Shown here: positions 1 to 64,000 of the stretch, piece after piece
Layout of the letters: the number at the start of each line of letters is the position of its first letter
Position numbering within the stretch: position 1 is the first letter of the stretch
DNA from: Varibaculum cambriense
GTDB taxonomy: Bacteria > Actinomycetota > Actinomycetes > Actinomycetales > Actinomycetaceae
DNA: 64,000 nucleotides
Direction: 5' to 3'
NCBI RefSeq assembly: GCF_022133705.1
Contig: NZ_JAKNHJ010000006.1
Location: 62,001 to 126,000, forward strand
Program-made: the position numbers and the translations under genes
The notes under the pieces: model-generated
Databases searched by the model: none
The model's input: only the letters and a program-made list of their open reading frames with translations
What the model was told of the DNA's origin: nothing

Positions 1-620
1 TTTTCTCCCGCAACATTACCGCGCTGCGCGAAAATGGCTGGCTATCGGCGGTAATTACCGCTGGTCAAGCCTTCGGGGGTGACTTGGAAGCGATCAATAC
101 TTTTTCGGCGCTGCTGGCAGCCCGGCAGGTGTTAGCCGCCGATATCGCGATTGTGGGACAAGGCCCAGGCAATGCGGGTAGCGGCACCCCCTACGGTTAC
201 TCCGGTTTTGATCTTTCCTCGTTCCTAACCCAGGCGGCTGCAGGAGGCGGGAAAGCAATTTGTGCCCTGCGGATGTCAGCAGCTGACCCTCGGCCGCGCC
301 ACCGGGGAATCTCCCATCATAGTTTGCGAATTCTCTCTGATTTTACGCCTGTTCCCCTGACCGTAGCGCTGCCGGAATTTACCGACGAGGGCGAAGGGCA
401 AAAACCTCTCCTAAACAGTGAGTTCACTAAATTGGTAGACTCCCAACTGGCACAGATTAGTTCCCGGCACCGGGTGCAAAAATGTGCAACTACCGGACTC
501 TACCAGGCCTTAAGCGACTGCCCGGTGAAGCTGTCAACCATGCGACGGGGACTGGAGGAAGATGCTGCTCCCTTCCTGGCAGCTGCGGTAGCCGGACGCC
601 TCGCCGCGCAGGTTGCCTAG
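1..620 (+). CDS. DUF3866 family protein, 5'-truncated by window edge
   Basis: The reading frame is open from position 3 to the TAG at 618-620, so the N-terminus lies outside the window; an ATG-like start at 84 would be internal. About 205 residues are visible. Blocks near the visible start (ITAGQAFGGDLEAINTFSAL, then DIAIVGQGPGNAGSGTPYGY) and RPRHRGISHHS match what I recall of the actinobacterial DUF3866 family. The function of that family is unknown to me, and the glycine-rich segments hint at a nucleotide or phosphate site only by inference. It is convergent with hisG. The family call rests on remembered motifs. Confidence 0.8.
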   Translation, partial: FSRNITALRENGWLSAVITAGQAFGGDLEAINTFSALLAARQVLAADIAIVGQGPGNAGSGTPYGYSGFDLSSFLTQAAAGGGKAICALRMSAADPRPRHRGISHHSLRILSDFTPVPLTVALPEFTDEGEGQKPLLNSEFTKLVDSQLAQISSRHRVQKCATTGLYQALSDCPVKLSTMRRGLEEDAAPFLAAAVAGRLAAQVA

Positions 621-636
621 CCTAAAGCTTCCGGCG

Positions 637-653
637 AAATCCTTCGGGATTTT
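637..653 (+). terminator. Short hairpin between convergent DUF3866 and hisG
   Basis: AAATCC and GGATTT form a 6-bp stem closed by a TTCG tetraloop 16 bases after the DUF3866 stop, followed by TTTAC. It is short and has a poor U-tract, so termination is only plausible. Confidence 0.35.
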
Positions 654-711
654 ACCTCCGAGGCGACAAAGTACCAGTTAGGGTGCCGGCCTGCGCCTGG
701 CGCAGCTCCAG

Positions 712-1557
712 CTAGATCCGAGCCGATAGCAGCTGAGTAACCAGAATTCCTTCCGCCCCTAGGGCGTGGAGTTGATCAACCACCGCGTGAACTTCGGAGC
801 GTTTGCACATCGCCCTAACCGCTAGCCAGTGGCTATCTTGGAGGGAAGATATGGTGGGGGACGAAATTCCCGGAGTGTAATTGACTGCTTTAGCTAGCAG
901 ATCTCGGTGAACGTTGTAGTCCACCAACACATAGTTACGCGCATTGAGCACGCCCTGGAGGCGCTGCTGAAGAACTTGCAGACCCGCACTGCCGGCTGCC
1001 TGCGGATTAGCGATAAGCACAGCCTCTGATTGCATCAAAGGTGCGCCAAATACTTCCAACCCGGCTGCCCGCAAAGTGTTGCCCGTTTCCACTACATCAG
1101 CGATTGCATCTGCCACCCCGAGGCGAACCGAGGACTCGACGGCCCCATCTAGGTGTACGGTATCCGCTTTGACCTGCTGCGAAGCCAGAAAGTCTTGCAC
1201 AATCCGGTCAAAGGAAGTGGCAATACGTTTACCCCTTAGATCCTGAACCGAACTCATGGTACCTTGAGGCGCCGCAAAGCGGAAAGTAGAGGAGCCAAAT
1301 CCCAGTGCTAATACTTCTTCGGCATTGACTCCCGAATCCGCTAGTAGATCGCGTCCGGTAATCCCGGCTTGGATAAAACCGGCACCTACGTATTGGGCAA
1401 TATCGCGCGGACGGAGAAAAAATACTTCCACCTGGTTGGTTTGATCGGTGATATGTAGCTCTCGACCCCGGCGCCGGGTGCGATATCCAGCTTCTGAAAG
1501 AATCCTGATGGCTGGCTCTGACAGGCCACCTTTATTGGGAACAGCTATTCTTAACAT
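712..1557 (-). CDS. hisG: ATP phosphoribosyltransferase (HisG, long form)
   Basis: It catalyses the first step of histidine synthesis, joining ATP and PRPP to give phosphoribosyl-ATP. At 281 residues it is the long form: an N-terminal bilobal catalytic region plus a C-terminal ACT-like regulatory domain, ending in GAEGILVTQLLSARI as usual for actinobacterial HisG. The PRPP-binding signature DVVETGNTL is at residues 154-162. It starts with ATG at 1557, 8 bp after the hisE stop, in the run rpe-hisE-hisG. Histidine feedback through the C-terminal domain is known for long-form HisG; no leader-type control is visible here. Confidence 0.96.
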   Translation of the reverse strand: MLRIAVPNKGGLSEPAIRILSEAGYRTRRRGRELHITDQTNQVEVFFLRPRDIAQYVGAGFIQAGITGRDLLADSGVNAEEVLALGFGSSTFRFAAPQGTMSSVQDLRGKRIATSFDRIVQDFLASQQVKADTVHLDGAVESSVRLGVADAIADVVETGNTLRAAGLEVFGAPLMQSEAVLIANPQAAGSAGLQVLQQRLQGVLNARNYVLVDYNVHRDLLAKAVNYTPGISSPTISSLQDSHWLAVRAMCKRSEVHAVVDQLHALGAEGILVTQLLSARI

Positions 1558-1565
1558 TTGTATCC

Positions 1566-1829
1566 TTAGAGTTTTCGGTAGACGTCTTCGAGGCTAACCC
1601 CTTTAGCGATCATCATCACTTGAGCGTGATAAAGCAGCTGGGAGACCTCTAAACAAAAATCATCGTGACTTTCGTATTCGGCAGCCATCCAGGTTTCGGC
1701 TGCCTCTTCTACGATTTTCTTCCCGATAGCGTGCACCCCGGCATCTAGCTCTTTTACGGTGCCCGACCCTTCCGGACGTTCGCTGGCTTTCGCCTGCAAC
1801 TCTGTAAATAACTCTTCAAAACTCTTCAT
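1566..1829 (-). CDS. hisE: Phosphoribosyl-ATP pyrophosphatase (HisE)
   Basis: It hydrolyses phosphoribosyl-ATP to phosphoribosyl-AMP, the second histidine step. I place the start at the ATG at 1829, giving 87 residues beginning [12 protein letters not shown]. The frame is open further upstream to an ATG at 1901, but the extra 24 residues are unlike the family and would make the protein too long. The helical MazG-like core with [19 protein letters not shown] carries the acidic metal ligands. No strong Shine-Dalgarno precedes 1829, so coupling or leaderless initiation is possible. It is followed by hisG with an 8-bp gap. Confidence 0.93.
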
Positions 1830-1972
1830 AGCTTTAAGGTTAGTGGGTTTTGAAAAATCTTGCCTTCCGGCTCCAGTTGGCAGGAATCCAGTTAGCTCCA
1901 ACCTGCCCCTGGGGCGCGCGAATAAGCTTTTCGAGGACGCCGCTGCTTCCTCGCCGAAAACCTCGCTAAATA

Positions 1973-2632
1973 CTAGCAGTGGGACTGGGCGATGCGCCGC
2001 AGTTCCTCTACCTCCGCGTAGGCATCCTCAGCTTTATAAACCGCTGAACCCGCGACGAATACATCCGCTCCGGCCTCGGCAGCTACACTAATAGTTTCAC
2101 GGGTAATTCCCCCATCCACCTGCACCGATACTTGCAGGTTAGCAGCAGAAATAGCTTCGCGGGTACGGCGAACTTTCGCCATCATCGACTCTAGGAATGA
2201 CTGACCCCCAAAACCAGGCTCCACCGTCATTACCAGCAACATATCGATTTCCGGGAGGATATCGATATAGGGAGTGATATCGGTGGCTGGACGCAGCGCC
2301 ATTCCCACTTTTGCCCCTTGCCGGTGAATCTCTCGCGCCAGACGAATCGGCGCTGCCGCTGCCTCGGCATGGAAGGTTACCGAGGCACATCCGGCCTCCG
2401 CATAGGTAGGTGCCCACCGGTCGGCGTCCTCGATCATTAAATGGGCGTCTACTGGCAAAATATTTTGGCGGATTACTGCTTCCACCACCGGCAGCCCCCA
2501 GGAAAGATTGGGCACAAAATGATTATCCATCACGTCCACATGCGCGTAATCTGCGTTCTTTATTTTTTTGATTTCAGCAGCCAAGTTAGCAATATCGCAG
2601 TTAAGGATAGAAGGAGAAATAGTTACGCCCAT
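1973..2632 (-). CDS. rpe: Ribulose-phosphate 3-epimerase
   Basis: It interconverts ribulose 5-phosphate and xylulose 5-phosphate in the pentose phosphate pathway. The TIM-barrel protein of 219 residues has the expected metal ligands: H31 and D33 in HVDVMD, H64 in DAHLMIED and D173 in VDGGI. The phosphate loop VEPGFGGQ is at 137-144. The start at ATG 2632 is supported by an AAAGGA Shine-Dalgarno about 9 bases upstream. It leads the run into hisE and hisG; the pentose pathway supplies ribose 5-phosphate for PRPP, the HisG substrate, so the pairing makes metabolic sense. Confidence 0.96.
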
Positions 2633-2646
2633 GATTAGTTTCCTTT

Positions 2647-4161
2647 CTAGTTTTTGCTGATTACTGCTGCAAACATAGCGTCACTGGCATGAATATGTGG
2701 CCACAATTGTAAGTATTTATCGGCGCAGCCCAAGCCCTGGGGCCAGGCATCGGCATCGATAAGTTGATCCCATACGGGGGTGAGTTCCTGTAGTTGCCCG
2801 TCCCCGCGGGCTTTTAATACCCGCTCTACCAGGAAAGTAGTCTCTGCCGGGTGCGGTGAACAAGTAGCGTAAATAACTAAGCCTCCCGGGCGGCAAACAT
2901 CTAAAGCCCGATTTAACAGACGCTCCTGTAGATCAGTGATATCCGGAATGGTTTCATTACGGGCACGGTAACGGGACTCGGGGTGACGGCGCAATGCCCC
3001 CAATCCGGTACACGGAGCATCTACCAGTACCCGGTCATATCCGCCCTCACGGAGCGGAAACTGGGTGCCGTCTTTTTGCGTCACCTGCACATTGTCAAGA
3101 GCCTGCACCGAATCTTCCACCAATTTGGCGCGGTGAGGACTAATCTCATTAGCAACAAGTTGGGCGCCGCGTTGCCTGCCTAACGCCGCCATTAAAGCTG
3201 CTTTCCCGCCGGGACCGGCACATAAGTCTAGCCAGTTCTGGTCGCTGCCTTCCAAAGGATAGGTAGCTGCGATTCCGGCTACCAGTTGTGATCCTTGATC
3301 TTCCACCCCTGCGCGAGCCTGCCGAACCTCTTCTAGGCTTGCGGGGTCGCCTCCAGACACAATCAAACCCCAAGGACTCAGCGTCGAATAGGCAACATCT
3401 TGCTCCATATCTTCTACCGCATCGGCAAGTTCTTCTCGATCAACCAAGCCAGGTCGCGCCACCAGGTTGATATAGGGGGCGCGATTATTTTCTGCCAGTA
3501 ATGCCGTCAGGGAATCATCGTCACTGGGAATCTGGGCACCCAGTTTTGCGTGTTCACTTAAAGCCGCGCGATAGGCGGCAATAATCCAAGCGGGATGGGA
3601 ATACTCAATTGCCAGGCGGCGGGAGGCACTAAGGGCGTCCAGCCGGGATTCTAGTTCCCCACTGTCAGCCAGGCGCACCGCTTGACGTAAAACCCCGTTG
3701 ACCAGTCCGGCGGCTCCCTCATTGGCTTCCTGTTTTGTCAGATTCACCGATTCGCTGACCGCGGCGTGGGTGGGCACTCGCATATTTAACAGTTGATGCA
3801 AGCCCATGCGCAATATAATCAGCACTTCTTTTTCCAAGGCAGCTACTGGGCGGGTCGAGCACTCATCGATTATCCAATCGTAAAAGCCTTGGCTTCTGAG
3901 CGTCCCGTAGGTGAGCTCGGTAGCGAAACCAGCGTCGCGCCCGGCAATATGGGCGCGAGTAAGGCGCGGCGGCAGCAATAGGTTCGCATAGGCATCTTTG
4001 GTCTCTACTGCCAGCAGTACCTGGAAAACCAGGGTACGTACCCGATCGGTTTGGGGACGCCATTCCTCCGGTTCGAAGCGGTTTCCTCCCCGCTTTTTTC
4101 GCTGGTTACCCCGGGGAGACTTACGGGGAGAATATTCTTTCGAGGGACGATCTGGTCGCAC
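2647..4161 (-). CDS. rsmB: 16S rRNA (cytosine-967-C5)-methyltransferase RsmB
   Basis: It methylates C967 of 16S rRNA using S-adenosylmethionine. The 504-residue protein has a basic N-terminal extension (residues 1-40), a NusB-like RNA-binding domain (about 40-170) and a Rossmann methyltransferase domain. Motif [10 protein letters not shown] is at 312-320, the DAPC motif at 381-384 and the catalytic cysteine of TCSP at 434. The start is GTG at 4161, sharing one base with the fmt stop (TAGTG), so translation is probably coupled to fmt. The basic extension is longer than in many homologues. Confidence 0.94.
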
Positions 4162-5114
4162 TAGTTTTGCTCACTTTCACCCGGGAGACTAAAGAAAAAT
4201 TCTTGCCCATATCGTTGTCCCCGTCCCCAGGCATCGGCAGCCATCTCCCTTTTCCCAGCCGGGGTGACAAAGGTGAGTTTCACATCGTTACTGCCGGTGC
4301 CGACGGTGACTTCATGTTTAGTAACCCGCACCTGACCGGGCTGCAGCGTATCATGTTCTTTCATCTCGATTACGGGATAGATACTGATCCGTTTACCATC
4401 AGGCAGTTCGGTCCAAGCTCCCGGTTCAGAGGTAAAGCCACAAATCATGTCGGCTACCTGGTGGGCATCTTTTTCCCAAGGTATTTGGGCATCTGCCTTG
4501 GTGAGCAGAGGCGCGTAGCTGGCGCCTTCGCTAGTTTGCGAATGGGCTTTAGCATTTCCAGTTTCCAGCGCCGCGAGGACGTGGGGCAACAACCCGATTC
4601 CCGTGTCGGTTAAGCGCTGCAGCAACAAATCTGCGGTGGTTTGGGGAGCTACGCGGATGGGATCAACCGCATAGATAGGGCCGGTATCCATTCCCTCGTC
4701 AATGCGGAAAATACTAACCCCGGTTATTTCTTCCCCAGCGATACGCGAATGCTGCACCGGAGAGGCCCCCCGCCATTTAGGCAGCAGCGAATAGTGTAGG
4801 TTAATCCAGCCGTGGGGGAAAACCTCTAATAGATCTTTCGGAATCAGCAACCCGTAGGCGACTACCACCGCCACGTCGGCGCCTAATGCTTTAAAGTCAG
4901 GGCGCTCACTGGTGTCTTTCAACGAAGTAGGGGTAAAAATCGGCAAGCCAGCCTTTTCCGCCACCTGTGCCACCGGCGAAGGCGTAAGCTTGCGACCTCT
5001 ACCAGAGCGAGCAGGACGGCGAGTTAACACCCCGACTACTTCATGCTCCGAGTCGAGCAGATACTTCAGGACAGGTACCGCCGAGTCGGGAGTACCGGCA
5101 AATAAGACACGCAT
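4161..5114 (-). CDS. fmt: Methionyl-tRNA formyltransferase
   Basis: It formylates the initiator Met-tRNA with 10-formyl-tetrahydrofolate. The 317-residue protein starts MRVLFAGTPD and has the formyltransferase catalytic residues N105 and H107 (INLHYSLLPKWRGASP) and D143 (GMDTGPI). A C-terminal tRNA-binding OB-like domain follows. It starts with ATG at 5114 without a recognisable Shine-Dalgarno, 42 bases after the priA stop. Its stop overlaps the rsmB start by one base. The order coaBC-priA-fmt-rsmB is common in actinobacteria. Confidence 0.96.
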   Translation of the reverse strand: MRVLFAGTPDSAVPVLKYLLDSEHEVVGVLTRRPARSGRGRKLTPSPVAQVAEKAGLPIFTPTSLKDTSERPDFKALGADVAVVVAYGLLIPKDLLEVFPHGWINLHYSLLPKWRGASPVQHSRIAGEEITGVSIFRIDEGMDTGPIYAVDPIRVAPQTTADLLLQRLTDTGIGLLPHVLAALETGNAKAHSQTSEGASYAPLLTKADAQIPWEKDAHQVADMICGFTSEPGAWTELPDGKRISIYPVIEMKEHDTLQPGQVRVTKHEVTVGTGSNDVKLTFVTPAGKREMAADAWGRGQRYGQEFFFSLPGESEQN

Positions 5115-5156
5115 AGAGGAAATGTTATCAGTTAAGTACCGCTATCTCAGGAAACA

Positions 5157-7235
5157 TTAAAGATCTTGGGGATCTACCTGTACCCGGATCTGACCCCACT
5201 TTTTACGAGAAGCCACCGCTTGCAGGCGGCGCAGCTCTTCGCGCAACAGCTCACCTTGATCCAAACGGGAACGTACCAACACCTGGAAGTGATCGTCCTG
5301 CCTAACCGGACCGATAACTTGGGCACCGGGGAAGCTGGACTCAGCAAGGAAACGGTGCAAGGTGTCCTCTGAGCCGCGAATAACCGCTAAGGCGGCAGTG
5401 GGGGGAATCCCAACTTCCGCTCGCTCGGCTAGCTCCTGGCTTGCCCAGCTACTAAAAGTTCGGTGTTTAAAAGTTTCGGCGAGTCGCTGCCCCGGATCAC
5501 CGGTGAGCATCACCTGCCCGCCCGGGGCAACTTTAGCAGCGGTATTTGCCCAACGCCGCAAAGCTTCTTCCGCTGCCCAAATCCGATCTAGGCTCAGGAG
5601 CAGGCCAGCATCTAACAGTAGTGCCGCAAGGTAGCCACCCTTAGCTACCGGTTCTTGTTCCGCAGTTGCCACGATTAAGGCTGGCTCAGCATTGATAAGG
5701 TTCAAAGAAGTATCGGCGTCACAGTTATAAACGGGGACACGCGGAAACGCGGCCGCCAGTTCGGTTCCGATTTGTTGATGTCCGCGCACCCTAGCGCGGG
5801 TCTCTTTAGCCCCACAACGCGGGCACGAAAACCGAAATTGATGAGCGCAACTATGGCAGATAAACTTTGTGCGCAGCTGCTCTACGTGCCCTAGACACTG
5901 CGGACAACGCACCGGCGCTAGGCAATTAGCACAGCTCAGGCCGCCGCGTCCTCCTTTGCGAGGAGCCTGGATCAATACCGGACCGTATTTTAATCCGCGC
6001 CGCAGGAATTGCAGGGCGGTAGAAGATAGCCCGCTTTGCCCGAGGGAAGGGTCGTCTCGATTTTCATATTCGGGGGTAAAAATTTTAGGCAGCGGCATTT
6101 GGTGAGTTTTGGGAACCAACTCGCGAGCCCAGGTAGACATAACTAAAGCCTGCGCCTGGGGTGAACGCGAGAAACTTCCTAACACTAAAGAAGCTTTTTC
6201 ACGCTGGGATCGTAGCATTGCAACTTGCCGGGTGTGCCAATAAGGTGCGGATTTTTCCTGATAGGTGTCGGCTGTCTCGTCCCAAATCAACAGCAGAGAC
6301 AGCTTTTTCAAAGGAGCAAAGATGGCGGAACGAGTTCCTATCACCAGAGAAGGATGGTTAAACCGACACTCTAAGAAGGCGCGGTAACGGGCATTCGCCC
6401 CCAGATCAGAGTGATACTCCAAGGCTGAGGGGGCTCCGATGGGAGCATATTCATCCCAGTAGGCAGCAAAATTCTGCGCTAGCTTACTAGTGGGGAAAAG
6501 ACAGAGCGTTGAGCCACTATCCCTTAGCGAATGGGAGATGAGCTGGGAGATTTGAGAGAAGGGAGCGGGCAGTTCGGGTTCGGGAAGTGCTTGCCACACT
6601 ACGCGGCTCGTTTTCCCCCGCGCTAAAGACTCTAAAAGGGCTGTCCCAGTAGGATAGGAAGCAACGAGGGGCTCCCTAGCTGCTTTGTCCTCGGCGAGCC
6701 CGCCTAGCTTTGCCACTTTGGTTGCCACAGATTCGCGGTTATCAGAATCAAAGAACTCTTTCTCAATATTCGCGCGGCGTGCAGGGATCGCCTGGCGTAA
6801 AATCGCGGATAAATTTCCGGCATAACGCCGAGCTACCTTTTCTGACAATGCAAAGCTGTCTTCGGACACCAAAGGATGGGGGCTGAGGATCCGGCTGATT
6901 GGTCGTAAACGCTGTCGGGTGGGTTCTGCTTTGCGAATATCCCTTACCCATCCGTGTACCAGCTGGCCGGCAATTTTTACGCTCACGAGGCATCCGGGCT
7001 GTACTTTTGCCTGCAGCCGGGCAGGAATCGTGTAATCGAGGCCGCTGGCCAGATGAAAAACCGAAACCTCGGGAATAACTCGGGCAATCGGGTCACTATT
7101 TTCCCATTTGCCACGGGGTTGACTCGGAGTGGCCAGTAGCTCTTGTTGGGTTCCTGCCAGGGAATTAGTCTGCTTCCGGGATCTAAGGCTAGCTAGGGGG
7201 TCAGTGCCGCTCCACCGCGGCATCGTGTCAGTCAC
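5157..7235 (-). CDS. priA: Primosomal protein N' (PriA-like), helicase motifs degenerate
   Basis: This is the replication-restart protein PriA by architecture: an N-terminal DNA-binding region (about 50-120) and the PriA-specific cysteine-rich insertion with C435, C438, C444, C447, C460, C463, C471 and C474, which should bind two zinc ions. No Walker A motif is visible around residues 195-245, and the DEXH box is replaced by WDET at 318-321. Actinobacterial PriA proteins are known to lack detectable helicase motifs, so a structural loading role without helicase activity is the inference. The GTG start at 7235 overlaps the coaBC stop in GTGA; an in-frame ATG lies at 7223. Confidence 0.9.
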   Translation of the reverse strand: MTDTMPRWSGTDPLASLRSRKQTNSLAGTQQELLATPSQPRGKWENSDPIARVIPEVSVFHLASGLDYTIPARLQAKVQPGCLVSVKIAGQLVHGWVRDIRKAEPTRQRLRPISRILSPHPLVSEDSFALSEKVARRYAGNLSAILRQAIPARRANIEKEFFDSDNRESVATKVAKLGGLAEDKAAREPLVASYPTGTALLESLARGKTSRVVWQALPEPELPAPFSQISQLISHSLRDSGSTLCLFPTSKLAQNFAAYWDEYAPIGAPSALEYHSDLGANARYRAFLECRFNHPSLVIGTRSAIFAPLKKLSLLLIWDETADTYQEKSAPYWHTRQVAMLRSQREKASLVLGSFSRSPQAQALVMSTWARELVPKTHQMPLPKIFTPEYENRDDPSLGQSGLSSTALQFLRRGLKYGPVLIQAPRKGGRGGLSCANCLAPVRCPQCLGHVEQLRTKFICHSCAHQFRFSCPRCGAKETRARVRGHQQIGTELAAAFPRVPVYNCDADTSLNLINAEPALIVATAEQEPVAKGGYLAALLLDAGLLLSLDRIWAAEEALRRWANTAAKVAPGGQVMLTGDPGQRLAETFKHRTFSSWASQELAERAEVGIPPTAALAVIRGSEDTLHRFLAESSFPGAQVIGPVRQDDHFQVLVRSRLDQGELLREELRRLQAVASRKKWGQIRVQVDPQDL

Positions 7236-8443
7236 TGCAGCTGCTGGCGTACCAGCGTAACTATCTGGGTAGCCACCTGGGTTTTATTGCCCGAAAACTG
7301 CCCAATTTCACTGCCTTCGCCGTCAACTGCGCAAACTCTGGTAGCGATATCTCCGAATCCAGTTTCGGTGCCCACTTGGTTAATAAAAATAATGTCGGCT
7401 CCTTTGCGGCGAGCCTTTTCTTTACCCAGTTGCAGCACCTGTTCCCAGCTGCCGGTTTCTGCCGCGAATCCGGCTACTAACTGATCGGAGTGTTTCTTTC
7501 TGGCTAAATCTGCCAAAATATCGGCAGTGGGGCGCAGCCTTAAAGAGAACTCCTGTTGATTAGGAACTTTCTTGATCTTTTCGCTTTGAAAATCTACTGG
7601 CTGATAGTCCGCTACTGCTGCCGCCATTACCGCCACTTGCATGTGGGGGAAATAGTCTAGTGCTGCCTGGCGCATTTTGCCTGCACTAGGAGTAGCCACC
7701 ACTTCTACCCCACCGGGCAAAGATTCCAGGAGCGTTGGTTCAATATTGGCAGCCAATAAGGTTACTTGGGCTCCCTGCCAAGCAAACTGCCGGGCAATCT
7801 CAACTCCAAAGCGCCCAGAGGAACGATTCCCGAGAAAACGTACGGGATCTAAAGGCTCACGGGTGCCTCCCGCGCTTACCATTACCTTCTTGCCTTGCCA
7901 TTTCCCGGTAGAAAGAACCGATAGCACCTCGGCGTAGATATCTTCTTCCGGTGCTAGCCGGCCTAGCCCTCGATCCCCACTGGATAGCTCACCTGCTACC
8001 GGGCCGATGAAACGCGCTCCCCTAGCTTGCAAGGTTTGCACATTTTTCCTGGTAGCCGGGTTTTCCCACATATTGGTGTGCATCGCCGGGGCTAACAATA
8101 GCGGGCAGTCAGCCGCCAAAATCACGTTGGTGAGCATATCGTTAGCAATGCCGTGGGTTATCCGTGCCAATAGATCAGCAGTTGCGGGAACCACCACGAT
8201 AGCGCTGGCCTCGCGGGCGAGTTCAATATGCCCAACTCCGCTTACGGGGGAATCTACCTGCGTGTAGACCGGATTACCGGATATTGCTTGCCAGGTAACT
8301 TCCCCGATCATTTTTAGAGATGCTGGGGTAGGAACTACCCAGACATCGAAGTTGGCTTTAACTAATGCCCGCACCACATGGGTGGCTTTATAGGCGGCGA
8401 TACCCGCCCCCACCCCGACAACAATTTGGCGGCGCTGCGACAT
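7232..8443 (-). CDS. coaBC: Bifunctional CoaBC (phosphopantothenoylcysteine decarboxylase/synthetase)
   Basis: It makes 4'-phosphopantetheine from phosphopantothenate and cysteine in coenzyme A synthesis. The N-terminal CoaC flavoprotein domain (about 1-180) has GVGAGIAAYKA at 10-20, H72 in GHIELA, PATADLLARI at 86-95 and the AMHTNMW substrate motif at 120-126. The C-terminal CoaB domain begins near 185 with VSAGGTREPLDPVRFLGN. Length 403 is normal. It starts with ATG at 8443, 7 bp downstream of the rpoZ stop, and overlaps priA by four bases. Confidence 0.95.
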   Translation of the reverse strand: MSQRRQIVVGVGAGIAAYKATHVVRALVKANFDVWVVPTPASLKMIGEVTWQAISGNPVYTQVDSPVSGVGHIELAREASAIVVVPATADLLARITHGIANDMLTNVILAADCPLLLAPAMHTNMWENPATRKNVQTLQARGARFIGPVAGELSSGDRGLGRLAPEEDIYAEVLSVLSTGKWQGKKVMVSAGGTREPLDPVRFLGNRSSGRFGVEIARQFAWQGAQVTLLAANIEPTLLESLPGGVEVVATPSAGKMRQAALDYFPHMQVAVMAAAVADYQPVDFQSEKIKKVPNQQEFSLRLRPTADILADLARKKHSDQLVAGFAAETGSWEQVLQLGKEKARRKGADIIFINQVGTETGFGDIATRVCAVDGEGSEIGQFSGNKTQVATQIVTLVRQQLQ

Positions 8444-8450
8444 AGATCAG

Positions 8451-8726
8451 TTAATCCTGGGAAGAATCGTCATGCTCTTTCAGATTTAATACTCCCTGAT
8501 CAATTTCGCGCAAAGCAATACCTAGAGCTTTGTCTTCAGGGGTGGAATCAATCAGCGGCCCGGGAGTGGAAAACATTCCTTCCGCGATCTCCAGATTGTA
8601 AGTGTTAATCTGCCGTGCCCGTTTAGCCGCATATACTACTAGGGCATATTTGGACTCTACCTTTTCCAGTAGATCATCTATTGGAGGGTTGGTGATCCCC
8701 TCTGGGCTAGCAACAGTACCCGACAT
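8451..8726 (-). CDS. rpoZ: DNA-directed RNA polymerase omega subunit
   Basis: The small omega subunit assists RNA polymerase assembly. The 91-residue protein carries the family signature PPIDDLLEKVESKYALVVYA followed by AKRARQIN. It starts with ATG at 8726, preceded by GAGAGGA. The order gmk-rpoZ-coaBC is conserved widely across bacteria and supports the call. Confidence 0.96.
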   Translation of the reverse strand: MSGTVASPEGITNPPIDDLLEKVESKYALVVYAAKRARQINTYNLEIAEGMFSTPGPLIDSTPEDKALGIALREIDQGVLNLKEHDDSSQD

Positions 8727-8750
8727 ATTGTCCTCTCATTTCTATTTTCA

Positions 8751-8765
8751 GTGGCGAAGCGCCAC
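8751..8765 (-). terminator. Hairpin between gmk and rpoZ
   Basis: GTGGCG and CGCCAC form a perfect 6-bp stem with a 3-base loop in the 55-base gap between gmk and rpoZ. On the minus strand it is followed by TGAAAATAG rather than a U-tract, so partial termination or transcript processing is all that can be suggested. Confidence 0.3.
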
Positions 8766-8781
8766 CTCTTCACGAAGAATC

Positions 8782-9333
8782 TTACGCTATTCCCATTAGA
8801 GCTGCTAGTTCGCTAGCCGCCTGATCAGGGTGATTATTTACCACGATATGCTCAAATTCTCCGGCAGCTGCCATCTCAATTTCGGCGGTTTTTAAACGCC
8901 GAGTTACCTCGGCTTCTCCCTCGGTGCCTCTTCCCCGCAAGCGTTCTTGCAAGATCTCTTCACTGGGAGCTTGTAGGAATATAAAACAAGCATCGGGGTT
9001 AGTGCGCCGCACCTGCCGCGCGCCAGCTAGATCGATTTCTAAAATCACGTCCTCGCCGCGGGCGATATACTTTGCGATTTCAGAGCGTAAAGTACCGTAG
9101 CGCTTTTGACCGTGAACTATCGCCCACTCTACAAATCCATCGCTGTCCACCAGTTCATCGAACTGGGGTTCACTTAGGAAATGATAGTCAATCCCGTCGC
9201 GTTCACCCGGACGGGGCGAACGAGTAGTAGCAGAAACCGCTACATTTACCTGGGGATGGGCTTTTCGTAAAGCCTTAACCACAGTTCCTTTGCCTACCCC
9301 GGAAGGGCCAACCAATACATAAAGACGAGACAT
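8782..9333 (-). CDS. gmk: Guanylate kinase
   Basis: It phosphorylates GMP to GDP. I choose the ATG at 9333, giving 183 residues beginning MSRLYVLVGPSGVGKGT with the P-loop at 9-17, followed by the GMP-binding segment TRSPRPGERDGIDYHFLS. The frame is open to 9399, but that start would lie inside a 15-bp terminator hairpin (9371-9403) and would add residues foreign to the family. A weak GGAG lies about 14 bases upstream of the chosen start. Next downstream is rpoZ. Confidence 0.95.
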   Translation of the reverse strand: MSRLYVLVGPSGVGKGTVVKALRKAHPQVNVAVSATTRSPRPGERDGIDYHFLSEPQFDELVDSDGFVEWAIVHGQKRYGTLRSEIAKYIARGEDVILEIDLAGARQVRRTNPDACFIFLQAPSEEILQERLRGRGTEGEAEVTRRLKTAEIEMAAAGEFEHIVVNNHPDQAASELAALMGIA

Positions 9334-9360
9334 GGGTAAACTTTTCGCTCCGAGCTTGTC

Positions 9361-9403
9361 CGGTAAATAACAGTATGGGACCCAAATCTTGGGTCCCATA
9401 CTG
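9361..9403 (-). terminator. Strong hairpin terminator after mihF
   Basis: A perfect 15-bp stem (9371-9385 with 9389-9403, arm CAGTATGGGACCCAA) encloses a 3-base loop. On the minus strand it is followed by TTATTTACC. It lies 20 bases beyond the mihF stop and about 37 bases before the gmk start, so it should separate mihF from gmk or act as an attenuator between them. Confidence 0.8.
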
Positions 9404-9422
9404 CAATAAGTTGGTTAGATTA

Positions 9423-9734
9423 TTAGCCGAAGCGACGAACCAGTTCAGCGCGCTGGTGCTCACCTAGACCACGGATACGACGAGACTTGGCGATGCCGAT
9501 CTCCTCCATTACCGCAGCAGCAGTGGTGGCGCCTACCCGAGGCAGAGCCTCCAGCAGAGCCTGAACCTTCATCTTGCCCAAGTACGGATCATCCTGAGCG
9601 TTCTTGATTACTTCAGACAGGGTCAGTTCCCGGTTCTTCAGCTTCGCCTTAGTTTCAGCACGAGCCTTGCGAGCCTGAGCGGCTTTTTCCAGAGCCTGCG
9701 CGCGCTGTTCGGGAGTCAAAGAAGGAAGTGCCAT
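9423..9734 (-). CDS. mihF: Integration host factor, actinobacterial type (mIHF)
   Basis: A small basic DNA-binding protein of 103 residues, unrelated to the HU/IHF fold, that bends DNA and organises the nucleoid in actinobacteria. The N-terminal helix (MALPSLTPEQRAQALEKA) is followed by the helix-two-turn-helix core with LEALPRVGATTAAAVMEEIG and a basic C-terminus IAKSRRIRGLG. It starts at ATG 9734 with GAGGT about 9 bases upstream. It is placed next to gmk, as in mycobacteria and streptomycetes. It is transcribed from its own probable promoter and ends at a strong terminator. Confidence 0.95.
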   Translation of the reverse strand: MALPSLTPEQRAQALEKAAQARKARAETKAKLKNRELTLSEVIKNAQDDPYLGKMKVQALLEALPRVGATTAAAVMEEIGIAKSRRIRGLGEHQRAELVRRFG

Positions 9735-9780
9735 TTTGTATTACCTCTTCATCTAGATTTACGGGATAACAACACGAAAA

Positions 9781-9810
9781 ACACTAGTTGTTTTTTTCCG
9801 TTTAAGCCAA
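9781..9810 (-). promoter_or_regulatory. Candidate promoter for mihF
   Basis: Read on the minus strand, TTGGCT (9805-9810) and TAGTGT (9781-9786) are separated by 18 bases, placing a transcript start about 40 bases before the mihF ATG. The match to consensus is moderate and only positional context supports it. Confidence 0.35.
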
Positions 9811-9818
9811 ACTATCGA

Positions 9819-10688
9819 CTAAGCTTTGCTAGTTCCATTGCGAAAAATATCACTCATTTGCTCAGTTATTCGCCTGGCGGCTGCTTGCAAAGATGACACT
9901 TTCGGACCAGCTGAAGATATCCCCCGGGAAGTTGATGCCAACACCCGGAAGGCACTTTCCCCGAATATTTTTTGTATATCCGCTGGTGTAGCCCCTTGAG
10001 CGCCGATCCCCGGAGATAAAACTGATCCCGAAAATGCCGAAAAATCGATTCCTAAATCCTTCGCAGCATTTCCAGTGGTGGCGCCCACAACCAACCCCAC
10101 ATCTGCGATATGACCTTGATCACTACCGGCTTTATTTGTGCGTTCAGCCTGCGAAATTATGTCGGCCGCCACGCTTTTACCACTGGCGCATTGGGCATGT
10201 TGAACCTGAAATCCTTCCGGATTTGAAGTAAGGGCTAAGACGTAGACCCCTTTCCCATTGGCCTTGGCTAAGTCCAAAGCAGGGGCCAGCGAACCGTATC
10301 CCAGGTAGGGAGAAAGGGTAATCGCGTCCGCTGCTAGCGGGGAACCAGAGCTTAAATAGGCCTGCGCGTAACCGGCCATGGTGGAACCGATATCGCCACG
10401 TTTAACATCCAAAATGGTGAGCAGCCCCGCCTCTCGGCAAGCCGCGAGCACTTCCTCTAATACCTGGATACCGCGAGAGCCGAAACGTTCAAAAAATGCC
10501 GATTGGGGCTTTACTACCGGTACTTGCCCCGCCATGGCTTCCACCAAAGTTAAGGAGAAGCTACGCAAGCCCTGGAGGTTGTCCTCCAATCCCCAAGCGG
10601 AAAGTTGTGAGGAGTGGGGGTCAATACCTACACAAACATTGCCTCTTTCGTCCATAGCCTGCGCTAAGCGTAACCCGTAGCGACGCAT
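9819..10688 (-). CDS. pyrF: Orotidine 5'-phosphate decarboxylase (type 2)
   Basis: It decarboxylates OMP to UMP, the last step of de novo pyrimidine synthesis. The 289-residue length and the catalytic motif LDVKRGDIGST (93-103, with K96 and D99) mark the long type 2 enzyme used by actinobacteria. The start at ATG 10688 has a perfect AAGGAGG Shine-Dalgarno that overlaps the pyrC stop codon at 10698-10700, implying coupling to pyrC. pyrB lies far away at 59736. Confidence 0.95.
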   Translation of the reverse strand: MRRYGLRLAQAMDERGNVCVGIDPHSSQLSAWGLEDNLQGLRSFSLTLVEAMAGQVPVVKPQSAFFERFGSRGIQVLEEVLAACREAGLLTILDVKRGDIGSTMAGYAQAYLSSGSPLAADAITLSPYLGYGSLAPALDLAKANGKGVYVLALTSNPEGFQVQHAQCASGKSVAADIISQAERTNKAGSDQGHIADVGLVVGATTGNAAKDLGIDFSAFSGSVLSPGIGAQGATPADIQKIFGESAFRVLASTSRGISSAGPKVSSLQAAARRITEQMSDIFRNGTSKA

Positions 10689-10697
10689 ATTTCCTCC

Positions 10698-11996
10698 TTA
10701 AAACTGTAACTGTCCAGCTAAAACTGTGGGTTTGCCTCGATAGATAGTGTGGCGCACCTGCCCTAATAATTCCTTGCCCACAAAAGGAGTGTTATCGGAG
10801 CGAGAAACTTGTCTCTCGCGATGAACCTGCCAGGAAGTATCGGCAGATACAAAACAAAGATTTGCTACCGCTCCCGGAGCGATTTCCTCTCCCTGCCCCT
10901 TAGCTCTCCCAATTCTCGCCGGGGTGACCGACATGACGCGCGCCAGGTCGCGCCAAGTCATTTTTCCGCTTTGCACCATAGTGGTGGCCACCACGGCCAG
11001 GGCAGTTTCCAGTCCGATCATCCCAAAAGCACCGCATTCAAAATCGCAGTCTTTGAGTCGGCGTGGATGGGGAGCATGATCGGTACCGACCAGGTCAATG
11101 GTGCCGTCTGCTAATCCGGCTTGCACTGCCTCCACGTCTTTTCGTGAGCGTAGCGGCGGATTTACTTTAAATAGCGGATCTCGTCCTCTTACTTCTTCCT
11201 GGGTGAGGAACAGATGATGGGGCGTGGCCTCGGCACTTATGCGTGCGCCTTGGGATTTGCCCCAGCGCACTAGTTCGACCGCTCTGGCGCTTGACAGGTG
11301 GCAGACATGTACTCGCACGTCCAGGTAGAGAGACAGCAAAATATCGCGGGCAATGATCATCTCTTCTGCAACGGTCGGCCAGCCCTTTATCCCCAGTTCC
11401 TGAGCCAGGTAGGACTCGTTCATTTGCGAGTCCTCAGTCAGGCGCGGCTCTTGGGAATGTTGGGCAATCAACCCGTCAAAATCGCGGACAATTTCTAGAG
11501 CCTGCCGCATCAGCAGCGGATCAAAAACGCATTTTCCATCGTCACTAAACACGTTAACCGCTGCCCGCGACTGATGCATTCCCTTAAGATCCGAAAGCTC
11601 TTTGCCCGCTAGATTCTTAGTGACTGCCCCCACTGGATGAACATCTACCCGTCCGGCTTTACGCCCTAAATCTAGGACTTGCTCGACTACCTGTGGACAG
11701 TCCTGGGTAGGGGTAGTATTCGCCATGGCGAAAACTGCGGTATATCCGCCCTTTGCGGCCGCGGCAGTGCCAGTGTCGACGGTCTCTGCGTCGCACCCGC
11801 CGGGCTCACGCAAATGGGTATGCAGATCCACCAGACCAGGCAGCGCTACCAAGCCCCGGGCATCAACTTCGCGCACCCCCGTGCCGGTGTCTACAGACAA
11901 ATCTGACCCGACCTGGCGAACCACTTCGCCCTCTATTAAAATATCAGCGCGCTCTTCCCCCAGGATATTTGCGCCGCGAAAAACTATTGCCCCCAT
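10698..11996 (-). CDS. pyrC: Dihydroorotase (class I)
   Basis: It cyclises carbamoyl-aspartate to dihydroorotate using a zinc centre. The 432-residue amidohydrolase has the metal motif DLHTHLREPGG (H59, H61) and GTDHAPHPR in the C-terminal half, both typical of the class I bacterial enzyme. It starts with ATG at 11996 behind an AGGAGG sequence 5 bases upstream and is followed directly by pyrF. It sits downstream of nusB rather than with pyrB and the carbamoyl-phosphate synthase genes, which are not adjacent in this window. Confidence 0.95.
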   Translation of the reverse strand: MGAIVFRGANILGEERADILIEGEVVRQVGSDLSVDTGTGVREVDARGLVALPGLVDLHTHLREPGGCDAETVDTGTAAAAKGGYTAVFAMANTTPTQDCPQVVEQVLDLGRKAGRVDVHPVGAVTKNLAGKELSDLKGMHQSRAAVNVFSDDGKCVFDPLLMRQALEIVRDFDGLIAQHSQEPRLTEDSQMNESYLAQELGIKGWPTVAEEMIIARDILLSLYLDVRVHVCHLSSARAVELVRWGKSQGARISAEATPHHLFLTQEEVRGRDPLFKVNPPLRSRKDVEAVQAGLADGTIDLVGTDHAPHPRRLKDCDFECGAFGMIGLETALAVVATTMVQSGKMTWRDLARVMSVTPARIGRAKGQGEEIAPGAVANLCFVSADTSWQVHRERQVSRSDNTPFVGKELLGQVRHTIYRGKPTVLAGQLQF

Positions 11997-12063
11997 GGCT
12001 ACCTCCTAAAATCTGAGTGCAGCCAGGCGGCGAGGACGCAAGCGTCAGTTTTATGCCGTAGGG

Positions 12064-12516
12064 CTACTTCTCACTTGGATTATTGTCAGTGGAGCGCCCA
12101 ATCGCATCTAGCACTCCGTTTATAAAATCTGGTGATTCCGGAGTGGAAATCGCTCGCGCGGTACCTACCGCTTCGTCTACCGCAATCTTCCAGGGAACAT
12201 CCTCATTGTAAAGAATCTCCCACACGCCGCAACGCAAAATCGCTAGATCCGGTTTGGGCATGCGATCTAGCGCCCATGCCCGGGAATACTGGCTGAGCGT
12301 CATATCGATATCGAAAAGATGCTCCGCTACGCCCTCGGCAATTTCTGCCGCGTAATCAGGCAGGGTGGTTTGCGCGGTAGTCAGATGCTGCCGGGCAAGT
12401 ACCAGTTCCCGCAAATCTTCTGGGTCTTGATCTAGACCTTTGAGATTAGCTTCGTAAAGGGTATCAACTGCCCGTCGCCGTGCTTTGGTACGCCGAGATA
12501 GCCGATTCTTGGACAC
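12064..12516 (-). CDS. nusB: Transcription antitermination protein NusB
   Basis: An all-helical RNA-binding protein that joins NusE at boxA sites during rRNA transcription. The 150-residue protein begins with basic residues RLSRRTKARRRAVDTLYEA, and ends with the signature LYNEDVPWKIAVDEAVGTA. The start is GTG at 12516 with AGGAA upstream, 6 bp after the efp stop. The efp-nusB pairing is usual in actinobacteria and firmicutes. Confidence 0.94.
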   Translation of the reverse strand: MSKNRLSRRTKARRRAVDTLYEANLKGLDQDPEDLRELVLARQHLTTAQTTLPDYAAEIAEGVAEHLFDIDMTLSQYSRAWALDRMPKPDLAILRCGVWEILYNEDVPWKIAVDEAVGTARAISTPESPDFINGVLDAIGRSTDNNPSEK

Positions 12517-12522
12517 TGGCTA

Positions 12523-13086
12523 CTATTCCTTAACCCGGGAAATATAATCACCCGAACGGGTATCTACCTTGATTTTCTCGCCCTCTTCCACAAACAGCGG
12601 AACCTGAACTTCATAACCAGTCTCTACGGTCGCCGGTTTGGTTCCCGCAGAAGAACGATTACCCTGCAGCCAGGGCTCGGTGTGGGTAATCTGCATGATT
12701 ACCGAGGGGGGCAGTTCCAGGAACAATACCTGTTCGTCATGAAAAGCGACTACGGCGCGCTGATTTTCAATGAGGAAGTTCTTGGCGTCGCCTACGATTT
12801 CCGAGGTAATCATCACCTGCTCATAGGTGTCGTCATCCATGAAGACGAAATCAGTACCATCTTGGTACAGGTAGGTCATATCCCGGCGGTCAACCGTTGC
12901 GGTCTCGACTTTTACCCCGGCATTAAAGGTACGATCAACCGTTTTGCCACTTAAAACATTCTTGATCTTGGTTCGCACGAACGCCGGGCCTTTTCCCGGT
13001 TTAACATGCTGGAACTCCACTACCTGCCATAACTGGTTGTCAAGTTTTAGTACCAGACCGTTTTTCAAATCATTTGTTGTCGCCAA
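12523..13086 (-). CDS. efp: Elongation factor P
   Basis: It relieves ribosome stalling at polyproline stretches. The 187-residue three-domain protein begins (M)[19 protein letters not shown]. The tip loop reads KPGKGPAF with K32 at the apex, the PGKGP form that in actinobacteria is thought to work without modification of the lysine. The initiation codon is TTG at 13084-13086; no in-frame ATG or GTG fits the family N-terminus, and GGGGGT lies about 9 bases upstream. It follows aroK-like genes and precedes nusB. Confidence 0.96.
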
Positions 13087-13157
13087 CTTAATACCCCCAA
13101 GTCAAAATCAATCGTTACTACTTTACTTTAATCATGCGACGGTGGAAAATATTGCCC

Positions 13158-13697
13158 CTAACCGGTACTTTCACTTCCTAGGTTTAAAGCCTCCGCCACT
13201 TTTTGCAGCGCTTGCGCTTTCGATAAATCCGAAACTTCTACTGTTAGGGGATGTAGAATCTGCCACCGCTGGCGTCGCTGCTGCCCCATTTGCCGCAGCC
13301 ACGCCCGCGGCATCCCCAATCCTAGGGAGCGAGGGCGATTGAGCCCGGCGCGATCGGCCATAGTCGACAGGTCAATCACCAGTTCTAGCACTTCAGCACC
13401 AGGCAAGTCTTGCAGCTCGCGCAAGGTTTGCGGGTTATCTAAGGCGCCGGAGCCACAATCAACGATGGTGTTTTCGCGGGGCAGATTATGCAAGAGGTCG
13501 CGCAATACTTCCCGTTCGACCTCGCGATAGCGTTCCTCTCCCACTGCTAGCAGCGCAGTATCTGCCGCGACCTGTAATTTGGAGGCTACCTCGCGATCGG
13601 TAGCAACCAGGTTCCACCCCAAGTTATCTGCTAGCGCCGCCCCGATAGTAGATTTTCCGCTTCCCGGTAGCCCAATCAAGAATACGATCCTATTCAC
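13158..13697 (-). CDS. Second shikimate-kinase-like protein
   Basis: A 179-residue P-loop kinase of the shikimate kinase fold: GLPGSGKST at 9-17, D34, R58 in RYREVE and RPRS at 121-124 align with shikimate-binding residues. The usual GGGA substrate loop reads CGSGA (81-85) and RPLL reads RPRS, so activity on shikimate is uncertain. A complete shikimate kinase domain is already fused to AroB immediately upstream. The GTG start at 13697 overlaps the aroKB stop by 8 bases, so the two are probably translated together. It could be a redundant aroK, a diverged kinase for another small substrate, or a regulatory paralogue. Confidence 0.75.
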   Translation of the reverse strand: MNRIVFLIGLPGSGKSTIGAALADNLGWNLVATDREVASKLQVAADTALLAVGEERYREVEREVLRDLLHNLPRENTIVDCGSGALDNPQTLRELQDLPGAEVLELVIDLSTMADRAGLNRPRSLGLGMPRAWLRQMGQQRRQRWQILHPLTVEVSDLSKAQALQKVAEALNLGSESTG

Positions 13698-15396
13698 TTG
13701 GCCGCTCCTGGCTCGATAAAGCGGGAGAACCTGCCGCGGTATCAGCCTGGTTTATAGCATTAAAAGCGCGCTCTAATAAGTGGTAATCCGTGATTGGGGT
13801 GACCTGAATCTGTCCGTTACCGGTGGTAAGCACCATGCGGATTACTCCCCCGCGAACTTTCTTATCCGAAGCCATGATTTTCAGCAATTGCTTGAAAGAG
13901 TATTGTGGGCAAGTGGTCGGCAATCCCAACGCTGCAATCTGGCGGCGTTGGGATTGCATTTGCGAGGGCGTAAGCAGGTTCAGTTCCACCGCCACCTGGG
14001 CAGCAAACACCATCCCGATGGCTACCGCTTCGCCATGTAACACTTGGTAGGAACTAGCCTTTTCGATCGCATGGGCGAGGGTGTGTCCATAGTTAAGGCA
14101 CTCCCGCATCCCTCCTTCGCGCAGGTCTTCGCTAACCACCCCGGCCTTGACATTGATCGCGCGGCTAATTACTTCTTCCGCAGCGGCAGGAGATCCCACC
14201 AGCTTTTCGGGACTCTGTCCGTTCAGTATCTGCAATATTTTCCGGTCCGCAATAAACCCGCATTTAATGACCTCCGCCAAGCCGGAGTGCAGCTGCCGTG
14301 GCGGTAGGGTCTGCAAATAATCGAGGTCACAGATAACTGCGCTCGGTGGGTAAAACGATCCCACCAGATTCTTACCTAGGGAAGTATTGATGCCGGTTTT
14401 GCCTCCGATGGCTGCATCCACCATCGCCAACAAAGAAGTGGGTAGGTTAATTAATTCAATTCCTCGCAGCCAAGTGGCGGCTACGAAGCCCGCCATATCG
14501 GTAGTTGCCCCGCCTCCGAGCGCCACCACCGCGTCCTCGCGAGAAAAATGGTTTTCACCCAGACAGCGCCAGGCATCTTCCACAATCCGGATATTTTTGG
14601 CACCTTCTCCATCCGGGTGCTCGAACAGTTTTACCACTTGTCCCGATTGGGTGAGGCTAGTAGCCAAGGCACGGGCAGCGCCCGAAAGCGGCGGCGGATA
14701 GATTAAGAATATTTTCCGAGGATGCTCTTGTAGCATCTGAGTAAGCGCTGCGCCTGCCCCCTGCCCCACGATGACCTGGTACCCGGCACCAGAAGTTACC
14801 GGAATCACCCGCGACGCTGCCTTAACCTGCGCCGGTAAAGTAGCCAAAGCCTCCAGATGGTAGCGGCGCACCGGGAGCTGCTCTTTTCTGCCTAATCCCC
14901 GCATTACCGCGGAGGAGACTTCGCTAAGAGTGCCGTTAGCGGGAACGATTAGGGTAGCCGCCTCCAGATAACTCTCCCGGCGCTCTGCTTCCAATTGTGC
15001 AAGCTTGCCACTGGGACTGTCCACGTCAGCTAAAAGTGGGCGGTTAGCATCTTTCCCCACGCGGGCAGCCGCCTGGGAAAGTGAAACATCTAGGAAAACC
15101 ACATCTTTGCCTGCCAGCGCTGATCGGGTTTCCTCCCGAGTGAGCGCGCCGCCGCCCAGGGAGATGACTCCAGCGTCGCTAGCGAGCAGTTCCGCAATAG
15201 TCTTTACTTCTAAGTCTCTAAAGCCGTCCTCACCGCGGGTAGCAAAAACCTCAGGGATCGACATTCCTGCCTTTTGGCTAAGCACTTGATCAGCATCCCG
15301 GAAGGAACAACCTAAACGCGCGGCCACGAGCCTGCCTACCGAGGTTTTACCGCTGCCGGGCAAACCAACGAAAACTATTTGCTTTTGGCGAGTCAT
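13690..15396 (-). CDS. aroKB: Bifunctional shikimate kinase / 3-dehydroquinate synthase (AroK-AroB fusion)
   Basis: The 568-residue protein joins two shikimate-pathway enzymes. Residues 1-170 form AroK with the P-loop GLPGSGKT (11-18), D34/D36, R60 in GFRDLE, GGG at 81-83 and RPLL at 119-122. From about 205 it is AroB, an NAD- and metal-dependent cyclase, with VVALGGGATTDMAGF, PTSLLAMVDAAIGGKTGIN and HGEAVAIGM. Similar AroK-AroB fusions are known in some actinobacteria such as bifidobacteria. The ATG start at 15396 overlaps the aroC stop as ATGA, so it is coupled to aroC. Confidence 0.93.
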   Translation of the reverse strand: MTRQKQIVFVGLPGSGKTSVGRLVAARLGCSFRDADQVLSQKAGMSIPEVFATRGEDGFRDLEVKTIAELLASDAGVISLGGGALTREETRSALAGKDVVFLDVSLSQAAARVGKDANRPLLADVDSPSGKLAQLEAERRESYLEAATLIVPANGTLSEVSSAVMRGLGRKEQLPVRRYHLEALATLPAQVKAASRVIPVTSGAGYQVIVGQGAGAALTQMLQEHPRKIFLIYPPPLSGAARALATSLTQSGQVVKLFEHPDGEGAKNIRIVEDAWRCLGENHFSREDAVVALGGGATTDMAGFVAATWLRGIELINLPTSLLAMVDAAIGGKTGINTSLGKNLVGSFYPPSAVICDLDYLQTLPPRQLHSGLAEVIKCGFIADRKILQILNGQSPEKLVGSPAAAEEVISRAINVKAGVVSEDLREGGMRECLNYGHTLAHAIEKASSYQVLHGEAVAIGMVFAAQVAVELNLLTPSQMQSQRRQIAALGLPTTCPQYSFKQLLKIMASDKKVRGGVIRMVLTTGNGQIQVTPITDYHLLERAFNAINQADTAAGSPALSSQERPSE

Positions 15397-16604
15397 AGCC
15401 TCGCCTCCACGCGCTTTTGGTAGGCCTGCAGATTCTCGCGTACCTGATCCAGGGAATATCCCCCCACATGCTCTAACAACGCATCAGCCAGGACTAATGC
15501 CACCTGTGCTTGGGCGATCACCGCCCCGGGGACTACCGCGCAAGTATCGGAGCGTTGATGAATAGCTCGGCTTTCTTCCCCGCTTGCCAGATCAATGCTG
15601 CGCAAAGCACGAGGTACGGTAGAGATCGGTTTGAAGGCACAACTGACTCGGATTAGCTGTCCGTTCGACATGCCACCTTCGATCCCGCCGGCATGGTTGG
15701 AAGCTCGGGTTATTTCTCCGTTTTCTGCCCGAACAATCTCGTCATGGGCTGCCGACCCCGGCAGATACGGCTGGGTTCCATCCCCGACTTTTACGGTTTT
15801 CACCGCGGGGATCGACATTAGAGCAGCCGCTAACCGAGTATCTAAACGCCTATCTGCCGTCACATGGCTACCGAGACCAAGCGGTACCCTAAAGGCCGCT
15901 ACCTCGACACTGCCCCCGATAGTGTCTCCATTTTCCTTAGCCGCATCGATCTGGGAAATCATTTGCTCGCTAACGGTTTTATCCGGACACCGCACCGGGT
16001 TTTCGGCTAGGCTGCCTTGTTGATTCAAGTCCGGAACTGGATAATTTACCGGTAGCTCGGCTTTCCCAATTTGAGTTACATAGGAAATCAGCTCTATTCC
16101 GGCGGCTTGTTTTAAGAACTCTTGGGCAAAAGCTCCCAGCCCTACCCGCATTGCGGTTTCCCGGGCGCTGGCACGCTCTAAAACCGGGCGAGCCTCCTGC
16201 AGGTCATAGGCGAGCATTCCCGCCAGATCCGCGTGTCCGGGGCGAGGACGAGTTAAAGGTTTATTGCGAGCAATTTCCCGCTGGTCGCCTTTACCAGCGT
16301 CAATTTTTAGTGCCTGCGGATCTACCGGATCCGGGCTCATCACCGTTTCCCATTTTGGCCATTCGCTGTTTTCAATCAGCAGCGCTATAGGGGCACCGGT
16401 AGTCTTTCCCCTGATCACCCCAGCTACCAGATGGGCACGGTCCTGCTCAAATTTTTGGCGGGCTCCCCGGCCGTAGCCGGCGCGCCGACTGGCTAAATAT
16501 TCGGCGACTTTTGCGGTCGTGATTTCTACCCCCGCGGGCATTCCTTCCAAGATTCCTACCAGCGCGGGGCCATGCGATTCGCCGGCGCTCATCCATCTCA
16601 ACAT
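15393..16604 (-). CDS. aroC: Chorismate synthase
   Basis: It converts EPSP to chorismate with reduced FMN. The 403-residue protein opens with MLRWMSAGESHGPALVG, where H11 belongs to the signature, and has TRPRPGHADLAG and GGMSNGQLIRV. It starts with ATG at 16604. An 87-base gap with a large imperfect hairpin separates it from the prepilin peptidase gene upstream, and a 4-base ATGA overlap ties it to aroKB. Confidence 0.96.
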   Translation of the reverse strand: MLRWMSAGESHGPALVGILEGMPAGVEITTAKVAEYLASRRAGYGRGARQKFEQDRAHLVAGVIRGKTTGAPIALLIENSEWPKWETVMSPDPVDPQALKIDAGKGDQREIARNKPLTRPRPGHADLAGMLAYDLQEARPVLERASARETAMRVGLGAFAQEFLKQAAGIELISYVTQIGKAELPVNYPVPDLNQQGSLAENPVRCPDKTVSEQMISQIDAAKENGDTIGGSVEVAAFRVPLGLGSHVTADRRLDTRLAAALMSIPAVKTVKVGDGTQPYLPGSAAHDEIVRAENGEITRASNHAGGIEGGMSNGQLIRVSCAFKPISTVPRALRSIDLASGEESRAIHQRSDTCAVVPGAVIAQAQVALVLADALLEHVGGYSLDQVRENLQAYQKRVEARL

Positions 16605-16633
16605 GGCTTCATTCTTTCATGGAACCATTTTTT

Positions 16634-16674
16634 CCGGTTTAGCTTTCCACTTCTAGAACAGCTAAGCACACCGG
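16634..16674. repeat. Imperfect inverted repeat upstream of aroC
   Basis: CCGGTTTAGCT at 16634-16644 pairs with AGCTAA plus ACCGG at 16660-16674, an 11-bp stem interrupted by a 4-base bulge (GCAC). It fills most of the gap between the prepilin peptidase and aroC. There is no U-tract on the minus strand, so it may be an RNA stability or processing element or an operator rather than a terminator. Confidence 0.35.
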
Positions 16675-16691
16675 CTAAAAAAACAAGTTTT

Positions 16692-17342
16692 CTAGCGAGG
16701 AACCACCAGTAGAGCGATATAGGTGGCTGCTAGCAACCAAGGGCCGAAAGCAAAGCGGGTAGCAGAGCTGGCTTTCTTCACTGTCACTAGATAAAGCGCC
16801 CACAGACCGCTACCTACTACGGAAAGGATCCCCATCAGCAAGAGGCTATGCCAAGAAGAGCAGGTAGCCAGCCCCACCAAGAGGGGAACTAGCCGCAAAT
16901 CACCAGCCCCGATACCGTGACGTACAAAAGTACCCGGGAGCAGCAGTATAAAGCTTCCGATCGCTACGATGAGAGCATAAGCCGGTTTTACCCACTGTCC
17001 AGTAATGAAGCCAGCCAAGATAACGACTGTTACCACCAGTATCAAGAAAGTTAGAGTCATCGAACGCGGGAGCCTTTGGGTGCCCGCATCAATAACTGAA
17101 AGCACCGTCCCCAGGGTGAGTAAGGGAAACAGCAACAGTAAATTGATGGATCCGAACCGTACAATTACTGCAGTTCCGACTGCAACCCCAGCTATCAGAC
17201 CTATCACCCACGGCTTATTCCAGAATGCTCTCGCTTGACCAGAAAGGCGAAAATACTTATCTACCTTGGGTAACCCGTATGCCAAGTTTCCAACTCCCGC
17301 GAATAATAACGCGATAATCAGGACTAACAATTGCATTTTCAT
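16692..17342 (-). CDS. Prepilin peptidase (A24 family), short form
   Basis: A 216-residue integral membrane protein with about six to seven hydrophobic segments. The two catalytic aspartates of type IV prepilin peptidases are present: D85 in VIDAGTQRLP and D148 in GAGDLRLVP. The N-terminal cysteine-rich methylase domain of PilD is absent, as in short actinobacterial and archaeal-like forms. The start at ATG 17342 has AAGGAGG 9 bases upstream. It is embedded between aroE and aroC; no pilin genes are present in this window, so its substrate (type IV or Flp/Tad pilin) is unknown. Confidence 0.88.
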   Translation of the reverse strand: MKMQLLVLIIALLFAGVGNLAYGLPKVDKYFRLSGQARAFWNKPWVIGLIAGVAVGTAVIVRFGSINLLLLFPLLTLGTVLSVIDAGTQRLPRSMTLTFLILVVTVVILAGFITGQWVKPAYALIVAIGSFILLLPGTFVRHGIGAGDLRLVPLLVGLATCSSWHSLLLMGILSVVGSGLWALYLVTVKKASSATRFAFGPWLLAATYIALLVVPR

Positions 17343-17346
17343 GCCG

Positions 17347-18180
17347 TTATGCCTCCTTAAGAGCTGTCCGCATAGCTTGAAGATTGGGAGTGCGGGAAGT
17401 AAATAACTTGACCTGCATTTGGGCTTGATGTAGCAGCATGGATTTTCCGGAAATAATAGTGGCGCCGTCGCGGCGAGCTTGTTTTACCAGTTCGCTCGGC
17501 CAAGGATCATACACAATGTCTAATACGGTTTGATCAGAGTTAAAGGAAATAGTTTTATATAAGCCATCCAGAACTTCGCGAGGAACGGTGGAAATAATCA
17601 GTTCCGCTGCCTGCAAGGTTTCGCGAGCCTTCTCACTGGCGGCTAGGGGAATATATCCGGGATCGATGCCTAACCTGGTCGCCGCCTGCAGGGCATTACC
17701 TGTCCCCGATACTCTGCGCGCCAACAGATTAATCTGAGCGGCCTCAAGTTCGGTTAAAGCGGCTAGCGCCGAGGAAGCAGTGGCCCCCGATCCTACTATG
17801 ACCGCTTTTTCGGGGCTGAAGTCACGACCCTTAGCCTCTTTAATGGCTGCCACCAACCCATAAACATCGGTGTTAAATCCCGCGGTAACTCCTCCTGGGA
17901 AGGGCACTACGGTATTTACGGCTCCGGTTGCTTTGGCTAGCCCATCAACTTGGGAAAGTAGGGGAATAATCACCTGCTTTAAAGGCATAGTCACCGACAG
18001 TCCCACCAGGTTTTCCGGCCAGCTGGCCAAAAATGGCTCCACCTGATCCTTGGTAACTTCTATCCGGCGATAGTCAATATTTAACCCAAGATCCCGATAG
18101 GCTGCCAGGTGGAGAACTGGAGACAGCGAATGGCTAATCGGGGATCCGATTACCGCTGCCCAGGGAGTTAGCGTTTGCAT
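17347..18180 (-). CDS. aroE: Shikimate dehydrogenase
   Basis: It reduces 3-dehydroshikimate to shikimate. The 277-residue protein has the substrate motif GSPISHSLSP near the N-terminus, the catalytic lysine in SVTMPLKQ and the nucleotide-binding loop VGSGATASSA. I prefer the ATG at 18180, which leaves the usual short lead before AAVIGSP and overlaps the mltG stop by 13 bases. A GTG at 18204 behind GGAGG (10 bases) is a credible alternative, giving 285 residues and a 37-base overlap with mltG. It is followed 4 bases later by the prepilin peptidase gene. Confidence 0.93.
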   Translation of the reverse strand: MQTLTPWAAVIGSPISHSLSPVLHLAAYRDLGLNIDYRRIEVTKDQVEPFLASWPENLVGLSVTMPLKQVIIPLLSQVDGLAKATGAVNTVVPFPGGVTAGFNTDVYGLVAAIKEAKGRDFSPEKAVIVGSGATASSALAALTELEAAQINLLARRVSGTGNALQAATRLGIDPGYIPLAASEKARETLQAAELIISTVPREVLDGLYKTISFNSDQTVLDIVYDPWPSELVKQARRDGATIISGKSMLLHQAQMQVKLFTSRTPNLQAMRTALKEA

Positions 18181-19424
18181 TTGCCCTGGTTTTGCTGGCA
18201 CCACTGCTTAAGTTCCTCCACGCTCTTCTTCTGTTCTTCTAAAGTGAGGGCGAACTTAGTTTCCCCACTGTCCAGATTGACCGTGGTGAAGTAAAGCCAT
18301 TTACCATCAGCCGGTTTCACCGCCGCTTGCAGTGCCTTCTGCCCTACCGTCCCGATGGCAGTTGGGGGCAGTCCTTTATGCTTGTAAGTGTTATACGGGG
18401 TGTCTTGTTTTAGATCCTCGCTACTGGGAATTCCGCCGGAGCGGCCAAGACCATAAACCACCGTGGAATCCATTTGTAAAAATCCGTGAGTATCCGGATT
18501 ATCTTGAAGACGATTTTCAATAACCCTAGCTACCTGGGCGTAATACTTATCGAGATTGACTTCTTTTTCTAAGATAGAAGCCTTAATCAGGACACTAGCA
18601 CGCTGCTCGGGAGCCACTCCCGCCTCATCTAAGCGTTTAATCTGGGTGTCCACCATGGTTTTTACCAGATCTTTTACGCTCTGTTTGGTGGAAACAGTAT
18701 AAGTATCGGGAGCTAGCCAGCCTTCGAAAGATTCTTCGCTTTGCCCGGGAATACCGTATTCGGCGGGGTCTGCGAAGGCTTCAGCTACCTGATCAGCATT
18801 GAATCCGGCAGTTTCCTGCAAGCGGGTCTTTATCTGCTTAACGGTAAACCCGGGAGGAATAGTTACCTTAATATCTGCTTTGGAGGTAGGATCTAGCAGC
18901 ATTGCCAGCGCTTCTCGCGAAGACATCCGTTTGTGCAGTCGGAATCGTCCGGCTTGCACCCCTTGTGCCAAAGAATTTTTCTTAAATATATCGGCAAAGA
19001 CGTCCGCGTCCGCGATTACTCCTTCTTTTTCTAGGATTGTTCCGATAGTTTTACCCGAGGCACCTTCGGGAATCTCGATGATTACTTCCCCGCTGCCTTT
19101 ACCTTCGTAGTCTTCACCCCCAGATATTATGCCGCTAATTCCTCCGAGCTCTTTGGCAGCAATAACTGAGGCTCCAGTAATTAAGCCGATGACCACCAGG
19201 ATTACCACTGCCGCAATAGTACGTTTTTTACGGCGGGCTTTCCGCCGCGCACTACGCCCGGTAACGGCTGACCGGGAAGGAGTAGTCTCAGCCGACTCCC
19301 CTTCCCAATAGCTGTCGAGGTTAGCGGAATCTTGCCTTTGAGAAGGCTCCGCTACGCTGTTTTTATCGGCGCGGCGGGACGGAAAATGTCTTCTAGCCTC
19401 GCCATTGTCTTCCTCGCGGCTCAT
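18168..19424 (-). CDS. mltG: Endolytic murein transglycosylase MltG
   Basis: It cleaves nascent peptidoglycan strands at the membrane. The 418-residue protein has a long charged cytoplasmic N-terminus (1-68, rich in Arg and Lys), one membrane helix at about 69-90 and an extracellular YceG domain. The catalytic glutamate is E286 in KASILEKEV, and QMDSTVVYGLG follows. It starts with ATG at 19424, sharing one base with the ruvX stop (TGATG). The order alaS-ruvX-mltG-aroE is a standard actinobacterial arrangement. Confidence 0.94.
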   Translation of the reverse strand: MSREEDNGEARRHFPSRRADKNSVAEPSQRQDSANLDSYWEGESAETTPSRSAVTGRSARRKARRKKRTIAAVVILVVIGLITGASVIAAKELGGISGIISGGEDYEGKGSGEVIIEIPEGASGKTIGTILEKEGVIADADVFADIFKKNSLAQGVQAGRFRLHKRMSSREALAMLLDPTSKADIKVTIPPGFTVKQIKTRLQETAGFNADQVAEAFADPAEYGIPGQSEESFEGWLAPDTYTVSTKQSVKDLVKTMVDTQIKRLDEAGVAPEQRASVLIKASILEKEVNLDKYYAQVARVIENRLQDNPDTHGFLQMDSTVVYGLGRSGGIPSSEDLKQDTPYNTYKHKGLPPTAIGTVGQKALQAAVKPADGKWLYFTTVNLDSGETKFALTLEEQKKSVEELKQWCQQNQGKCKR

Positions 19425-19900
19425 CAGGCTCCCTCGCTTTCAGATCCGTTGGCCAGCGGCAATCCGGGGGGACGTCCGGTTCGCCGTTCTATTTCCAGCG
19501 CCTGCTCCAGGATTAGCACTGCAGCCTGTTGGTCTACGACGCTCTTATGGTCACGCCCTCCAACTCCGGCAGAGCGCAACTGCTGATGAGCGCTCACCGA
19601 GGTGAGTCGTTCATCTACAAGTCTTATGTTACAAGTTGGTAACAGCTGTTCCAACTCTGCGCCCCACGCGCGCACGTCGGCGGCGTTTTTGCCTTCTTTC
19701 CCACTGAGTAAACGCGGCAGGCCAATGATGATTTCCTTCGCCTCATGCTCAGCTACCAATTCGGCGACGCGAAACAGCTCTTGCCCGCCGTCACGGTAAA
19801 CAGTTTCCACCGGCAATGCCAAGATACCGGCCGCATCGGAGCGAGCCACCCCAATGCGTCTAGTACCCAGATCTATCGCTAGTCTGACGCCGGTACGCAT
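19424..19900 (-). CDS. ruvX: RuvX/YqgF family putative Holliday junction resolvase
   Basis: An RNase H-like nuclease of 158 residues linked to rRNA 5' processing and possibly to junction resolution. The first acidic residue lies in LAIDLGTRRIGVARSD (D10), and IIGLPRLLSG and VDERLTSVSA supply other family motifs. The start at ATG 19900 shares one base with the alaS stop (TAATG), implying coupled translation. Confidence 0.94.
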   Translation of the reverse strand: MRTGVRLAIDLGTRRIGVARSDAAGILALPVETVYRDGGQELFRVAELVAEHEAKEIIIGLPRLLSGKEGKNAADVRAWGAELEQLLPTCNIRLVDERLTSVSAHQQLRSAGVGGRDHKSVVDQQAAVLILEQALEIERRTGRPPGLPLANGSESEGA

Positions 19901-22581
19901 TAGCTATTTGCAATCTCGCGTTCAATTGCTTGCAAAGCCTCAGCAAGCTTACCTGCGTCTTTACCTCCGCCTTGCGCCAGGTCGGGTCGGCCTCCTCCGC
20001 CGCCTCCCATGGTTTGAGCAGCGATCTTCACTAGATTCCCGGCTTTGAGTCCTTTTTCCCGAGCGCTAGCAGTAGTGGCGACAACTACCGAGGGACGATC
20101 TTTAAATACGCCCCCTACTGCTACTACTGCATTGGCATCGTGTAAATGTTGACGCAGTGCTTCTGCAAGTACCCTCAGGGCTTCCCCGGGCACCTGCCCC
20201 GCATTAAAGCTAACTACCCGCTTGCCCGCAATCTCTTTGGCAGAGGCCGCTAACTCCCCTACCCGGGATAAGAGATTTTCTTGTTGCAAGCGGTTTAGTT
20301 CTTTTTGCGCATGACGTAGGCGAAGTAGGGCATCGTCAATGCGGGAAGGAATCATTTCCGGTTTAGTTCCCATAATCTTGGCGATCTGGGTGATTAATTC
20401 ATGCTCTTTTGCCTGAAAATCAGCGGCTTTATCGGCTACTAGCGCCTCGATTCGTCTAACCCCTGACCCGATAGAGCTTTCAGACATCAAGACTACCTGT
20501 CCCAGGTATCCGGTGGTTGGCATATGGGTACCACCGCAAAGCTCGCGATCCCAGCCATTACCAATATCAACTACTCGCACTTCTTGCCCGTATTTTTCCC
20601 CGAACAAAGCGGTAGCGCCCGACTTTTTGGCATCTTCTAATGACATAATCTCGGTATTAACCGGCAGATTTTCCCGCAGCTGATCATTAATCCGGTCAAA
20701 AATCTGCTCTGTTTGCTTATCGTTTAGAGATTTGCCGTGGTGGAAATCAAAACGCAGACGGTTTTCGTTATTTTCACTGCCTGCCTGGGTGGCCTGGGCG
20801 CCTAAAGTTTCTTGCAACGCCTTATGTAGCATATGGGTTGCAGTATGGGAACGGGCAATCGCTTGACGGCGAGCGGTATCAATCGCGGCCACCACCTCGT
20901 CGCCTACGGCGAGTTGTCCCGCTTCCAAAGTTCCTCGGTGTACCCGCAGACCGGCAACCGGACTTTGCACATCTTCGACCTTAAATTTAGCACCCTGGAA
21001 GGAACGGATTACTCCATGATCAGCCAGCTGCCCGCCCATTTCTGCATAGAACGGAGTGGCATCTAAAACGATTTCTACATTGCTTCCGGTAGAAACAGCC
21101 GGTACTGCCTGACCATCAGCCAGCAGTCCAATCACTTTCGCGTTGCAGCTGTCTTCGGTATAGCCCACGAACTCGACTTCGTGACCGAGTTCAGCTTCCA
21201 GTTCATGGTAGATACGCGCATCCACGTGCCCAGTCTTTTTAGCCCGGGCATCTTCGCGGGCACGGTTCTTTTGTTCCTGCATTAACTCGGTGAACTTCTC
21301 GCGATCAACCTGGATACCCTGTTCGGCGGCCATCTCAATAGTCAAATCAATCGGGAAACCGTAGGTGTCGTGCAAGGAGAAGGCATCTTTACCCGATAGC
21401 TGGCTTTCATGATGTTGCTTAAGGCGGGTTACAGCCTGGTCAAAAATTAAGGTCCCGGACTCTAGCGTGCGCCTAAAGGCTTCTTCTTCCGCGTAAGCCA
21501 CAGTAGAAATGGTTTCCCAATCCCGGTCTAATTCGGGATAGGACGCTGCCATTTCCCGCTTTGAAACCGGCAACAGATCAGGAAATACCGGTTTTTCTAC
21601 CCCCAAGAGGCGCATAGCGCGCACTACTCGGCGAATCAGACGACGCAGTACATATCCGCGACCATCATTACCGGGACGTACCCCATCCCCAATCAACATT
21701 AAAGCGCTGCGTACGTGGTCAGCTACTACCCGCATCCGGATATCGTCAGGATTATTGGAAGTTTTACCTTGGGTGTACCGTTTCCCCGACAGCTCCTGAG
21801 CCTTTTCAATTACCGGGAACACCTGGTCGATCTCGTACATATTGTCTTTGCCTTGTAGCAAGAACGCTAGCCGCTCCAGACCTAATCCGGTATCAATGCA
21901 TTTCTTATCGAGTTCGCCGAGCAGCGGATAGTCTTTACCGCGTCCTTCACCACGTAAGTATTGATCAAAAACCAGGTTCCACAATTCCAGATAGCGGTCG
22001 CCACCGGTATCTGCTTCCGGGCCGCCTTCTGGGCCGTAGCCGCTTCCGCGATCGAAGTGGATTTCAGCGCAAGGTCCGGCAGGCCCGGGCTGCCCGGTAT
22101 CCCAAAATATTTCTTCGCGAGGCAGCTTTTGTAGATGCATCGGATCGAGGCCGATTTGGTTTAACCAGATGTCTTCGGCTTCAGCATCGTTTTCCCAAAT
22201 AGTTACCCACAGTTTGTCGCCGTCCAGACCGTATTTGCCTTCGTCGACCGAACCGGTGAGCAGATCCCAGGCCATGGTGGAGGCACCCTGTTTGAAATAG
22301 TCACCGAAACTAAAGTTCCCACACATCTGGAAGAAAGTGCCATGCCGGGTGGTTTTCCCAACTTCTTCAATATCGTTGGTGCGGATGCACTTTTGCACAC
22401 TGGCAACCCGCGGCCAAGGGGCTGGCTCGGTTCCTACAATATAGGGAATGAACGGCACCATTCCCGCGATAGTGAACAAAATCGACTTATCGGGAGAAAC
22501 CAAGGGAACGGAAGGGGCTAGGTGGTGTCCCTGCTTTGCAAAATAGTCGAGCCAACGGGAACGAATTTCAGAAGTTTGCAT
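19900..22581 (-). CDS. alaS: Alanine-tRNA ligase
   Basis: It charges tRNA-Ala. The class II catalytic domain opens with the chosen start MQTSEIRSRWLDYFAKQGHH (ATG 22581, 893 residues); an earlier in-frame ATG at 22632 would add 17 residues unlike the family. The editing domain has SHTATHMLHKAL and CGGTHMPTTG, which supply the zinc ligands. The C-Ala domain ends with a glycine-rich run followed by RPDLAQGGGKD. A short AGAGG sits about 5 bases before the start. The gap upstream holds a GC-rich imperfect inverted repeat but no convincing riboswitch or T-box. Confidence 0.96.
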   Translation of the reverse strand: MQTSEIRSRWLDYFAKQGHHLAPSVPLVSPDKSILFTIAGMVPFIPYIVGTEPAPWPRVASVQKCIRTNDIEEVGKTTRHGTFFQMCGNFSFGDYFKQGASTMAWDLLTGSVDEGKYGLDGDKLWVTIWENDAEAEDIWLNQIGLDPMHLQKLPREEIFWDTGQPGPAGPCAEIHFDRGSGYGPEGGPEADTGGDRYLELWNLVFDQYLRGEGRGKDYPLLGELDKKCIDTGLGLERLAFLLQGKDNMYEIDQVFPVIEKAQELSGKRYTQGKTSNNPDDIRMRVVADHVRSALMLIGDGVRPGNDGRGYVLRRLIRRVVRAMRLLGVEKPVFPDLLPVSKREMAASYPELDRDWETISTVAYAEEEAFRRTLESGTLIFDQAVTRLKQHHESQLSGKDAFSLHDTYGFPIDLTIEMAAEQGIQVDREKFTELMQEQKNRAREDARAKKTGHVDARIYHELEAELGHEVEFVGYTEDSCNAKVIGLLADGQAVPAVSTGSNVEIVLDATPFYAEMGGQLADHGVIRSFQGAKFKVEDVQSPVAGLRVHRGTLEAGQLAVGDEVVAAIDTARRQAIARSHTATHMLHKALQETLGAQATQAGSENNENRLRFDFHHGKSLNDKQTEQIFDRINDQLRENLPVNTEIMSLEDAKKSGATALFGEKYGQEVRVVDIGNGWDRELCGGTHMPTTGYLGQVVLMSESSIGSGVRRIEALVADKAADFQAKEHELITQIAKIMGTKPEMIPSRIDDALLRLRHAQKELNRLQQENLLSRVGELAASAKEIAGKRVVSFNAGQVPGEALRVLAEALRQHLHDANAVVAVGGVFKDRPSVVVATTASAREKGLKAGNLVKIAAQTMGGGGGGRPDLAQGGGKDAGKLAEALQAIEREIANS

Positions 22582-22636
22582 TATGCCTCTAGATCTTAGG
22601 GAGGAGGAGCTGAGCTCCCTCCTATTGAACATGGGA

Positions 22637-22813
22637 TTAACTTAAGGGAGTGGTTTGTGGCATTAACGCCGCCCGCAATTGCCTTTCTCGGACTTTAAAA
22701 TCTTCCTGGAAAGCGGATCCGGCAGCTTGTATCCGCTGACGTACCGGAGGGATCGAATAGGCAACGGCACCCACAACCGCCACGGCGATCCCCAGTTTTA
22801 CTAGTTTGTTCAT
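22637..22813 (-). CDS. Small membrane protein upstream of alaS (DUF6167-like)
   Basis: A 58-residue frame starts MNKLVKLGIAVAVVGAVAY and ends with TAA at 22637-22639. One membrane helix spans about residues 6-20, followed by a charged stretch with FQEDFKVRERQLRAAL. Its ATG overlaps the stop of the DUF948 gene by one base (TAATG), so it is likely translated with it. A small protein at exactly this place, between the DUF948 gene and alaS, is common in actinobacteria, and the tail resembles those proteins. The DUF6167 name is from memory; the function is unknown. Confidence 0.75.
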   Translation of the reverse strand: MNKLVKLGIAVAVVGAVAYSIPPVRQRIQAAGSAFQEDFKVRERQLRAALMPQTTPLS

Positions 22814-23166
22814 TAGTCTTGCCCTTTCCGGTTAAACATTCTCCGGGCGGCGTAAGAAAAGGCAGACAGCTTAATCAGTGGGCCGGCAAAGGTAGAAGAA
22901 ACCAAGGTCGAAACCGCAGAGATATCTTGCGCAACTTGTGCTGCGGAAGTGGTTACTGCATCTACCCGCACCAACTGGGCATTGGCATCCCGGACTGTTT
23001 GGGAAACTTCCTTAACGGTATCGCCAGTATCCGCTGCTACCTGCTTAATTGATCCTTGAAGCTGGTCAAATACTTTCCCCAGCTTCCACAGAGGTATCGC
23101 TAGAAACACTACCAGCAGCAAAAACGCTAAAGCGGCGATTAATGAAGCAACCTCACCCACGCTCAT
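22813..23166 (-). CDS. DUF948 domain-containing membrane protein
   Basis: A 117-residue protein with an N-terminal membrane helix (about 5-28, VASLIAALAFLLLVVFLAIP) followed by an amphipathic, coiled-coil-like region with LQGSIKQVAADTGDTVKEVS. This is the usual DUF948 form (YtxG-like), a general-stress or envelope-associated family of unclear role. It starts with ATG at 23166 behind AGGAAGG. It lies between rpsD and alaS as in other actinobacteria. Confidence 0.88.
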   Translation of the reverse strand: MSVGEVASLIAALAFLLLVVFLAIPLWKLGKVFDQLQGSIKQVAADTGDTVKEVSQTVRDANAQLVRVDAVTTSAAQVAQDISAVSTLVSSTFAGPLIKLSAFSYAARRMFNRKGQD

Positions 23167-23249
23167 TGTTCTTCCTTCCTAAAGAATGCTTGTATATAGC
23201 TAAATTTTACCCTACCGAGCATCAGTCCCAGAACCAAGCAAAATATGCG

Positions 23250-23279
23250 TGATGCCTCCCGAAAAATCGGGAGGCATCA
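23250..23279 (-). terminator. Intrinsic terminator after rpsD
   Basis: A perfect 13-bp stem (23250-23262 with 23267-23279) encloses an AAAA loop (plus-strand reading). On the minus strand it is followed by CGCATATTTTG. It starts 19 bases beyond the rpsD stop and separates rpsD from the DUF948-alaS run. Confidence 0.85.
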
Positions 23280-23297
23280 GGCAACAAGAATAATTAC

Positions 23298-23921
23298 TTA
23301 GCGTGAGTAGTGTTCAACCACCATCTGCAGATCGCAGACTACCGGGATTTCGTCGCGCTCAGGCAAACGCACGTAGGTTGCCTGTAGCTGTTCTAGGTTC
23401 ACATCCAAATAGGGGGGAACATCCGGGAGTACATCGCGGTGAGAACCCGCGGCCGCCACAATAAAGGGATCTTTAGTCTGGGACTTGGGGCAAATCTGGA
23501 TAACCTGACCGGGCTTTACCCGGTAGGAGGGACGGTCAACCTGCTTGCCATCGACCAGCACGTGACGGTGAACTACCGTCTGGCGAGCCTGCGGCATAGT
23601 GCGGGCAAAACCAGAACGCAAGACCAGGGCGTCCAGACGGGACTCTAGCAGTACGATTAGATTTTCACCGGTCATGCCCTTAATCCGCCGCGCCTCTTCG
23701 AATAGGCGGTGCATCTGAGCCTCGCGGATATTGTATTGGGCACGCAGACGCTGTTTTTCCTTCAAACGGATCGCGTAGTCAGATTCGCTGCGACGGCGAG
23801 CCCTGCCATGTTCACCAGGCCCATAGGGGCGACGGTCAAAGTAACGCTGTGCCTTCGGGGTCAGCGCGATCCCCAGAGCGCGAGAGAGACGAACCTGCTT
23901 ACGTGCACGTTTATTTGCCAT
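23298..23921 (-). CDS. rpsD: 30S ribosomal protein S4
   Basis: A primary 16S rRNA-binding protein of the small subunit. The 207-residue protein begins MANKRARKQVRLSRALGIAL and contains the S4 RNA-binding domain with RLDALVLRSGFARTMPQARQ. The zinc-binding cysteines found in some S4 paralogues are absent (zinc-independent form). It starts with ATG at 23921 behind AGGAG at 8 bases. It stands apart from the alpha operon, as is usual in actinobacteria, and has a structured leader and its own terminator. Confidence 0.97.
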   Translation of the reverse strand: MANKRARKQVRLSRALGIALTPKAQRYFDRRPYGPGEHGRARRRSESDYAIRLKEKQRLRAQYNIREAQMHRLFEEARRIKGMTGENLIVLLESRLDALVLRSGFARTMPQARQTVVHRHVLVDGKQVDRPSYRVKPGQVIQICPKSQTKDPFIVAAAGSHRDVLPDVPPYLDVNLEQLQATYVRLPERDEIPVVCDLQMVVEHYSR

Positions 23922-24032
23922 TTAATTTTCTCCTGTATGGGTTCTTTAATTTTCATTCACCGGCATTGCCGGTGGGGTCACCACGCGGGCTAAGACCCCA
24001 GGGTTGTCTGGAGACAACTGTCTTAGATTAGC
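23922..24032 (-). promoter_or_regulatory. Structured leader of rpsD
   Basis: The 111-base gap between rarA and rpsD holds three inverted repeats: GTTGTCT/AGACAAC (24003-24018), TGGGGTC/GACCCCA (23973-23979 with 23994-24000) and CACCGGC/GCCGGTG (23958-23974). The last two share two bases, so they compete. This could be an S4-binding autoregulatory leader, the rarA terminator, or both. No database family was matched; this is inference from pairing. Confidence 0.4.
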
Positions 24033-25385
24033 TTATTTTTGTTCCCCATTGCCATTGGCCAAAATGCCGCGGATGGTATGCAAACGTTTAGACACCAAAT
24101 CTTCGTAGCCGTTATCGGTGGGGTAATAATACTGAGTGCCAACTAAAGACGCAGGTAGATAGGTCTGCGCCACAATATGATGCGGATAATCGTGCGCATA
24201 TTTATATCCGGACACTCCCAATTTTTTCGCATCAGCGTAATGAGAATCACGCAGATGGGCAGGTACTGAGCCGCTTTTCCCGGCGCGCACATCTTTAATG
24301 GCGGCTTCAATTCCCAAATAGGAGGCATTGGATTTCGGGGCGGTAGCAACTGCCACGGCGGCCTGCGCCAGAATAATCCGCCCCTCCGGCATTCCAATCA
24401 TCTGGACTGCCTGAGCCGCGCTGACTGCAATTTCTAGCGCTTTAGGATCGGCCATCCCCACGTCCTCGCTGGCACAAATCATGATTCGCCGGGCAATAAA
24501 ACGTGGGTCTTCTCCCCCTTCGATCATGCGTGCCAAGTAATGCAAGGTGGCGTCGACGTCAGAACCACGCATGGATTTAATAAAGGCACTGATTACGTCA
24601 TAGTGATCATCGCGATCATATTTCACGATTGCAGTATCGGCGGCGCGAGCTATATCTTCAGTGCTGAGGGCGCTACGTCCCGCCGTTAACGCCCCCTCCG
24701 CGGCTGCCTCTAATAAAGTCAGAGCTTTGCGCGCATCGGCTCCCCCGAGATCCGCTAGGCGATTTAGGGCGTCCTCGTCCGCGGTTACCTTGCCTTTCAA
24801 TCCGCGTTCATCAGTGAGGGCGCGCTGCAGCACTCCTTTCACGTCCTGCTTATTTAGCGGGTTTAAGGTGAGCAGCAAAGAACGCGAAAGCAAGGGAGAA
24901 ACTACGGAAAAGGAGGGGTTCTCGGTAGTGGCGGCTACCAAAATAACCCAAGAATTTTCCACCGCCGGCAGCAGCGCATCTTGCTGGGACTTAGAGAAGC
25001 GATGCACCTCGTCCACAAAGAGCACGGTTTGTTTCCCGGTGGCTCGCAGTTGCTCGCGTGCCTGCTTTATAACTGCCCGTACTTCTTTAACCCCGGCAGA
25101 AACCGCGCTGACCTCCACAAAGTTTCGCTGCGAGGCAGTGGCGACCAGATAGGCTAGCGTGGTTTTCCCAGTTCCGGGCGGGCCCCAAAATACTATGGAA
25201 CTAACTGCCCCCGCACTGCCTTGAGGTTCTAGAAGCCGCCGCAAGGGAGAGCCCGGCTCTAGCAAGTGTGCTTGCCCGACCACCTCGTCAATACTGAGCG
25301 GACGCATCCGTACCGCCAAAGGTGCGGATGCAGAAAAAGCGGGGATCCCCTGTTCGTTAAGCGCCGCCTGTTGAAAAAGATCCAC
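24033..25385 (-). CDS. rarA: Replication-associated recombination protein A (RarA/MgsA AAA+ ATPase)
   Basis: A clamp-loader-like ATPase acting at stalled forks. The 450-residue protein has Walker [16 protein letters not shown], Walker [20 protein letters not shown], the sensor motif [10 protein letters not shown] and the family-specific C-terminal tetramerisation region ([20 protein letters not shown]). The GTG start at 25385 shares one base with the stop of the YciO-like gene (TAGTG). Confidence 0.94.
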
Positions 25386-26008
25386 TAGATCATTACATCC
25401 GAAAGATCACCGGCACCTTGGCGTAATACCTCAGGCACCTGGCCGGTGAGATCAATAACCGTGGTGGGACGGGCTTCTTCTACCGGGCCTTCAATCACTG
25501 CATCTAACAGGTAACCGATTTCATCGCGAATTTCCCACCCGTTCGCTTCTGGTACTTCTTTATCTGGCAAAATCAAAGTGGAGGACATTAACGGTTCCCC
25601 CAATTCTTCTACCAGTGCCAAAGTAGTTACGTGGTCAGGAATCCGTGCCCCCACCGTCTTTTTCTTAGGGTTGAGCATAATCCGTGGCACCGCTTTATCG
25701 CCCTTCATAATGAAGGTGAAAGGCCCAGGGGTGAGCCGGTTTATCAGCTTAAACGCCGAATTGTCGACGATCACTAGCTTCCCCAGCTGCTTGAAATCAT
25801 GGCAAATTAGGGTGAAGTTGTGAGTTTTAGGCAGCTTGCGGATAGTTTGGATCCGTTCCAGCCCCGCTTTGTTTCCAAGTTTGCAACCGAGGGCGTAACC
25901 AGAATCGGTGGGGTAAGCGATCACGCCTCCATCTCGAATAATGTCAGCAGCTTTAGTGATTAGCCGCGCTTGGGGATTAACTGGGTGAATATCTATATAG
26001 GCAACCAT
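25385..26008 (-). CDS. YrdC/YciO-type L-threonylcarbamoyladenylate synthase family protein
   Basis: A 207-residue YrdC-fold protein. The motifs [25 protein letters not shown] and [12 protein letters not shown] resemble the YciO branch more than TsaC/Sua5. YciO proteins bind nucleotides and RNA, and a role in t6A tRNA modification is possible but not certain. It starts with ATG at 26008 and is coupled to rarA. Confidence 0.82.
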
Positions 26009-26084
26009 GTCTTACAGTCTAGCAACCCGAGAATAATCAGTTCCTCCTGTTTAGCTTGGAGCATTAATCCGCCTGCACTTTGCT

Positions 26085-26113
26085 TTCGACCCGAGGACGG
26101 ATTTGGGTATTAT
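26085..26113 (+). promoter_or_regulatory. Candidate rnpB promoter
   Basis: TTCGAC (26085-26090) and TATTAT (26108-26113) are spaced by 17 bases, and the mature rnpB 5' end would be about 7 bases beyond the -10 box. The -35 match is only fair; position is the main support. Confidence 0.45.
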
Positions 26114-26120
26114 TGACCCG

Positions 26121-26471
26121 GATCAGTCGGCCGGGCGACCGCGGCTAGTAATAGTCGAGGAAAGTCCGGGCTCCACAGGACAGGATGATGGCTAACAGCC
26201 ACCCGGGGTGACCCGCGGGCTAGTGCCGCAGAAAACAAACCGCCACGCGTGCGCGTTGGTAAGGGTGAAAAGGCGGTGTAAGAGACCACCAGTGGTCAAG
26301 GTGACTTGGCCAGCTAGGTAAACCCCATCCGGAGCAAGACCAAGCAGCAAGTTGGGTGGTCCGCCTTTAGCTTGCGGGTAGGTTGCTTAAGGCGTGCGGT
26401 AACGTACGTCTCAGATAGATGGTCGCCGCTGGCTATGCCAGTACAGAACCCGGCTTATAGGCCGGCTGATC
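26121..26471 (+). ncRNA. rnpB: RNase P RNA (type A)
   Basis: The catalytic RNA of RNase P, which matures tRNA 5' ends. The universally conserved block GAGGAAAGTCCGGGCTCC lies at about 26157-26174 and the 3' conserved block ACAGAACCCGGCTTATAG at 26443-26460. The terminal helix P1 is formed by GATCAGTCGGCC (26121-26132) with GGCCGGCTGATC (26460-26471), with one G-U pair, which sets the ends. The length near 350 bases fits a bacterial type A RNA. It is convergent with the acyl-CoA ligase gene. Confidence 0.95.
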
Positions 26472-26525
26472 TGCTAAAACTCTTGGCGGATACGCCAGGG
26501 AGAGGACGCGAAAACAGAACTGACG

Positions 26526-28343
26526 TTACTGCTTTTCGGTCTTCGCGTAAAGATCCTCGATTTGCTCCCCATAGGCATCCCGAATCCGATTACGCTTAAT
26601 TTTTAGCGAAGGAGTCAGCATCCCGTTCTCGGTAGTCCAATCGGTAGTAATTATTTTGATCTTCCGGATAGATTCTGCCCGGGACACTGCCCGATTGGTG
26701 CGCTGAACTGCCCGCTGCAGAGCCTCCAGCACTCGCGGATCGCGAGCCGCACGGGTAACATCCATCTGCGCCATGCCGTGATTTTTCAGCCAGGTGGGCA
26801 ACATTTCTTTATCTAGAGTGACTAAGGCCGCTACGAAAGGCTTATTGTCCCCCACCACCATCACTTGCGAGATCAGAGGATGCCCCTTCAGTCGTTCTTC
26901 TAGAACCTCGGGGGCAACGTTTTTTCCACCGGCAGTGACGATAATTTCCTTGGCCCGTCCAGTAATTTTAACGTTTCCATCGGCATCGATCTGCGCGATA
27001 TCCCCGGTTTTTAGCCACCCATCCTCGGTAAAGGCCTCCCGAGTAAGCTGCTCTTCCCCGTGATAGCCGCGCATAATCGAACCTCCGCGTGCCTGCAGCT
27101 CGCCGCCCTCACCCAGACGCACTTCGTTACATAGCAACGGATGCCCGACATATCCGGTTTTATTACCGATCCGATCAGACATAGTTAAGGGGCCAGTAGT
27201 TTCGGTGGCGCCGTAGCCTTGCAAGACTTCGATTCCGCACCCGATAAAGAACCGGCCGAGCCGCTCGGCCATCGGTGCCCCTCCAGATACGATCCCCTCT
27301 AGGTTTCCGCCCATCAGTTTGCGAATCTTATTTAGGACTAGCCGCCGAGCCATGCGAATCTTGACTTTTTGTCCGAAAGAAATTTCTGCGCCTGATTCTT
27401 GCAGGCGCGCCCACTGTTCGGCAGTGCGGGCTGCCATCCGGAAAATCCGCAGTTTAATCCCGGAACCAGCAGTAGCATCAGCAGCGTTATAAATTTTTTC
27501 CAGCACTCGCGGTACCACTAGCAGCGCGTTCGGTTTAAAGGTCTGCATATCTTGCACAATGGTTTTCGGGTTAGGCAAGAAAGCGGCGGTACCGTGACCT
27601 ACTAGTTGCTGATACCCCAAGAAACGGGCAAGTACGTGGGCTACCGGCAGGAAGTAAATTACCCGGGCACCGAGGTTGTAAATCCAGTCATTCCAGCTGC
27701 CCCGCTCGATTACGGCGTTTAAGGGACGCAAAAAGTTGGCGTGGGTAATTTCCACCCCTTTGGGGCGCCCGGTAGTCCCGGAAGTAAAAACGATAGTGCA
27801 CAGGTCATCAAGTTTTATTTGCTGCAGGCGTTCATCTAGTTCTGCGGGAGGAATAGCGCGTCCGTGTTCTAGCAGCCGGGTAAAACCAGAGTCATCTAGA
27901 GAAAAAACCACCGAGATTTGCCCAGCGAGTTCGGGTTCTCTATCTAGCTGACGGATCATATTGGCTTGCACCGTAGAATCGGTAATAACCGCTTTTACTT
28001 GGGCTTTTTGGGCAATCCACTTTACCTGTTCGTAGGAATCAGTTTCGTAGATAGGTACCGTTACCAGCCCCGCTGCCTGCGCCCCCAGATCCATAACCAT
28101 CCACTCGTAAGAGGTGGATCCTAAAATAGAAACCGCATCTCCCGGTTTGAGTCCCAGTCCGATCCACCCTAAACCGGCTGCCCGGATCGCGTCTCCCAGA
28201 GAAGCTGCAGAGATTTTTTCCCACGCTGCCCCCAGTGCGGAAGGGCGTTCCACCGCTACTTGCCGCGGGCGCCTGCGAGCACGATCAAGGACTGCTGCAG
28301 ACACCGAAGTGAATTGCATTAGATCGATAAGGGGAGCTCCCAT
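26526..28343 (-). CDS. Long-chain fatty acid-CoA ligase (AMP-forming)
   Basis: An ANL-superfamily enzyme of 605 residues that activates fatty acids via an acyl-adenylate. It has the P-loop-like motif FTSGTTGRPKGV, GYGATETTGPLT, GWLKTGDIAQID and the hinge motif GRAKEIIVTAGGKNVAPEV. It resembles the FadD15 / Acs-like actinobacterial class. The ATG at 28343 has GGAG 9 bases upstream; M9 at 28319 is an alternative. A paralogue lies at 37911-39797, and the two share the whole architecture including the C-terminal TPSLKIKRN segment. No lipid genes are adjacent, so the exact substrate is unknown. Confidence 0.88.
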   Translation of the reverse strand: MGAPLIDLMQFTSVSAAVLDRARRRPRQVAVERPSALGAAWEKISAASLGDAIRAAGLGWIGLGLKPGDAVSILGSTSYEWMVMDLGAQAAGLVTVPIYETDSYEQVKWIAQKAQVKAVITDSTVQANMIRQLDREPELAGQISVVFSLDDSGFTRLLEHGRAIPPAELDERLQQIKLDDLCTIVFTSGTTGRPKGVEITHANFLRPLNAVIERGSWNDWIYNLGARVIYFLPVAHVLARFLGYQQLVGHGTAAFLPNPKTIVQDMQTFKPNALLVVPRVLEKIYNAADATAGSGIKLRIFRMAARTAEQWARLQESGAEISFGQKVKIRMARRLVLNKIRKLMGGNLEGIVSGGAPMAERLGRFFIGCGIEVLQGYGATETTGPLTMSDRIGNKTGYVGHPLLCNEVRLGEGGELQARGGSIMRGYHGEEQLTREAFTEDGWLKTGDIAQIDADGNVKITGRAKEIIVTAGGKNVAPEVLEERLKGHPLISQVMVVGDNKPFVAALVTLDKEMLPTWLKNHGMAQMDVTRAARDPRVLEALQRAVQRTNRAVSRAESIRKIKIITTDWTTENGMLTPSLKIKRNRIRDAYGEQIEDLYAKTEKQ

Positions 28344-28382
28344 TGGCGAATCTCCAATTCAAAATAAGTTTCTCTTTTCCGT

Positions 28383-28419
28383 AGATTAGCACAGCACAAA
28401 AGACAAAAACGGCTAATCT
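28383..28419 (-). terminator. Inverted repeat after uvrA
   Basis: AGATTAGC (28383-28390) and GCTAATCT (28412-28419) form a perfect 8-bp stem with a 21-base loop, 50 bases beyond the uvrA stop. No U-tract follows on the minus strand, so its terminator role is tentative. Confidence 0.35.
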
Positions 28420-28468
28420 TTCAGCACCAGTATTACTTGTCTCATTACTCTCTTTACTTAAGAGAACA

Positions 28469-31303
28469 TCAGTTCAACATTGCGCGCAGGAACTGTCCGG
28501 TGTAGGAAGTTTTCACTTTTGCTACTTGCTCCGGAGTGCCTTGCGCCACTAGCGTACCTCCGCCGTCTCCGCCCTCGGGGCCTAAATCAATCACCCAATC
28601 AGCGCACTTGATTACATCCAGATTGTGTTCGATTACGATTACCGAGTTGCCTTTGTCTACTAAGGACTGCAAGACCAGCATTAATTTGCGAATATCTTCC
28701 AGGTGGAGGCCGGTGGTGGGCTCGTCTAATACATAGATAGTGCGTCCATTGGAGCGGCGCTGCAGTTCACTGGCCAGTTTCACTCGTTGGGCTTCTCCCC
28801 CAGACAGGGTGGTAGCACTTTGGCCCAGGCGCAGATACCCTAATCCTACCTCTACCAGGGTGTTGAGATGCCGAGAAATCTTGTTTATGGGAGCAAAGAA
28901 TTCCGCTGCTTCGCTGATTGGCATATCAAGCACCTCGGCAACCGATTTATCCCGATATTTAATTTCTAAAGTTTCCTGGTTATAGCGAGCGCCCCCACAT
29001 ACTTCGCAGGGCACATACACATCCGGCAGGAAATTCATTTCGATCTTGAGGGTGCCGTCTCCCTTACAGGATTCGCAACGTCCTCCTTTCACATTGAAAG
29101 AAAAACGGCCGGGTCCATATCCGCGCAGCTGCGCCTCCGGAGTTTGGGCAAAGAGGGCGCGCACTGCATCCCAGACCCCGGTATAAGTTGCCGGGTTGGA
29201 GCGGGGGTTGCGCCCAATCGGGCTTTGATCAACGTGCACCACTTTGTCCAGATGCTCGACTCCTTCGATAGCTTTATGTCGCCCGGGAACCACTCTTTTT
29301 CGCTGTAGCTTGGCGGCTAGCGCCTCGTACATCACCTGATTAATGAGGGTAGATTTACCCGACCCCGACACCCCGGTGACCAGAACCAACTTACCTAGAG
29401 GGATCGAAACATCGAGATTTTTAAGGTTGTTTTCTCGCGCCCCAATAATTTTTAGTTGCCGATCTTTCTCGATCTGGCGCCGTTTTTTAGGGACTACTAT
29501 TTGCTTCTTACCCGACAAATATTGTCCGGTGAGGGAGCGTTTACAGTCTGCGATCCCCGCTACTGGTCCCGAGTAGAGGACTTCTCCCCCATGTTCACCA
29601 GCTTGCGGCCCGATATCGACTATCCAGTCGCTGGAGCGGATAGTGTCCTCATCATGTTCCACCACCAGCAAAGTGTTCCCTAAATCGCGCAGCTTCTTGA
29701 GGGTTTCTATTAGCTTATGGTTATCCCGTTGATGCAAGCCAATCGAGGGCTCATCGAGTACATAAAGCACCCCGACTAGCCCGGATCCAATCTGAGTGGC
29801 CAGACGAATCCGCTGGGCTTCACCCCCGGAAAGCGTGGCCGCTCCCCGCGCTAAGGTTAAATAACCTAGACCTACATCTTGTAAGAACTGCAAGCGTACC
29901 TGCACTTCTTTCAAAATAGGTTCCGCGATTTTCTTGGCCGGCTCAGTTAACTCCACTTCCGCCAGGTATTGACAACTGGCGGAAATCGATAGTTTAGTTA
30001 GCTCCGCGATATTTAGGTCCCCGATTTTTACCGCCAGTACCTCCGGTTTTAGACGGTCACCGTGACAGGTGGAACAAGGAACCTGGCGCATATAGCCTTC
30101 GTAGCGCGCCCGCATCACCTCGGACTCGGTTTCCTCGCGCTTGCGCATAATCCAGGGGATTGCGCCCTCGAATCCGGAGGAATAGGTGCGCATCCGTCCC
30201 CAACGATTCCGGAACTTTACTTTCACCCGATAGTCGCGCCCTCGCAACAGAGCTTTCTTTTGGGAGGCCGAGAGCTCTCGGAAGGGAGTATCCAGATCGA
30301 ATCCTAGTTCCTCCCCCAGACCAGCCACCATGTGCATAAGATATTTATTTTTGGTTGACCAGGGACGAATCGCACCCTCGGAGATAGATAGCTCCGGATT
30401 GGGAACCACCAGTTCCGGATCAACCTCTAGATGGGAACCCAGGCCGGAGCAATCAGGACAAGCCCCATAGGGAGCATTGAAGGAAAAAGTGCGCGGCTCG
30501 ATTTCCTCGAGCTGCAACGGATGATCATTGGGACAGGCGCGATTTTCAGAAAAGTGGCGGGAACGCTCCGGATCAGATTCATCTCGGTCCACAAAATCCA
30601 CCACTACCAACCCGTCTGCCAGTTTTAGCGCGGTTTCTATCGAGTCGGAGAGCCGGGTGCGCACTCCCTCTTTCATCACTAGACGATCGACGCGCACAAA
30701 AATATCGTGTTTAATTTTGCGCTCCAGCTTGGGGGGCTGAGTCAGGCGCACAGTTTCCCCATCCACCACTGCTGCCGAGAAACCTTGGGTTACCAGGTCC
30801 GCAAACAGTTCGCTATATTCGCCTTTGCGTCCGCGCGCCACCGGAGCCAGAATCTGGAACCGGGTTTTTTCCGGCAGGGTAAGCAGGCGATCCACGATTT
30901 GCTGGGCGGTTTGGGCTTGGATTTTTTCCCCACACACCGGGCAGTAAGCCTGCCCGGCGCGGGCATACAGCAACCGCAAGTAGTCGTAGACCTCGGTAAT
31001 CGTACCTACGGTAGAACGCGGATTCCGGGAGGTAGATTTTTGATCGATAGAAACCGCCGGAGATAGCCCGGCGATGAAATCTACATCTGGTTTATCCAGG
31101 CGCCCGAGAAACTGGCGGGCATAAGAGGACAGGGACTCTACATAGCGGCGCTGACCTTCGGCGAAAATGGTATCGAAAGCCAGTGAAGACTTCCCCGATC
31201 CCGAAAGTCCGGTAAACACCACCATCTGGTCGCGGGGAATCTCGATGCCCACATTGCGTAGGTTGTGTTCCCGTGCTCCCTTAACTACCAGTTTTTCATC
31301 CAC
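28469..31303 (-). CDS. uvrA: Excinuclease ABC subunit A
   Basis: The damage-recognition ATPase of nucleotide excision repair. The 944-residue protein has two ABC modules with Walker A motifs [15 protein letters not shown] and [13 protein letters not shown], two LSGGEAQR signatures, and zinc-finger cysteines including CPVCGEK, CSTCHGD and CESCKGD with CEVCGG. The start is GTG at 31303, behind AGGAT/AGGAG sequences. A LexA-type palindrome lies 13-26 bases upstream, so SOS induction is expected. The partner uvrC is at 52813-54774. Confidence 0.97.
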
Positions 31304-31315
31304 ACTCCTATCCTA

Positions 31316-31329
31316 CGAACAAACGTTCT
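31316..31329 (-). promoter_or_regulatory. LexA (SOS) box upstream of uvrA
   Basis: CGAACAAACGTTCT matches the GAAC-N4-GTTC core of the Gram-positive/actinobacterial LexA box. It lies 13 bases upstream of the uvrA GTG and next to a possible -10 sequence TAGGAT (31310-31315, minus strand), a position where LexA would block transcription. uvrA is a classical SOS gene. Confidence 0.7.
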
Positions 31330-31350
31330 ATTTTGCATTTTCGCAGGCAG

Positions 31351-32697
31351 CTAGGCTTCCTTTTCTTTGGTAACGTCCCAGCTCGGATCGGATTTGATCC
31401 CTTTTTCGACCAGCTTGGGATCTGCCGAAAGCGAAGTGCGCAGTTTCGGATACCGTTTGTCTTCCTTCCACCAGGGCATCCATCCCACATATCCGTCTAC
31501 TGGCGGCAGTTTAGATTCCGGTTCGAACCCCAGCCCGGAGGGAGTTTCGGGGATGAAGTCCGTTAAGAAATATTTATCCTTATCGTCCGCGTATTGCTTG
31601 ACCACTTTCCTAAAGGCTCCTAGTTCGAAGAACAGGCAGTTCGTCCAGGGATTGCGGTGATGTTTCTTCATCTTGTAGAGCCAATAAATAAACAGCGCCA
31701 CATTAGATAGCAAAGCCAACCAGGCACACACGATATTGGCCGTCGGGTTCATAGTGGCGTAGTTAGTCATGATGGAGGGGCGCACTAGCAGTTCCGGGAA
31801 GATGTTGTTGGCCGCAATCCAGAACATCAAAGTGAAACAGCGGAACCAGATCCATTGTCCTTTCGCCCAGGTGAAGGCAGGTACCGTACAAGCTAGCAGT
31901 AACGCCAAGGTACAGTACCAGGTGTAGTCGGCGAGCGAGTTGTACAGGAAAGAATGATTCCACAGGTCATAGGCAATAATCCACGGCCAGGCCATATCCG
32001 CCCAAATCAGCCCTTGCACTTTTCCTTTCTTTGCCGAAGACACAAAAATTTTTCCTAGGCCGGTAATAGTAATAATGTTTAGTACCCCGGCGGCGGCCGA
32101 GAGTAGGTTCCAGTAACCACCGATGGTACGGAATCCGGTGGCAGGGTCGATGCCTACTCCGCTGGTCTTAAAAGCCTCTGCGGCAGCTTGATACCAGGCT
32201 ACAGAGCCACTAGCTGCGGTGATTCCGCGAGTTTCTGGTAGCCCCTCGATCATCGAAATTGAACGGGCGGAATCGATATCCATTAGGCATTGGAAATTGG
32301 TGGCGCAAGCGCGGTAGGTGTCAGCTTCAAAATAGATGGTCAGGTCGCGAATATTAGCTTCCATAATATTTACTGCCAGCCCAATCCAGAGGGCAACCCC
32401 AAACCAAATCGCATAACGGCGAGCTTTTAGGGGATTGCGTTTACCCCAGTGCAGGAGGAAGGCCGTCATCGTAGCTGTGGCGAGCATGATGATGAATTTT
32501 CCGAAGGGGAACCATCCCACCATGGGCACCCCGTGGATAATGACATAGGGAATCAGTAAAACTCCGCCGACTGTCCAGAGGGCGAAGGCAGTCCACGTCC
32601 AACGGCGATGCATTTCGGCTACTAGCATTTGGAGAACAAAAATTAATATCCAAAAAAGGTAGACCCAGATTGGGCCTACTTCCCATAAAAATCCCAT
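31351..32697 (-). CDS. Multi-pass membrane protein, DUF5692-like (long paralogue)
   Basis: A 448-residue protein with about ten hydrophobic segments between residues 8 and 375, then a soluble, Trp- and Pro-rich tail of about 75 residues. It shares several blocks with the protein at 33965-34927: WxxxxAYDLWN, ADxxWYxxxALLxxCTxPAF, GxWIxxRxxTLxFW and a final LYK helix followed by RRNP/HRNP. I recall this family as DUF5692, of unknown function. It starts with ATG at 32697 behind AAGGA. It is divergent from the SRPBCC-like gene, and the two loci seem to form one cassette. Confidence 0.7.
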
Positions 32698-32735
32698 CAG
32701 AATTCCTTTTTAACCAGGCCACGCTGCCCGATTAC

Positions 32736-32868
32736 TTTGACCTTACGTATTAACTTTTAAAATGACACTACCTGCGGATGCGTCACCATAAAATATCTTT
32801 TCAAAAGACCTTAGAATCCGACAGACAGTGATAGGTTAAATGCTAACGCAGGGTTAACAACGGTGTTA
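32736..32868 (+). promoter_or_regulatory. Divergent intergenic region with candidate promoter and two inverted repeats
   Basis: The 217-base gap between the divergent genes holds TTTGAC (32736-32741) and TAAAAT (32758-32763) with a 16-base spacer, reading toward the SRPBCC-like gene. Beyond it lie GTTA-N5-TAAC (32835-32847) and TAACA-N4-TGTTA (32855-32868), which could be operators or part of a leader. AGGAGGish sequence is limited to GGAG before the ATG at 32915. All assignments are tentative. Confidence 0.3.
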
Positions 32869-32914
32869 CCTGTTTAAAAAAAATATCCAAAACATACAAC
32901 TACGGAGAATCTAT

Positions 32915-33736
32915 ATGTCTAGCAAATCTGGCCGGATAAAAAAGGTTTTGCGCCTGGGAGCTTTCGGGGGCAGTGTCGCCCTCGGCGGAATGTTCGGCTT
33001 CAGTCAGTTTTCGGGCAAAGCTACTAAAGAAGAAAATGAGTGGCACTATCCTTCCGATGACTTAATCGATCGTTGCTACTCCAATGGTCGCTCCTCTACT
33101 TATGCCATTAATATTGATGCTCCCGCCTATGCGGTGTACCGGCACCTAAAACAGTTAGGTTGCGACAAAGCCGGCTCCTATTCCTCCGAATTCCTAGAAC
33201 GAACCTTTGCGCGGCTGCCTTTCTTTAACTCCTACGAAATCCAGGAACAGTGGCAAGGACCAGAAGCCTTAAAGCCCGGGGACATCGCGGCTTTTGACTT
33301 TACCGGTATGTCCATGGAGTGGGCGGATGTAGTCCCCGGTAAGTATCTTTCCCAATGGGTCGACACCAAACACCCGCCGCGGGCACCGGGATCATTCGCG
33401 TTCCGCTATCCCGGGATGAAGCACTACGCGGCAGCCTGGTGTTTTTACCTGATTCCCCTCCAGGGCGAAAGGTGCCGGCTGATCAACCATTGGCGGATCG
33501 GATTTGAACCCGACACCAAATTCGCGGCCGCGATTAACTGGATCAACATTGAATTAATCGGCGGGTGTATGGCGCATCTGCAGAACCTCTATGTGAAGCG
33601 GGTTGCCGAATTCCGCAAGAAACCGCAGTGGCAAGGCCGGATTAAGCGGGCAGTCCTGGGGGGCAAGCTCTTCGGCTATAACACCCCCGCGGGACGCTGG
33701 GATGGCACTGAGCTTTACGAAGACACCCACAACTAG
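32915..33736 (+). CDS. SRPBCC-like protein with hydrophobic N-terminus; frame ends at an amber codon
   Basis: A 273-residue protein starting at ATG 32915 (GGAG 7 bases upstream). Residues 9-32 are hydrophobic after a basic lead (KSGRIKKVLRLGAFGGSVAL), suggesting a membrane anchor. From about 70 the pattern INIDAPAYAVYRHLKQLGCD followed by DWxx-type aromatic strands and a final long helix resembles a START/SRPBCC ligand-binding fold. The frame stops at TAG 33734-33736, yet stays open in the same frame for 74 more codons to 33961. It could be a truncated gene, a readthrough product, or two adjacent genes. The ligand is unknown. Confidence 0.65.
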   Translation: MSSKSGRIKKVLRLGAFGGSVALGGMFGFSQFSGKATKEENEWHYPSDDLIDRCYSNGRSSTYAINIDAPAYAVYRHLKQLGCDKAGSYSSEFLERTFARLPFFNSYEIQEQWQGPEALKPGDIAAFDFTGMSMEWADVVPGKYLSQWVDTKHPPRAPGSFAFRYPGMKHYAAAWCFYLIPLQGERCRLINHWRIGFEPDTKFAAAINWINIELIGGCMAHLQNLYVKRVAEFRKKPQWQGRIKRAVLGGKLFGYNTPAGRWDGTELYEDTHN

Positions 33737-33961
33737 TGGCTACGCTATGGCCGCCAAGACCCGGCAGTAAATGAGGTGCGTCCTCCGGTAACCGACAATC
33801 CGGCTTGGCCGCCCACCTCTGCTAACTCCCCCTGGGCCGAGGTAGTAGATAGCGACTATTTCACCGATTGGGAAGAACCCGAGTTTTCCTGGGAGGAACA
33901 GATCCGCCAAAAGAAAGAGAAAACCTATCTACCTGGTTGGGGTAAGAAGGCGGCGAAATAG
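33737..33961 (+). pseudogene. In-frame 3' extension of the SRPBCC-like gene beyond an amber codon
   Basis: After TAG at 33734-33736 the same frame continues WLRYGRQDPAVNE, VRPPVTDNPAWPP and on to LPGWGKKAAK, ending at TAG 33959-33961. The only candidate internal start is GTG at 33776, which has no Shine-Dalgarno. Codon use looks like that of a real coding region. The next gene starts 3 bases later at 33965. The likeliest reading is the C-terminal tail of an originally longer protein split by a nonsense mutation, with programmed readthrough or a separate 61-residue product as alternatives. Confidence 0.5.
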
Positions 33962-33964
33962 CAA

Positions 33965-34927
33965 ATGACACCGGACTATCCCACTTTATTCTTTTTCGAA
34001 CTGGGTCAGTGGTATGACTACCTAATGTTAGTGGTGGTCATCGCGGGGCTGGCGGTAATGGCCTGGCTAGCGATCCGTTATAAATGGGTGGCGATCGCGG
34101 TATTCATTGTCATCCCCGTGGCCTTGACAATTTTCTGGTGGCCTTATTCACGTGCCGGCACTAACTCGGACGGTTGGTTCCCGATTGTGAAACAATACTC
34201 GGCGCTAATCGGGTCATTGTCGCTGGTAGCGTTGCAGTATTTCCCGAAGCTGCGTGATAAACGTTGGTACCTGTGTATCCCGCCTTTTATTTTGGCGATA
34301 AACATTACCGAAGCAGTTATTCGCGATTTCCAGTGTTATGGCATTCACGGGGTCGATCCCTCGCAAGGCATGGTTACCTGGGGCGGGCCGTGGAACATTA
34401 TGAACGGAATCGCGGGAATCCTAAATTTCCTGATGATTTCGGGCTGGATGGGAATCTACGTATCCAAAGGCAAGAATAAGCAAATCATCTGGGGAGATCT
34501 GACTGTCGGTTGGATTATTGCCTACGATCTGTGGAATGTTGCCTACGTTTATAACTGTCTAGCTGATCGCGCCTGGTATTCGGGGGTAGCTCTACTGGCC
34601 TCTTGTACGATCCCCGCCTTCTTAGCATTCGGGAAGGGAGCCTGGATTCAATACCGGGCTTACACCTTGACCTTCTGGTCAGCGATAGTGCTAACCTTCC
34701 CGCACTTTATGCAAGATTCCATGTTTGCCCACCGCAGCGCCCACAACTCCACGGCGATGCTGCTACTTTCGGCAGCCGCGCTAGTGGCCAATGTGGTGGT
34801 GTTCGGGTATCACCTCTATAAGGTGCGCTCCACCAGGCGCAATCCCTTTACCCAAGAAGTTTATTGGGATACCCCCTATAATCAGCAGATTGCTCGCGAA
34901 AATGGCGGCAAACTAAAAAATAATTAG
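33965..34927 (+). CDS. Multi-pass membrane protein, DUF5692-like (short paralogue)
   Basis: A 320-residue membrane protein with about nine hydrophobic segments. It is paralogous to the minus-strand protein at 31351-32697, sharing [27 protein letters not shown] and LYKVRSTRRNPF. It lacks the long C-terminal tail of that paralogue. The ATG at 33965 lies 3 bases after the preceding frame, with no good Shine-Dalgarno of its own, so its translation may depend on ribosomes finishing the SRPBCC-like extension. Function unknown; transport or lipid-related roles would be guesses. Confidence 0.7.
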   Translation: MTPDYPTLFFFELGQWYDYLMLVVVIAGLAVMAWLAIRYKWVAIAVFIVIPVALTIFWWPYSRAGTNSDGWFPIVKQYSALIGSLSLVALQYFPKLRDKRWYLCIPPFILAINITEAVIRDFQCYGIHGVDPSQGMVTWGGPWNIMNGIAGILNFLMISGWMGIYVSKGKNKQIIWGDLTVGWIIAYDLWNVAYVYNCLADRAWYSGVALLASCTIPAFLAFGKGAWIQYRAYTLTFWSAIVLTFPHFMQDSMFAHRSAHNSTAMLLLSAAALVANVVVFGYHLYKVRSTRRNPFTQEVYWDTPYNQQIARENGGKLKNN

Positions 34928-34952
34928 CACCTCCCGGCCGCGGCGCTGGGTC

Positions 34953-35008
34953 AGAGCCTGTCACCTAGATTTCCTGAGTTTGATTAAGGTTTCTAAGTGG
35001 CAGGCTCT
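34953..35008 (+). repeat. Long inverted repeat after the membrane-protein cassette
   Basis: AGAGCCTGTCAC (34953-34964) pairs with GTGGCAGGCTCT (34997-35008) over 12 bp with one G-U, around a 32-base loop. It begins 26 bases past the DUF5692-like stop. A weak T-run follows. It may terminate the cassette transcript. The rest of the 249-base gap up to valS shows no T-box motif and no gene. Confidence 0.45.
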
Positions 35009-35176
35009 TAGCTTTACCAGTCTTTATAGATATTTTTAGAGGCCGAGGACGTCCGCAATATTTTGGGGTTGGCCTGCGAAACCGAGTAGTTTAGTAGGGT
35101 ATGTAAACACTAGTTACTGCGCCTCGTAAGGCAGCAGAGCCGTTAAACAGGGAAAAGATAAAATAGGAGATGGCCG

Positions 35177-37864
35177 ATGAGTAATCCCCACGATCACCGG
35201 GATTTAACCGATCTGAACTTACCCGCCCCCCAGGTACCTCAGCGAGTAAGCGTAGACGGCCTTGAAGAACGCTGGGGGCAGACCTGGGAAGAGCAGCAGG
35301 TCTATGCGTTTGACCGCGAGGCGCAGCGCGAGCAGGTGTTCTCGATTGATACTCCCCCGCCTACGGCCTCCGGATCTTTGCACGTAGGACACGTGTTCTC
35401 CTATACCCATACCGATTGCCTCGCTCGCTACCAGCGCATGCAGGGCAAAGCGGTTTTTTACCCCATGGGATGGGACGATAATGGCCTGCCTACCGAGCGG
35501 CGTGCCCAAAACTATTACGGAGTCCGCTGTGACCCCACCTTGCCCTATGATCCGAATTTTGAGCCGCCTCATCACGGGGATTCCAAGTCGGTGAAAGCCC
35601 GCGATCAGGTACCGATTTCTCGTAAAAACTTTATTGAACTGTGTGAAGAACTAACTAAAGAGGACGAGAAGTCCTTTGAGGCACTGTGGCGGCGGCTGGG
35701 ACTGAGCGTGGATTGGAAGCATCAGTACCAAACCATTTCTAAGGATTCCCAAAAGGTTGCCCAAACTGCGTTTTTGCGGAATTTAAAGCGCGGGGAAGCC
35801 TATCAGTCGGCCGCCCCCGGCCTGTGGGACGTAACTTTCCAAACCGCGGTGGCACAAGCCGAACTAGAAGCACGCGACTACCCCGGCTTCTATCATGCGC
35901 TCGCTTTTCACCTGCCGGGTGGAGATGACGTAATAATTGAAACTACTCGTCCGGAGTTACTGGCGGCTTGCTGCTGCCTGGTGGCACACCCGGATGACCA
36001 GCGCTACCAGCATCTATTTGGCAAAACGGTGAACAGCCCGGGCTTTAACGTTGAGGTTCCGGTGTTAGCCCACCCGGCAGCCGAAATGGATAAGGGCGCC
36101 GGCATCGCCATGTGCTGTACTTTCGGTGATGTTACCGACGTTCAGTGGTGGCGAGACCTCGAACTACCTACCCGAGTGATTTTGGCAAAAGATGGCCGGA
36201 TTACTCATGAACCGACTGATTGGATTACCGATCCGGCAGGCAGCAAGCTAATGGATGCAATTCGCGGGAAAACCACTTTCTCCGCCCGGCAAATCGTAGT
36301 GGACGCCCTCAAAGAAAGCGGAGAGCTGCAGGGAGAGCCGCAAAAAACTATGCGGCAAACCAATTTCTTTGAAAAAGGTGACCGTCCTCTAGAGATCGTA
36401 ATGTCCCGGCAATGGTACATCCGCAATGGCGGCAGCGACTACACCCTGAGCGGACACTCTGAGAACCTCAATAGTGAGCTACTAGGGCGCGGAGAGGAAC
36501 TTAAATTCCACCCCGATTTCATGAAGGTACGCTACTCCAACTGGGTGCATGGCCTGCATAACGACTGGCTGGTTTCCCGGCAACGCTTCTTTGGGGTACC
36601 GATTCCGCTGTGGTATCGCATTGACCAGAACGGCGAGGTTGATTATGACCAGGTGCTGATGCCAGCGGAAGAATCCTTGCCGATTGATCCTACTAGCGAT
36701 GTTCCCGCCGGATTCACCGCGGAGCAACGCGGGAAAGCCGGCGGATTTGCCGCCGAAGTAGATATTTTGGACACTTGGGCGACCTCTTCGCTGACTCCTC
36801 AGATAGCTGGCGGTTGGCTGCGCGATGAAGATTTATTCCAACGGGTTTACCCCATGGATGTACGTCCCCAGGGTCAAGACATTATCCGCACCTGGTTGTT
36901 CTCGACGGTAGTGCGCGCACACCTGGAGTTTGGCGCCCTTCCCTTTAAGAACGCCGCGATTTCAGGCTGGATTCTGGATCCGGATCGCAAGAAAATGTCG
37001 AAGTCTAAAGGCAATGTAGTTACCCCCATGGGACTGCTAGAAAAACACGGATCAGACTCGGTGCGTTATTGGGCGGCGGCTGCCCGGCTAGGCACCGACA
37101 CTGCTTTTGAAGAAGCCCAAATGAAGATCGGGCGGCGCCTGGCAATGAAACTGCTCAACGCCTCTAAGTTTGCTCTATCTATGACCGAGGACGCCGGTTT
37201 GTGCCTAGATCCCGCAAACGTAACTACTCCCTTGGATAAAGCGGTAATCGCCCGCCTAAATGAGGTCATTACCACAGCTACCACAGCTTTCGATAACTAC
37301 GACCACACCCGGGCGCTGGAGCAAACCGAGTCTTTCTTCTGGGATTTTTGTGACAACTACCTAGAGCTAGTTAAAGATCGCGCCCACAACTTCGCCGGGA
37401 ACTGGGAGAGAGAGGTGCAGGATTCTGCGCGGACTGCCCTGGCAATTGTGGTGGATAACGTAACCCGCCTGCTGGCACCGTTCCTGCCCTATGCTGCTGA
37501 AGAAGTTTGGTCTTGGTATCGCACGGGATCGGTTCATACCGCTCCTTGGCCGCAGGTTACTCCCGCTCTGCAAGCCGCCGCAGGAGATGCACAACTTTTG
37601 AAATTGGCTGGCGACACGCTGAGTGTGCTCCGCAAGGTAAAGTCCGAAGCCAAAGTGGGACAGCGCACCCCATTTGAGCAGGTAACTGTGGTTTACGCCG
37701 ATGATTGGTCAGCGGAGAATCTGCCGGCAGTGCGGGCTGATTTAGACGCGGCTGCCTCCTTAACTGGGACGGTTAAAGTCGAGGTAAACAAAGAAGCCGA
37801 ACTGCAAGTCACTACGGAAGATGCGGTGCTGGGCACCCCTCCCCCTAAGAAAGTACGGAAGTAA
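35177..37864 (+). CDS. valS: Valine-tRNA ligase
   Basis: A class Ia synthetase of 895 residues. The HIGH motif reads HVGH at 69-72 in PPTASGSLHVGHVFSYTHTD, and KMSKSKGN occurs at about residue 605. The editing domain lies between them. It is the type with the NYYGVRCDPTLPYDP insertion, found in several actinobacteria and alphaproteobacteria-like ValRS. It starts with ATG at 35177 behind GGAG 7 bases upstream. The second acyl-CoA ligase follows closely. Confidence 0.95.
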   Translation: MSNPHDHRDLTDLNLPAPQVPQRVSVDGLEERWGQTWEEQQVYAFDREAQREQVFSIDTPPPTASGSLHVGHVFSYTHTDCLARYQRMQGKAVFYPMGWDDNGLPTERRAQNYYGVRCDPTLPYDPNFEPPHHGDSKSVKARDQVPISRKNFIELCEELTKEDEKSFEALWRRLGLSVDWKHQYQTISKDSQKVAQTAFLRNLKRGEAYQSAAPGLWDVTFQTAVAQAELEARDYPGFYHALAFHLPGGDDVIIETTRPELLAACCCLVAHPDDQRYQHLFGKTVNSPGFNVEVPVLAHPAAEMDKGAGIAMCCTFGDVTDVQWWRDLELPTRVILAKDGRITHEPTDWITDPAGSKLMDAIRGKTTFSARQIVVDALKESGELQGEPQKTMRQTNFFEKGDRPLEIVMSRQWYIRNGGSDYTLSGHSENLNSELLGRGEELKFHPDFMKVRYSNWVHGLHNDWLVSRQRFFGVPIPLWYRIDQNGEVDYDQVLMPAEESLPIDPTSDVPAGFTAEQRGKAGGFAAEVDILDTWATSSLTPQIAGGWLRDEDLFQRVYPMDVRPQGQDIIRTWLFSTVVRAHLEFGALPFKNAAISGWILDPDRKKMSKSKGNVVTPMGLLEKHGSDSVRYWAAAARLGTDTAFEEAQMKIGRRLAMKLLNASKFALSMTEDAGLCLDPANVTTPLDKAVIARLNEVITTATTAFDNYDHTRALEQTESFFWDFCDNYLELVKDRAHNFAGNWEREVQDSARTALAIVVDNVTRLLAPFLPYAAEEVWSWYRTGSVHTAPWPQVTPALQAAAGDAQLLKLAGDTLSVLRKVKSEAKVGQRTPFEQVTVVYADDWSAENLPAVRADLDAAASLTGTVKVEVNKEAELQVTTEDAVLGTPPPKKVRK

Positions 37865-37898
37865 CTTAGGATAAACTAAAGTCATGATTAAACGGTTC

Positions 37899-37904
37899 AA
37901 GGAG
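37899..37904 (+). promoter_or_regulatory. Ribosome binding site deciding the start of the second acyl-CoA ligase
   Basis: AAGGAG lies 6 bases before GTG 37911. The in-frame ATG at 37884 has only AGGA at about 11 bases. The spacing favours GTG 37911 as the start. Confidence 0.55.
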
Positions 37905-37910
37905 AAACCA

Positions 37911-39797
37911 GTGGAAGCAGACAAAGGATTTACTTTTCCTCCCGGAACAGTTGCGGTGGCCGGGGATACTCCCGGTAAATTAAAAGAGTTTTCCATGCCG
38001 GCAACGAAGGTTCGTTCTGAACACGACAATGTTGTTTCCCTGTTTCGCCGTCGCGTTACCCAAAACCCTGACCAAACGGTTATTGAACAAAAAACCATGC
38101 TGGGCGAACAATGGCGTAAGGTCTCTGCCGGCGAATTTTGGGACGAAGTTTGTTCCGTATCTCGTGGCCTGCTGGGGATTGGCCTAAAGCCAGGCGACCG
38201 TTTAGCCCTACACGGGCCTACTTCCTATGAGTGGACTTTGATCGATATGGCCGCGCTAGCCATTGGGATTATTACGGTTCCGATTTACGAAACCGACTCT
38301 GCCGCCCAAATCGAATGGATTCTTAAAGACTCGGATATTCGCTATGCGATAGCGTCCAACCAGTCCTCTCAGGAACTGATTCAGGCGGTAGCCGCGCGTG
38401 CAGACCGCAAATGCCGGATATTTTCGCTGGCTGCCGGGGATTTACTCACCATTATTGAGGCGGGGCGGCAAATAGCTCCGGCAGTTATTGACTCCTATAA
38501 CGCCCAAATCACCGGGGATACTATTGCCACTATTATTTATACTTCCGGAACTACCGGGCATCCCAAAGGCACCATTATCACTCAGCGCAATGCCACCAGT
38601 TTGATATTGAACGCGCTGGACTATATGTCAGAAATTGGGATGCAAAAAACCACCCGCTGCCTGCTATTCTTGCCAGTAGCGCATGCACTGGCACGGATGG
38701 TTTCCTGGGGCGCCCTCGTAGGGCCAGGAGTGCTCGGACTAGTACCCGATACTAAGAATCTCTTGGCGGATCTCGCCTCTTTTAAACCTTCCTATCTGTT
38801 GGCAGTCCCCCGCGTCCTCGAAAAAATCTACAATGCCGCCGATGCGTCTGCAGGACACGGGATAAAGCTGCGTTTGTTCCGGATGGCCGCCAAATCCGCT
38901 ATCGACTATTCCAAGGCGCTAGATACCCCCGAGGGGCCTTCCCGGGCGTTAAAGCTTCGTCGACAGGTGTTTTATCAACTGATTTTGTCGCGCATCACTA
39001 ATCTTTTAGGCGGCAATGCCAAATATATTATTTCTGGGGGCGGTCCCCTCTCTACCCGTTTAGGACACTTTTTCCGCGGGATTGGAGTCGCGGTTTGCGA
39101 AGGCTACGGCCTGACCGAAACTCTAGGACCGGCCGCCGTGAACGTACCAGATCGCGCCAAAATAGGCTCCGTGGGACAGCCAATTCCCGGGATTGCAGTA
39201 CGGATCTCTGACGAGGGCGAAGTATTGTTCAAGGGCGAGCCGATGTCTCCTGGCTATCGCAATTTGGAGAAAGAAACCGCCGAGCTTTATACCGAAGATG
39301 GCTGGCTGCGCACCGAAGATAAGGGCTGGGTTGATGCTGACGGTTTCCTCTACATCACCGGTAGGATGAAAGAAATTATCGTTACTGCCGGGGGCAAAAA
39401 TGTTTCTCCGGAAATACTAGAAGATGGTCTGCGAGGACACCCGCTGATCTCTAATGTGGTAGCGGTGGGAGATCGTCGCCCCTTCATTGCGGCACTAGTT
39501 ACTTTGGATCCCGAAATGCTTCCGGGCTGGCTGCGCAACCACAACTTACCGCCGATGGATGTTTCTGATGCCGCTCGCAACCCGGCAGTGCTCAAATCTT
39601 TGGAACGGGCAGTGGCGCGCACTAACCAAAAGGTTTCTCGCGCCGAATCTATCCGCAAGATCCGGGTATTAACCACTGATTTTTCTTTGGAGAACGGCAC
39701 GATGACGCCCTCGCTGAAGGTAAAACGTTCCGTAGTGCTAAAGCGTTTTGAAAACGAGATTAACGCGATCTACGGCGGCCCGTTGCAAGATGATTAG
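37911..39797 (+). CDS. Long-chain fatty acid-CoA ligase (AMP-forming), second paralogue
   Basis: An ANL-superfamily acyl-CoA synthetase of 628 residues from GTG 37911 (637 from ATG 37884). It has IYTSGTTGHPKGTIITQ, EGYGLTETLGPA, GWLRTEDKGWVD and GRMKEIIVTAGGKNVSPEI. The D of the usual TGD motif reads TED here. It is close in architecture to the ligase at 26526-28343 but differs in the N-terminus and in a short insertion (YSKALDTPEGPSRALK). It follows valS by under 50 bases and may share its transcript. Confidence 0.87.
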   Translation: MEADKGFTFPPGTVAVAGDTPGKLKEFSMPATKVRSEHDNVVSLFRRRVTQNPDQTVIEQKTMLGEQWRKVSAGEFWDEVCSVSRGLLGIGLKPGDRLALHGPTSYEWTLIDMAALAIGIITVPIYETDSAAQIEWILKDSDIRYAIASNQSSQELIQAVAARADRKCRIFSLAAGDLLTIIEAGRQIAPAVIDSYNAQITGDTIATIIYTSGTTGHPKGTIITQRNATSLILNALDYMSEIGMQKTTRCLLFLPVAHALARMVSWGALVGPGVLGLVPDTKNLLADLASFKPSYLLAVPRVLEKIYNAADASAGHGIKLRLFRMAAKSAIDYSKALDTPEGPSRALKLRRQVFYQLILSRITNLLGGNAKYIISGGGPLSTRLGHFFRGIGVAVCEGYGLTETLGPAAVNVPDRAKIGSVGQPIPGIAVRISDEGEVLFKGEPMSPGYRNLEKETAELYTEDGWLRTEDKGWVDADGFLYITGRMKEIIVTAGGKNVSPEILEDGLRGHPLISNVVAVGDRRPFIAALVTLDPEMLPGWLRNHNLPPMDVSDAARNPAVLKSLERAVARTNQKVSRAESIRKIRVLTTDFSLENGTMTPSLKVKRSVVLKRFENEINAIYGGPLQDD

Positions 39798-39803
39798 CGC
39801 TTA

Positions 39804-39857
39804 GCAGCTAGTCTATCCCCCGCCATACTTAGTTTTATTGTCTGTAGGACTAGCTGC
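39804..39857. repeat. Inverted repeat between convergent acyl-CoA ligase and chorismate mutase
   Basis: GCAGCTAGTC (39804-39813) and GACTAGCTGC (39848-39857) form a 10-bp stem with a 34-base loop; the right arm enters the 3' end of the chorismate mutase gene. A bidirectional terminator is possible, but no U-tract follows either arm. Confidence 0.35.
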
Positions 39858-40170
39858 GCTGTTGCTCAGCAATATCGATATGGTGGCGGATAACTTCTTG
39901 CACAATAAAATTTAGGAATTTTTCGGCAAACACCGGATCTAAGCCTGCTTCTTCCGCTAAAGCTCGCAGTCTTGCTACCTGTCGTTGTTCCCGTCCTTTA
40001 TCCTCCGGATTAAGCCCCAGCTGAGCTTTAAGATACCCTACCTTTTGGGTACATTTAAAGCGCTCCGCCAAAATATGAATCAAAGCGGCATCGATATTGT
40101 CGATAGTGGCGCGCGCCTGAGCCAATTCGGGCGGGATCGTAGGGGTGGAATGTTCCTGCTTAATATCCAT
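39850..40170 (-). CDS. Chorismate mutase (AroQ class)
   Basis: It converts chorismate to prephenate for Phe and Tyr synthesis. The 106-residue all-helical protein has the AroQ pattern: ARATIDNIDAALIHILAERF, the second helix KVGYLKAQLGL and EQRQVARLRALAEEAGLDP, then FLNFIVQEVIRHHI. It starts with ATG at 40170; no strong Shine-Dalgarno is visible. It is monofunctional, with no dehydrogenase or dehydratase domain. It lies alone between an acyl-CoA ligase and clpX, far from the aro genes at 13-18 kb. Confidence 0.92.
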   Translation of the reverse strand: MDIKQEHSTPTIPPELAQARATIDNIDAALIHILAERFKCTQKVGYLKAQLGLNPEDKGREQRQVARLRALAEEAGLDPVFAEKFLNFIVQEVIRHHIDIAEQQRS

Positions 40171-40216
40171 GGCCTAAGGATAAATGAGAGCAAGCCAGTA
40201 CGGCCAACACTGTCCA

Positions 40217-40275
40217 AGCTAACCTGACTAATATCACTATCCGCTAGCAGTACCCGTTAGCCGGCCAGGTTAGCT
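40217..40275. repeat. 10-bp inverted repeat between chorismate mutase and clpX
   Basis: AGCTAACCTG (40217-40226) and CAGGTTAGCT (40266-40275) are perfect complements around a 39-base loop in the 140-base gap after clpX. A second short stem CCGGT/ACCGG follows closer to clpX. These may form the clpX 3' end, but there is no U-tract. Confidence 0.3.
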
Positions 40276-40310
40276 CTTCCCGGTTCCCTCCGGACCGGCA
40301 CGCCTCGTTT

Positions 40311-41552
40311 TTAGGCCGTCTTAGAACGCGGAACCGTCTCTAGCAAAGTGGGTTTAGCCCCCTGGTTCACTACCTCTTCCGTGATAGTCACGGAACGTAC
40401 ATCCGGTTGGGAAGGAACCTCAAACATAGTCTCCTTGAGCACCGCCTCCATAATGGACGAAAGCGCCCTAGCTCCAGTGCCGCGTTCCCTGGCCATCCGC
40501 GCCATCGCGTGAATGGCTCCATCGGTGAAATGCAGATCAATTCCGTCTAACTCAAACAGGGAACAGTACTGGGTAACCAAGGAGTTTTCTGGCTCCACCA
40601 ATACCCGCACCAGATCGGACTCGGTGAGTTCCTTTACCGAAGTTAATACCGGCAGCCGCCCGATAAACTCCGGAATGAGGCCAAACCGATGCAAATCATC
40701 CGCGGTGACCTGTGCATAAAGGTCACCATGTTCGGCAGAAGACTTCAAGGAAGAACCAAAACCGGTGGAATGTTGCCCTAGCCGTGACTTCACAATCTCA
40801 TCTATGCCGGCAAATGCTCCAGCCGCTATAAAGAGGATCGAGTTAGTGTCAATCTCTAGATACTCCTGGTGCGGGTGTTTACGTCCACCTTGTGGAGGTA
40901 CCGAGGCCACGGTTCCCTCAATAATTTTTAGTAACGCCTGCTGCACGCCTTCCCCCGAAACATCCCGGGTAATCGAGGCGTTCTCTGCTTTGCGGGAAAT
41001 CTTATCAATCTCGTCGATATAAATAATCCCGCGTTCAGCGCGTTTAATATCGCCATCGGCGGCATTAATTAACTTCAGCAAGATATTCTCAACGTCTTCG
41101 CCCACGTATCCGGCTTCGGTTAAGGCGGTGGCATCTACGATGGCAAATGGGACGTTAAGCAGTTTAGCTAAAGAACGCGCCAAATGAGTTTTACCGCAAC
41201 CAGTAGGACCTAGCAGCAAAATATTTGACTTCGTCAAAGACATGTCAATGTTCTGGCCCCGCTCTTTAGCCTGCACCCGCTTGTAATGGTTATAGACCGC
41301 GACTGAAAGTGCCCGTTTAGCCTGGTCTTGCCCAATAACATAGTGATTTAAAAAGTCGTAGATTTCTTTAGGCTTTGGCAGAGGTTTTGCTTTGGAGCGC
41401 GAATGTTTCGCGGTATCCTCTTCCATGATTTCGTTGCAAAGATCAACGCATTCATTACAAATATAGACAGCCGGCCCGGCAATTAATTTGCGTACTTGCC
41501 GCTGCGTCTTACCGCAAAACGAGCATTTTAAGAGCTCGGCCTCTTCGTCCAC
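40311..41552 (-). CDS. clpX: ATP-dependent Clp protease ATP-binding subunit ClpX
   Basis: A hexameric unfoldase that feeds substrates to ClpP. The 413-residue protein has an N-terminal zinc-binding domain with C10, C13, C32 and C35, Walker [16 protein letters not shown], Walker [11 protein letters not shown] and the [15 protein letters not shown] sensor region. The start is GTG at 41552 behind AGGAGG at about 8 bases. It follows clpP2 with an 87-base gap that contains a small hairpin. Confidence 0.96.
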
Positions 41553-41581
41553 CTAGATCCCTCCTAAATCAAATCCCTACT

Positions 41582-41596
41582 CCCCTAGCCTAGGGG
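41582..41596 (-). repeat. Hairpin between clpP2 and clpX
   Basis: CCCCTA and TAGGGG form a 6-bp stem with a GCC loop. On the minus strand no U-tract follows. It could partly terminate or shape processing of the clpP1P2-clpX transcript. Confidence 0.3.
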
Positions 41597-41639
41597 TATT
41601 TCTAAGACTGGGCAGCGCCAACACGCGCCCTGAGGGATG

Positions 41640-42305
41640 CTAGTGCTTTACGGGGTTCTTACGAGACTCTAAGACCTGATCGATCAGTCCGTACTCCTTG
41701 GCAGCCTGGGCGGTCAAAATCTTATCGCGCTCGATATCTTTGCGCACTTGCTCGGAAGTCTGTCCCGAGTGCTTAGCAATCGTGTCCTCTAACCAAGTAC
41801 GCATACGATCGATTTCTTCGGCAATGATCTCGATATCAGTCGCCTGTCCTTGCGAGCCCTGCATCGAAGGCTGGTGGATCACGATTCGCGCATTGGGCAA
41901 AGCCAAACGGCTACCGGCAGAGCCACCAGCTAAAAGCACGGCCGCCGCCGAAGCTGCCTGCCCCAAGCAGACCGTCTGGATCTGCGGTTTAACGTATTGC
42001 ATGGTGTCATAGATTGCCGTCATAGCGGTAAAGGAGCCACCGGGCGAGTTAATGTACATGGTGATGAGAGAATCGGGGTCTTGGGATTCCAACACCAGTA
42101 GCTGAGCCATGATATCGTCAGCCGAAGAATCATCAACCTGTACCCCTAAGAAAATGATGCGCTCATCGAAAAGCTTCGTGTAGGGGTTTTGGCGTTTGAA
42201 ACCATAGGAGGTACGTTCTTCAAACTCGGGAAGCACATACCGATCAATGGGCATGTTAGCTGCTAAACGAGGTGCCCCCGCCGGGTATAGAGGTGAAAAA
42301 GCCAT
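41640..42305 (-). CDS. clpP2: ATP-dependent Clp protease proteolytic subunit (ClpP2)
   Basis: A serine protease subunit of 221 residues. The catalytic serine is S119 in LGQAASAAA and the histidine H144 in [10 protein letters not shown]; an aspartate lies further on. The SGMLxxLxxQ-type segment reads [20 protein letters not shown]. It is paralogous to the gene upstream; actinobacteria use a ClpP1-ClpP2 mixed complex. It starts with ATG at 42305, 5 bases after the clpP1 stop. Confidence 0.96.
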
Positions 42306-42310
42306 AGTGA

Positions 42311-42928
42311 TTACAGTTCCTTTCCATCAGCGCCGAGGTTGCGAGCCGACTCAATAACGTGGTCGATAAAGCCATATTCCAGAGCCTCTTGAGCGGTAAA
42401 CCAGTGATCCCTTTCGGAGTCTTCGCGAATCTGTTCGACAGATTTACCGGTACGCTGGGCGTTGATCTCCGCTAGTTCTTGTTTCATCTGCAAGATCAAG
42501 TTAGCGTTAATGCGAATATCCGAGGCGGTGCCACCTACTCCCCCGGAAGGTTGGTGCATCAATATCCGGGCATGCGGAGTAGCATAGCGTTTGCCGGGGG
42601 TACCGGCGGTAAGTAGTAGCTGTCCCATTGAGGCTGCCATCCCCAGCGCCACCGTTACTACCTCTGGCTGAATATATTGCATGGTGTCATAAATCGCCAT
42701 GCCGGCAGTAACCGAACCTCCTGGGGAATTGATATACAGGAAAATCGGCTTGTCTGGGTCTTGCGCTGCCAGTAACATCATCTGCGCGCAAATCTGGTTG
42801 GCGTTATCCTCGGCTACTTCCGAGCCCAACCAAATAATCCGTTCTTTTAACAGCTTATTGAATACATGGTCACCTAAAGCTAGGGAGCTAGGCTGATCTC
42901 CCTCATTTTTTACTGCCGCAGTTTGCAC
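42311..42928 (-). CDS. clpP1: ATP-dependent Clp protease proteolytic subunit (ClpP1)
   Basis: The partner of ClpP2. I prefer the GTG at 42928 (205 residues), because AAGGA lies 7 bases upstream and the length fits the family. The frame is open to a TTG at 42970 (219 residues) without a ribosome site. With the GTG start, the catalytic serine is S100 in GMAASMGQ and the histidine H125 in MHQPSGG. A ClgR-type palindrome lies about 90-100 bases upstream, so clpP1-clpP2 is probably activated by ClgR. Confidence 0.95.
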
Positions 42929-43011
42929 AGGTTTTTCCTTATCTGTGGGACTAAAATGATTCACTATCAAAACTATCGTCTTTGGAAGCGGTTTTCTTCT
43001 TACACATGCCG

Positions 43012-43030
43012 TTTACGCTTTTAGCGCAGG
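43012..43030 (-). promoter_or_regulatory. ClgR-type operator upstream of clpP1
   Basis: On the minus strand CGCTAAAAGCG (43016-43026) is a palindrome that fits the actinobacterial ClgR core CGCYNANRGCG, as I recall it. It lies about 88 bases upstream of the clpP1 GTG. ClgR activates clpP1P2 in corynebacteria, streptomycetes and mycobacteria. The clgR gene is not in this window. Confidence 0.6.
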
Positions 43031-43114
43031 AAATTGTGAGGCTAGGATCATTTTAAACACTTACTGCCAGGGGCTATTACCAGCCTGAAGATGTGTAATG
43101 ATGAGAAATACTAC

Positions 43115-43146
43115 TGGGGGCAGAAAGCTCTCGCTTTCTGCCCCCA
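43115..43146 (-). terminator. Intrinsic terminator after tig
   Basis: A perfect 14-bp stem (43115-43128 with 43133-43146) with a TCTC loop (plus reading) lies 33 bases beyond the tig stop. On the minus strand it is followed by GTAGTATTTCTC. It isolates tig from clpP1. Confidence 0.85.
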
Positions 43147-43178
43147 CCAGCTTCGAAAGGTTAACTTGCTAAACGGAG

Positions 43179-44528
43179 CTAATTCTCGTCGCCTTCGCCC
43201 TCAGCCTCACCTTCGCCCGATGCGGCGGCCTCGGCGGCAGCTTTCGCCGCCTGCTCTGCACGCGCCTCAGCAGGATCCTTAGTGAACTCTGAAAGGTCGA
43301 TCTCGGTGCCGTCCTCGTCTTTGACGGTCACTTCCCGCAAAGTAGCCACTAATGCTCGATTACGCCGCAAATCTTGCCCCATTGCGGCCACCTGGTTTTG
43401 ATCCTGCAGCATCTGCATAGGATCAACTCCATACATTTGAGCAATCTCAAAAATCGACTGATACAGCTCGTTAGGATCGATCTCAACGTCGCGGTCATTA
43501 GCGATCCGATCCCCCAATATCTGCTGCTTGGCTTGCTTCTTCACCGACTCGGTGATCTCCTCCCGATCGGCGTCTTCATTTCCCTCAGCCAAGCGATCAA
43601 CTTCTGCGTCAATAAAGGCTTGCGGCAGCGGGAAATCAGTATTTTCTACCAAGTAGTCCTGCAGCTTCTCGCGAGCCTCCAGAGCCTGCTGCTGGCGACG
43701 CATCTTCTCCACATTGCCACGTAGGTCGCTACGGAGCTCTCCAATGGTGTCGAACTCGGAAGCCATCTGGGCGAAATCATCGTCAGCTTCTGGCAATTCG
43801 CGTTCCTTAACCTTATGGAGAGTCAAAGTCACATCAGCTTCTTCGCCCTCGTGGTCGCCTCCCTTTAAGGTGGACTTGAACTCGGCAGTATCTCCGGCGT
43901 TCATCCCGGTTAAGGCCTCATCCATACCTTCGAGCATGGAAGCAGACCCGATCTGATAAGAAACCCCAGATACGGAGTCAATTTCTTCGTCTCCAATCTT
44001 GGCGACCATGTCAATAGAGGTAAAGTCACCATCTTGGGCAGGACGTTCAACAGTCTTTAGCGAGGCAAAGCGATCACGAAGCTGATCGAGTTCCTTCTCT
44101 ACGTCCTCGTCACTAACTTCGAGCTTGGCTACTTCTAAAGAAACTCCTTCTAAGGAGGGCAATTCGAACTCGGGAACAATATCAACTTCCGCAGTGAACT
44201 TTAGATCCCCGCCCGGTTTACCTTCTACTGCCGGAGTTTCTATAATGTCTACTTCCGGCTGTCCCAGCGGGGTAAGTTCTGCTTGCCCGAGGGCGCGCCC
44301 ATAAAAGTCACCTAGCCGCTCGTTAATGGCCTGTTCTAGTACGTAGCCACGCCCAATCCGCTGGTCAATGATCTGATTCGGGACGTGTCCAGGGCGGAAG
44401 CCAGGTATAGAAACCTGCTTCCCTAGCTGCTTGTAGACCTTATCGATTTCCGGTTTGAGATCTTCGTAAGGTACCTGAACGGTTAGTTTCGCCCTGGTTT
44501 CTTCCAGCTTTTCCACGTCTGTTTTCAC
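43179..44528 (-). CDS. tig: Trigger factor
   Basis: A ribosome-bound chaperone and prolyl isomerase. The true start is GTG 44528 (449 residues, VKTDVEKLEETRAKLTVQVP) with GGGAG about 9 bases upstream; the frame is open 58 codons further but that part has no family resemblance. The ribosome-binding signature GFRPGHVPNQII lies near residue 45. The FKBP-like domain (about 155-245) and the helical C-terminal domain follow. A long Ala/Glu/Gly-rich acidic tail ends the protein. Its ancestral neighbours clpP1P2 and clpX follow in the same orientation. Confidence 0.95.
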   Translation of the reverse strand: MKTDVEKLEETRAKLTVQVPYEDLKPEIDKVYKQLGKQVSIPGFRPGHVPNQIIDQRIGRGYVLEQAINERLGDFYGRALGQAELTPLGQPEVDIIETPAVEGKPGGDLKFTAEVDIVPEFELPSLEGVSLEVAKLEVSDEDVEKELDQLRDRFASLKTVERPAQDGDFTSIDMVAKIGDEEIDSVSGVSYQIGSASMLEGMDEALTGMNAGDTAEFKSTLKGGDHEGEEADVTLTLHKVKERELPEADDDFAQMASEFDTIGELRSDLRGNVEKMRRQQQALEAREKLQDYLVENTDFPLPQAFIDAEVDRLAEGNEDADREEITESVKKQAKQQILGDRIANDRDVEIDPNELYQSIFEIAQMYGVDPMQMLQDQNQVAAMGQDLRRNRALVATLREVTVKDEDGTEIDLSEFTKDPAEARAEQAAKAAAEAAASGEGEAEGEGDEN

Positions 44529-44739
44529 AAATACGCTCCCGTGGCTCGTATGCGGGGCTCTGCCTATAGAAGGCAAATCTCCCCAGCTCGGATAAATTGC
44601 AACGCTGATAATCTTAGGGCAATCCGCGATATTCAGGAAATGATGACCCCTAGGATGTGAGCTAGCGTACCTAAATGGCACGTTTTGGGCTTCACACCGC
44701 AATGAGCAGTGCCCGCAAATGAGGCCGGAAAGCCTACCT

Positions 44740-46053
44740 TTATAGAGGTTTGATCTGAGCAGTAGAAGCAGCGCTAGGCGGAGCTTTTAGCTCTGTCGCT
44801 TGGTCCTCGGTAACCTGGCGCAGATTAGCCAGATAGCGAGCGGCCGTGGCTTTAGGTAAGTTGGTTCCAGCGCCCTCGGGAGTTTCAAAAAGATATCCCG
44901 GAACCACCTGTAAAGTAGAACGATCCATAATCAGCGGGATCCAACCTGCCGCAGAAACATAAGGCTTCCCGGTGGACGGCAAGGTAATGGTGGGAAAGGC
45001 GATTTGGCCGGCTTGGGTGCCGATCCCCTGGCGAGGATTCATCCCCGAAAGCAAGTTACCGACCCCGTAGTAAACCCACAGTCCTTTACCGTCAACTCCG
45101 CCCGGAATCTTCCTAATCGGTTGGGGAACGTGCACGTGGTGACCCAAGTAGAGGTCGACTTGCCCAGATTCGGCTAAGGTAGTGGCGATGCGGTCTTGCT
45201 CCGCAGAAGGGGCGGATTGGTATTCCACTCCCGAATGTACCGAGGCAACTACAAAGTCAGCACCCGCACTACGCGCTTGCCGGGCAATGTCCACAATAAT
45301 TTGGCCGTCAGTAGTGAGATTTACTAGCCAAGGATTCTGTTTATATTGCGGGATTTCACCCTGGTTTAAGCCATAGGCAGTCGAAATATGCGCGAGTTTA
45401 AAGGATCGTCCCTCTTTGGTGATCTCATACATTTGATAGCGCGGCGCTTCGGAACTCTCTGCTGATCCAGTTACTCCCAACCCCGCAGTCTGCAAGGCCT
45501 GGATAGTGTGCACCACCCCATCTCGTCCTTGATCTAAGGTGTGGTTTGAGGCAGTCGAGCAACCATCATAGCCAATATCTTTGCTATCTTGCGCCCATCC
45601 TAGTGGCGCTTTGAACACCGGATATCCCTCAGAATCTTTATCAGATTTACCGAAAGGGATTTCTTGATGGCACAGCGCGATATCGGCTCCCGCTATCCAG
45701 GGACGCAGCTTCTCTATCGACGGGGTGTAGTGACTTCCATTGCCGTGCTTCCAGCTGGTTTGTACTACCGGGCCATGTGCCAGTACGTCCCCGGTTGCCG
45801 CCAAAGTTATTTGCACTTCTTTTGGCGCAGGCGTACTGGAAGTCGCCGGCTTTGCAGTTTTAACCACAGCTTTAGTGGCATGAGTTACTTTGGGCTGGTT
45901 AACCTTTCCTGCCTCGTACATGGAGTATCCCATGAGCGCTCCCACGGCAAGCACGGTAATCAGCGACAGGACCCCTAAAACCGTAAGCACAATTTTCCAA
46001 GAAGACTTACTCTCGCGCCGATGTGCGGGCGGGTGTTTCGCTCCTTTGCTCAT
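44740..46053 (-). CDS. CapA family protein (poly-gamma-glutamate-synthesis-like metallophosphatase)
   Basis: A 437-residue protein with a basic N-terminus, one membrane helix at about 20-43, a Thr/Pro-rich linker and a calcineurin-like CapA domain from about 80. Visible motifs are LAATGDVLAHGPV, IALCHQEIP, STASNHTLDQG, VASVHSGVEY and YLGHHVHVPQP, which supply metal ligands. Known CapA relatives act in capsule or poly-glutamate export, and many act on unknown substrates. The ATG at 46053 has no clear Shine-Dalgarno. It stands alone between tig and secG, without capB, capC or other capsule genes. The 211-base gap down to tig holds no gene that I can see. Confidence 0.82.
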   Translation of the reverse strand: MSKGAKHPPAHRRESKSSWKIVLTVLGVLSLITVLAVGALMGYSMYEAGKVNQPKVTHATKAVVKTAKPATSSTPAPKEVQITLAATGDVLAHGPVVQTSWKHGNGSHYTPSIEKLRPWIAGADIALCHQEIPFGKSDKDSEGYPVFKAPLGWAQDSKDIGYDGCSTASNHTLDQGRDGVVHTIQALQTAGLGVTGSAESSEAPRYQMYEITKEGRSFKLAHISTAYGLNQGEIPQYKQNPWLVNLTTDGQIIVDIARQARSAGADFVVASVHSGVEYQSAPSAEQDRIATTLAESGQVDLYLGHHVHVPQPIRKIPGGVDGKGLWVYYGVGNLLSGMNPRQGIGTQAGQIAFPTITLPSTGKPYVSAAGWIPLIMDRSTLQVVPGYLFETPEGAGTNLPKATAARYLANLRQVTEDQATELKAPPSAASTAQIKPL

Positions 46054-46106
46054 GATGGGGAAGGCTTTCTGTAGGGTCTTAAGCGATTATTTAGTTAGTA
46101 ATGACA

Positions 46107-46355
46107 CTATGAAAAAAACCGGGGCAACAGGCCAAGGACAACCACACTAATAAACCAGACGATAGCAGTTACTACAGTAATGCGATTGAGGTTGCGCATA
46201 GCAACTCCCGAGGAGCCAGCGCTAGAAGTAAGGCCACCTCCGAACATGTCGGATAGCCCGCCCCCGGAACCTTTATGCATCAAAATAGTGAGAATCAGGA
46301 ATAAGCTGGATAGTACCAGCACTACTTGCGCGATAATCTCGATTACGGTTTCCAC
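46107..46355 (-). CDS. secG: Preprotein translocase subunit SecG
   Basis: A small SecYEG subunit of 82 residues with two membrane helices (about 7-26 and 57-77). The family motif HKGSGGGLSDMFGGG joins them. The start is GTG at 46355 behind GGGAG about 10 bases upstream. It lies downstream of tpiA, as in most actinobacteria, but a strong hairpin separates the two. Confidence 0.95.
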   Translation of the reverse strand: METVIEIIAQVVLVLSSLFLILTILMHKGSGGGLSDMFGGGLTSSAGSSGVAMRNLNRITVVTAIVWFISVVVLGLLPRFFS

Positions 46356-46401
46356 TAGTTTCTTCTCCCAAATAAGTATGAACTGCTCTTCACTATAGCG
46401 T

Positions 46402-46435
46402 ATTGGCGGCGGGTCTAGGTTGACCCGCCGCCAAT
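46402..46435 (-). terminator. Hairpin between tpiA and secG
   Basis: A perfect 14-bp GC-rich stem (46402-46415 with 46422-46435, arm ATTGGCGGCGGGTC) with a 6-base loop lies 50 bases beyond the tpiA stop. No U-tract follows on the minus strand. Actinobacterial terminators often lack one, so it is likely but not certain to terminate. Confidence 0.65.
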
Positions 46436-46484
46436 CGTTAGGAACTTCACCGCCAAGTAGCGGAAAATTTCAGTAGCTTGCTAC

Positions 46485-47258
46485 TTAGTCATCAAAGCGA
46501 GCAATCTTAGAGAACTCTTCGGCCTTCAAGGAGGCTCCCCCCACGAGGGCGCCGTCCACATTCGGCTTCGCCATAATTTCGGCTACGTTGGCAGATTTAA
46601 CCGAACCGCCGTAGAGAACCCGGATGGACTGCGCCACGTCTGCCGAATACAGTTCCGCTAGTTTTTCCCGGATAGCTCCGCAGACTTCTTCCGCGTCCTC
46701 CGGAGTGGCAGTTTCACCGGTACCAATCGCCCAGATCGGTTCGTAAGCAACTACGGTATTAACCGCATCATCTGCAGAAATGCCTTTATAGGCGCCTTCG
46801 ATCTGCTTAACTACATGGGCTACATGCTGACCGGCTTTACGTACTTCTAAGCCTTCACCGCAGCAAATAATGGGGGTCATACCAGCTTCTAAAGCTACCT
46901 CAGCTTTTTGACCTACCAGTTCATCGCTCTCGTTGTGGTATTCGCGTCGTTCCGAGTGGCCAACTACCACCCAGGAGCATCCCAGCTTGGTGAGCATAGA
47001 AGCTGCGATTTCCCCAGTGTAAGCACCGGATTCATGCACAGAAACATCCTGGGCTCCATAGGTAATTTTTAGATTGTCAGATTCCACTACAGTTTGTACC
47101 GAGCGAATATCAGTGAACGGGGGAATCACTACGACATCATTGCGGTAGTCGAAATTGTGATCCTGCAAATCCAAAGCCAATTCTTGAACCAGACGAGTTG
47201 CCTCGAGGTGGTTCATATTCATTTTCCAGTTACCAGCTAGCAATGGGGTGCGAGTCAT
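46485..47258 (-). CDS. tpiA: Triosephosphate isomerase
   Basis: It interconverts dihydroxyacetone phosphate and glyceraldehyde 3-phosphate. The start is ATG 47258 (257 residues, [14 protein letters not shown], catalytic K12), supported by GGAGG 8 bases upstream; the frame is open 8 codons further. The catalytic histidine lies in VVGHSERR, the glutamate in [12 protein letters not shown]. It follows pgk with a 4-base gap. Confidence 0.96.
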
Positions 47259-47262
47259 GTTA

Positions 47263-48459
47263 TTAATCCTCCAATACGGCAATACCCGGAAGGGTCTTAC
47301 CTTCTAATAGTTCCAAAGAAGCTCCGCCACCGGTGGAAATATGGCTGAACTTATTTTCATCAAATCCCAGGGTACGAACAGCGGCTGCGGAGTCTCCCCC
47401 ACCGATTACGCTAAAGCATTCAGAGTCAGCCAGAGCTTGGGCTACCGCTTTAGTGCCTTCGCTAAAGGCAGCGAACTCAAATACCCCCATAGGGCCGTTC
47501 CAAGCCACCGTTTTGGCGGCTTTGATCTTCGCGCCGAACAGTTCGGCAGTCTTAGGTCCGATATCTAGCCCCATCTGACCAGTGGGCATCTGGTCGCAGT
47601 CGACCAAAGTTGCCGGAGAGTCAGCCGAAAATTCCGGAGCGACTACAGTATCAACTGGCAGCAACAGGTCTACCCCGCGTTCGTCAGCTTTTTCCATATA
47701 GCCTTTCACGGTTTCAATCTGCTCAGTTTCCAGCAAGGAGTTGCCTACCTCGTAGCCTTTCGCAGCTAAGAAGGTGTAGGCCATGCCGCCCCCAATAGCC
47801 AGGAAGTCAGCTTTTTCCAATAGGTTTTCGATAACGCCCAATTTGTCGGAGACTTTGGAGCCTCCCAGAATGACTCCATAGGGACGTTCCGGGTTATCGG
47901 TTGCCCGGCGCAAGGATTCAATTTCCTTAACTACTAAGAATCCTGCTGCAGAGGGCAACAACTTCGCAATGTCGTAAACGGAAGCCTGCTTGCGGTGTAC
48001 TACCCCGAAACCATCGGAGACAAAGAACTCAGCCAGTTGCGCATATTCTTTAGCCAATGCTTCGCGCTCAGCATCATCCTTGGAGTTTTCGCGTCCGTCA
48101 AAACGAACATTCTCTAGCAGTAAGACCTGTCCATCTGTTAAGGAAGCGGCCTGCTTCTTGGCATCTTCACCGACCGTATCCTTCGCCAAGATTACGTCTT
48201 GTCCGAGTAGTTCTCCGAGCCGTGTTGCCACCGGCGCTAGGGAAAACTCGGGATTTACCTGCCCTTTCGGACGACCGAGGTGCGCCATCACCACTACTTT
48301 GGCTTTGGCGTCCACCAGAGCTTTAAGGGTGGGCAATGCGGCACGAATGCGGCCGTCATCTGTGATTTTGCCGTCCTTTAACGGCACGTTAAAGTCGGAG
48401 CGCACCAGGACTTTACGCCCTGTTAAATCTCCTAAGGACTCAATATCTCTCAGAGCCAT
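47263..48459 (-). CDS. pgk: Phosphoglycerate kinase
   Basis: It transfers phosphate from 1,3-bisphosphoglycerate to ADP. The 398-residue protein has the substrate motif [14 protein letters not shown] near the N-terminus and the nucleotide motif [11 protein letters not shown] near the C-terminus. It starts with ATG at 48459, behind AGGAAGG. It lies between gap and tpiA in the glycolytic run, but a strong hairpin after gap suggests partly separate transcription. Confidence 0.96.
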
Positions 48460-48510
48460 TATTTAGTTAACCTTCCTGCCCCGGTGGGCGTAAAACGACT
48501 AATAAGACGG

Positions 48511-48541
48511 TGCCCGCCTGCCTGGAACAGGCAGGCGGGCA
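48511..48541 (-). terminator. Hairpin terminator after gap
   Basis: A perfect 14-bp stem (48511-48524 with 48528-48541) with a GAA loop lies 27 bases beyond the gap stop. On the minus strand it is followed by CCGTCTTATTAG. It would reduce read-through from gap into pgk. Confidence 0.75.
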
Positions 48542-48567
48542 CAGCTTATGCATCACGTCGCATTAGT

Positions 48568-49611
<1,044 letters not shown>

Positions 49612-49640
49612 CTATTTATTCGGTCAAGATCCGCAGCCAC

Positions 49641-49737
49641 CTAGTGAAACTAGTGACCCCAATCTTGGGGACGACCATCTTGAGCCGTCCTCTTAGTTTT
49701 TAGTTTACACAATATAGCGGCTTTCCGCTTAGGCCAA
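49641..49737 (-). promoter_or_regulatory. Leader and candidate promoter of gap
   Basis: In the 221-base gap between whiA and gap, TTGGCC (49732-49737) and TATATT (49711-49716) read on the minus strand with a 15-base spacer. The leader that follows holds GGACG/CGTCC (49669-49690), CCCCAA/TTGGGG (49657-49670) and the palindrome CTAGT-GAA-ACTAG (49641-49653). The last could be an operator. All are tentative. Confidence 0.3.
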
Positions 49738-49796
49738 TAGTCGTTATTTACCAAGACTTTACTGTGAGAGAATTCCCGGTCGCTAGGAAACCAGAA

Positions 49797-50774
49797 TTAC
49801 TGATTATCCTGCCGGTCAACAGCTTCTTGAGTGGAAGGTATACCCCGCTCATGGGCGACTTTATCTGCCATCGCTAATAGTCGCCGGATCCTGCCGGCAA
49901 CCGCATCTTTCGTTAGCGCAGGATCGGCCTTATGCCCCAGTTCCTCCAAAGATGCTTCCTTATATTGCAGTCGCAGTTGACCTGCTTGTAACAGGTGTTC
50001 TGGAATGTCATCACCCAGAATTTCGAAGGCTCGCCTGACGCGGGCAGCCGCCGCGACCGCTGCCCGGGCACTGCGTCGCAAATTAGCATCATCAAAATTC
50101 GCTAAGCGATTAACTGACCCGCGTACCTGATTAGTTTCGCGATTCTTCTCCCAAACCGCTTGCGCTTTAACTGCCCCGATAGCCGTTAACAGTTTTGAGA
50201 TTTGCTCCCCATCGCGAACTACCACCCGATCCAAGCCGCGAACCTGACGAGACTTTGCACTTACCCCGAGACGGCGCGCCGCCCCCACTAGCGCTAACGC
50301 GGCCTCTGGTCCGGGGCAAGTAATTTCTAAGGAGCCCGAACGGCCTGGCTGAGATAAAGACCCGCGAGCCATAAAAGCACCACTCCAGGTGGCCTTAGAC
50401 ACCCCCAAATCACCAGAAACTAGCCGCGGCGACAACCCCCGCACTGGACGGCCGGCTCGATCAAGTAAACCGGTCAAGCGGGCTAGAGTGCCAGCATTTT
50501 CTACTACCCGCACCACATAGCGATCATCGGCATGAATTCCCTTGGCCTCTACTTTCACCACATCGGGGTAGGCGTCAAAAAGGTTTTGCAGGCTGTCAAC
50601 CAAATTCTTCATTACCGCTACATTGTCGACATCAGCTTCCACCACGATATTGCGGTTAATCAGATGGATCCCTCCGGCAAAACGCAAGATACTGGCGGTT
50701 TGCGCCTTAGCCTCAGACTGCCTAGCTAAGGTCTTCTCCGCTAGTTCATTTTTAATATCTGAGGTCAAAGACAT
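49797..50774 (-). CDS. whiA: DNA-binding protein WhiA
   Basis: A sporulation/cell-division regulator of actinobacteria, also found in other Gram-positives. I choose ATG 50774 (325 residues, MSLTSDIKNELAEKT) with AGGGA 9 bases upstream; the frame opens to TTG 50804. The N-terminal part has the LAGLIDADG-like fold (SILRFAGGIHLI, RGLSPRLVSGDLGVSKATWS), the C-terminal part a helix-turn-helix (SLEELGHKADPALTKDAVAGRIRRL). It follows yvcK, its usual neighbour. Confidence 0.95.
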   Translation of the reverse strand: MSLTSDIKNELAEKTLARQSEAKAQTASILRFAGGIHLINRNIVVEADVDNVAVMKNLVDSLQNLFDAYPDVVKVEAKGIHADDRYVVRVVENAGTLARLTGLLDRAGRPVRGLSPRLVSGDLGVSKATWSGAFMARGSLSQPGRSGSLEITCPGPEAALALVGAARRLGVSAKSRQVRGLDRVVVRDGEQISKLLTAIGAVKAQAVWEKNRETNQVRGSVNRLANFDDANLRRSARAAVAAAARVRRAFEILGDDIPEHLLQAGQLRLQYKEASLEELGHKADPALTKDAVAGRIRRLLAMADKVAHERGIPSTQEAVDRQDNQ

Positions 50775-50834
50775 CTGCTGTTCCCTTTCCGCCCTCAAAA
50801 ACAAATACTTAGTTTCTTTCTAGGCTTATTCTAG

Positions 50835-51833
50835 CTAGAGCTCAGAAAATCCGACTTCCGAGAGGTACCCTTCGAAAGCATCCCGCAGCGCTGCCGCCAG
50901 ACGCAAAGGGTCATGCTGCTCCGAGGCCGAACCAGCTCTTACCTGACGCATGATCAGCTTTGCCCCGATAGATTCCGCGGCGCTTTCTAGATCATCATCA
51001 TCTTCAATAGCAGTAGGATCCACGATTACCACGTCAATATGGGTATCGGGCGCAAAATGGCGAAAAGCCTCAATATGTCCGGAAACCGTTAAATCCTCGG
51101 TTTCGTCCGTGTGGGGCTGCAGATTCATCACCATTACTTTCCCTGCTGATGACTGTTGCAAAGCCTCAGCCAATTCAGGAACCAACAGATGGGGAATCAC
51201 CGAGGTGTACCAAGATCCCGGCCCGAGAACAATTCCCTCGGCATCTTGGATCGCCTGGATAGTCTGCGGACAAACTCGCGGATGAGCCGGGCTAAGCCGC
51301 ACGTCAACTACTTTCCCCGGGGCTTTAGCGGCTTTTGCCTGCCCGTGTACCGTACGTTTTTCTCCCCCTCGTACCAAATCTGCTTCAATCTCCATCGGCT
51401 CGGCACACATCGGTAACACTTTACCTTTGCAGTTGAGTAACCTCGCCACCCAATCAAGGCCTTCAACTACGTCTCCTAATAAATCCCACATGGTGACAAT
51501 CAAGAGATTACCTAGGGCATGGTTATCAAGCGGACCATCGGAACTAAAGCGATGTTGCATGGCGTCACGCCAGGTCAGTCCCCAATCGGTGTCATCGCAT
51601 AAAGCCGCCAGCGCCATCCGTAGATCCCCGGGAGGCAGTACCCCGAGCTCTTCCCGTAAACGCCCCGAGGAGCCTCCATCATCAGCTACCGTGACCACAG
51701 CAGTTAACTGCCGGGTAATGTGACGTAGCGCCCGTAAAGTTGCAGACAACCCATGTCCCCCGCCGAGTGCGACAATATTGGGTCCTGTCCACCCGCGGGT
51801 CATCCAGCCTTCTGAATCTAGTAACGTCCTCAT
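50835..51833 (-). CDS. yvcK: YvcK/CofD-like protein (putative gluconeogenesis factor)
   Basis: A 332-residue Rossmann-like protein with the nucleotide-sugar binding motif VALGGGHGLSATLRAL (GGGHG at 24-28) and the metal motif VTVADDGGSSGRLR. YvcK binds UDP-sugars and affects cell shape and peptidoglycan synthesis in relatives. The ATG at 51833 overlaps the rapZ stop as ATGA. It forms the conserved rapZ-yvcK-whiA block. Confidence 0.94.
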   Translation of the reverse strand: MRTLLDSEGWMTRGWTGPNIVALGGGHGLSATLRALRHITRQLTAVVTVADDGGSSGRLREELGVLPPGDLRMALAALCDDTDWGLTWRDAMQHRFSSDGPLDNHALGNLLIVTMWDLLGDVVEGLDWVARLLNCKGKVLPMCAEPMEIEADLVRGGEKRTVHGQAKAAKAPGKVVDVRLSPAHPRVCPQTIQAIQDAEGIVLGPGSWYTSVIPHLLVPELAEALQQSSAGKVMVMNLQPHTDETEDLTVSGHIEAFRHFAPDTHIDVVIVDPTAIEDDDDLESAAESIGAKLIMRQVRAGSASEQHDPLRLAAALRDAFEGYLSEVGFSEL

Positions 51834-52783
51834 TCCAGCCCCAGATCTCGATGAACAGTGCGTACCGGCAAACCCTGCGCCCGGAAAAGCTCACTCATTT
51901 TTTCCGCCAGTGCGACTGATCGATGCTGCCCGCCGGTACAGCCCACCGCGATAGTAACGAAGGGTTTAAGCTCCGTTAGATAGCCGTCAAAAATCGGGCT
52001 CAACATATTAACCATGTTTTGTACAAATTCCTCGGCTCCCGGCTGATCCAGCACATATTTCGCTACCGGTGTGTCCCGGCCGGTTAAATGCCGCAGTTCG
52101 CTCACCCAATAGGGATTAGCTAAAAAGCGCACGTCACATACCCAATCAGCATCTAAGGGGATCCCATTTTTAAACCCAAAGGACATTACGGTGAGTTTCA
52201 TCGGGCGCTCCCCTTCGCCAGCAACCACATCCCGCATATGCCGATTCAGGTCATGCACATTCATATTAGTGGTGTCGATGAGGGCGTCGGCACGGGCGCG
52301 AATGGGAGCCAGTATTCGCCGCTCGGAGCGAATTCCGTCAAGTATCCGGCCTCCTCCTTGCAGCGGATGGGGACGCCGATTAGATTCATAGCGACGCACT
52401 AAGACCCGCTCGTCCGCATCCAAGAAAACTAGCTGATAACGGATATTGCGCCGTGAGAGTTCATCCAAAGCATGCTGCAGTTTAGAAAACAGTTCCCCAC
52501 TGCGCACATCCACAATCGCCGCCAGGCGGTGAATACCCTCCCCTTCCGGAGTCATCATATCCGCGAAGGGCAGCAACATAGCGGGCGGGAGATTATCGAC
52601 TACATACCAGTCCAGGTCTTCTAACGCCTGTCCCGCTCGCGAACGTCCCGCCCCCGACATTCCGGTAATAATAATCATCTCCGGAACATTCGCATCGCGA
52701 GGGGGCGCGGTTTCGTCAAGAATAGGTACTCCCTCGGGCACGGTGGGTGGGGAGGATTGGTATTGTTGGTGAGCTTGATCCAT
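51830..52783 (-). CDS. rapZ: RNase adapter / nucleotide-binding protein RapZ
   Basis: A P-loop protein of 317 residues with Walker A GMSGAGRS (41-48), followed by ALEDLDWYVVDNLPP and the C-terminal VAVGCTGGQHRSV motif. In E. coli it controls an sRNA; its target in actinobacteria is not settled. An N-terminal extension of about 36 residues precedes the P-loop. The ATG at 52783 has no obvious Shine-Dalgarno. Confidence 0.94.
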   Translation of the reverse strand: MDQAHQQYQSSPPTVPEGVPILDETAPPRDANVPEMIIITGMSGAGRSRAGQALEDLDWYVVDNLPPAMLLPFADMMTPEGEGIHRLAAIVDVRSGELFSKLQHALDELSRRNIRYQLVFLDADERVLVRRYESNRRPHPLQGGGRILDGIRSERRILAPIRARADALIDTTNMNVHDLNRHMRDVVAGEGERPMKLTVMSFGFKNGIPLDADWVCDVRFLANPYWVSELRHLTGRDTPVAKYVLDQPGAEEFVQNMVNMLSPIFDGYLTELKPFVTIAVGCTGGQHRSVALAEKMSELFRAQGLPVRTVHRDLGLE

Positions 52784-52812
52784 GTTCTAAGTATGCAACG
52801 AAGCGCGCTAAC

Positions 52813-54774
52813 TTACCGGCTATCGGCAAGAGATTGATAAATCTGCCGTGCCATTACCTGGCCAATACCTTCAACTTGCGCGATTTCACTTTCTTCGGCT
52901 GCCCGCAGCCGCTTTAAGGAACCAAAGTGTTTTAACAAGGCCTTCTGCCGTACTGGCCCCAACCCCGGAACCGTATCTAACACCGATTTCCGCATGGTTT
53001 TGCCGCGTTTTTTCCGATGTGCAGTAATCGCAAAGCGATGGGATTCATCCCGCAAGTACTGCAAGAGATAAAGCGCGGGAGAGGTACGAGGCAAGATAAC
53101 TGGAAAATCTGATCCCGGTACCCAAACTTCTTCTAGACGCTTGGCTAATCCAATCACACTCACATTGGCGCCTACGGCTTCCAAGGCTTTTTGCGCCGCA
53201 TTCACCTGGGGCGCTCCCCCGTCTACCACGATTAAGTCCGGAGGATAAGAAAAACGGCGCAGGTTACGTTCCCCAGAGATTTCGGTACTTACTAATTGCC
53301 TTTGTGCTTCCGCTTCTTCCTGGCGCAGCCTAGCAAAACGCCGGGTGAGGACTTCGTTCATAGCTTTGGTATCGTCAGCAGAATCCGAAGGGGTGCTTTG
53401 GATATTAAAGCTACGGTAGGCACGTTTTAAGGGAGCCCCATCTTCGAACACCACCATCGAACCTACTTGGTGTGCGCCTTGAGTATGGGAAATATCGTAG
53501 CCCTCAATCCTCAAAGGAGCATCCGCTAACTCTAAATACTCTTGCAATTGGCGTAAGGCTTCGGAACGTTGCGTTAAATCTCCTACCCGTTTAGTTTTAT
53601 GTAACCGCAAAGCTTGCGCAGCATTTTCCGCCACAGTTTCCATGAGGGAGCGTTTCGGTCCTCGCTTCGGTACCCTAATTTCGACTTTTTTCCCGCGAAT
53701 GTCACTTAGCCAGGCACTCAAGGTGGCTGCGCTGGCGGGCAATACCGGCATCAAAACCTCAGCCGGGATGGCCTGGGTAGGAGTATGCTCCACGTCATCT
53801 ACACTTTTAGCGGGGGCGACTGCCTTATTTAACTGGCGATATTCCCCGTAAGTCTGTTCTAAGAAACTCTCTAGCATTTCTGGCAGATCGCTATCTTCCG
53901 GGGTGTCCACTACCCACCCGCGCTCGCCGCGTATCCGGCCTGCACGTACGTAAAACACTTGCACTATCATTTCAAGATCATCTTTGGCGAAGGCGTAAAC
54001 GTCCGCATCCACCCCCTCGTCCAGCACTACCGTATTCTTTTCACTAACTTTTTCGAGGGCGCGCAGCTGGTCGCGTAGTTTCGCCGCCTGTTCGAAATCC
54101 AACCGAGAAGCGGCCTGTTCCATTTCGCCTTGTAAACGGGAAGTAAAAGGCTCGGTTTTACCATCTAGGAAAGAGCTTACCTGCTCGGCTAGCTTGCGGT
54201 ATTCTTCACTGGAAATCCTGCCTACACAGGGGGCAGAGCATTTATCAATGTACCCTTCCAGACAGGGGCGCCCGAGTGCCTGGGAACGGTTAAAAACCCC
54301 TTTGGTACACGAGCGCAGCGGGAAAACCTTTCGCAGTAAATCCATGGTTTCCCGAATCGCCCACACCTGGGTGTAGGGACCAAAATAACGCGAGTTAGCT
54401 CGGCGCCGTTCCCGCGTAATGTGGATCCGGGGATACTCTTCACCCAGGTTTATTGCCAGATAGGGATAGGATTTGTCATCGCGATACATTACATTGAAAC
54501 GCGGCGCAAACTCTTTTATCCACGAATACTCTAGGGATAATGCCTCTAGCTCGTTCCCGACCGTAACCCATTTTACAGCTGCTCCCGTGGTTACCATTTT
54601 TCGGGTGCGCGGGTGTAGCGACTCTAGGGGTTGAAAATAGTTAGCTAGGCGGTTACGCAGGTTAACGGCTTTACCCACATAGATAACCCGCCCATTTTTA
54701 TCCAGAAAACGATAAACCCCGGGACTGGGGGGTATATCTGCCGGAGCCGGCCGGTAGGACACAGGATCAGCCAT
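52813..54774 (-). CDS. uvrC: Excinuclease ABC subunit C
   Basis: The dual-incision nuclease of nucleotide excision repair. The 653-residue protein has an N-terminal GIY-YIG domain (SPGVYRFLDKNGRVIYVGKA), a UVR domain (DFEQAAKLRDQL), an RNase H-like domain with GYDISHTQG and VVDGG, and C-terminal helix-hairpin-helices (VPGLGPVRQKALLKHFG). It starts with ATG at 54774. No LexA-type box is visible upstream, unlike uvrA. It heads the uvrC-rapZ-yvcK-whiA run. Confidence 0.96.
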   Translation of the reverse strand: MADPVSYRPAPADIPPSPGVYRFLDKNGRVIYVGKAVNLRNRLANYFQPLESLHPRTRKMVTTGAAVKWVTVGNELEALSLEYSWIKEFAPRFNVMYRDDKSYPYLAINLGEEYPRIHITRERRRANSRYFGPYTQVWAIRETMDLLRKVFPLRSCTKGVFNRSQALGRPCLEGYIDKCSAPCVGRISSEEYRKLAEQVSSFLDGKTEPFTSRLQGEMEQAASRLDFEQAAKLRDQLRALEKVSEKNTVVLDEGVDADVYAFAKDDLEMIVQVFYVRAGRIRGERGWVVDTPEDSDLPEMLESFLEQTYGEYRQLNKAVAPAKSVDDVEHTPTQAIPAEVLMPVLPASAATLSAWLSDIRGKKVEIRVPKRGPKRSLMETVAENAAQALRLHKTKRVGDLTQRSEALRQLQEYLELADAPLRIEGYDISHTQGAHQVGSMVVFEDGAPLKRAYRSFNIQSTPSDSADDTKAMNEVLTRRFARLRQEEAEAQRQLVSTEISGERNLRRFSYPPDLIVVDGGAPQVNAAQKALEAVGANVSVIGLAKRLEEVWVPGSDFPVILPRTSPALYLLQYLRDESHRFAITAHRKKRGKTMRKSVLDTVPGLGPVRQKALLKHFGSLKRLRAAEESEIAQVEGIGQVMARQIYQSLADSR

Positions 54775-54974
54775 GGTCTTAGGATACCTGGCGCGCGACA
54801 GCTTTATTATCGCCCATTGCTCAAGTTTAGCTACCAGAGAGCGACAGTTAGATTCAAAAATTATGCCCTAAGTCCCATTCTCACCGCCACCAATTGTGAG
54901 AAAGGCAAAAATGTTAATGCTTTAGTCAAAATGTGGATAGCAGTGGTAAAGTTTCGGCGGAAAATGAAAACTAA

Positions 54975-56378
<1,404 letters not shown>

Positions 56379-56405
56379 AACCCCACTTGTATAACTAAAT
56401 AGTGA

Positions 56406-57137
56406 CTATTGCGGGCAGCGAATCAGCAGATAGCCTTCGTCCTCGGAGGTAATAATTTCTTCTGGTTTCGCTGCCCGCAAGTGCGCGATTTCCGCGACCG
56501 AAAAAGCCAGATCATATCCAACGGGTCTTCCGTCAACTACTTTCACTGCTCCTACTCCCCCGGTTTGTCCGCGTACCTGCTCGTAAAGAGCTAACAACTG
56601 GGTATCTAGGGGGCTTGCTTTTTCTTCCCGTTCACTTTCTAGCTGCTGCAACTGGGCAGTGATTTGCGAGTTTTCTACTCCAACTTCGTCTTTTAATCGC
56701 GAAATCTCTTGGGCGTGTTCCTGTTTGCGCTGGGTGATTTGCTGCTCGAGATCCTCTAGCTGCTCCAGCTCACCCATCAGCGCAAGCATTTGCTCCTCTA
56801 AATCAGAGATTCGCTTACCCATCTGTTGGATTTCTTCTTGGAGGCTCACCAACTCTTTAGGGGTTCCCGCTCCCGCATCCAAGCGTTGTTGCTGAGTTTG
56901 CAGGCGATTTTGGATGCTTGTCAGGTCATTTTCCAGGCTGGTAATTTCCCGCTGTTTATCGGTTTTAAGCGCTGACAGTTGCGTGTGTTTGTTGTCCAAC
57001 TTACGGTCTTTTTCACTCAGTTCCGCTAGCTGTACCAATTGGGGCATTTTCTTGAGCCGAAACCGTAATCTGGCAATCTTAGTGTCCAGCTCTTGCAAAT
57101 CTAGTAAAGCCAGCTGGTCTTTCCAAGGCGCTTCCAT
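56406..57137 (-). CDS. Coiled-coil protein with degenerate zinc ribbon (CT398/DUF-type)
   Basis: A 243-residue protein of the actinobacterial family that combines a long coiled coil with a C-terminal C4 zinc ribbon. The coiled coil covers about residues 15-185 (rich in E, Q, K, L). In the ribbon position (about 195-243) the text runs VKVVDGRPVGYDLAFSVAEI and ITSEDEGYLLIRCPQ. The four cysteines expected there are replaced, leaving a single cysteine. It starts with ATG at 57137 behind GAGGAG. It follows the Nif3-like gene by 11 bases, a common pairing. Confidence 0.85.
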   Translation of the reverse strand: MEAPWKDQLALLDLQELDTKIARLRFRLKKMPQLVQLAELSEKDRKLDNKHTQLSALKTDKQREITSLENDLTSIQNRLQTQQQRLDAGAGTPKELVSLQEEIQQMGKRISDLEEQMLALMGELEQLEDLEQQITQRKQEHAQEISRLKDEVGVENSQITAQLQQLESEREEKASPLDTQLLALYEQVRGQTGGVGAVKVVDGRPVGYDLAFSVAEIAHLRAAKPEEIITSEDEGYLLIRCPQ

Positions 57138-57148
57138 TGCTTTCTCCT

Positions 57149-57970
57149 CTAACTCTCCAATGTTTTCGGCGCTATCCGCGCTGCCCAGGGATCAGTGCAA
57201 ATCTTGGAGACCTCCACCGTCAGTTCTCCAACAAAACTATGTTCTAGTTGCCGAGCACAAGCAGGTACCCATGGCCATTCACTTGCCCAGTGAGTGGCAC
57301 AAATAAGATAGGGTTTGCCCGCCTCTAAATGCTCGGAAGCCGGATGATGGCGCAAGTCAGCACAAATATAGACATCTGCTCCCGCCTTGCGCGCCTCCTC
57401 CAAGAAAGAATCACCGCTACCGCCGCTAACTGCGATCCTTTGCACCTTCGCGTCCAGATCTCCTCCCACTAAGATTCCGGCTGGGCACGCCGGTAAAGCC
57501 TGCTCAACCTGTTGCGCATATTCTTTCAGAGGTAAGGCGGCGGGTAAATCTCCAATTCGCCCGGTGCCGGTATGTTCGCTAAGGGGAAGCAACGGACGAG
57601 TATTTTCCAATCCCACCGCAGCGGCTAGGCAATCAGCTACCCCACCCTTTGCGGAATCAGCGTTGGTGTGCGCGTTGAACAGCGCAATCCCGTTTTCAAT
57701 TAACTGATGGATCAAGCTCCCCTTTGGATCGGTAGCTGCCACAAAAGAGGTACCGCGTAAATAGAGGGGGTGGTGGGTAACAATAAGTTGCGCCCCGACC
57801 TCGATCGCTTGCTCCAGAACTTTGGCTACCGGATCCACTGCTACCAGGACTTTATCGATTTCAGAATCTGGATGCCCGGTAATCAATCCCACCCGATCCC
57901 ATTCTTCAGCTAAACGGGGCGGATACAGTTCCTCCAGGCGCTCCACCAGGCGACTTAACTTTACACTCAC
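57149..57970 (-). CDS. Nif3-like dinuclear metal centre protein (YqfO/YbgI family)
   Basis: A 273-residue member of the NIF3 family. Metal-ligand motifs are visible as THHPLYLRG, FNAHTNADSAKGG and CATHWASEW. GTP cyclohydrolase-like activity has been suggested for some relatives, but the function is not established. The start is GTG at 57970 behind AGGAT. It is coupled with the coiled-coil gene that follows. Confidence 0.9.
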   Translation of the reverse strand: MSVKLSRLVERLEELYPPRLAEEWDRVGLITGHPDSEIDKVLVAVDPVAKVLEQAIEVGAQLIVTHHPLYLRGTSFVAATDPKGSLIHQLIENGIALFNAHTNADSAKGGVADCLAAAVGLENTRPLLPLSEHTGTGRIGDLPAALPLKEYAQQVEQALPACPAGILVGGDLDAKVQRIAVSGGSGDSFLEEARKAGADVYICADLRHHPASEHLEAGKPYLICATHWASEWPWVPACARQLEHSFVGELTVEVSKICTDPWAARIAPKTLES

Positions 57971-58084
57971 TATTTGATCCTAATAGAAAAACGAGAAGCA
58001 AGGAGAACCCGCGCCCCATTACCTAGGATTGTCAACTTCTTTTTGGCTCTTGGCAGGCACAGAAAACCCCTATTTGCTGCCAGG

Positions 58085-58113
58085 TTTACCGCCGGCGTTG
58101 CACCCACTATTAT
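58085..58113 (+). promoter_or_regulatory. Promoter of the DUF1846 gene
   Basis: TTTACC (58085-58090) and TATTAT (58108-58113) are spaced by exactly 17 bases. The predicted transcript start near 58120 gives a 40-base leader to ATG 58162, in keeping with that start and not with the earlier in-frame ATG at 58126. Confidence 0.5.
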
Positions 58114-58161
58114 GGGTAAGGGCGCATGACCCCCGTTAAGTTGACAAACAGGAAGGGTCCT

Positions 58162-59646
58162 ATGCGGATTGGTTTTGATTCTGAGCGTTATATTTCTTCA
58201 CAATCGCAACATATTGATGAACGTCGCCAGCAGATAGGTGGCAAGCTCTACCTGGAAATGGGGGGCAAACTTTTTGATGATTACCATGCGTCTCGGGTAC
58301 TACCGGGATTTACTCCCGATAACAAGATCTCTATGTTGGAGCGGCTACGCGATGAAATGGAAATCGTGGTTGCCATCAACGCGAAAGATCTCAACCGTCA
58401 AAAAATTCGCGCAGATTTAGGTATCCCCTATGAACAAGACGTTCTCCGCCTGGTAGACGTATTTCGCGAACGGGGCTTCCTGGTAGAAAACATTGTTTTA
58501 ACCCAGATGGAAGAAGATAACCACAACGCCAAGCTATTCAAAGAACGCCTAGAGCGTTCCGGTCTTAAAGTTGCCCGGCACTATACGATTCCCGGTTATC
58601 CCTCCAATACTGAGCTGATCGTTTCGGAGGACGGTTTCGGTCGCAATGACTATGTGGAAACTAGTCGCGATTTGGTAGTCGTGACTGCTCCGGGACCGGG
58701 TTCCGGAAAGCTAGCAACCTGCCTTTCTCAGATATACCACGAATATAAACGGGGCATAAAAGCTGGTTACGCCAAGTTTGAAACTTTTCCGATTTGGAAT
58801 CTTCCCCTCGATCATCCAGTGAATCTTGCCTATGAGGCCGCCACTGCTGACCTGGACGATGTCAATATGATCGATCCTTTCCACCTGCAGGCCTACGAAA
58901 AACAGGCGGTGAACTATAACCGGGATGTGGAAGTTTTTCCCTTGCTGCGCTCCCTGCTGCAACAACTAGCGGGCTCTTGCCCCTATCAATCGCCTACCGA
59001 TATGGGCGTCAATATGGCAGGCTTTTGTATCAGCGATGATTTAGTTTGTCAGGAAGCGGCTAAACAGGAAGTGGTACGCCGTTACTATCACGCCTTGGGT
59101 AATGAGGCAGCTACTCATGCCGAACCCATCGAATCGCATCGGATTGCCATGACCATGGCAAAACTAGGAATCACTAAAGAGTATCGTTACGTAGTCCGCC
59201 CAGCTTTGAACCTGGAGGCCGAAACTGAGGCTCCGGCGGCAGCGATGCAGCTAGGTGACGGACGCATTGTTACCGGTAAAACTTCTCCCCTGCTGGGTTG
59301 TTGCTCAGCGATGCTACTGAATGCCTTAAAGCTATTGGCCGGCATTGACGAGGAAGTGCAGCTGCTGGCGCCCTCTTCTATTAAGCCCATCCAAACCTTG
59401 AAAGTTGACCATTTGGGCGCGCGTAACCCCCGTTTACATACGGACGAGGTTTTAATTGCCCTGTCGGTTTCAGCAGATACTGATGAGAACGCACGCAAAG
59501 CGTTAGAAGAACTCGCTCACTTGCGAGATTGCGAAGTACATACCACCACTATTTTAGGTTCGGTTGACACCCAGATTTTCCGGAATTTGGGATTACAGGT
59601 AACTTCCGAGCCGGTTTATGCCCGCAAGACTCTATTTAAGAAATAG
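58162..59646 (+). CDS. DUF1846 domain-containing protein
   Basis: A 494-residue protein of the UPF0371/DUF1846 family, whose function is unknown. The N-terminus [18 protein letters not shown], the block [19 protein letters not shown] and [21 protein letters not shown] are characteristic of it. I take ATG 58162, preceded by AGGAAGG at 6 bases; an in-frame ATG at 58126 lies too close to the predicted transcript start. A P-loop-like GPGSGK suggests nucleotide or phosphate binding, by inference. It is convergent with pyrB across a shared strong terminator. Confidence 0.93.
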
Positions 59647-59681
59647 GGTTGCCCAAGTAACGCAGGCGCTTTATATAGAAC

Positions 59682-59720
59682 TGACCGGCAGGAGGATTAA
59701 TCCTCCTGCCGGTCATTTTT
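59682..59720 (+). terminator. Strong terminator between DUF1846 gene and pyrB
   Basis: A perfect 15-bp stem (59682-59696 with 59701-59715, arm TGACCGGCAGGAGGA) with a TTAA loop is followed by TTTTT on the plus strand. It lies 35 bases after the DUF1846 stop. Lying between convergent genes, it may also end pyrB transcripts. Confidence 0.88.
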
Positions 59721-59735
59721 AAAAGCTCGATATTT

Positions 59736-60776
59736 CTAGTCGTCGGGGGTTACTTTCCAGATCTTGTGTTTGGTTTTGGCTTGCACCAATTCTTTCCCGA
59801 CTCCCATCGTGGTCAGGAACATTGCCATCCGTACCAAGACCCCATTATCGGTTTGCTTAAAAATAGACAGCCCCGGTAGCTCATCCACATCGGTCGAGAG
59901 GTCAAGAGCGTTGGGGCGGGAATCTCGCGGCAATGGATGGCAGATAACAATGTCGTGGGCTCCGGCTTCCTCTAGCATCGCCTTATCTAGCAGGCACCCC
60001 TGCAATTCTTTCGACTTAGCCAGCTCTTCAGTCATCCGTTCGCGCTGCACCCGGGTCGCGTAAACCGTATCTGCGCCCTCCAAAGCCTCAATCTGGTTAT
60101 TGCAATCGATTACTCGCCCGCCTCGTGAAATCGCATACTCGGCGATTTCTCGGGGCAGCTCCAGGGAAGGCGGGGAGAATAGCCGGAAAGTCACCCCCTC
60201 ATACAAGCTCATCAATTTCATTAGAGAATGGACGGTACGCCCGTATTTCAGATCCCCCATAATCGCGATGGTGCATCCATCGAGAGATTTGCCGCGTTTA
60301 CCCAGTTCTTTGCGCATAGTAAACACATCTAGGAGGGCTTGAGACGGGTGCTCGCCAGAACCATCTCCGGCGTTAAGTACCGGTACCACCGAATGACGGG
60401 CGAATTCGGCTACCGAACCAGCATCAGGGTGGCGCACCACTAACACGTCGGTGAATCCGGAAACCACGCGGGAAGTATCGGCGATTGATTCGCCTTTAGC
60501 CATAGAAGAGAAAGTAAAACCGGTCGTGGTTTCTACTTCCCCGCCCAGCCGCAAGAAGGCGGATTCAAAAGATAGGCGGGTACGAGTCGAGGGCTCGAAG
60601 AATAGGGAACACAAAACGGCACCATCTAGCACCGTGCAGATTTGTTTCCGCTGCGCGACAGGACGCAAGAACTCGGCAAGATCGAAGAGTTCCCCCAGGT
60701 TTTCGCGATCAAATTGCCCAACCGAAATTAGGTGTTGTCCTACCCCGAAACGCGGGAAATCATAGTCTTCCGGCAT
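59736..60776 (-). CDS. pyrB: Aspartate carbamoyltransferase catalytic subunit
   Basis: It condenses carbamoyl phosphate and aspartate, the committed step of pyrimidine synthesis. The carbamoyl-phosphate motif FFEPSTRTRLSFESA is at about 59-73, with EHPSQALLDVFT and HPLPR further on. At 346 residues it is longer than the usual 305-315, with extra length spread over N- and C-termini. It starts with ATG at 60776 behind AAAGGG. No pyrI regulatory subunit follows. The leader contains an intrinsic terminator and two small reading frames, so expression is probably set by attenuation. Confidence 0.95.
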   Translation of the reverse strand: MPEDYDFPRFGVGQHLISVGQFDRENLGELFDLAEFLRPVAQRKQICTVLDGAVLCSLFFEPSTRTRLSFESAFLRLGGEVETTTGFTFSSMAKGESIADTSRVVSGFTDVLVVRHPDAGSVAEFARHSVVPVLNAGDGSGEHPSQALLDVFTMRKELGKRGKSLDGCTIAIMGDLKYGRTVHSLMKLMSLYEGVTFRLFSPPSLELPREIAEYAISRGGRVIDCNNQIEALEGADTVYATRVQRERMTEELAKSKELQGCLLDKAMLEEAGAHDIVICHPLPRDSRPNALDLSTDVDELPGLSIFKQTDNGVLVRMAMFLTTMGVGKELVQAKTKHKIWKVTPDD

Positions 60777-60885
60777 GCTTTTGCCCTTTCCAACTGAGTG
60801 TTTTTGATAAAAAAATGCCCCGCCGCAGCGGGGTGAAAATGGAAATAGAAACCTCAGGTAGTTGCCGCCACCGTCTGATTCCCAT
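60760..60885 (-). CDS. Putative pyrB leader peptide 2 (runs through the attenuator)
   Basis: A 41-codon frame from ATG 60885 to TGA at 60760-60762, ending 15-17 bases inside pyrB in a different frame. AGGAG lies 4 bases upstream of the ATG. It begins MGIRRWRQLP and continues EVSISIFTPLRRGIF. The codons before the hairpin are pyrimidine-rich (TCT ATT TCC ATT TTC ACC CCG). The terminator hairpin and its U7 tract lie within codons 18-26, so a ribosome translating it would disrupt the terminator. Coding status is inferred from position, not homology. Confidence 0.5.
   Translation of the reverse strand: MGIRRWRQLPEVSISIFTPLRRGIFLSKTLSWKGQKHAGRL
60809..60833 (-). terminator. Intrinsic terminator / attenuator in the pyrB leader
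   Basis: On the minus strand CCCCGC (60833-60828) and GCGGGG (60823-60818) form a 6-bp GC stem with a TGCG loop, and ATTTTTTT follows at once (U7 at 60815-60809). It ends 33 bases before the pyrB ATG and has no gene of its own to terminate, so it must act on pyrB leader transcripts. Confidence 0.85.
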
Positions 60886-60923
60886 CACGCTCCTAACGTT
60901 TTCCTGAAGGAAGAATAGCACAT
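60885..60923 (-). CDS. Putative pyrB leader peptide 1
   Basis: A 12-codon frame (MCYSSFRKTLGA) from ATG 60923 to TGA 60885-60887, with AGGAG at 60932-60936 and an ideal 8-base spacing. Its TGA overlaps the ATG of the second leader frame as TGATG, which predicts translational re-initiation. Codons 2-6 (TGC TAT TCT TCC TTC) are pyrimidine-rich. No protein homology can be claimed for a peptide this short. Confidence 0.5.
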   Translation of the reverse strand: MCYSSFRKTLGA

Positions 60924-61086
60924 GGTTACCTCTCCTAATACCTTTAAGCCCGATAGGGGGCAGCTTTTGTGTCCTCTTTCTCCTTACTAATTCCTATAAG
61001 GTGCCGCAGTACACACCCTCACAAATGGCTTTGCGCCAACTAAGCCTCCTAGAATCGAATGACGGTGAAAATCAAAGGGGGATGAT

Positions 61087-61983
61087 TTGAAGGGACTCAA
61101 TCGCTACTATCTGCAGTCTCTAGCAGTTTTAGCGCTGATACTAACCACCGCTTTTTGGGGTTCTACCTTTTTCCTGATCAAAGACCTGCTGACCACGATG
61201 ACCACCTTATCTTTTCTAGGGGTTAGGTTCGTGATCGCGGGAGCACTTTCGGCAGTGATATTTTTTCCTCGCTTAAAGAGGGCTAGCCGAAAAGTCTGGC
61301 AACATGCTTTTGCGCTAGGTGCAGTCTATTCCGCGGCGCAAGTCTTACAGACTAAAGGCTTAGAGAGTGCCGATGCCTCGGTGGTAGGTTTCATTACCGG
61401 CTTGTATGTAGTGATCACTCCCCTGCTAGTGTGGTTGCTTTTCAAAGAAAAAATTAAGCCAGTAAACCTAGCTGCTGCTCTGGTGGCGATGGCCGGATTA
61501 ATGGTTTTGAGTCTTGATGGATTCTCCATTGGTTTCGGGGAACTATTAACTCTGGCGGGAGCAGCTCTTTTTGCCCTCCACATCGTACTCACCGCTCGCT
61601 GGGCCGCCAAAGACGATCCCATAACTTTAGCTGCCATCCAATTAATCGCGATTGGTGTTTTCTGTTTTCTAGCGGCTCTGCCTTTTGGTCTGCAGTTACC
61701 CCAGGACGCTAGGCAGTGGACAGTGCTGCTTTACACGGTGGTGTTCGCAGCCATCGGAGCCTTAATCATGCAGACCTGGGCGCAAAAACACCTGCGTCCC
61801 ACTAAGGCAGCCGTAGTAATGACTATGGAACCGGTGTTCGCAGCGGCCTTTGCGGTTCTTTTTGGGGGCGAGGACGTGACCTCGCGAATGATCGTCGGGG
61901 GTTCCTTAGTAGTTGCGGCTATGCTTGCCACCGAGCTTATCCCCGCTTATCGCGCGCGCGATATGATCCGTGCCGGCGAATAA
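61087..61983 (+). CDS. DMT family transporter (two EamA domains)
   Basis: A 298-residue membrane protein with ten predicted helices in two EamA repeats. Signature features are AFWGSTFFLIKDLL near the N-terminus, GLYVVITPLLVWLLFKEK at the end of the first repeat and MTMEPVFAAAFAVLFGGE in the second. The start is TTG 61087, preceded by AAAGGGGG about 6 bases upstream; no in-frame ATG fits. It is divergent from pyrB, sharing a 310-base region. The substrate, perhaps a metabolite or amino acid, cannot be told from sequence. Confidence 0.88.
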   Translation: MKGLNRYYLQSLAVLALILTTAFWGSTFFLIKDLLTTMTTLSFLGVRFVIAGALSAVIFFPRLKRASRKVWQHAFALGAVYSAAQVLQTKGLESADASVVGFITGLYVVITPLLVWLLFKEKIKPVNLAAALVAMAGLMVLSLDGFSIGFGELLTLAGAALFALHIVLTARWAAKDDPITLAAIQLIAIGVFCFLAALPFGLQLPQDARQWTVLLYTVVFAAIGALIMQTWAQKHLRPTKAAVVMTMEPVFAAAFAVLFGGEDVTSRMIVGGSLVVAAMLATELIPAYRARDMIRAGE

Positions 61984-62002
61984 AAAAGCTGTTGGAACAG
62001 CT
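61981..62002 (-). terminator. Intrinsic terminator after purF
   Basis: On the minus strand AGCTGTT-CC-AACAGCT is followed directly by TTTTTTA, the classical hairpin plus U-tract. It lies 39 bases beyond the purF stop; its U-tract overlaps the stop of the convergent DMT gene. Confidence 0.78.
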
Positions 62003-62040
62003 CCTACAGCTGGGTAGCTTGCTAAAGCAAAGCGGGGATT

Positions 62041-63492
62041 CTAGGCAGAGAAGTTCTTTTGAATCTCGGTTTGTGTCTCTAGATATTCCTGTTCATAGCT
62101 GCCCAGCCCGGCCGGATAGTGACCGGCGAAAGAATCCATACAGAGGCCTCCGTATTTACCAGGCAGGTTCAGCCCCACGGAGGCCACCAACCCCGGTATC
62201 GACAGGTACCCTAAGGAATCTGCCCCCAAATGATCTCGTAGCTCTTCCACATTCATATGGGCGCTAATCAGTTCTGCTGAGTTGGAAACGTCAATCCCGT
62301 AGAAACTGGGGAAAATAAACTCCGGAGAAGCGATCCGCACGTGTACCTCGCGGGCACCGGCATCTTTTAGCAGCTTGACGATCCGCCGAGAAGTAGTACC
62401 TCGGACAATAGAATCATCTACCATCACTACCGATTTACCTTCTACGATCCCTTTGACCGCAGAAAGCTTCATCAGTACCCCTTTTTCCCGCAGCGACTGT
62501 TTGGGCTGAATAAAGGTACGAGTCACGTATTGGTTTTTCACTAGCCCCATTTCATAGGGCAGGTGGGCAGCTTCTGCATAGCCAGAGGCCGCCGACAGCG
62601 AGGAGTTTGGCACCCCAATGACAATATCGGCACCGGGAGTAGGCTGCTCGTGTGCTAAAGTCATCCCGCATTGTTTGCGCACCGCATGAACATTTTTCCC
62701 TAAAATATTGGAGTCGGGGCGAGCGAAATAAATATATTCCATGGCGGCCACGCAAGTGTCTGCCGGCGGACAGTAGCGTTCGATCTTTAGTCCGTCCTCA
62801 TCAATAATCGCGATTTCCCCGCCGCGCAGATCCCGATAAAACTCAGCTCCTATCAAGTCCAGGGCGCAACTTTCACTGGAGATTACCCAACCGCCGCGGG
62901 TCTTCATCTTTCCAATTACCAGTGGTCGTAAGCAGTGCGGATCCACGATCCCGTACATGGTGTCGTCATTCATAATCAGGTAGCTAAATCCACCCCGTAG
63001 CCGCTGCAAGGCTGCACAGAGCCGCTCGTAAAAGCTACCTTGTTCTCGCATAATCAAGTGCATTAGCACTTCTGAATCCGAGTTCGAGTTAAATAGCGAA
63101 CCTTGGCGTTCTAACTCAACTTTTAGATCCGGAGAGTTCACCAGGTTGCCATTATGCGCCAGGGCAATATTCCCGTTATGCATATGAAATACGAAGGGCT
63201 GCAGATTGCAGCTCCAGTTATTACCGGAAGTTGAGTAACGCACATGTCCAATACCGCATGAACCGCTTAGCTTTGCCAGCCGTATGGGATCATCGAAAAC
63301 CTCACTAACCAGACCTTTTGCCTTTTTAACCCTAATAGTTTCCCCATCGGAGACCGCAATGCCCGCACCCTCTTGTCCGCGATGTTGCAAAGCATGTAGA
63401 CCGTAGTAGATCAGGCTAGAGGCGTCCGGGGAGCCGTAGACCCCAAAAACTCCGCACTCTTCTCCCAGGTTATTAACGATTTGAGCGGTCAT
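62041..63492 (-). CDS. purF: Amidophosphoribosyltransferase (PurF)
   Basis: It makes phosphoribosylamine from PRPP and glutamine. I choose ATG 63492 (483 residues, MTAQIVNNLGEECGVFGVYG); the propeptide of 12 residues before the nucleophile C13 is typical and must be cleaved off. GAGGG lies 6 bases upstream. The N-terminal Ntn glutaminase domain has HALQHRGQEGAGI, the phosphoribosyltransferase domain VVMVDDSIVRGTTSRRI, and the C-terminus CMDSFAGHYPAG suggests a former or present Fe-S type. It follows purD. Confidence 0.95.
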   Translation of the reverse strand: MTAQIVNNLGEECGVFGVYGSPDASSLIYYGLHALQHRGQEGAGIAVSDGETIRVKKAKGLVSEVFDDPIRLAKLSGSCGIGHVRYSTSGNNWSCNLQPFVFHMHNGNIALAHNGNLVNSPDLKVELERQGSLFNSNSDSEVLMHLIMREQGSFYERLCAALQRLRGGFSYLIMNDDTMYGIVDPHCLRPLVIGKMKTRGGWVISSESCALDLIGAEFYRDLRGGEIAIIDEDGLKIERYCPPADTCVAAMEYIYFARPDSNILGKNVHAVRKQCGMTLAHEQPTPGADIVIGVPNSSLSAASGYAEAAHLPYEMGLVKNQYVTRTFIQPKQSLREKGVLMKLSAVKGIVEGKSVVMVDDSIVRGTTSRRIVKLLKDAGAREVHVRIASPEFIFPSFYGIDVSNSAELISAHMNVEELRDHLGADSLGYLSIPGLVASVGLNLPGKYGGLCMDSFAGHYPAGLGSYEQEYLETQTEIQKNFSA

Positions 63493-63502
63493 GTTTCCCT
63501 CT

Positions 63503-64000
63503 CTAGATAGCATCCGCACCGATATCTTTCCGGTAGGTTTTACCTGCAAAATCTACTTTTTGGGCATTTTCGTAAACCACCTGGCGGGCAGCTTCTAAGG
63601 TGTCCGCGCGGGCTACTAGATTCAACACTCGCCCTCCATTGGTATACGCTTTCCCGTTTTCGTGGCGCACTCCCGCTTCCAGGTAATCCACGCCCTCTAG
63701 ACCGGTAATCTCTTTACCTTTTTCATAGCTACCCGGGTAGCCTTCCGAAGCCAACACCAGGCAAATAGCTTTTTGATCGCGGATTCTAATATCAGTAGGT
63801 TCCAGGCGCCGCTCCATACAGGCCACCAGCAGCTGATAAAAATCCCCCTCAACCAGGGGTAACACTACTTGCGTTTCCGGATCCCCGAAACGCATATTGT
63901 ATTCCAGCAGGTAAGTGCCGTTATCGGTGAGCATCAGTCCAAAGAAAATACATCCGGCAAACTCGAGACCTTCTGCTTGAATTCCTTTTAAGGTAGGAGC
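63503..64000 (-). CDS. purD: Phosphoribosylamine-glycine ligase (PurD), C-terminal part; truncated by window edge
   Basis: The frame is open to the right edge (position 64000), so about 165 C-terminal residues are visible. The ATP-grasp signature LLEYNMRFGDPETQVVLPLV carries metal-binding residues (NMRFGDPE). An ATG at 63934 inside GCIFFGLMLTDNG is internal, since upstream codons continue the family match. It ends 10 bases before the purF start; the two share the early purine pathway, PurF product being the PurD substrate. Confidence 0.95.
   Translation of the reverse strand, partial: APTLKGIQAEGLEFAGCIFFGLMLTDNGTYLLEYNMRFGDPETQVVLPLVEGDFYQLLVACMERRLEPTDIRIRDQKAICLVLASEGYPGSYEKGKEITGLEGVDYLEAGVRHENGKAYTNGGRVLNLVARADTLEAARQVVYENAQKVDFAGKTYRKDIGADAI

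Follow-up and report, generated by a model that had tools for sequence, protein, structure and literature searches.

Organization of the pyrB locus

The window, that is, the whole 64,000-nucleotide stretch of DNA that we analyzed, comes from the 2.2 Mb genome of Varibaculum cambriense and carries a gene for the catalytic chain of aspartate carbamoyltransferase, pyrB, which scores 275 bits against the TIGR00670 model (cut-off 237). No partner gene accompanies pyrB. A DUF1846 gene (58126-59646, plus strand) lies tail to tail with it, and a transporter gene is divergent upstream. The features of the locus are as follows:

59736..60776, minus strand: pyrB, aspartate carbamoyltransferase catalytic chain, 346 aa (Pfam PF02729/PF00185; NCBIfam TIGR00670)
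60760..60885, minus strand: probable leader peptide frame of 41 codons that spans the terminator and stops 17 nt into pyrB (open in 7/7 leaders)
60809..60833, minus strand: predicted intrinsic terminator (putative attenuator), a 6-bp GC hairpin at 60833-60818 plus U7 at 60815-60809 (fold, scan, conservation)
60834..60863, minus strand: pyrimidine-rich stretch leading up to the hairpin, a candidate pause region for RNA polymerase (composition)
60890..60894, minus strand: putative ribosome-binding site AGGAG, 4 nt before the leader ATG (conservation)
60912..60920, minus strand: putative extended -10 element, TGC-TATTCT (conserved block, sister-genus match)
60885..60923, minus strand: a 12-codon frame (ATG 60923, TGA 60887-60885), rejected as a leader peptide
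61087-61983, plus strand: EamA transporter gene, upstream of pyrB and divergent from it

The first-pass annotation had read this leader as two coupled short frames with a terminator inside the second, and both frames, their TGA/ATG overlap, the hairpin, the U7 tract and the pyrB ATG at 60776 are all where it placed them. We refer below to the 12-codon frame as the first frame and to the 41-codon frame as the second or leader frame.

The gene is 99% identical to its counterpart in V. cambriense DSM 15806, and the same pyrB is found in all six Varibaculum genomes examined (G000, which contains the window, to G005). These six represent the genus in what follows, and a single genome, G038, represents a sister genus; among the matches listed its pyrB is 81% identical, and by eye it has a DUF1846 neighbor as in the genus. 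A pyrB match at E ≤ 1e-30 is present in 173 of 200 family genomes, and outside Varibaculum and the sister genus these show 33–45% identity among the matches listed. The nearest relatives outside the group are carried by Propionibacteriaceae (59–72% identity). Within the window, pyrB is set apart from the nusB-pyrC-pyrF cluster, in which pyrC (11996-10698) and pyrF (10688-9819) follow efp and nusB (names from the translations; pyrC by TIGR00857).

Two further elements were noticed in the window. A strong hairpin, GTATGGGACCCAAGATTTGGGTCCCATAC, sits at 9401-9373, after pyrF and at the listed start of a gmk-like ORF, whose true start is probably downstream of the listed one. Between the divergent EamA gene and pyrB, at about 61018-61000, the motif GTGTGTACT-N3-GCACC is kept in all six genus genomes and may belong to an operator or to the promoter of the EamA gene.

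A putative terminator kept in place before pyrB

The hairpin before pyrB (CCCCGC-TGCG-GCGGGG) folds at -14 kcal/mol, with a z-score of -2.56 relative to shuffled sequences. Taken alone, a hairpin with a U tract is weak evidence, because the surrounding 3.5 kb contain 10 terminator-like sites, compared with 4.1 +/- 2.1 in shuffles. The better evidence that this sequence may act as a terminator is its kept position before pyrB: the hairpin is present, with 5–9 pairs, in all seven leaders (six from the genus plus G038). One C-G pair is T-A in the sister genus, a change on both sides, and the outer pairs show single breaks in the V. cambriense leader and in G004; these pairs were counted after aligning the leaders by hand, as MAFFT had put the sister-genus arm in the wrong place. 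The terminator before pyrB in the window does not serve an upstream gene, since the genes on its two sides diverge and it is oriented toward pyrB. The leader as a whole folds no better than shuffles (z -0.28), and the predicted minimum-energy folds of the seven leaders reveal no shared competing structure.

To place the element within a wider sample, we scanned the 230 nt upstream of pyrB for terminator-like sites in 106 stretches (in L043 and L046 the available upstream sequence is shorter than this, and in L014-L036 the gene starts were estimated from the match). Eight have one, namely the seven leaders of the group and a single other, L018 from genome G034, so that 98 of the 99 other pyrB upstream regions are without such a terminator. 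A further 11 family upstream regions, from 10 new genomes (L178 is the same place as L019), also yielded no terminator; pyr operons that include PyrR, the type of most of the family, are represented here by few genomes. No terminator was found either in the 36 other actinobacterial relatives of this pyrB (L040-L076 without L053), all but one of them titled as Propionibacteriaceae genera or family, or in 40 betaproteobacterial relatives (L077-L116). Because these 36 and 40 relatives are without the terminator, we place the putative attenuator on the Varibaculum side rather than in the donor-like lineage of the gene itself, and the same absence favors an origin separate from that of the enterobacterial leader.

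The one exception seems to be of a different kind. The operon of G034 reads by eye as pyrB-I-C-F-K-D-E. Immediately ahead of its pyrB (L176 6020-5795, minus strand) is an AU-rich terminator of 13 bp, and a short frame has its stop codon within the left arm; the arrangement resembles pyrE-type attenuation under ribosome control.

A probable leader peptide frame with a conserved start signal

The start of the second frame is conserved in every genome of the genus. Both the ribosome site, TTAGGAGMGTGATG, and the ATG at 60885 are kept in 6/6 genomes, and the sister-genus counterpart of the former is AAGGAAACCTATG. From this ATG the frame stays open past the U tract in all seven leaders, compared with four and three of the seven for the other two frames. 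Counted from the pyrB start, its end falls at -1 to +37, and in six of the seven it overlaps pyrB by 14–37 nt. Openness alone arises in 29–69% of shuffles of the four leaders tested, and because open frames are so common there, the case for this frame rests on its start signal, layout and position. On these grounds, the frame 60885-60760 is probably a leader peptide. The peptide sequence itself is unconstrained, since the variable columns are evenly spread over the three codon positions (8/9/8). An absence of selection on the peptide fits a frame of the pyrL kind, and it also fits a frame that is not read.

Attenuation through the codons of a particular amino acid was considered and rejected. 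No conserved codon run was seen in the seven leader frames, and the arginine codons of V. cambriense and its close relatives are mostly not retained in G004.

The G038 leader shares few letters with those of Varibaculum upstream of the hairpin, and nevertheless retains every part: a -10-like element, AAGGA, an ATG, a 59-codon frame that ends 14 nt inside pyrB, a 9-bp hairpin and U7. With a tRNA gene and an ORF preceding this leader on the same strand, the role of the terminator is less clear from context in G038 than in the window. The same genome contains, at C3:7699-10001, a second pair of genes resembling a carbamoyltransferase and a dihydroorotase, the former with a stop codon inside the match and the latter below the family cut-off. 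In the whole G038 genome no carA was found above the family cut-off, though pyrB, pyrC, pyrD and pyrE were.

A likely extended -10 promoter and rejected upstream elements

Conservation in the genus alignment has an upstream boundary. Just upstream of the block TRTGCTATTSTT, which is conserved in 6/6 genomes, 6 of 60 columns are invariant; the two steps that follow, with TTCAGG and TTAGGAGMGTGATG, have 16 invariant columns of 20 each, and further downstream the hairpin and U tract are conserved as well. A consensus scan of the leader region found no -35/-10 pair. Given the boundary, the TGC-TATTCT sequence and the presence in G038 of TGTTATAGT at the place matching the -10 block, transcription likely starts near A60905 from an extended -10 promoter.

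The elements that the first-pass annotation had proposed further upstream do not hold up in the relatives. Its first frame has an ATG in place in two of the six genus genomes (V. cambriense itself and G001). In G004 and G005 the ATG is two bases further on and in another frame, and G002 and G003 have no ATG there. One extra base in the pyrimidine run shifts the frame in G002-G005, which instead have a 9-codon frame (start ATG in G004/G005, GTG in G002/G003) ending in TAG 10 nt before the second ATG. Because neither the start nor the reading frame nor the ribosome site of the first frame is conserved, and because this frame shares positions with the likely -10 element, we rejected it as a leader peptide. 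The TGCCCC that had been proposed as an antiterminator is present at 60962-60957 (minus strand); it lacks conservation and would sit some 50 nt ahead of where the transcript is predicted to start, outside the RNA. In the relatives, the second frame and the hairpin are kept, the latter with one pair changed on both sides, and the first frame is not.

The pyrimidine-rich stretch

The 30 nucleotides just before the hairpin contain 20 pyrimidines, and the 22 that precede them in the frame contain 7. Across the genus the shares are 63–67% before the hairpin and 32–36% earlier, a contrast that is modest (p 0.013-0.05) and comes from six related sequences. The sister genus shows it more strongly, with 25/30 (83%) versus 18/50 (36%; p 3.3e-5). 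In E. coli pyrL, by comparison, the tract has 80% pyrimidines versus 53% before it. Among the strong terminators found for comparison in 84 kb, which number only six, the one before pyrB has the highest pyrimidine share.

PyrR and known RNA families

The regulator expected in this family was not found in the group. PyrR (NF003549, E ≤ 1e-30) is present in 148 of 200 family genomes and in 0/7 of G000-G005 plus G038, and looser E-values returned only weak phosphoribosyltransferase matches below the cut-off, in G005 and G038. In G007, PyrR is directly before pyrB, and in other actinobacteria pyrR, pyrB, pyrC, carA, carB and pyrF occur together. PyrR control of pyrB in Varibaculum is unlikely because the protein was not found in the genus, and we rejected it on the count of 0/7. 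The model of the PyrR-binding RNA (RF00515) also has no match in the V. cambriense genome, a weak null result because the same model misses one of its controls, Corynebacterium glutamicum, which has PyrR, and may therefore overlook actinobacterial sites. A known RNA family was likewise rejected for the leaders, where no Rfam family reaches threshold and only sub-threshold matches occur. The layout of the leader, its conservation and the failure to find PyrR are direct observations.

A related leader at carA

A survey of carA (loci obtained for 30 of 35 matches) revealed a terminator of 11 pairs, 76–105 nt upstream of the match start, in 6/6 genus genomes and in none of the 24 other upstream regions. 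All 66 of its cells are paired, with no two-sided changes. The V. cambriense copy lies at:

G000:C23 (L160), about 7530-7432, minus strand: own carA leader (same arrangement in G001-G005)

A conserved TATNNT, similar to a -10 element, stands 8 nt before GTGAAACTCTTA, and a GTG frame of 24–30 codons is open through the hairpin in 6/6 genomes, ending 4–23 nt before the carA ATG; such a frame is open in 69–72% of shuffles of three leaders. The GTG is one nucleotide from the predicted transcript start, which leaves no room for a ribosome-binding site, so its initiation would have to be leaderless. A second hairpin lies after the terminator and before the ribosome site. Counted on a gapped alignment, two of its pairs are changed on both sides and three are broken in 2–4 of the six genomes. 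The V. cambriense carA terminator has no pyrimidine contrast (0.50, difference 0.03), which speaks against a pause mechanism common to pyrB and carA. The carA leader is a related one and possibly a variant of that at pyrB.

No comparable arrangement was found at the remaining genes of the pathway that were scanned. Upstream of pyrE there is a terminator-like site in 0/7 genomes; upstream of pyrC there are weak sites 172–192 nt from the match in 4/7, and upstream of pyrD a single site in 1/7, none of the same kind.

A model of attenuation and its alternatives

We judge it fairly probable that pyrB, which is probably the gene controlled by the putative attenuator, is regulated by transcription attenuation as in E. 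coli pyrBI, dependent on coupling between polymerase and ribosome. Where the first-pass annotation likened the second frame, the hairpin and the pyrimidine tract to a pyrBI-type attenuator, it is borne out to this extent by two genera and by the likeness to E. coli pyrL. To this arrangement we infer a promoter, leader translation, polymerase pausing and sensing of UTP. Transcription would start near 60905 at the extended -10 promoter, giving a leader RNA with one peptide frame (ATG 60885) through the terminator at 60833-60809. When UTP is plentiful, the polymerase would cross the pyrimidine stretch without delay and outrun the first ribosome; the hairpin could then form, and transcription would stop some 30 nt ahead of pyrB. 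Under UTP shortage, the polymerase would pause at the pyrimidine stretch, allowing the ribosome to catch up and cover the left arm of the hairpin, with read-through into pyrB. Such a mechanism would require neither an alternative hairpin nor a stall codon. We lowered our estimate slightly because carA lacks the pyrimidine contrast and because the PyrR RNA model misses an actinobacterial genome used as a control.

The strongest alternative is a regulatory terminator set by an RNA-binding protein or a ligand-binding RNA in place of a translating ribosome. Attenuators of the PyrR type work without ribosomes in many bacteria, and the two-sided changes in the second carA hairpin count in its favor, although three pairs of that hairpin are broken in some of the genomes. 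The results for PyrR and for Rfam families stand against it, as does, weakly, that for RF00515. In addition, about 70 nt separate the predicted start from the hairpin, with no conserved structure seen there, and the conserved ribosome site and start codon would be left unexplained. We therefore regard this alternative as improbable.

Somewhat less probable again is an unregulated, partial terminator that merely lowers pyrB expression. A hairpin of only 5–9 pairs would suit such a role. Against this, hairpin, ribosome site and frame are kept in two genera despite changed letters, a related arrangement exists at carA in the same genus, and the scans of pyrE, pyrC and pyrD show that terminator-like sites are absent, or weak and far upstream, or isolated at other genes of the pathway.

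Translational coupling, in which ribosomes that end near the pyrB start re-initiate there and the hairpin is incidental, would account for a frame end so close to that start, and re-initiation after leader genes has been proposed for bacteria including actinobacteria (PMC4833913). The frame end is not fixed across the genus, however; pyrB keeps its own purine-rich stretch, GGAAAGGRC, throughout; and the hairpin and U tract would go unexplained, making this a very unlikely account. Least credible of all are two coupled short frames with a TGCCCC antiterminator: the window does contain both frames with their TGATG overlap, and a different 9-codon frame occupies the same place in G002-G005, but four of six genus genomes lack the ATG, the ribosome site and the reading frame of the first frame, and the unconserved TGCCCC, like the first frame, lies at or upstream of the likely promoter.

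Returning to attenuation of the pyrBI kind, a broader scenario is conceivable, although we consider it doubtful: that PyrR was lost and that a small ribosome-coupled attenuator regulon took shape at the two opening steps of the pathway, pyrB (pyrL-like) and carAB (leaderless GTG), the first 50 nucleotides of the RNA being enough for coupling to be judged. If the pyrBI-type reading holds, the E. coli design would have arisen again in Actinobacteria, the phylum in which predicted intrinsic terminators are at a minimum (PMC2965389), and in a family where PyrR is common. A regulator protein would have been replaced by a coupling sensor after exchange of its target gene, and the genus would offer a natural test of close RNA polymerase-ribosome coupling in an actinobacterium.

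Comparison with known systems

The E. coli pyrBI leader (MG1655 b4246-b4245; L168) consists of TATAAT, a short 5′ end, GGAGG and the 44-codon pyrL, with a GC hairpin, U8 and a frame end 3 nt before pyrB. It has in common with Varibaculum, where the promoter parts are predicted, a -10 element, a short 5′ end, a purine-rich ribosome site, an ATG, a pyrimidine stretch, a GC hairpin and a U tract, as well as a promoter close upstream and a single frame of about 40 codons that ends near the pyrB start. By eye there is no sequence similarity between the leaders. Unlike E. coli, Varibaculum is actinobacterial, has no pyrI after pyrB, and has a weaker pyrimidine tract in the genus, and the frame of the Varibaculum group overlaps pyrB in 6/7 leaders instead of ending before it. 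In E. coli, tight coupling across pyrL is described as needed to prevent the terminator (PMC5021804), and normal UTP is described as leaving the terminator unrepressed, the coupling being set by pausing sites (PMC4824070).

The carA leader of Pseudomonas aeruginosa resembles that of Varibaculum in having a leader peptide with proposed attenuation and pyrimidine control (PMC4997734); it differs in that the Varibaculum frame would start, with GTG, one nucleotide from the predicted transcript start. The PyrR-dependent pyr operons serve the same pathway in the same family, and most sampled Actinomycetaceae genomes carry PyrR, whereas Varibaculum has no detected PyrR and keeps pyrB apart from nusB-pyrC-pyrF. 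At the E. coli rph-pyrE attenuator, too, read-through into a pyr gene depends on where the ribosome stands by a terminator hairpin. The frame there is a full gene ending before the hairpin, unlike the short Varibaculum leader frame, which runs through it; the L018 leader of G034 looks closer to this type. Among the titles and abstract openings listed by searches of open-access papers, none reports a pyrBI-type attenuator in Actinobacteria. The pyrBI design is already known, and the Varibaculum pyrB leader, with a possible variant at carA, looks like a separate origin of it in a group without detectable PyrR.
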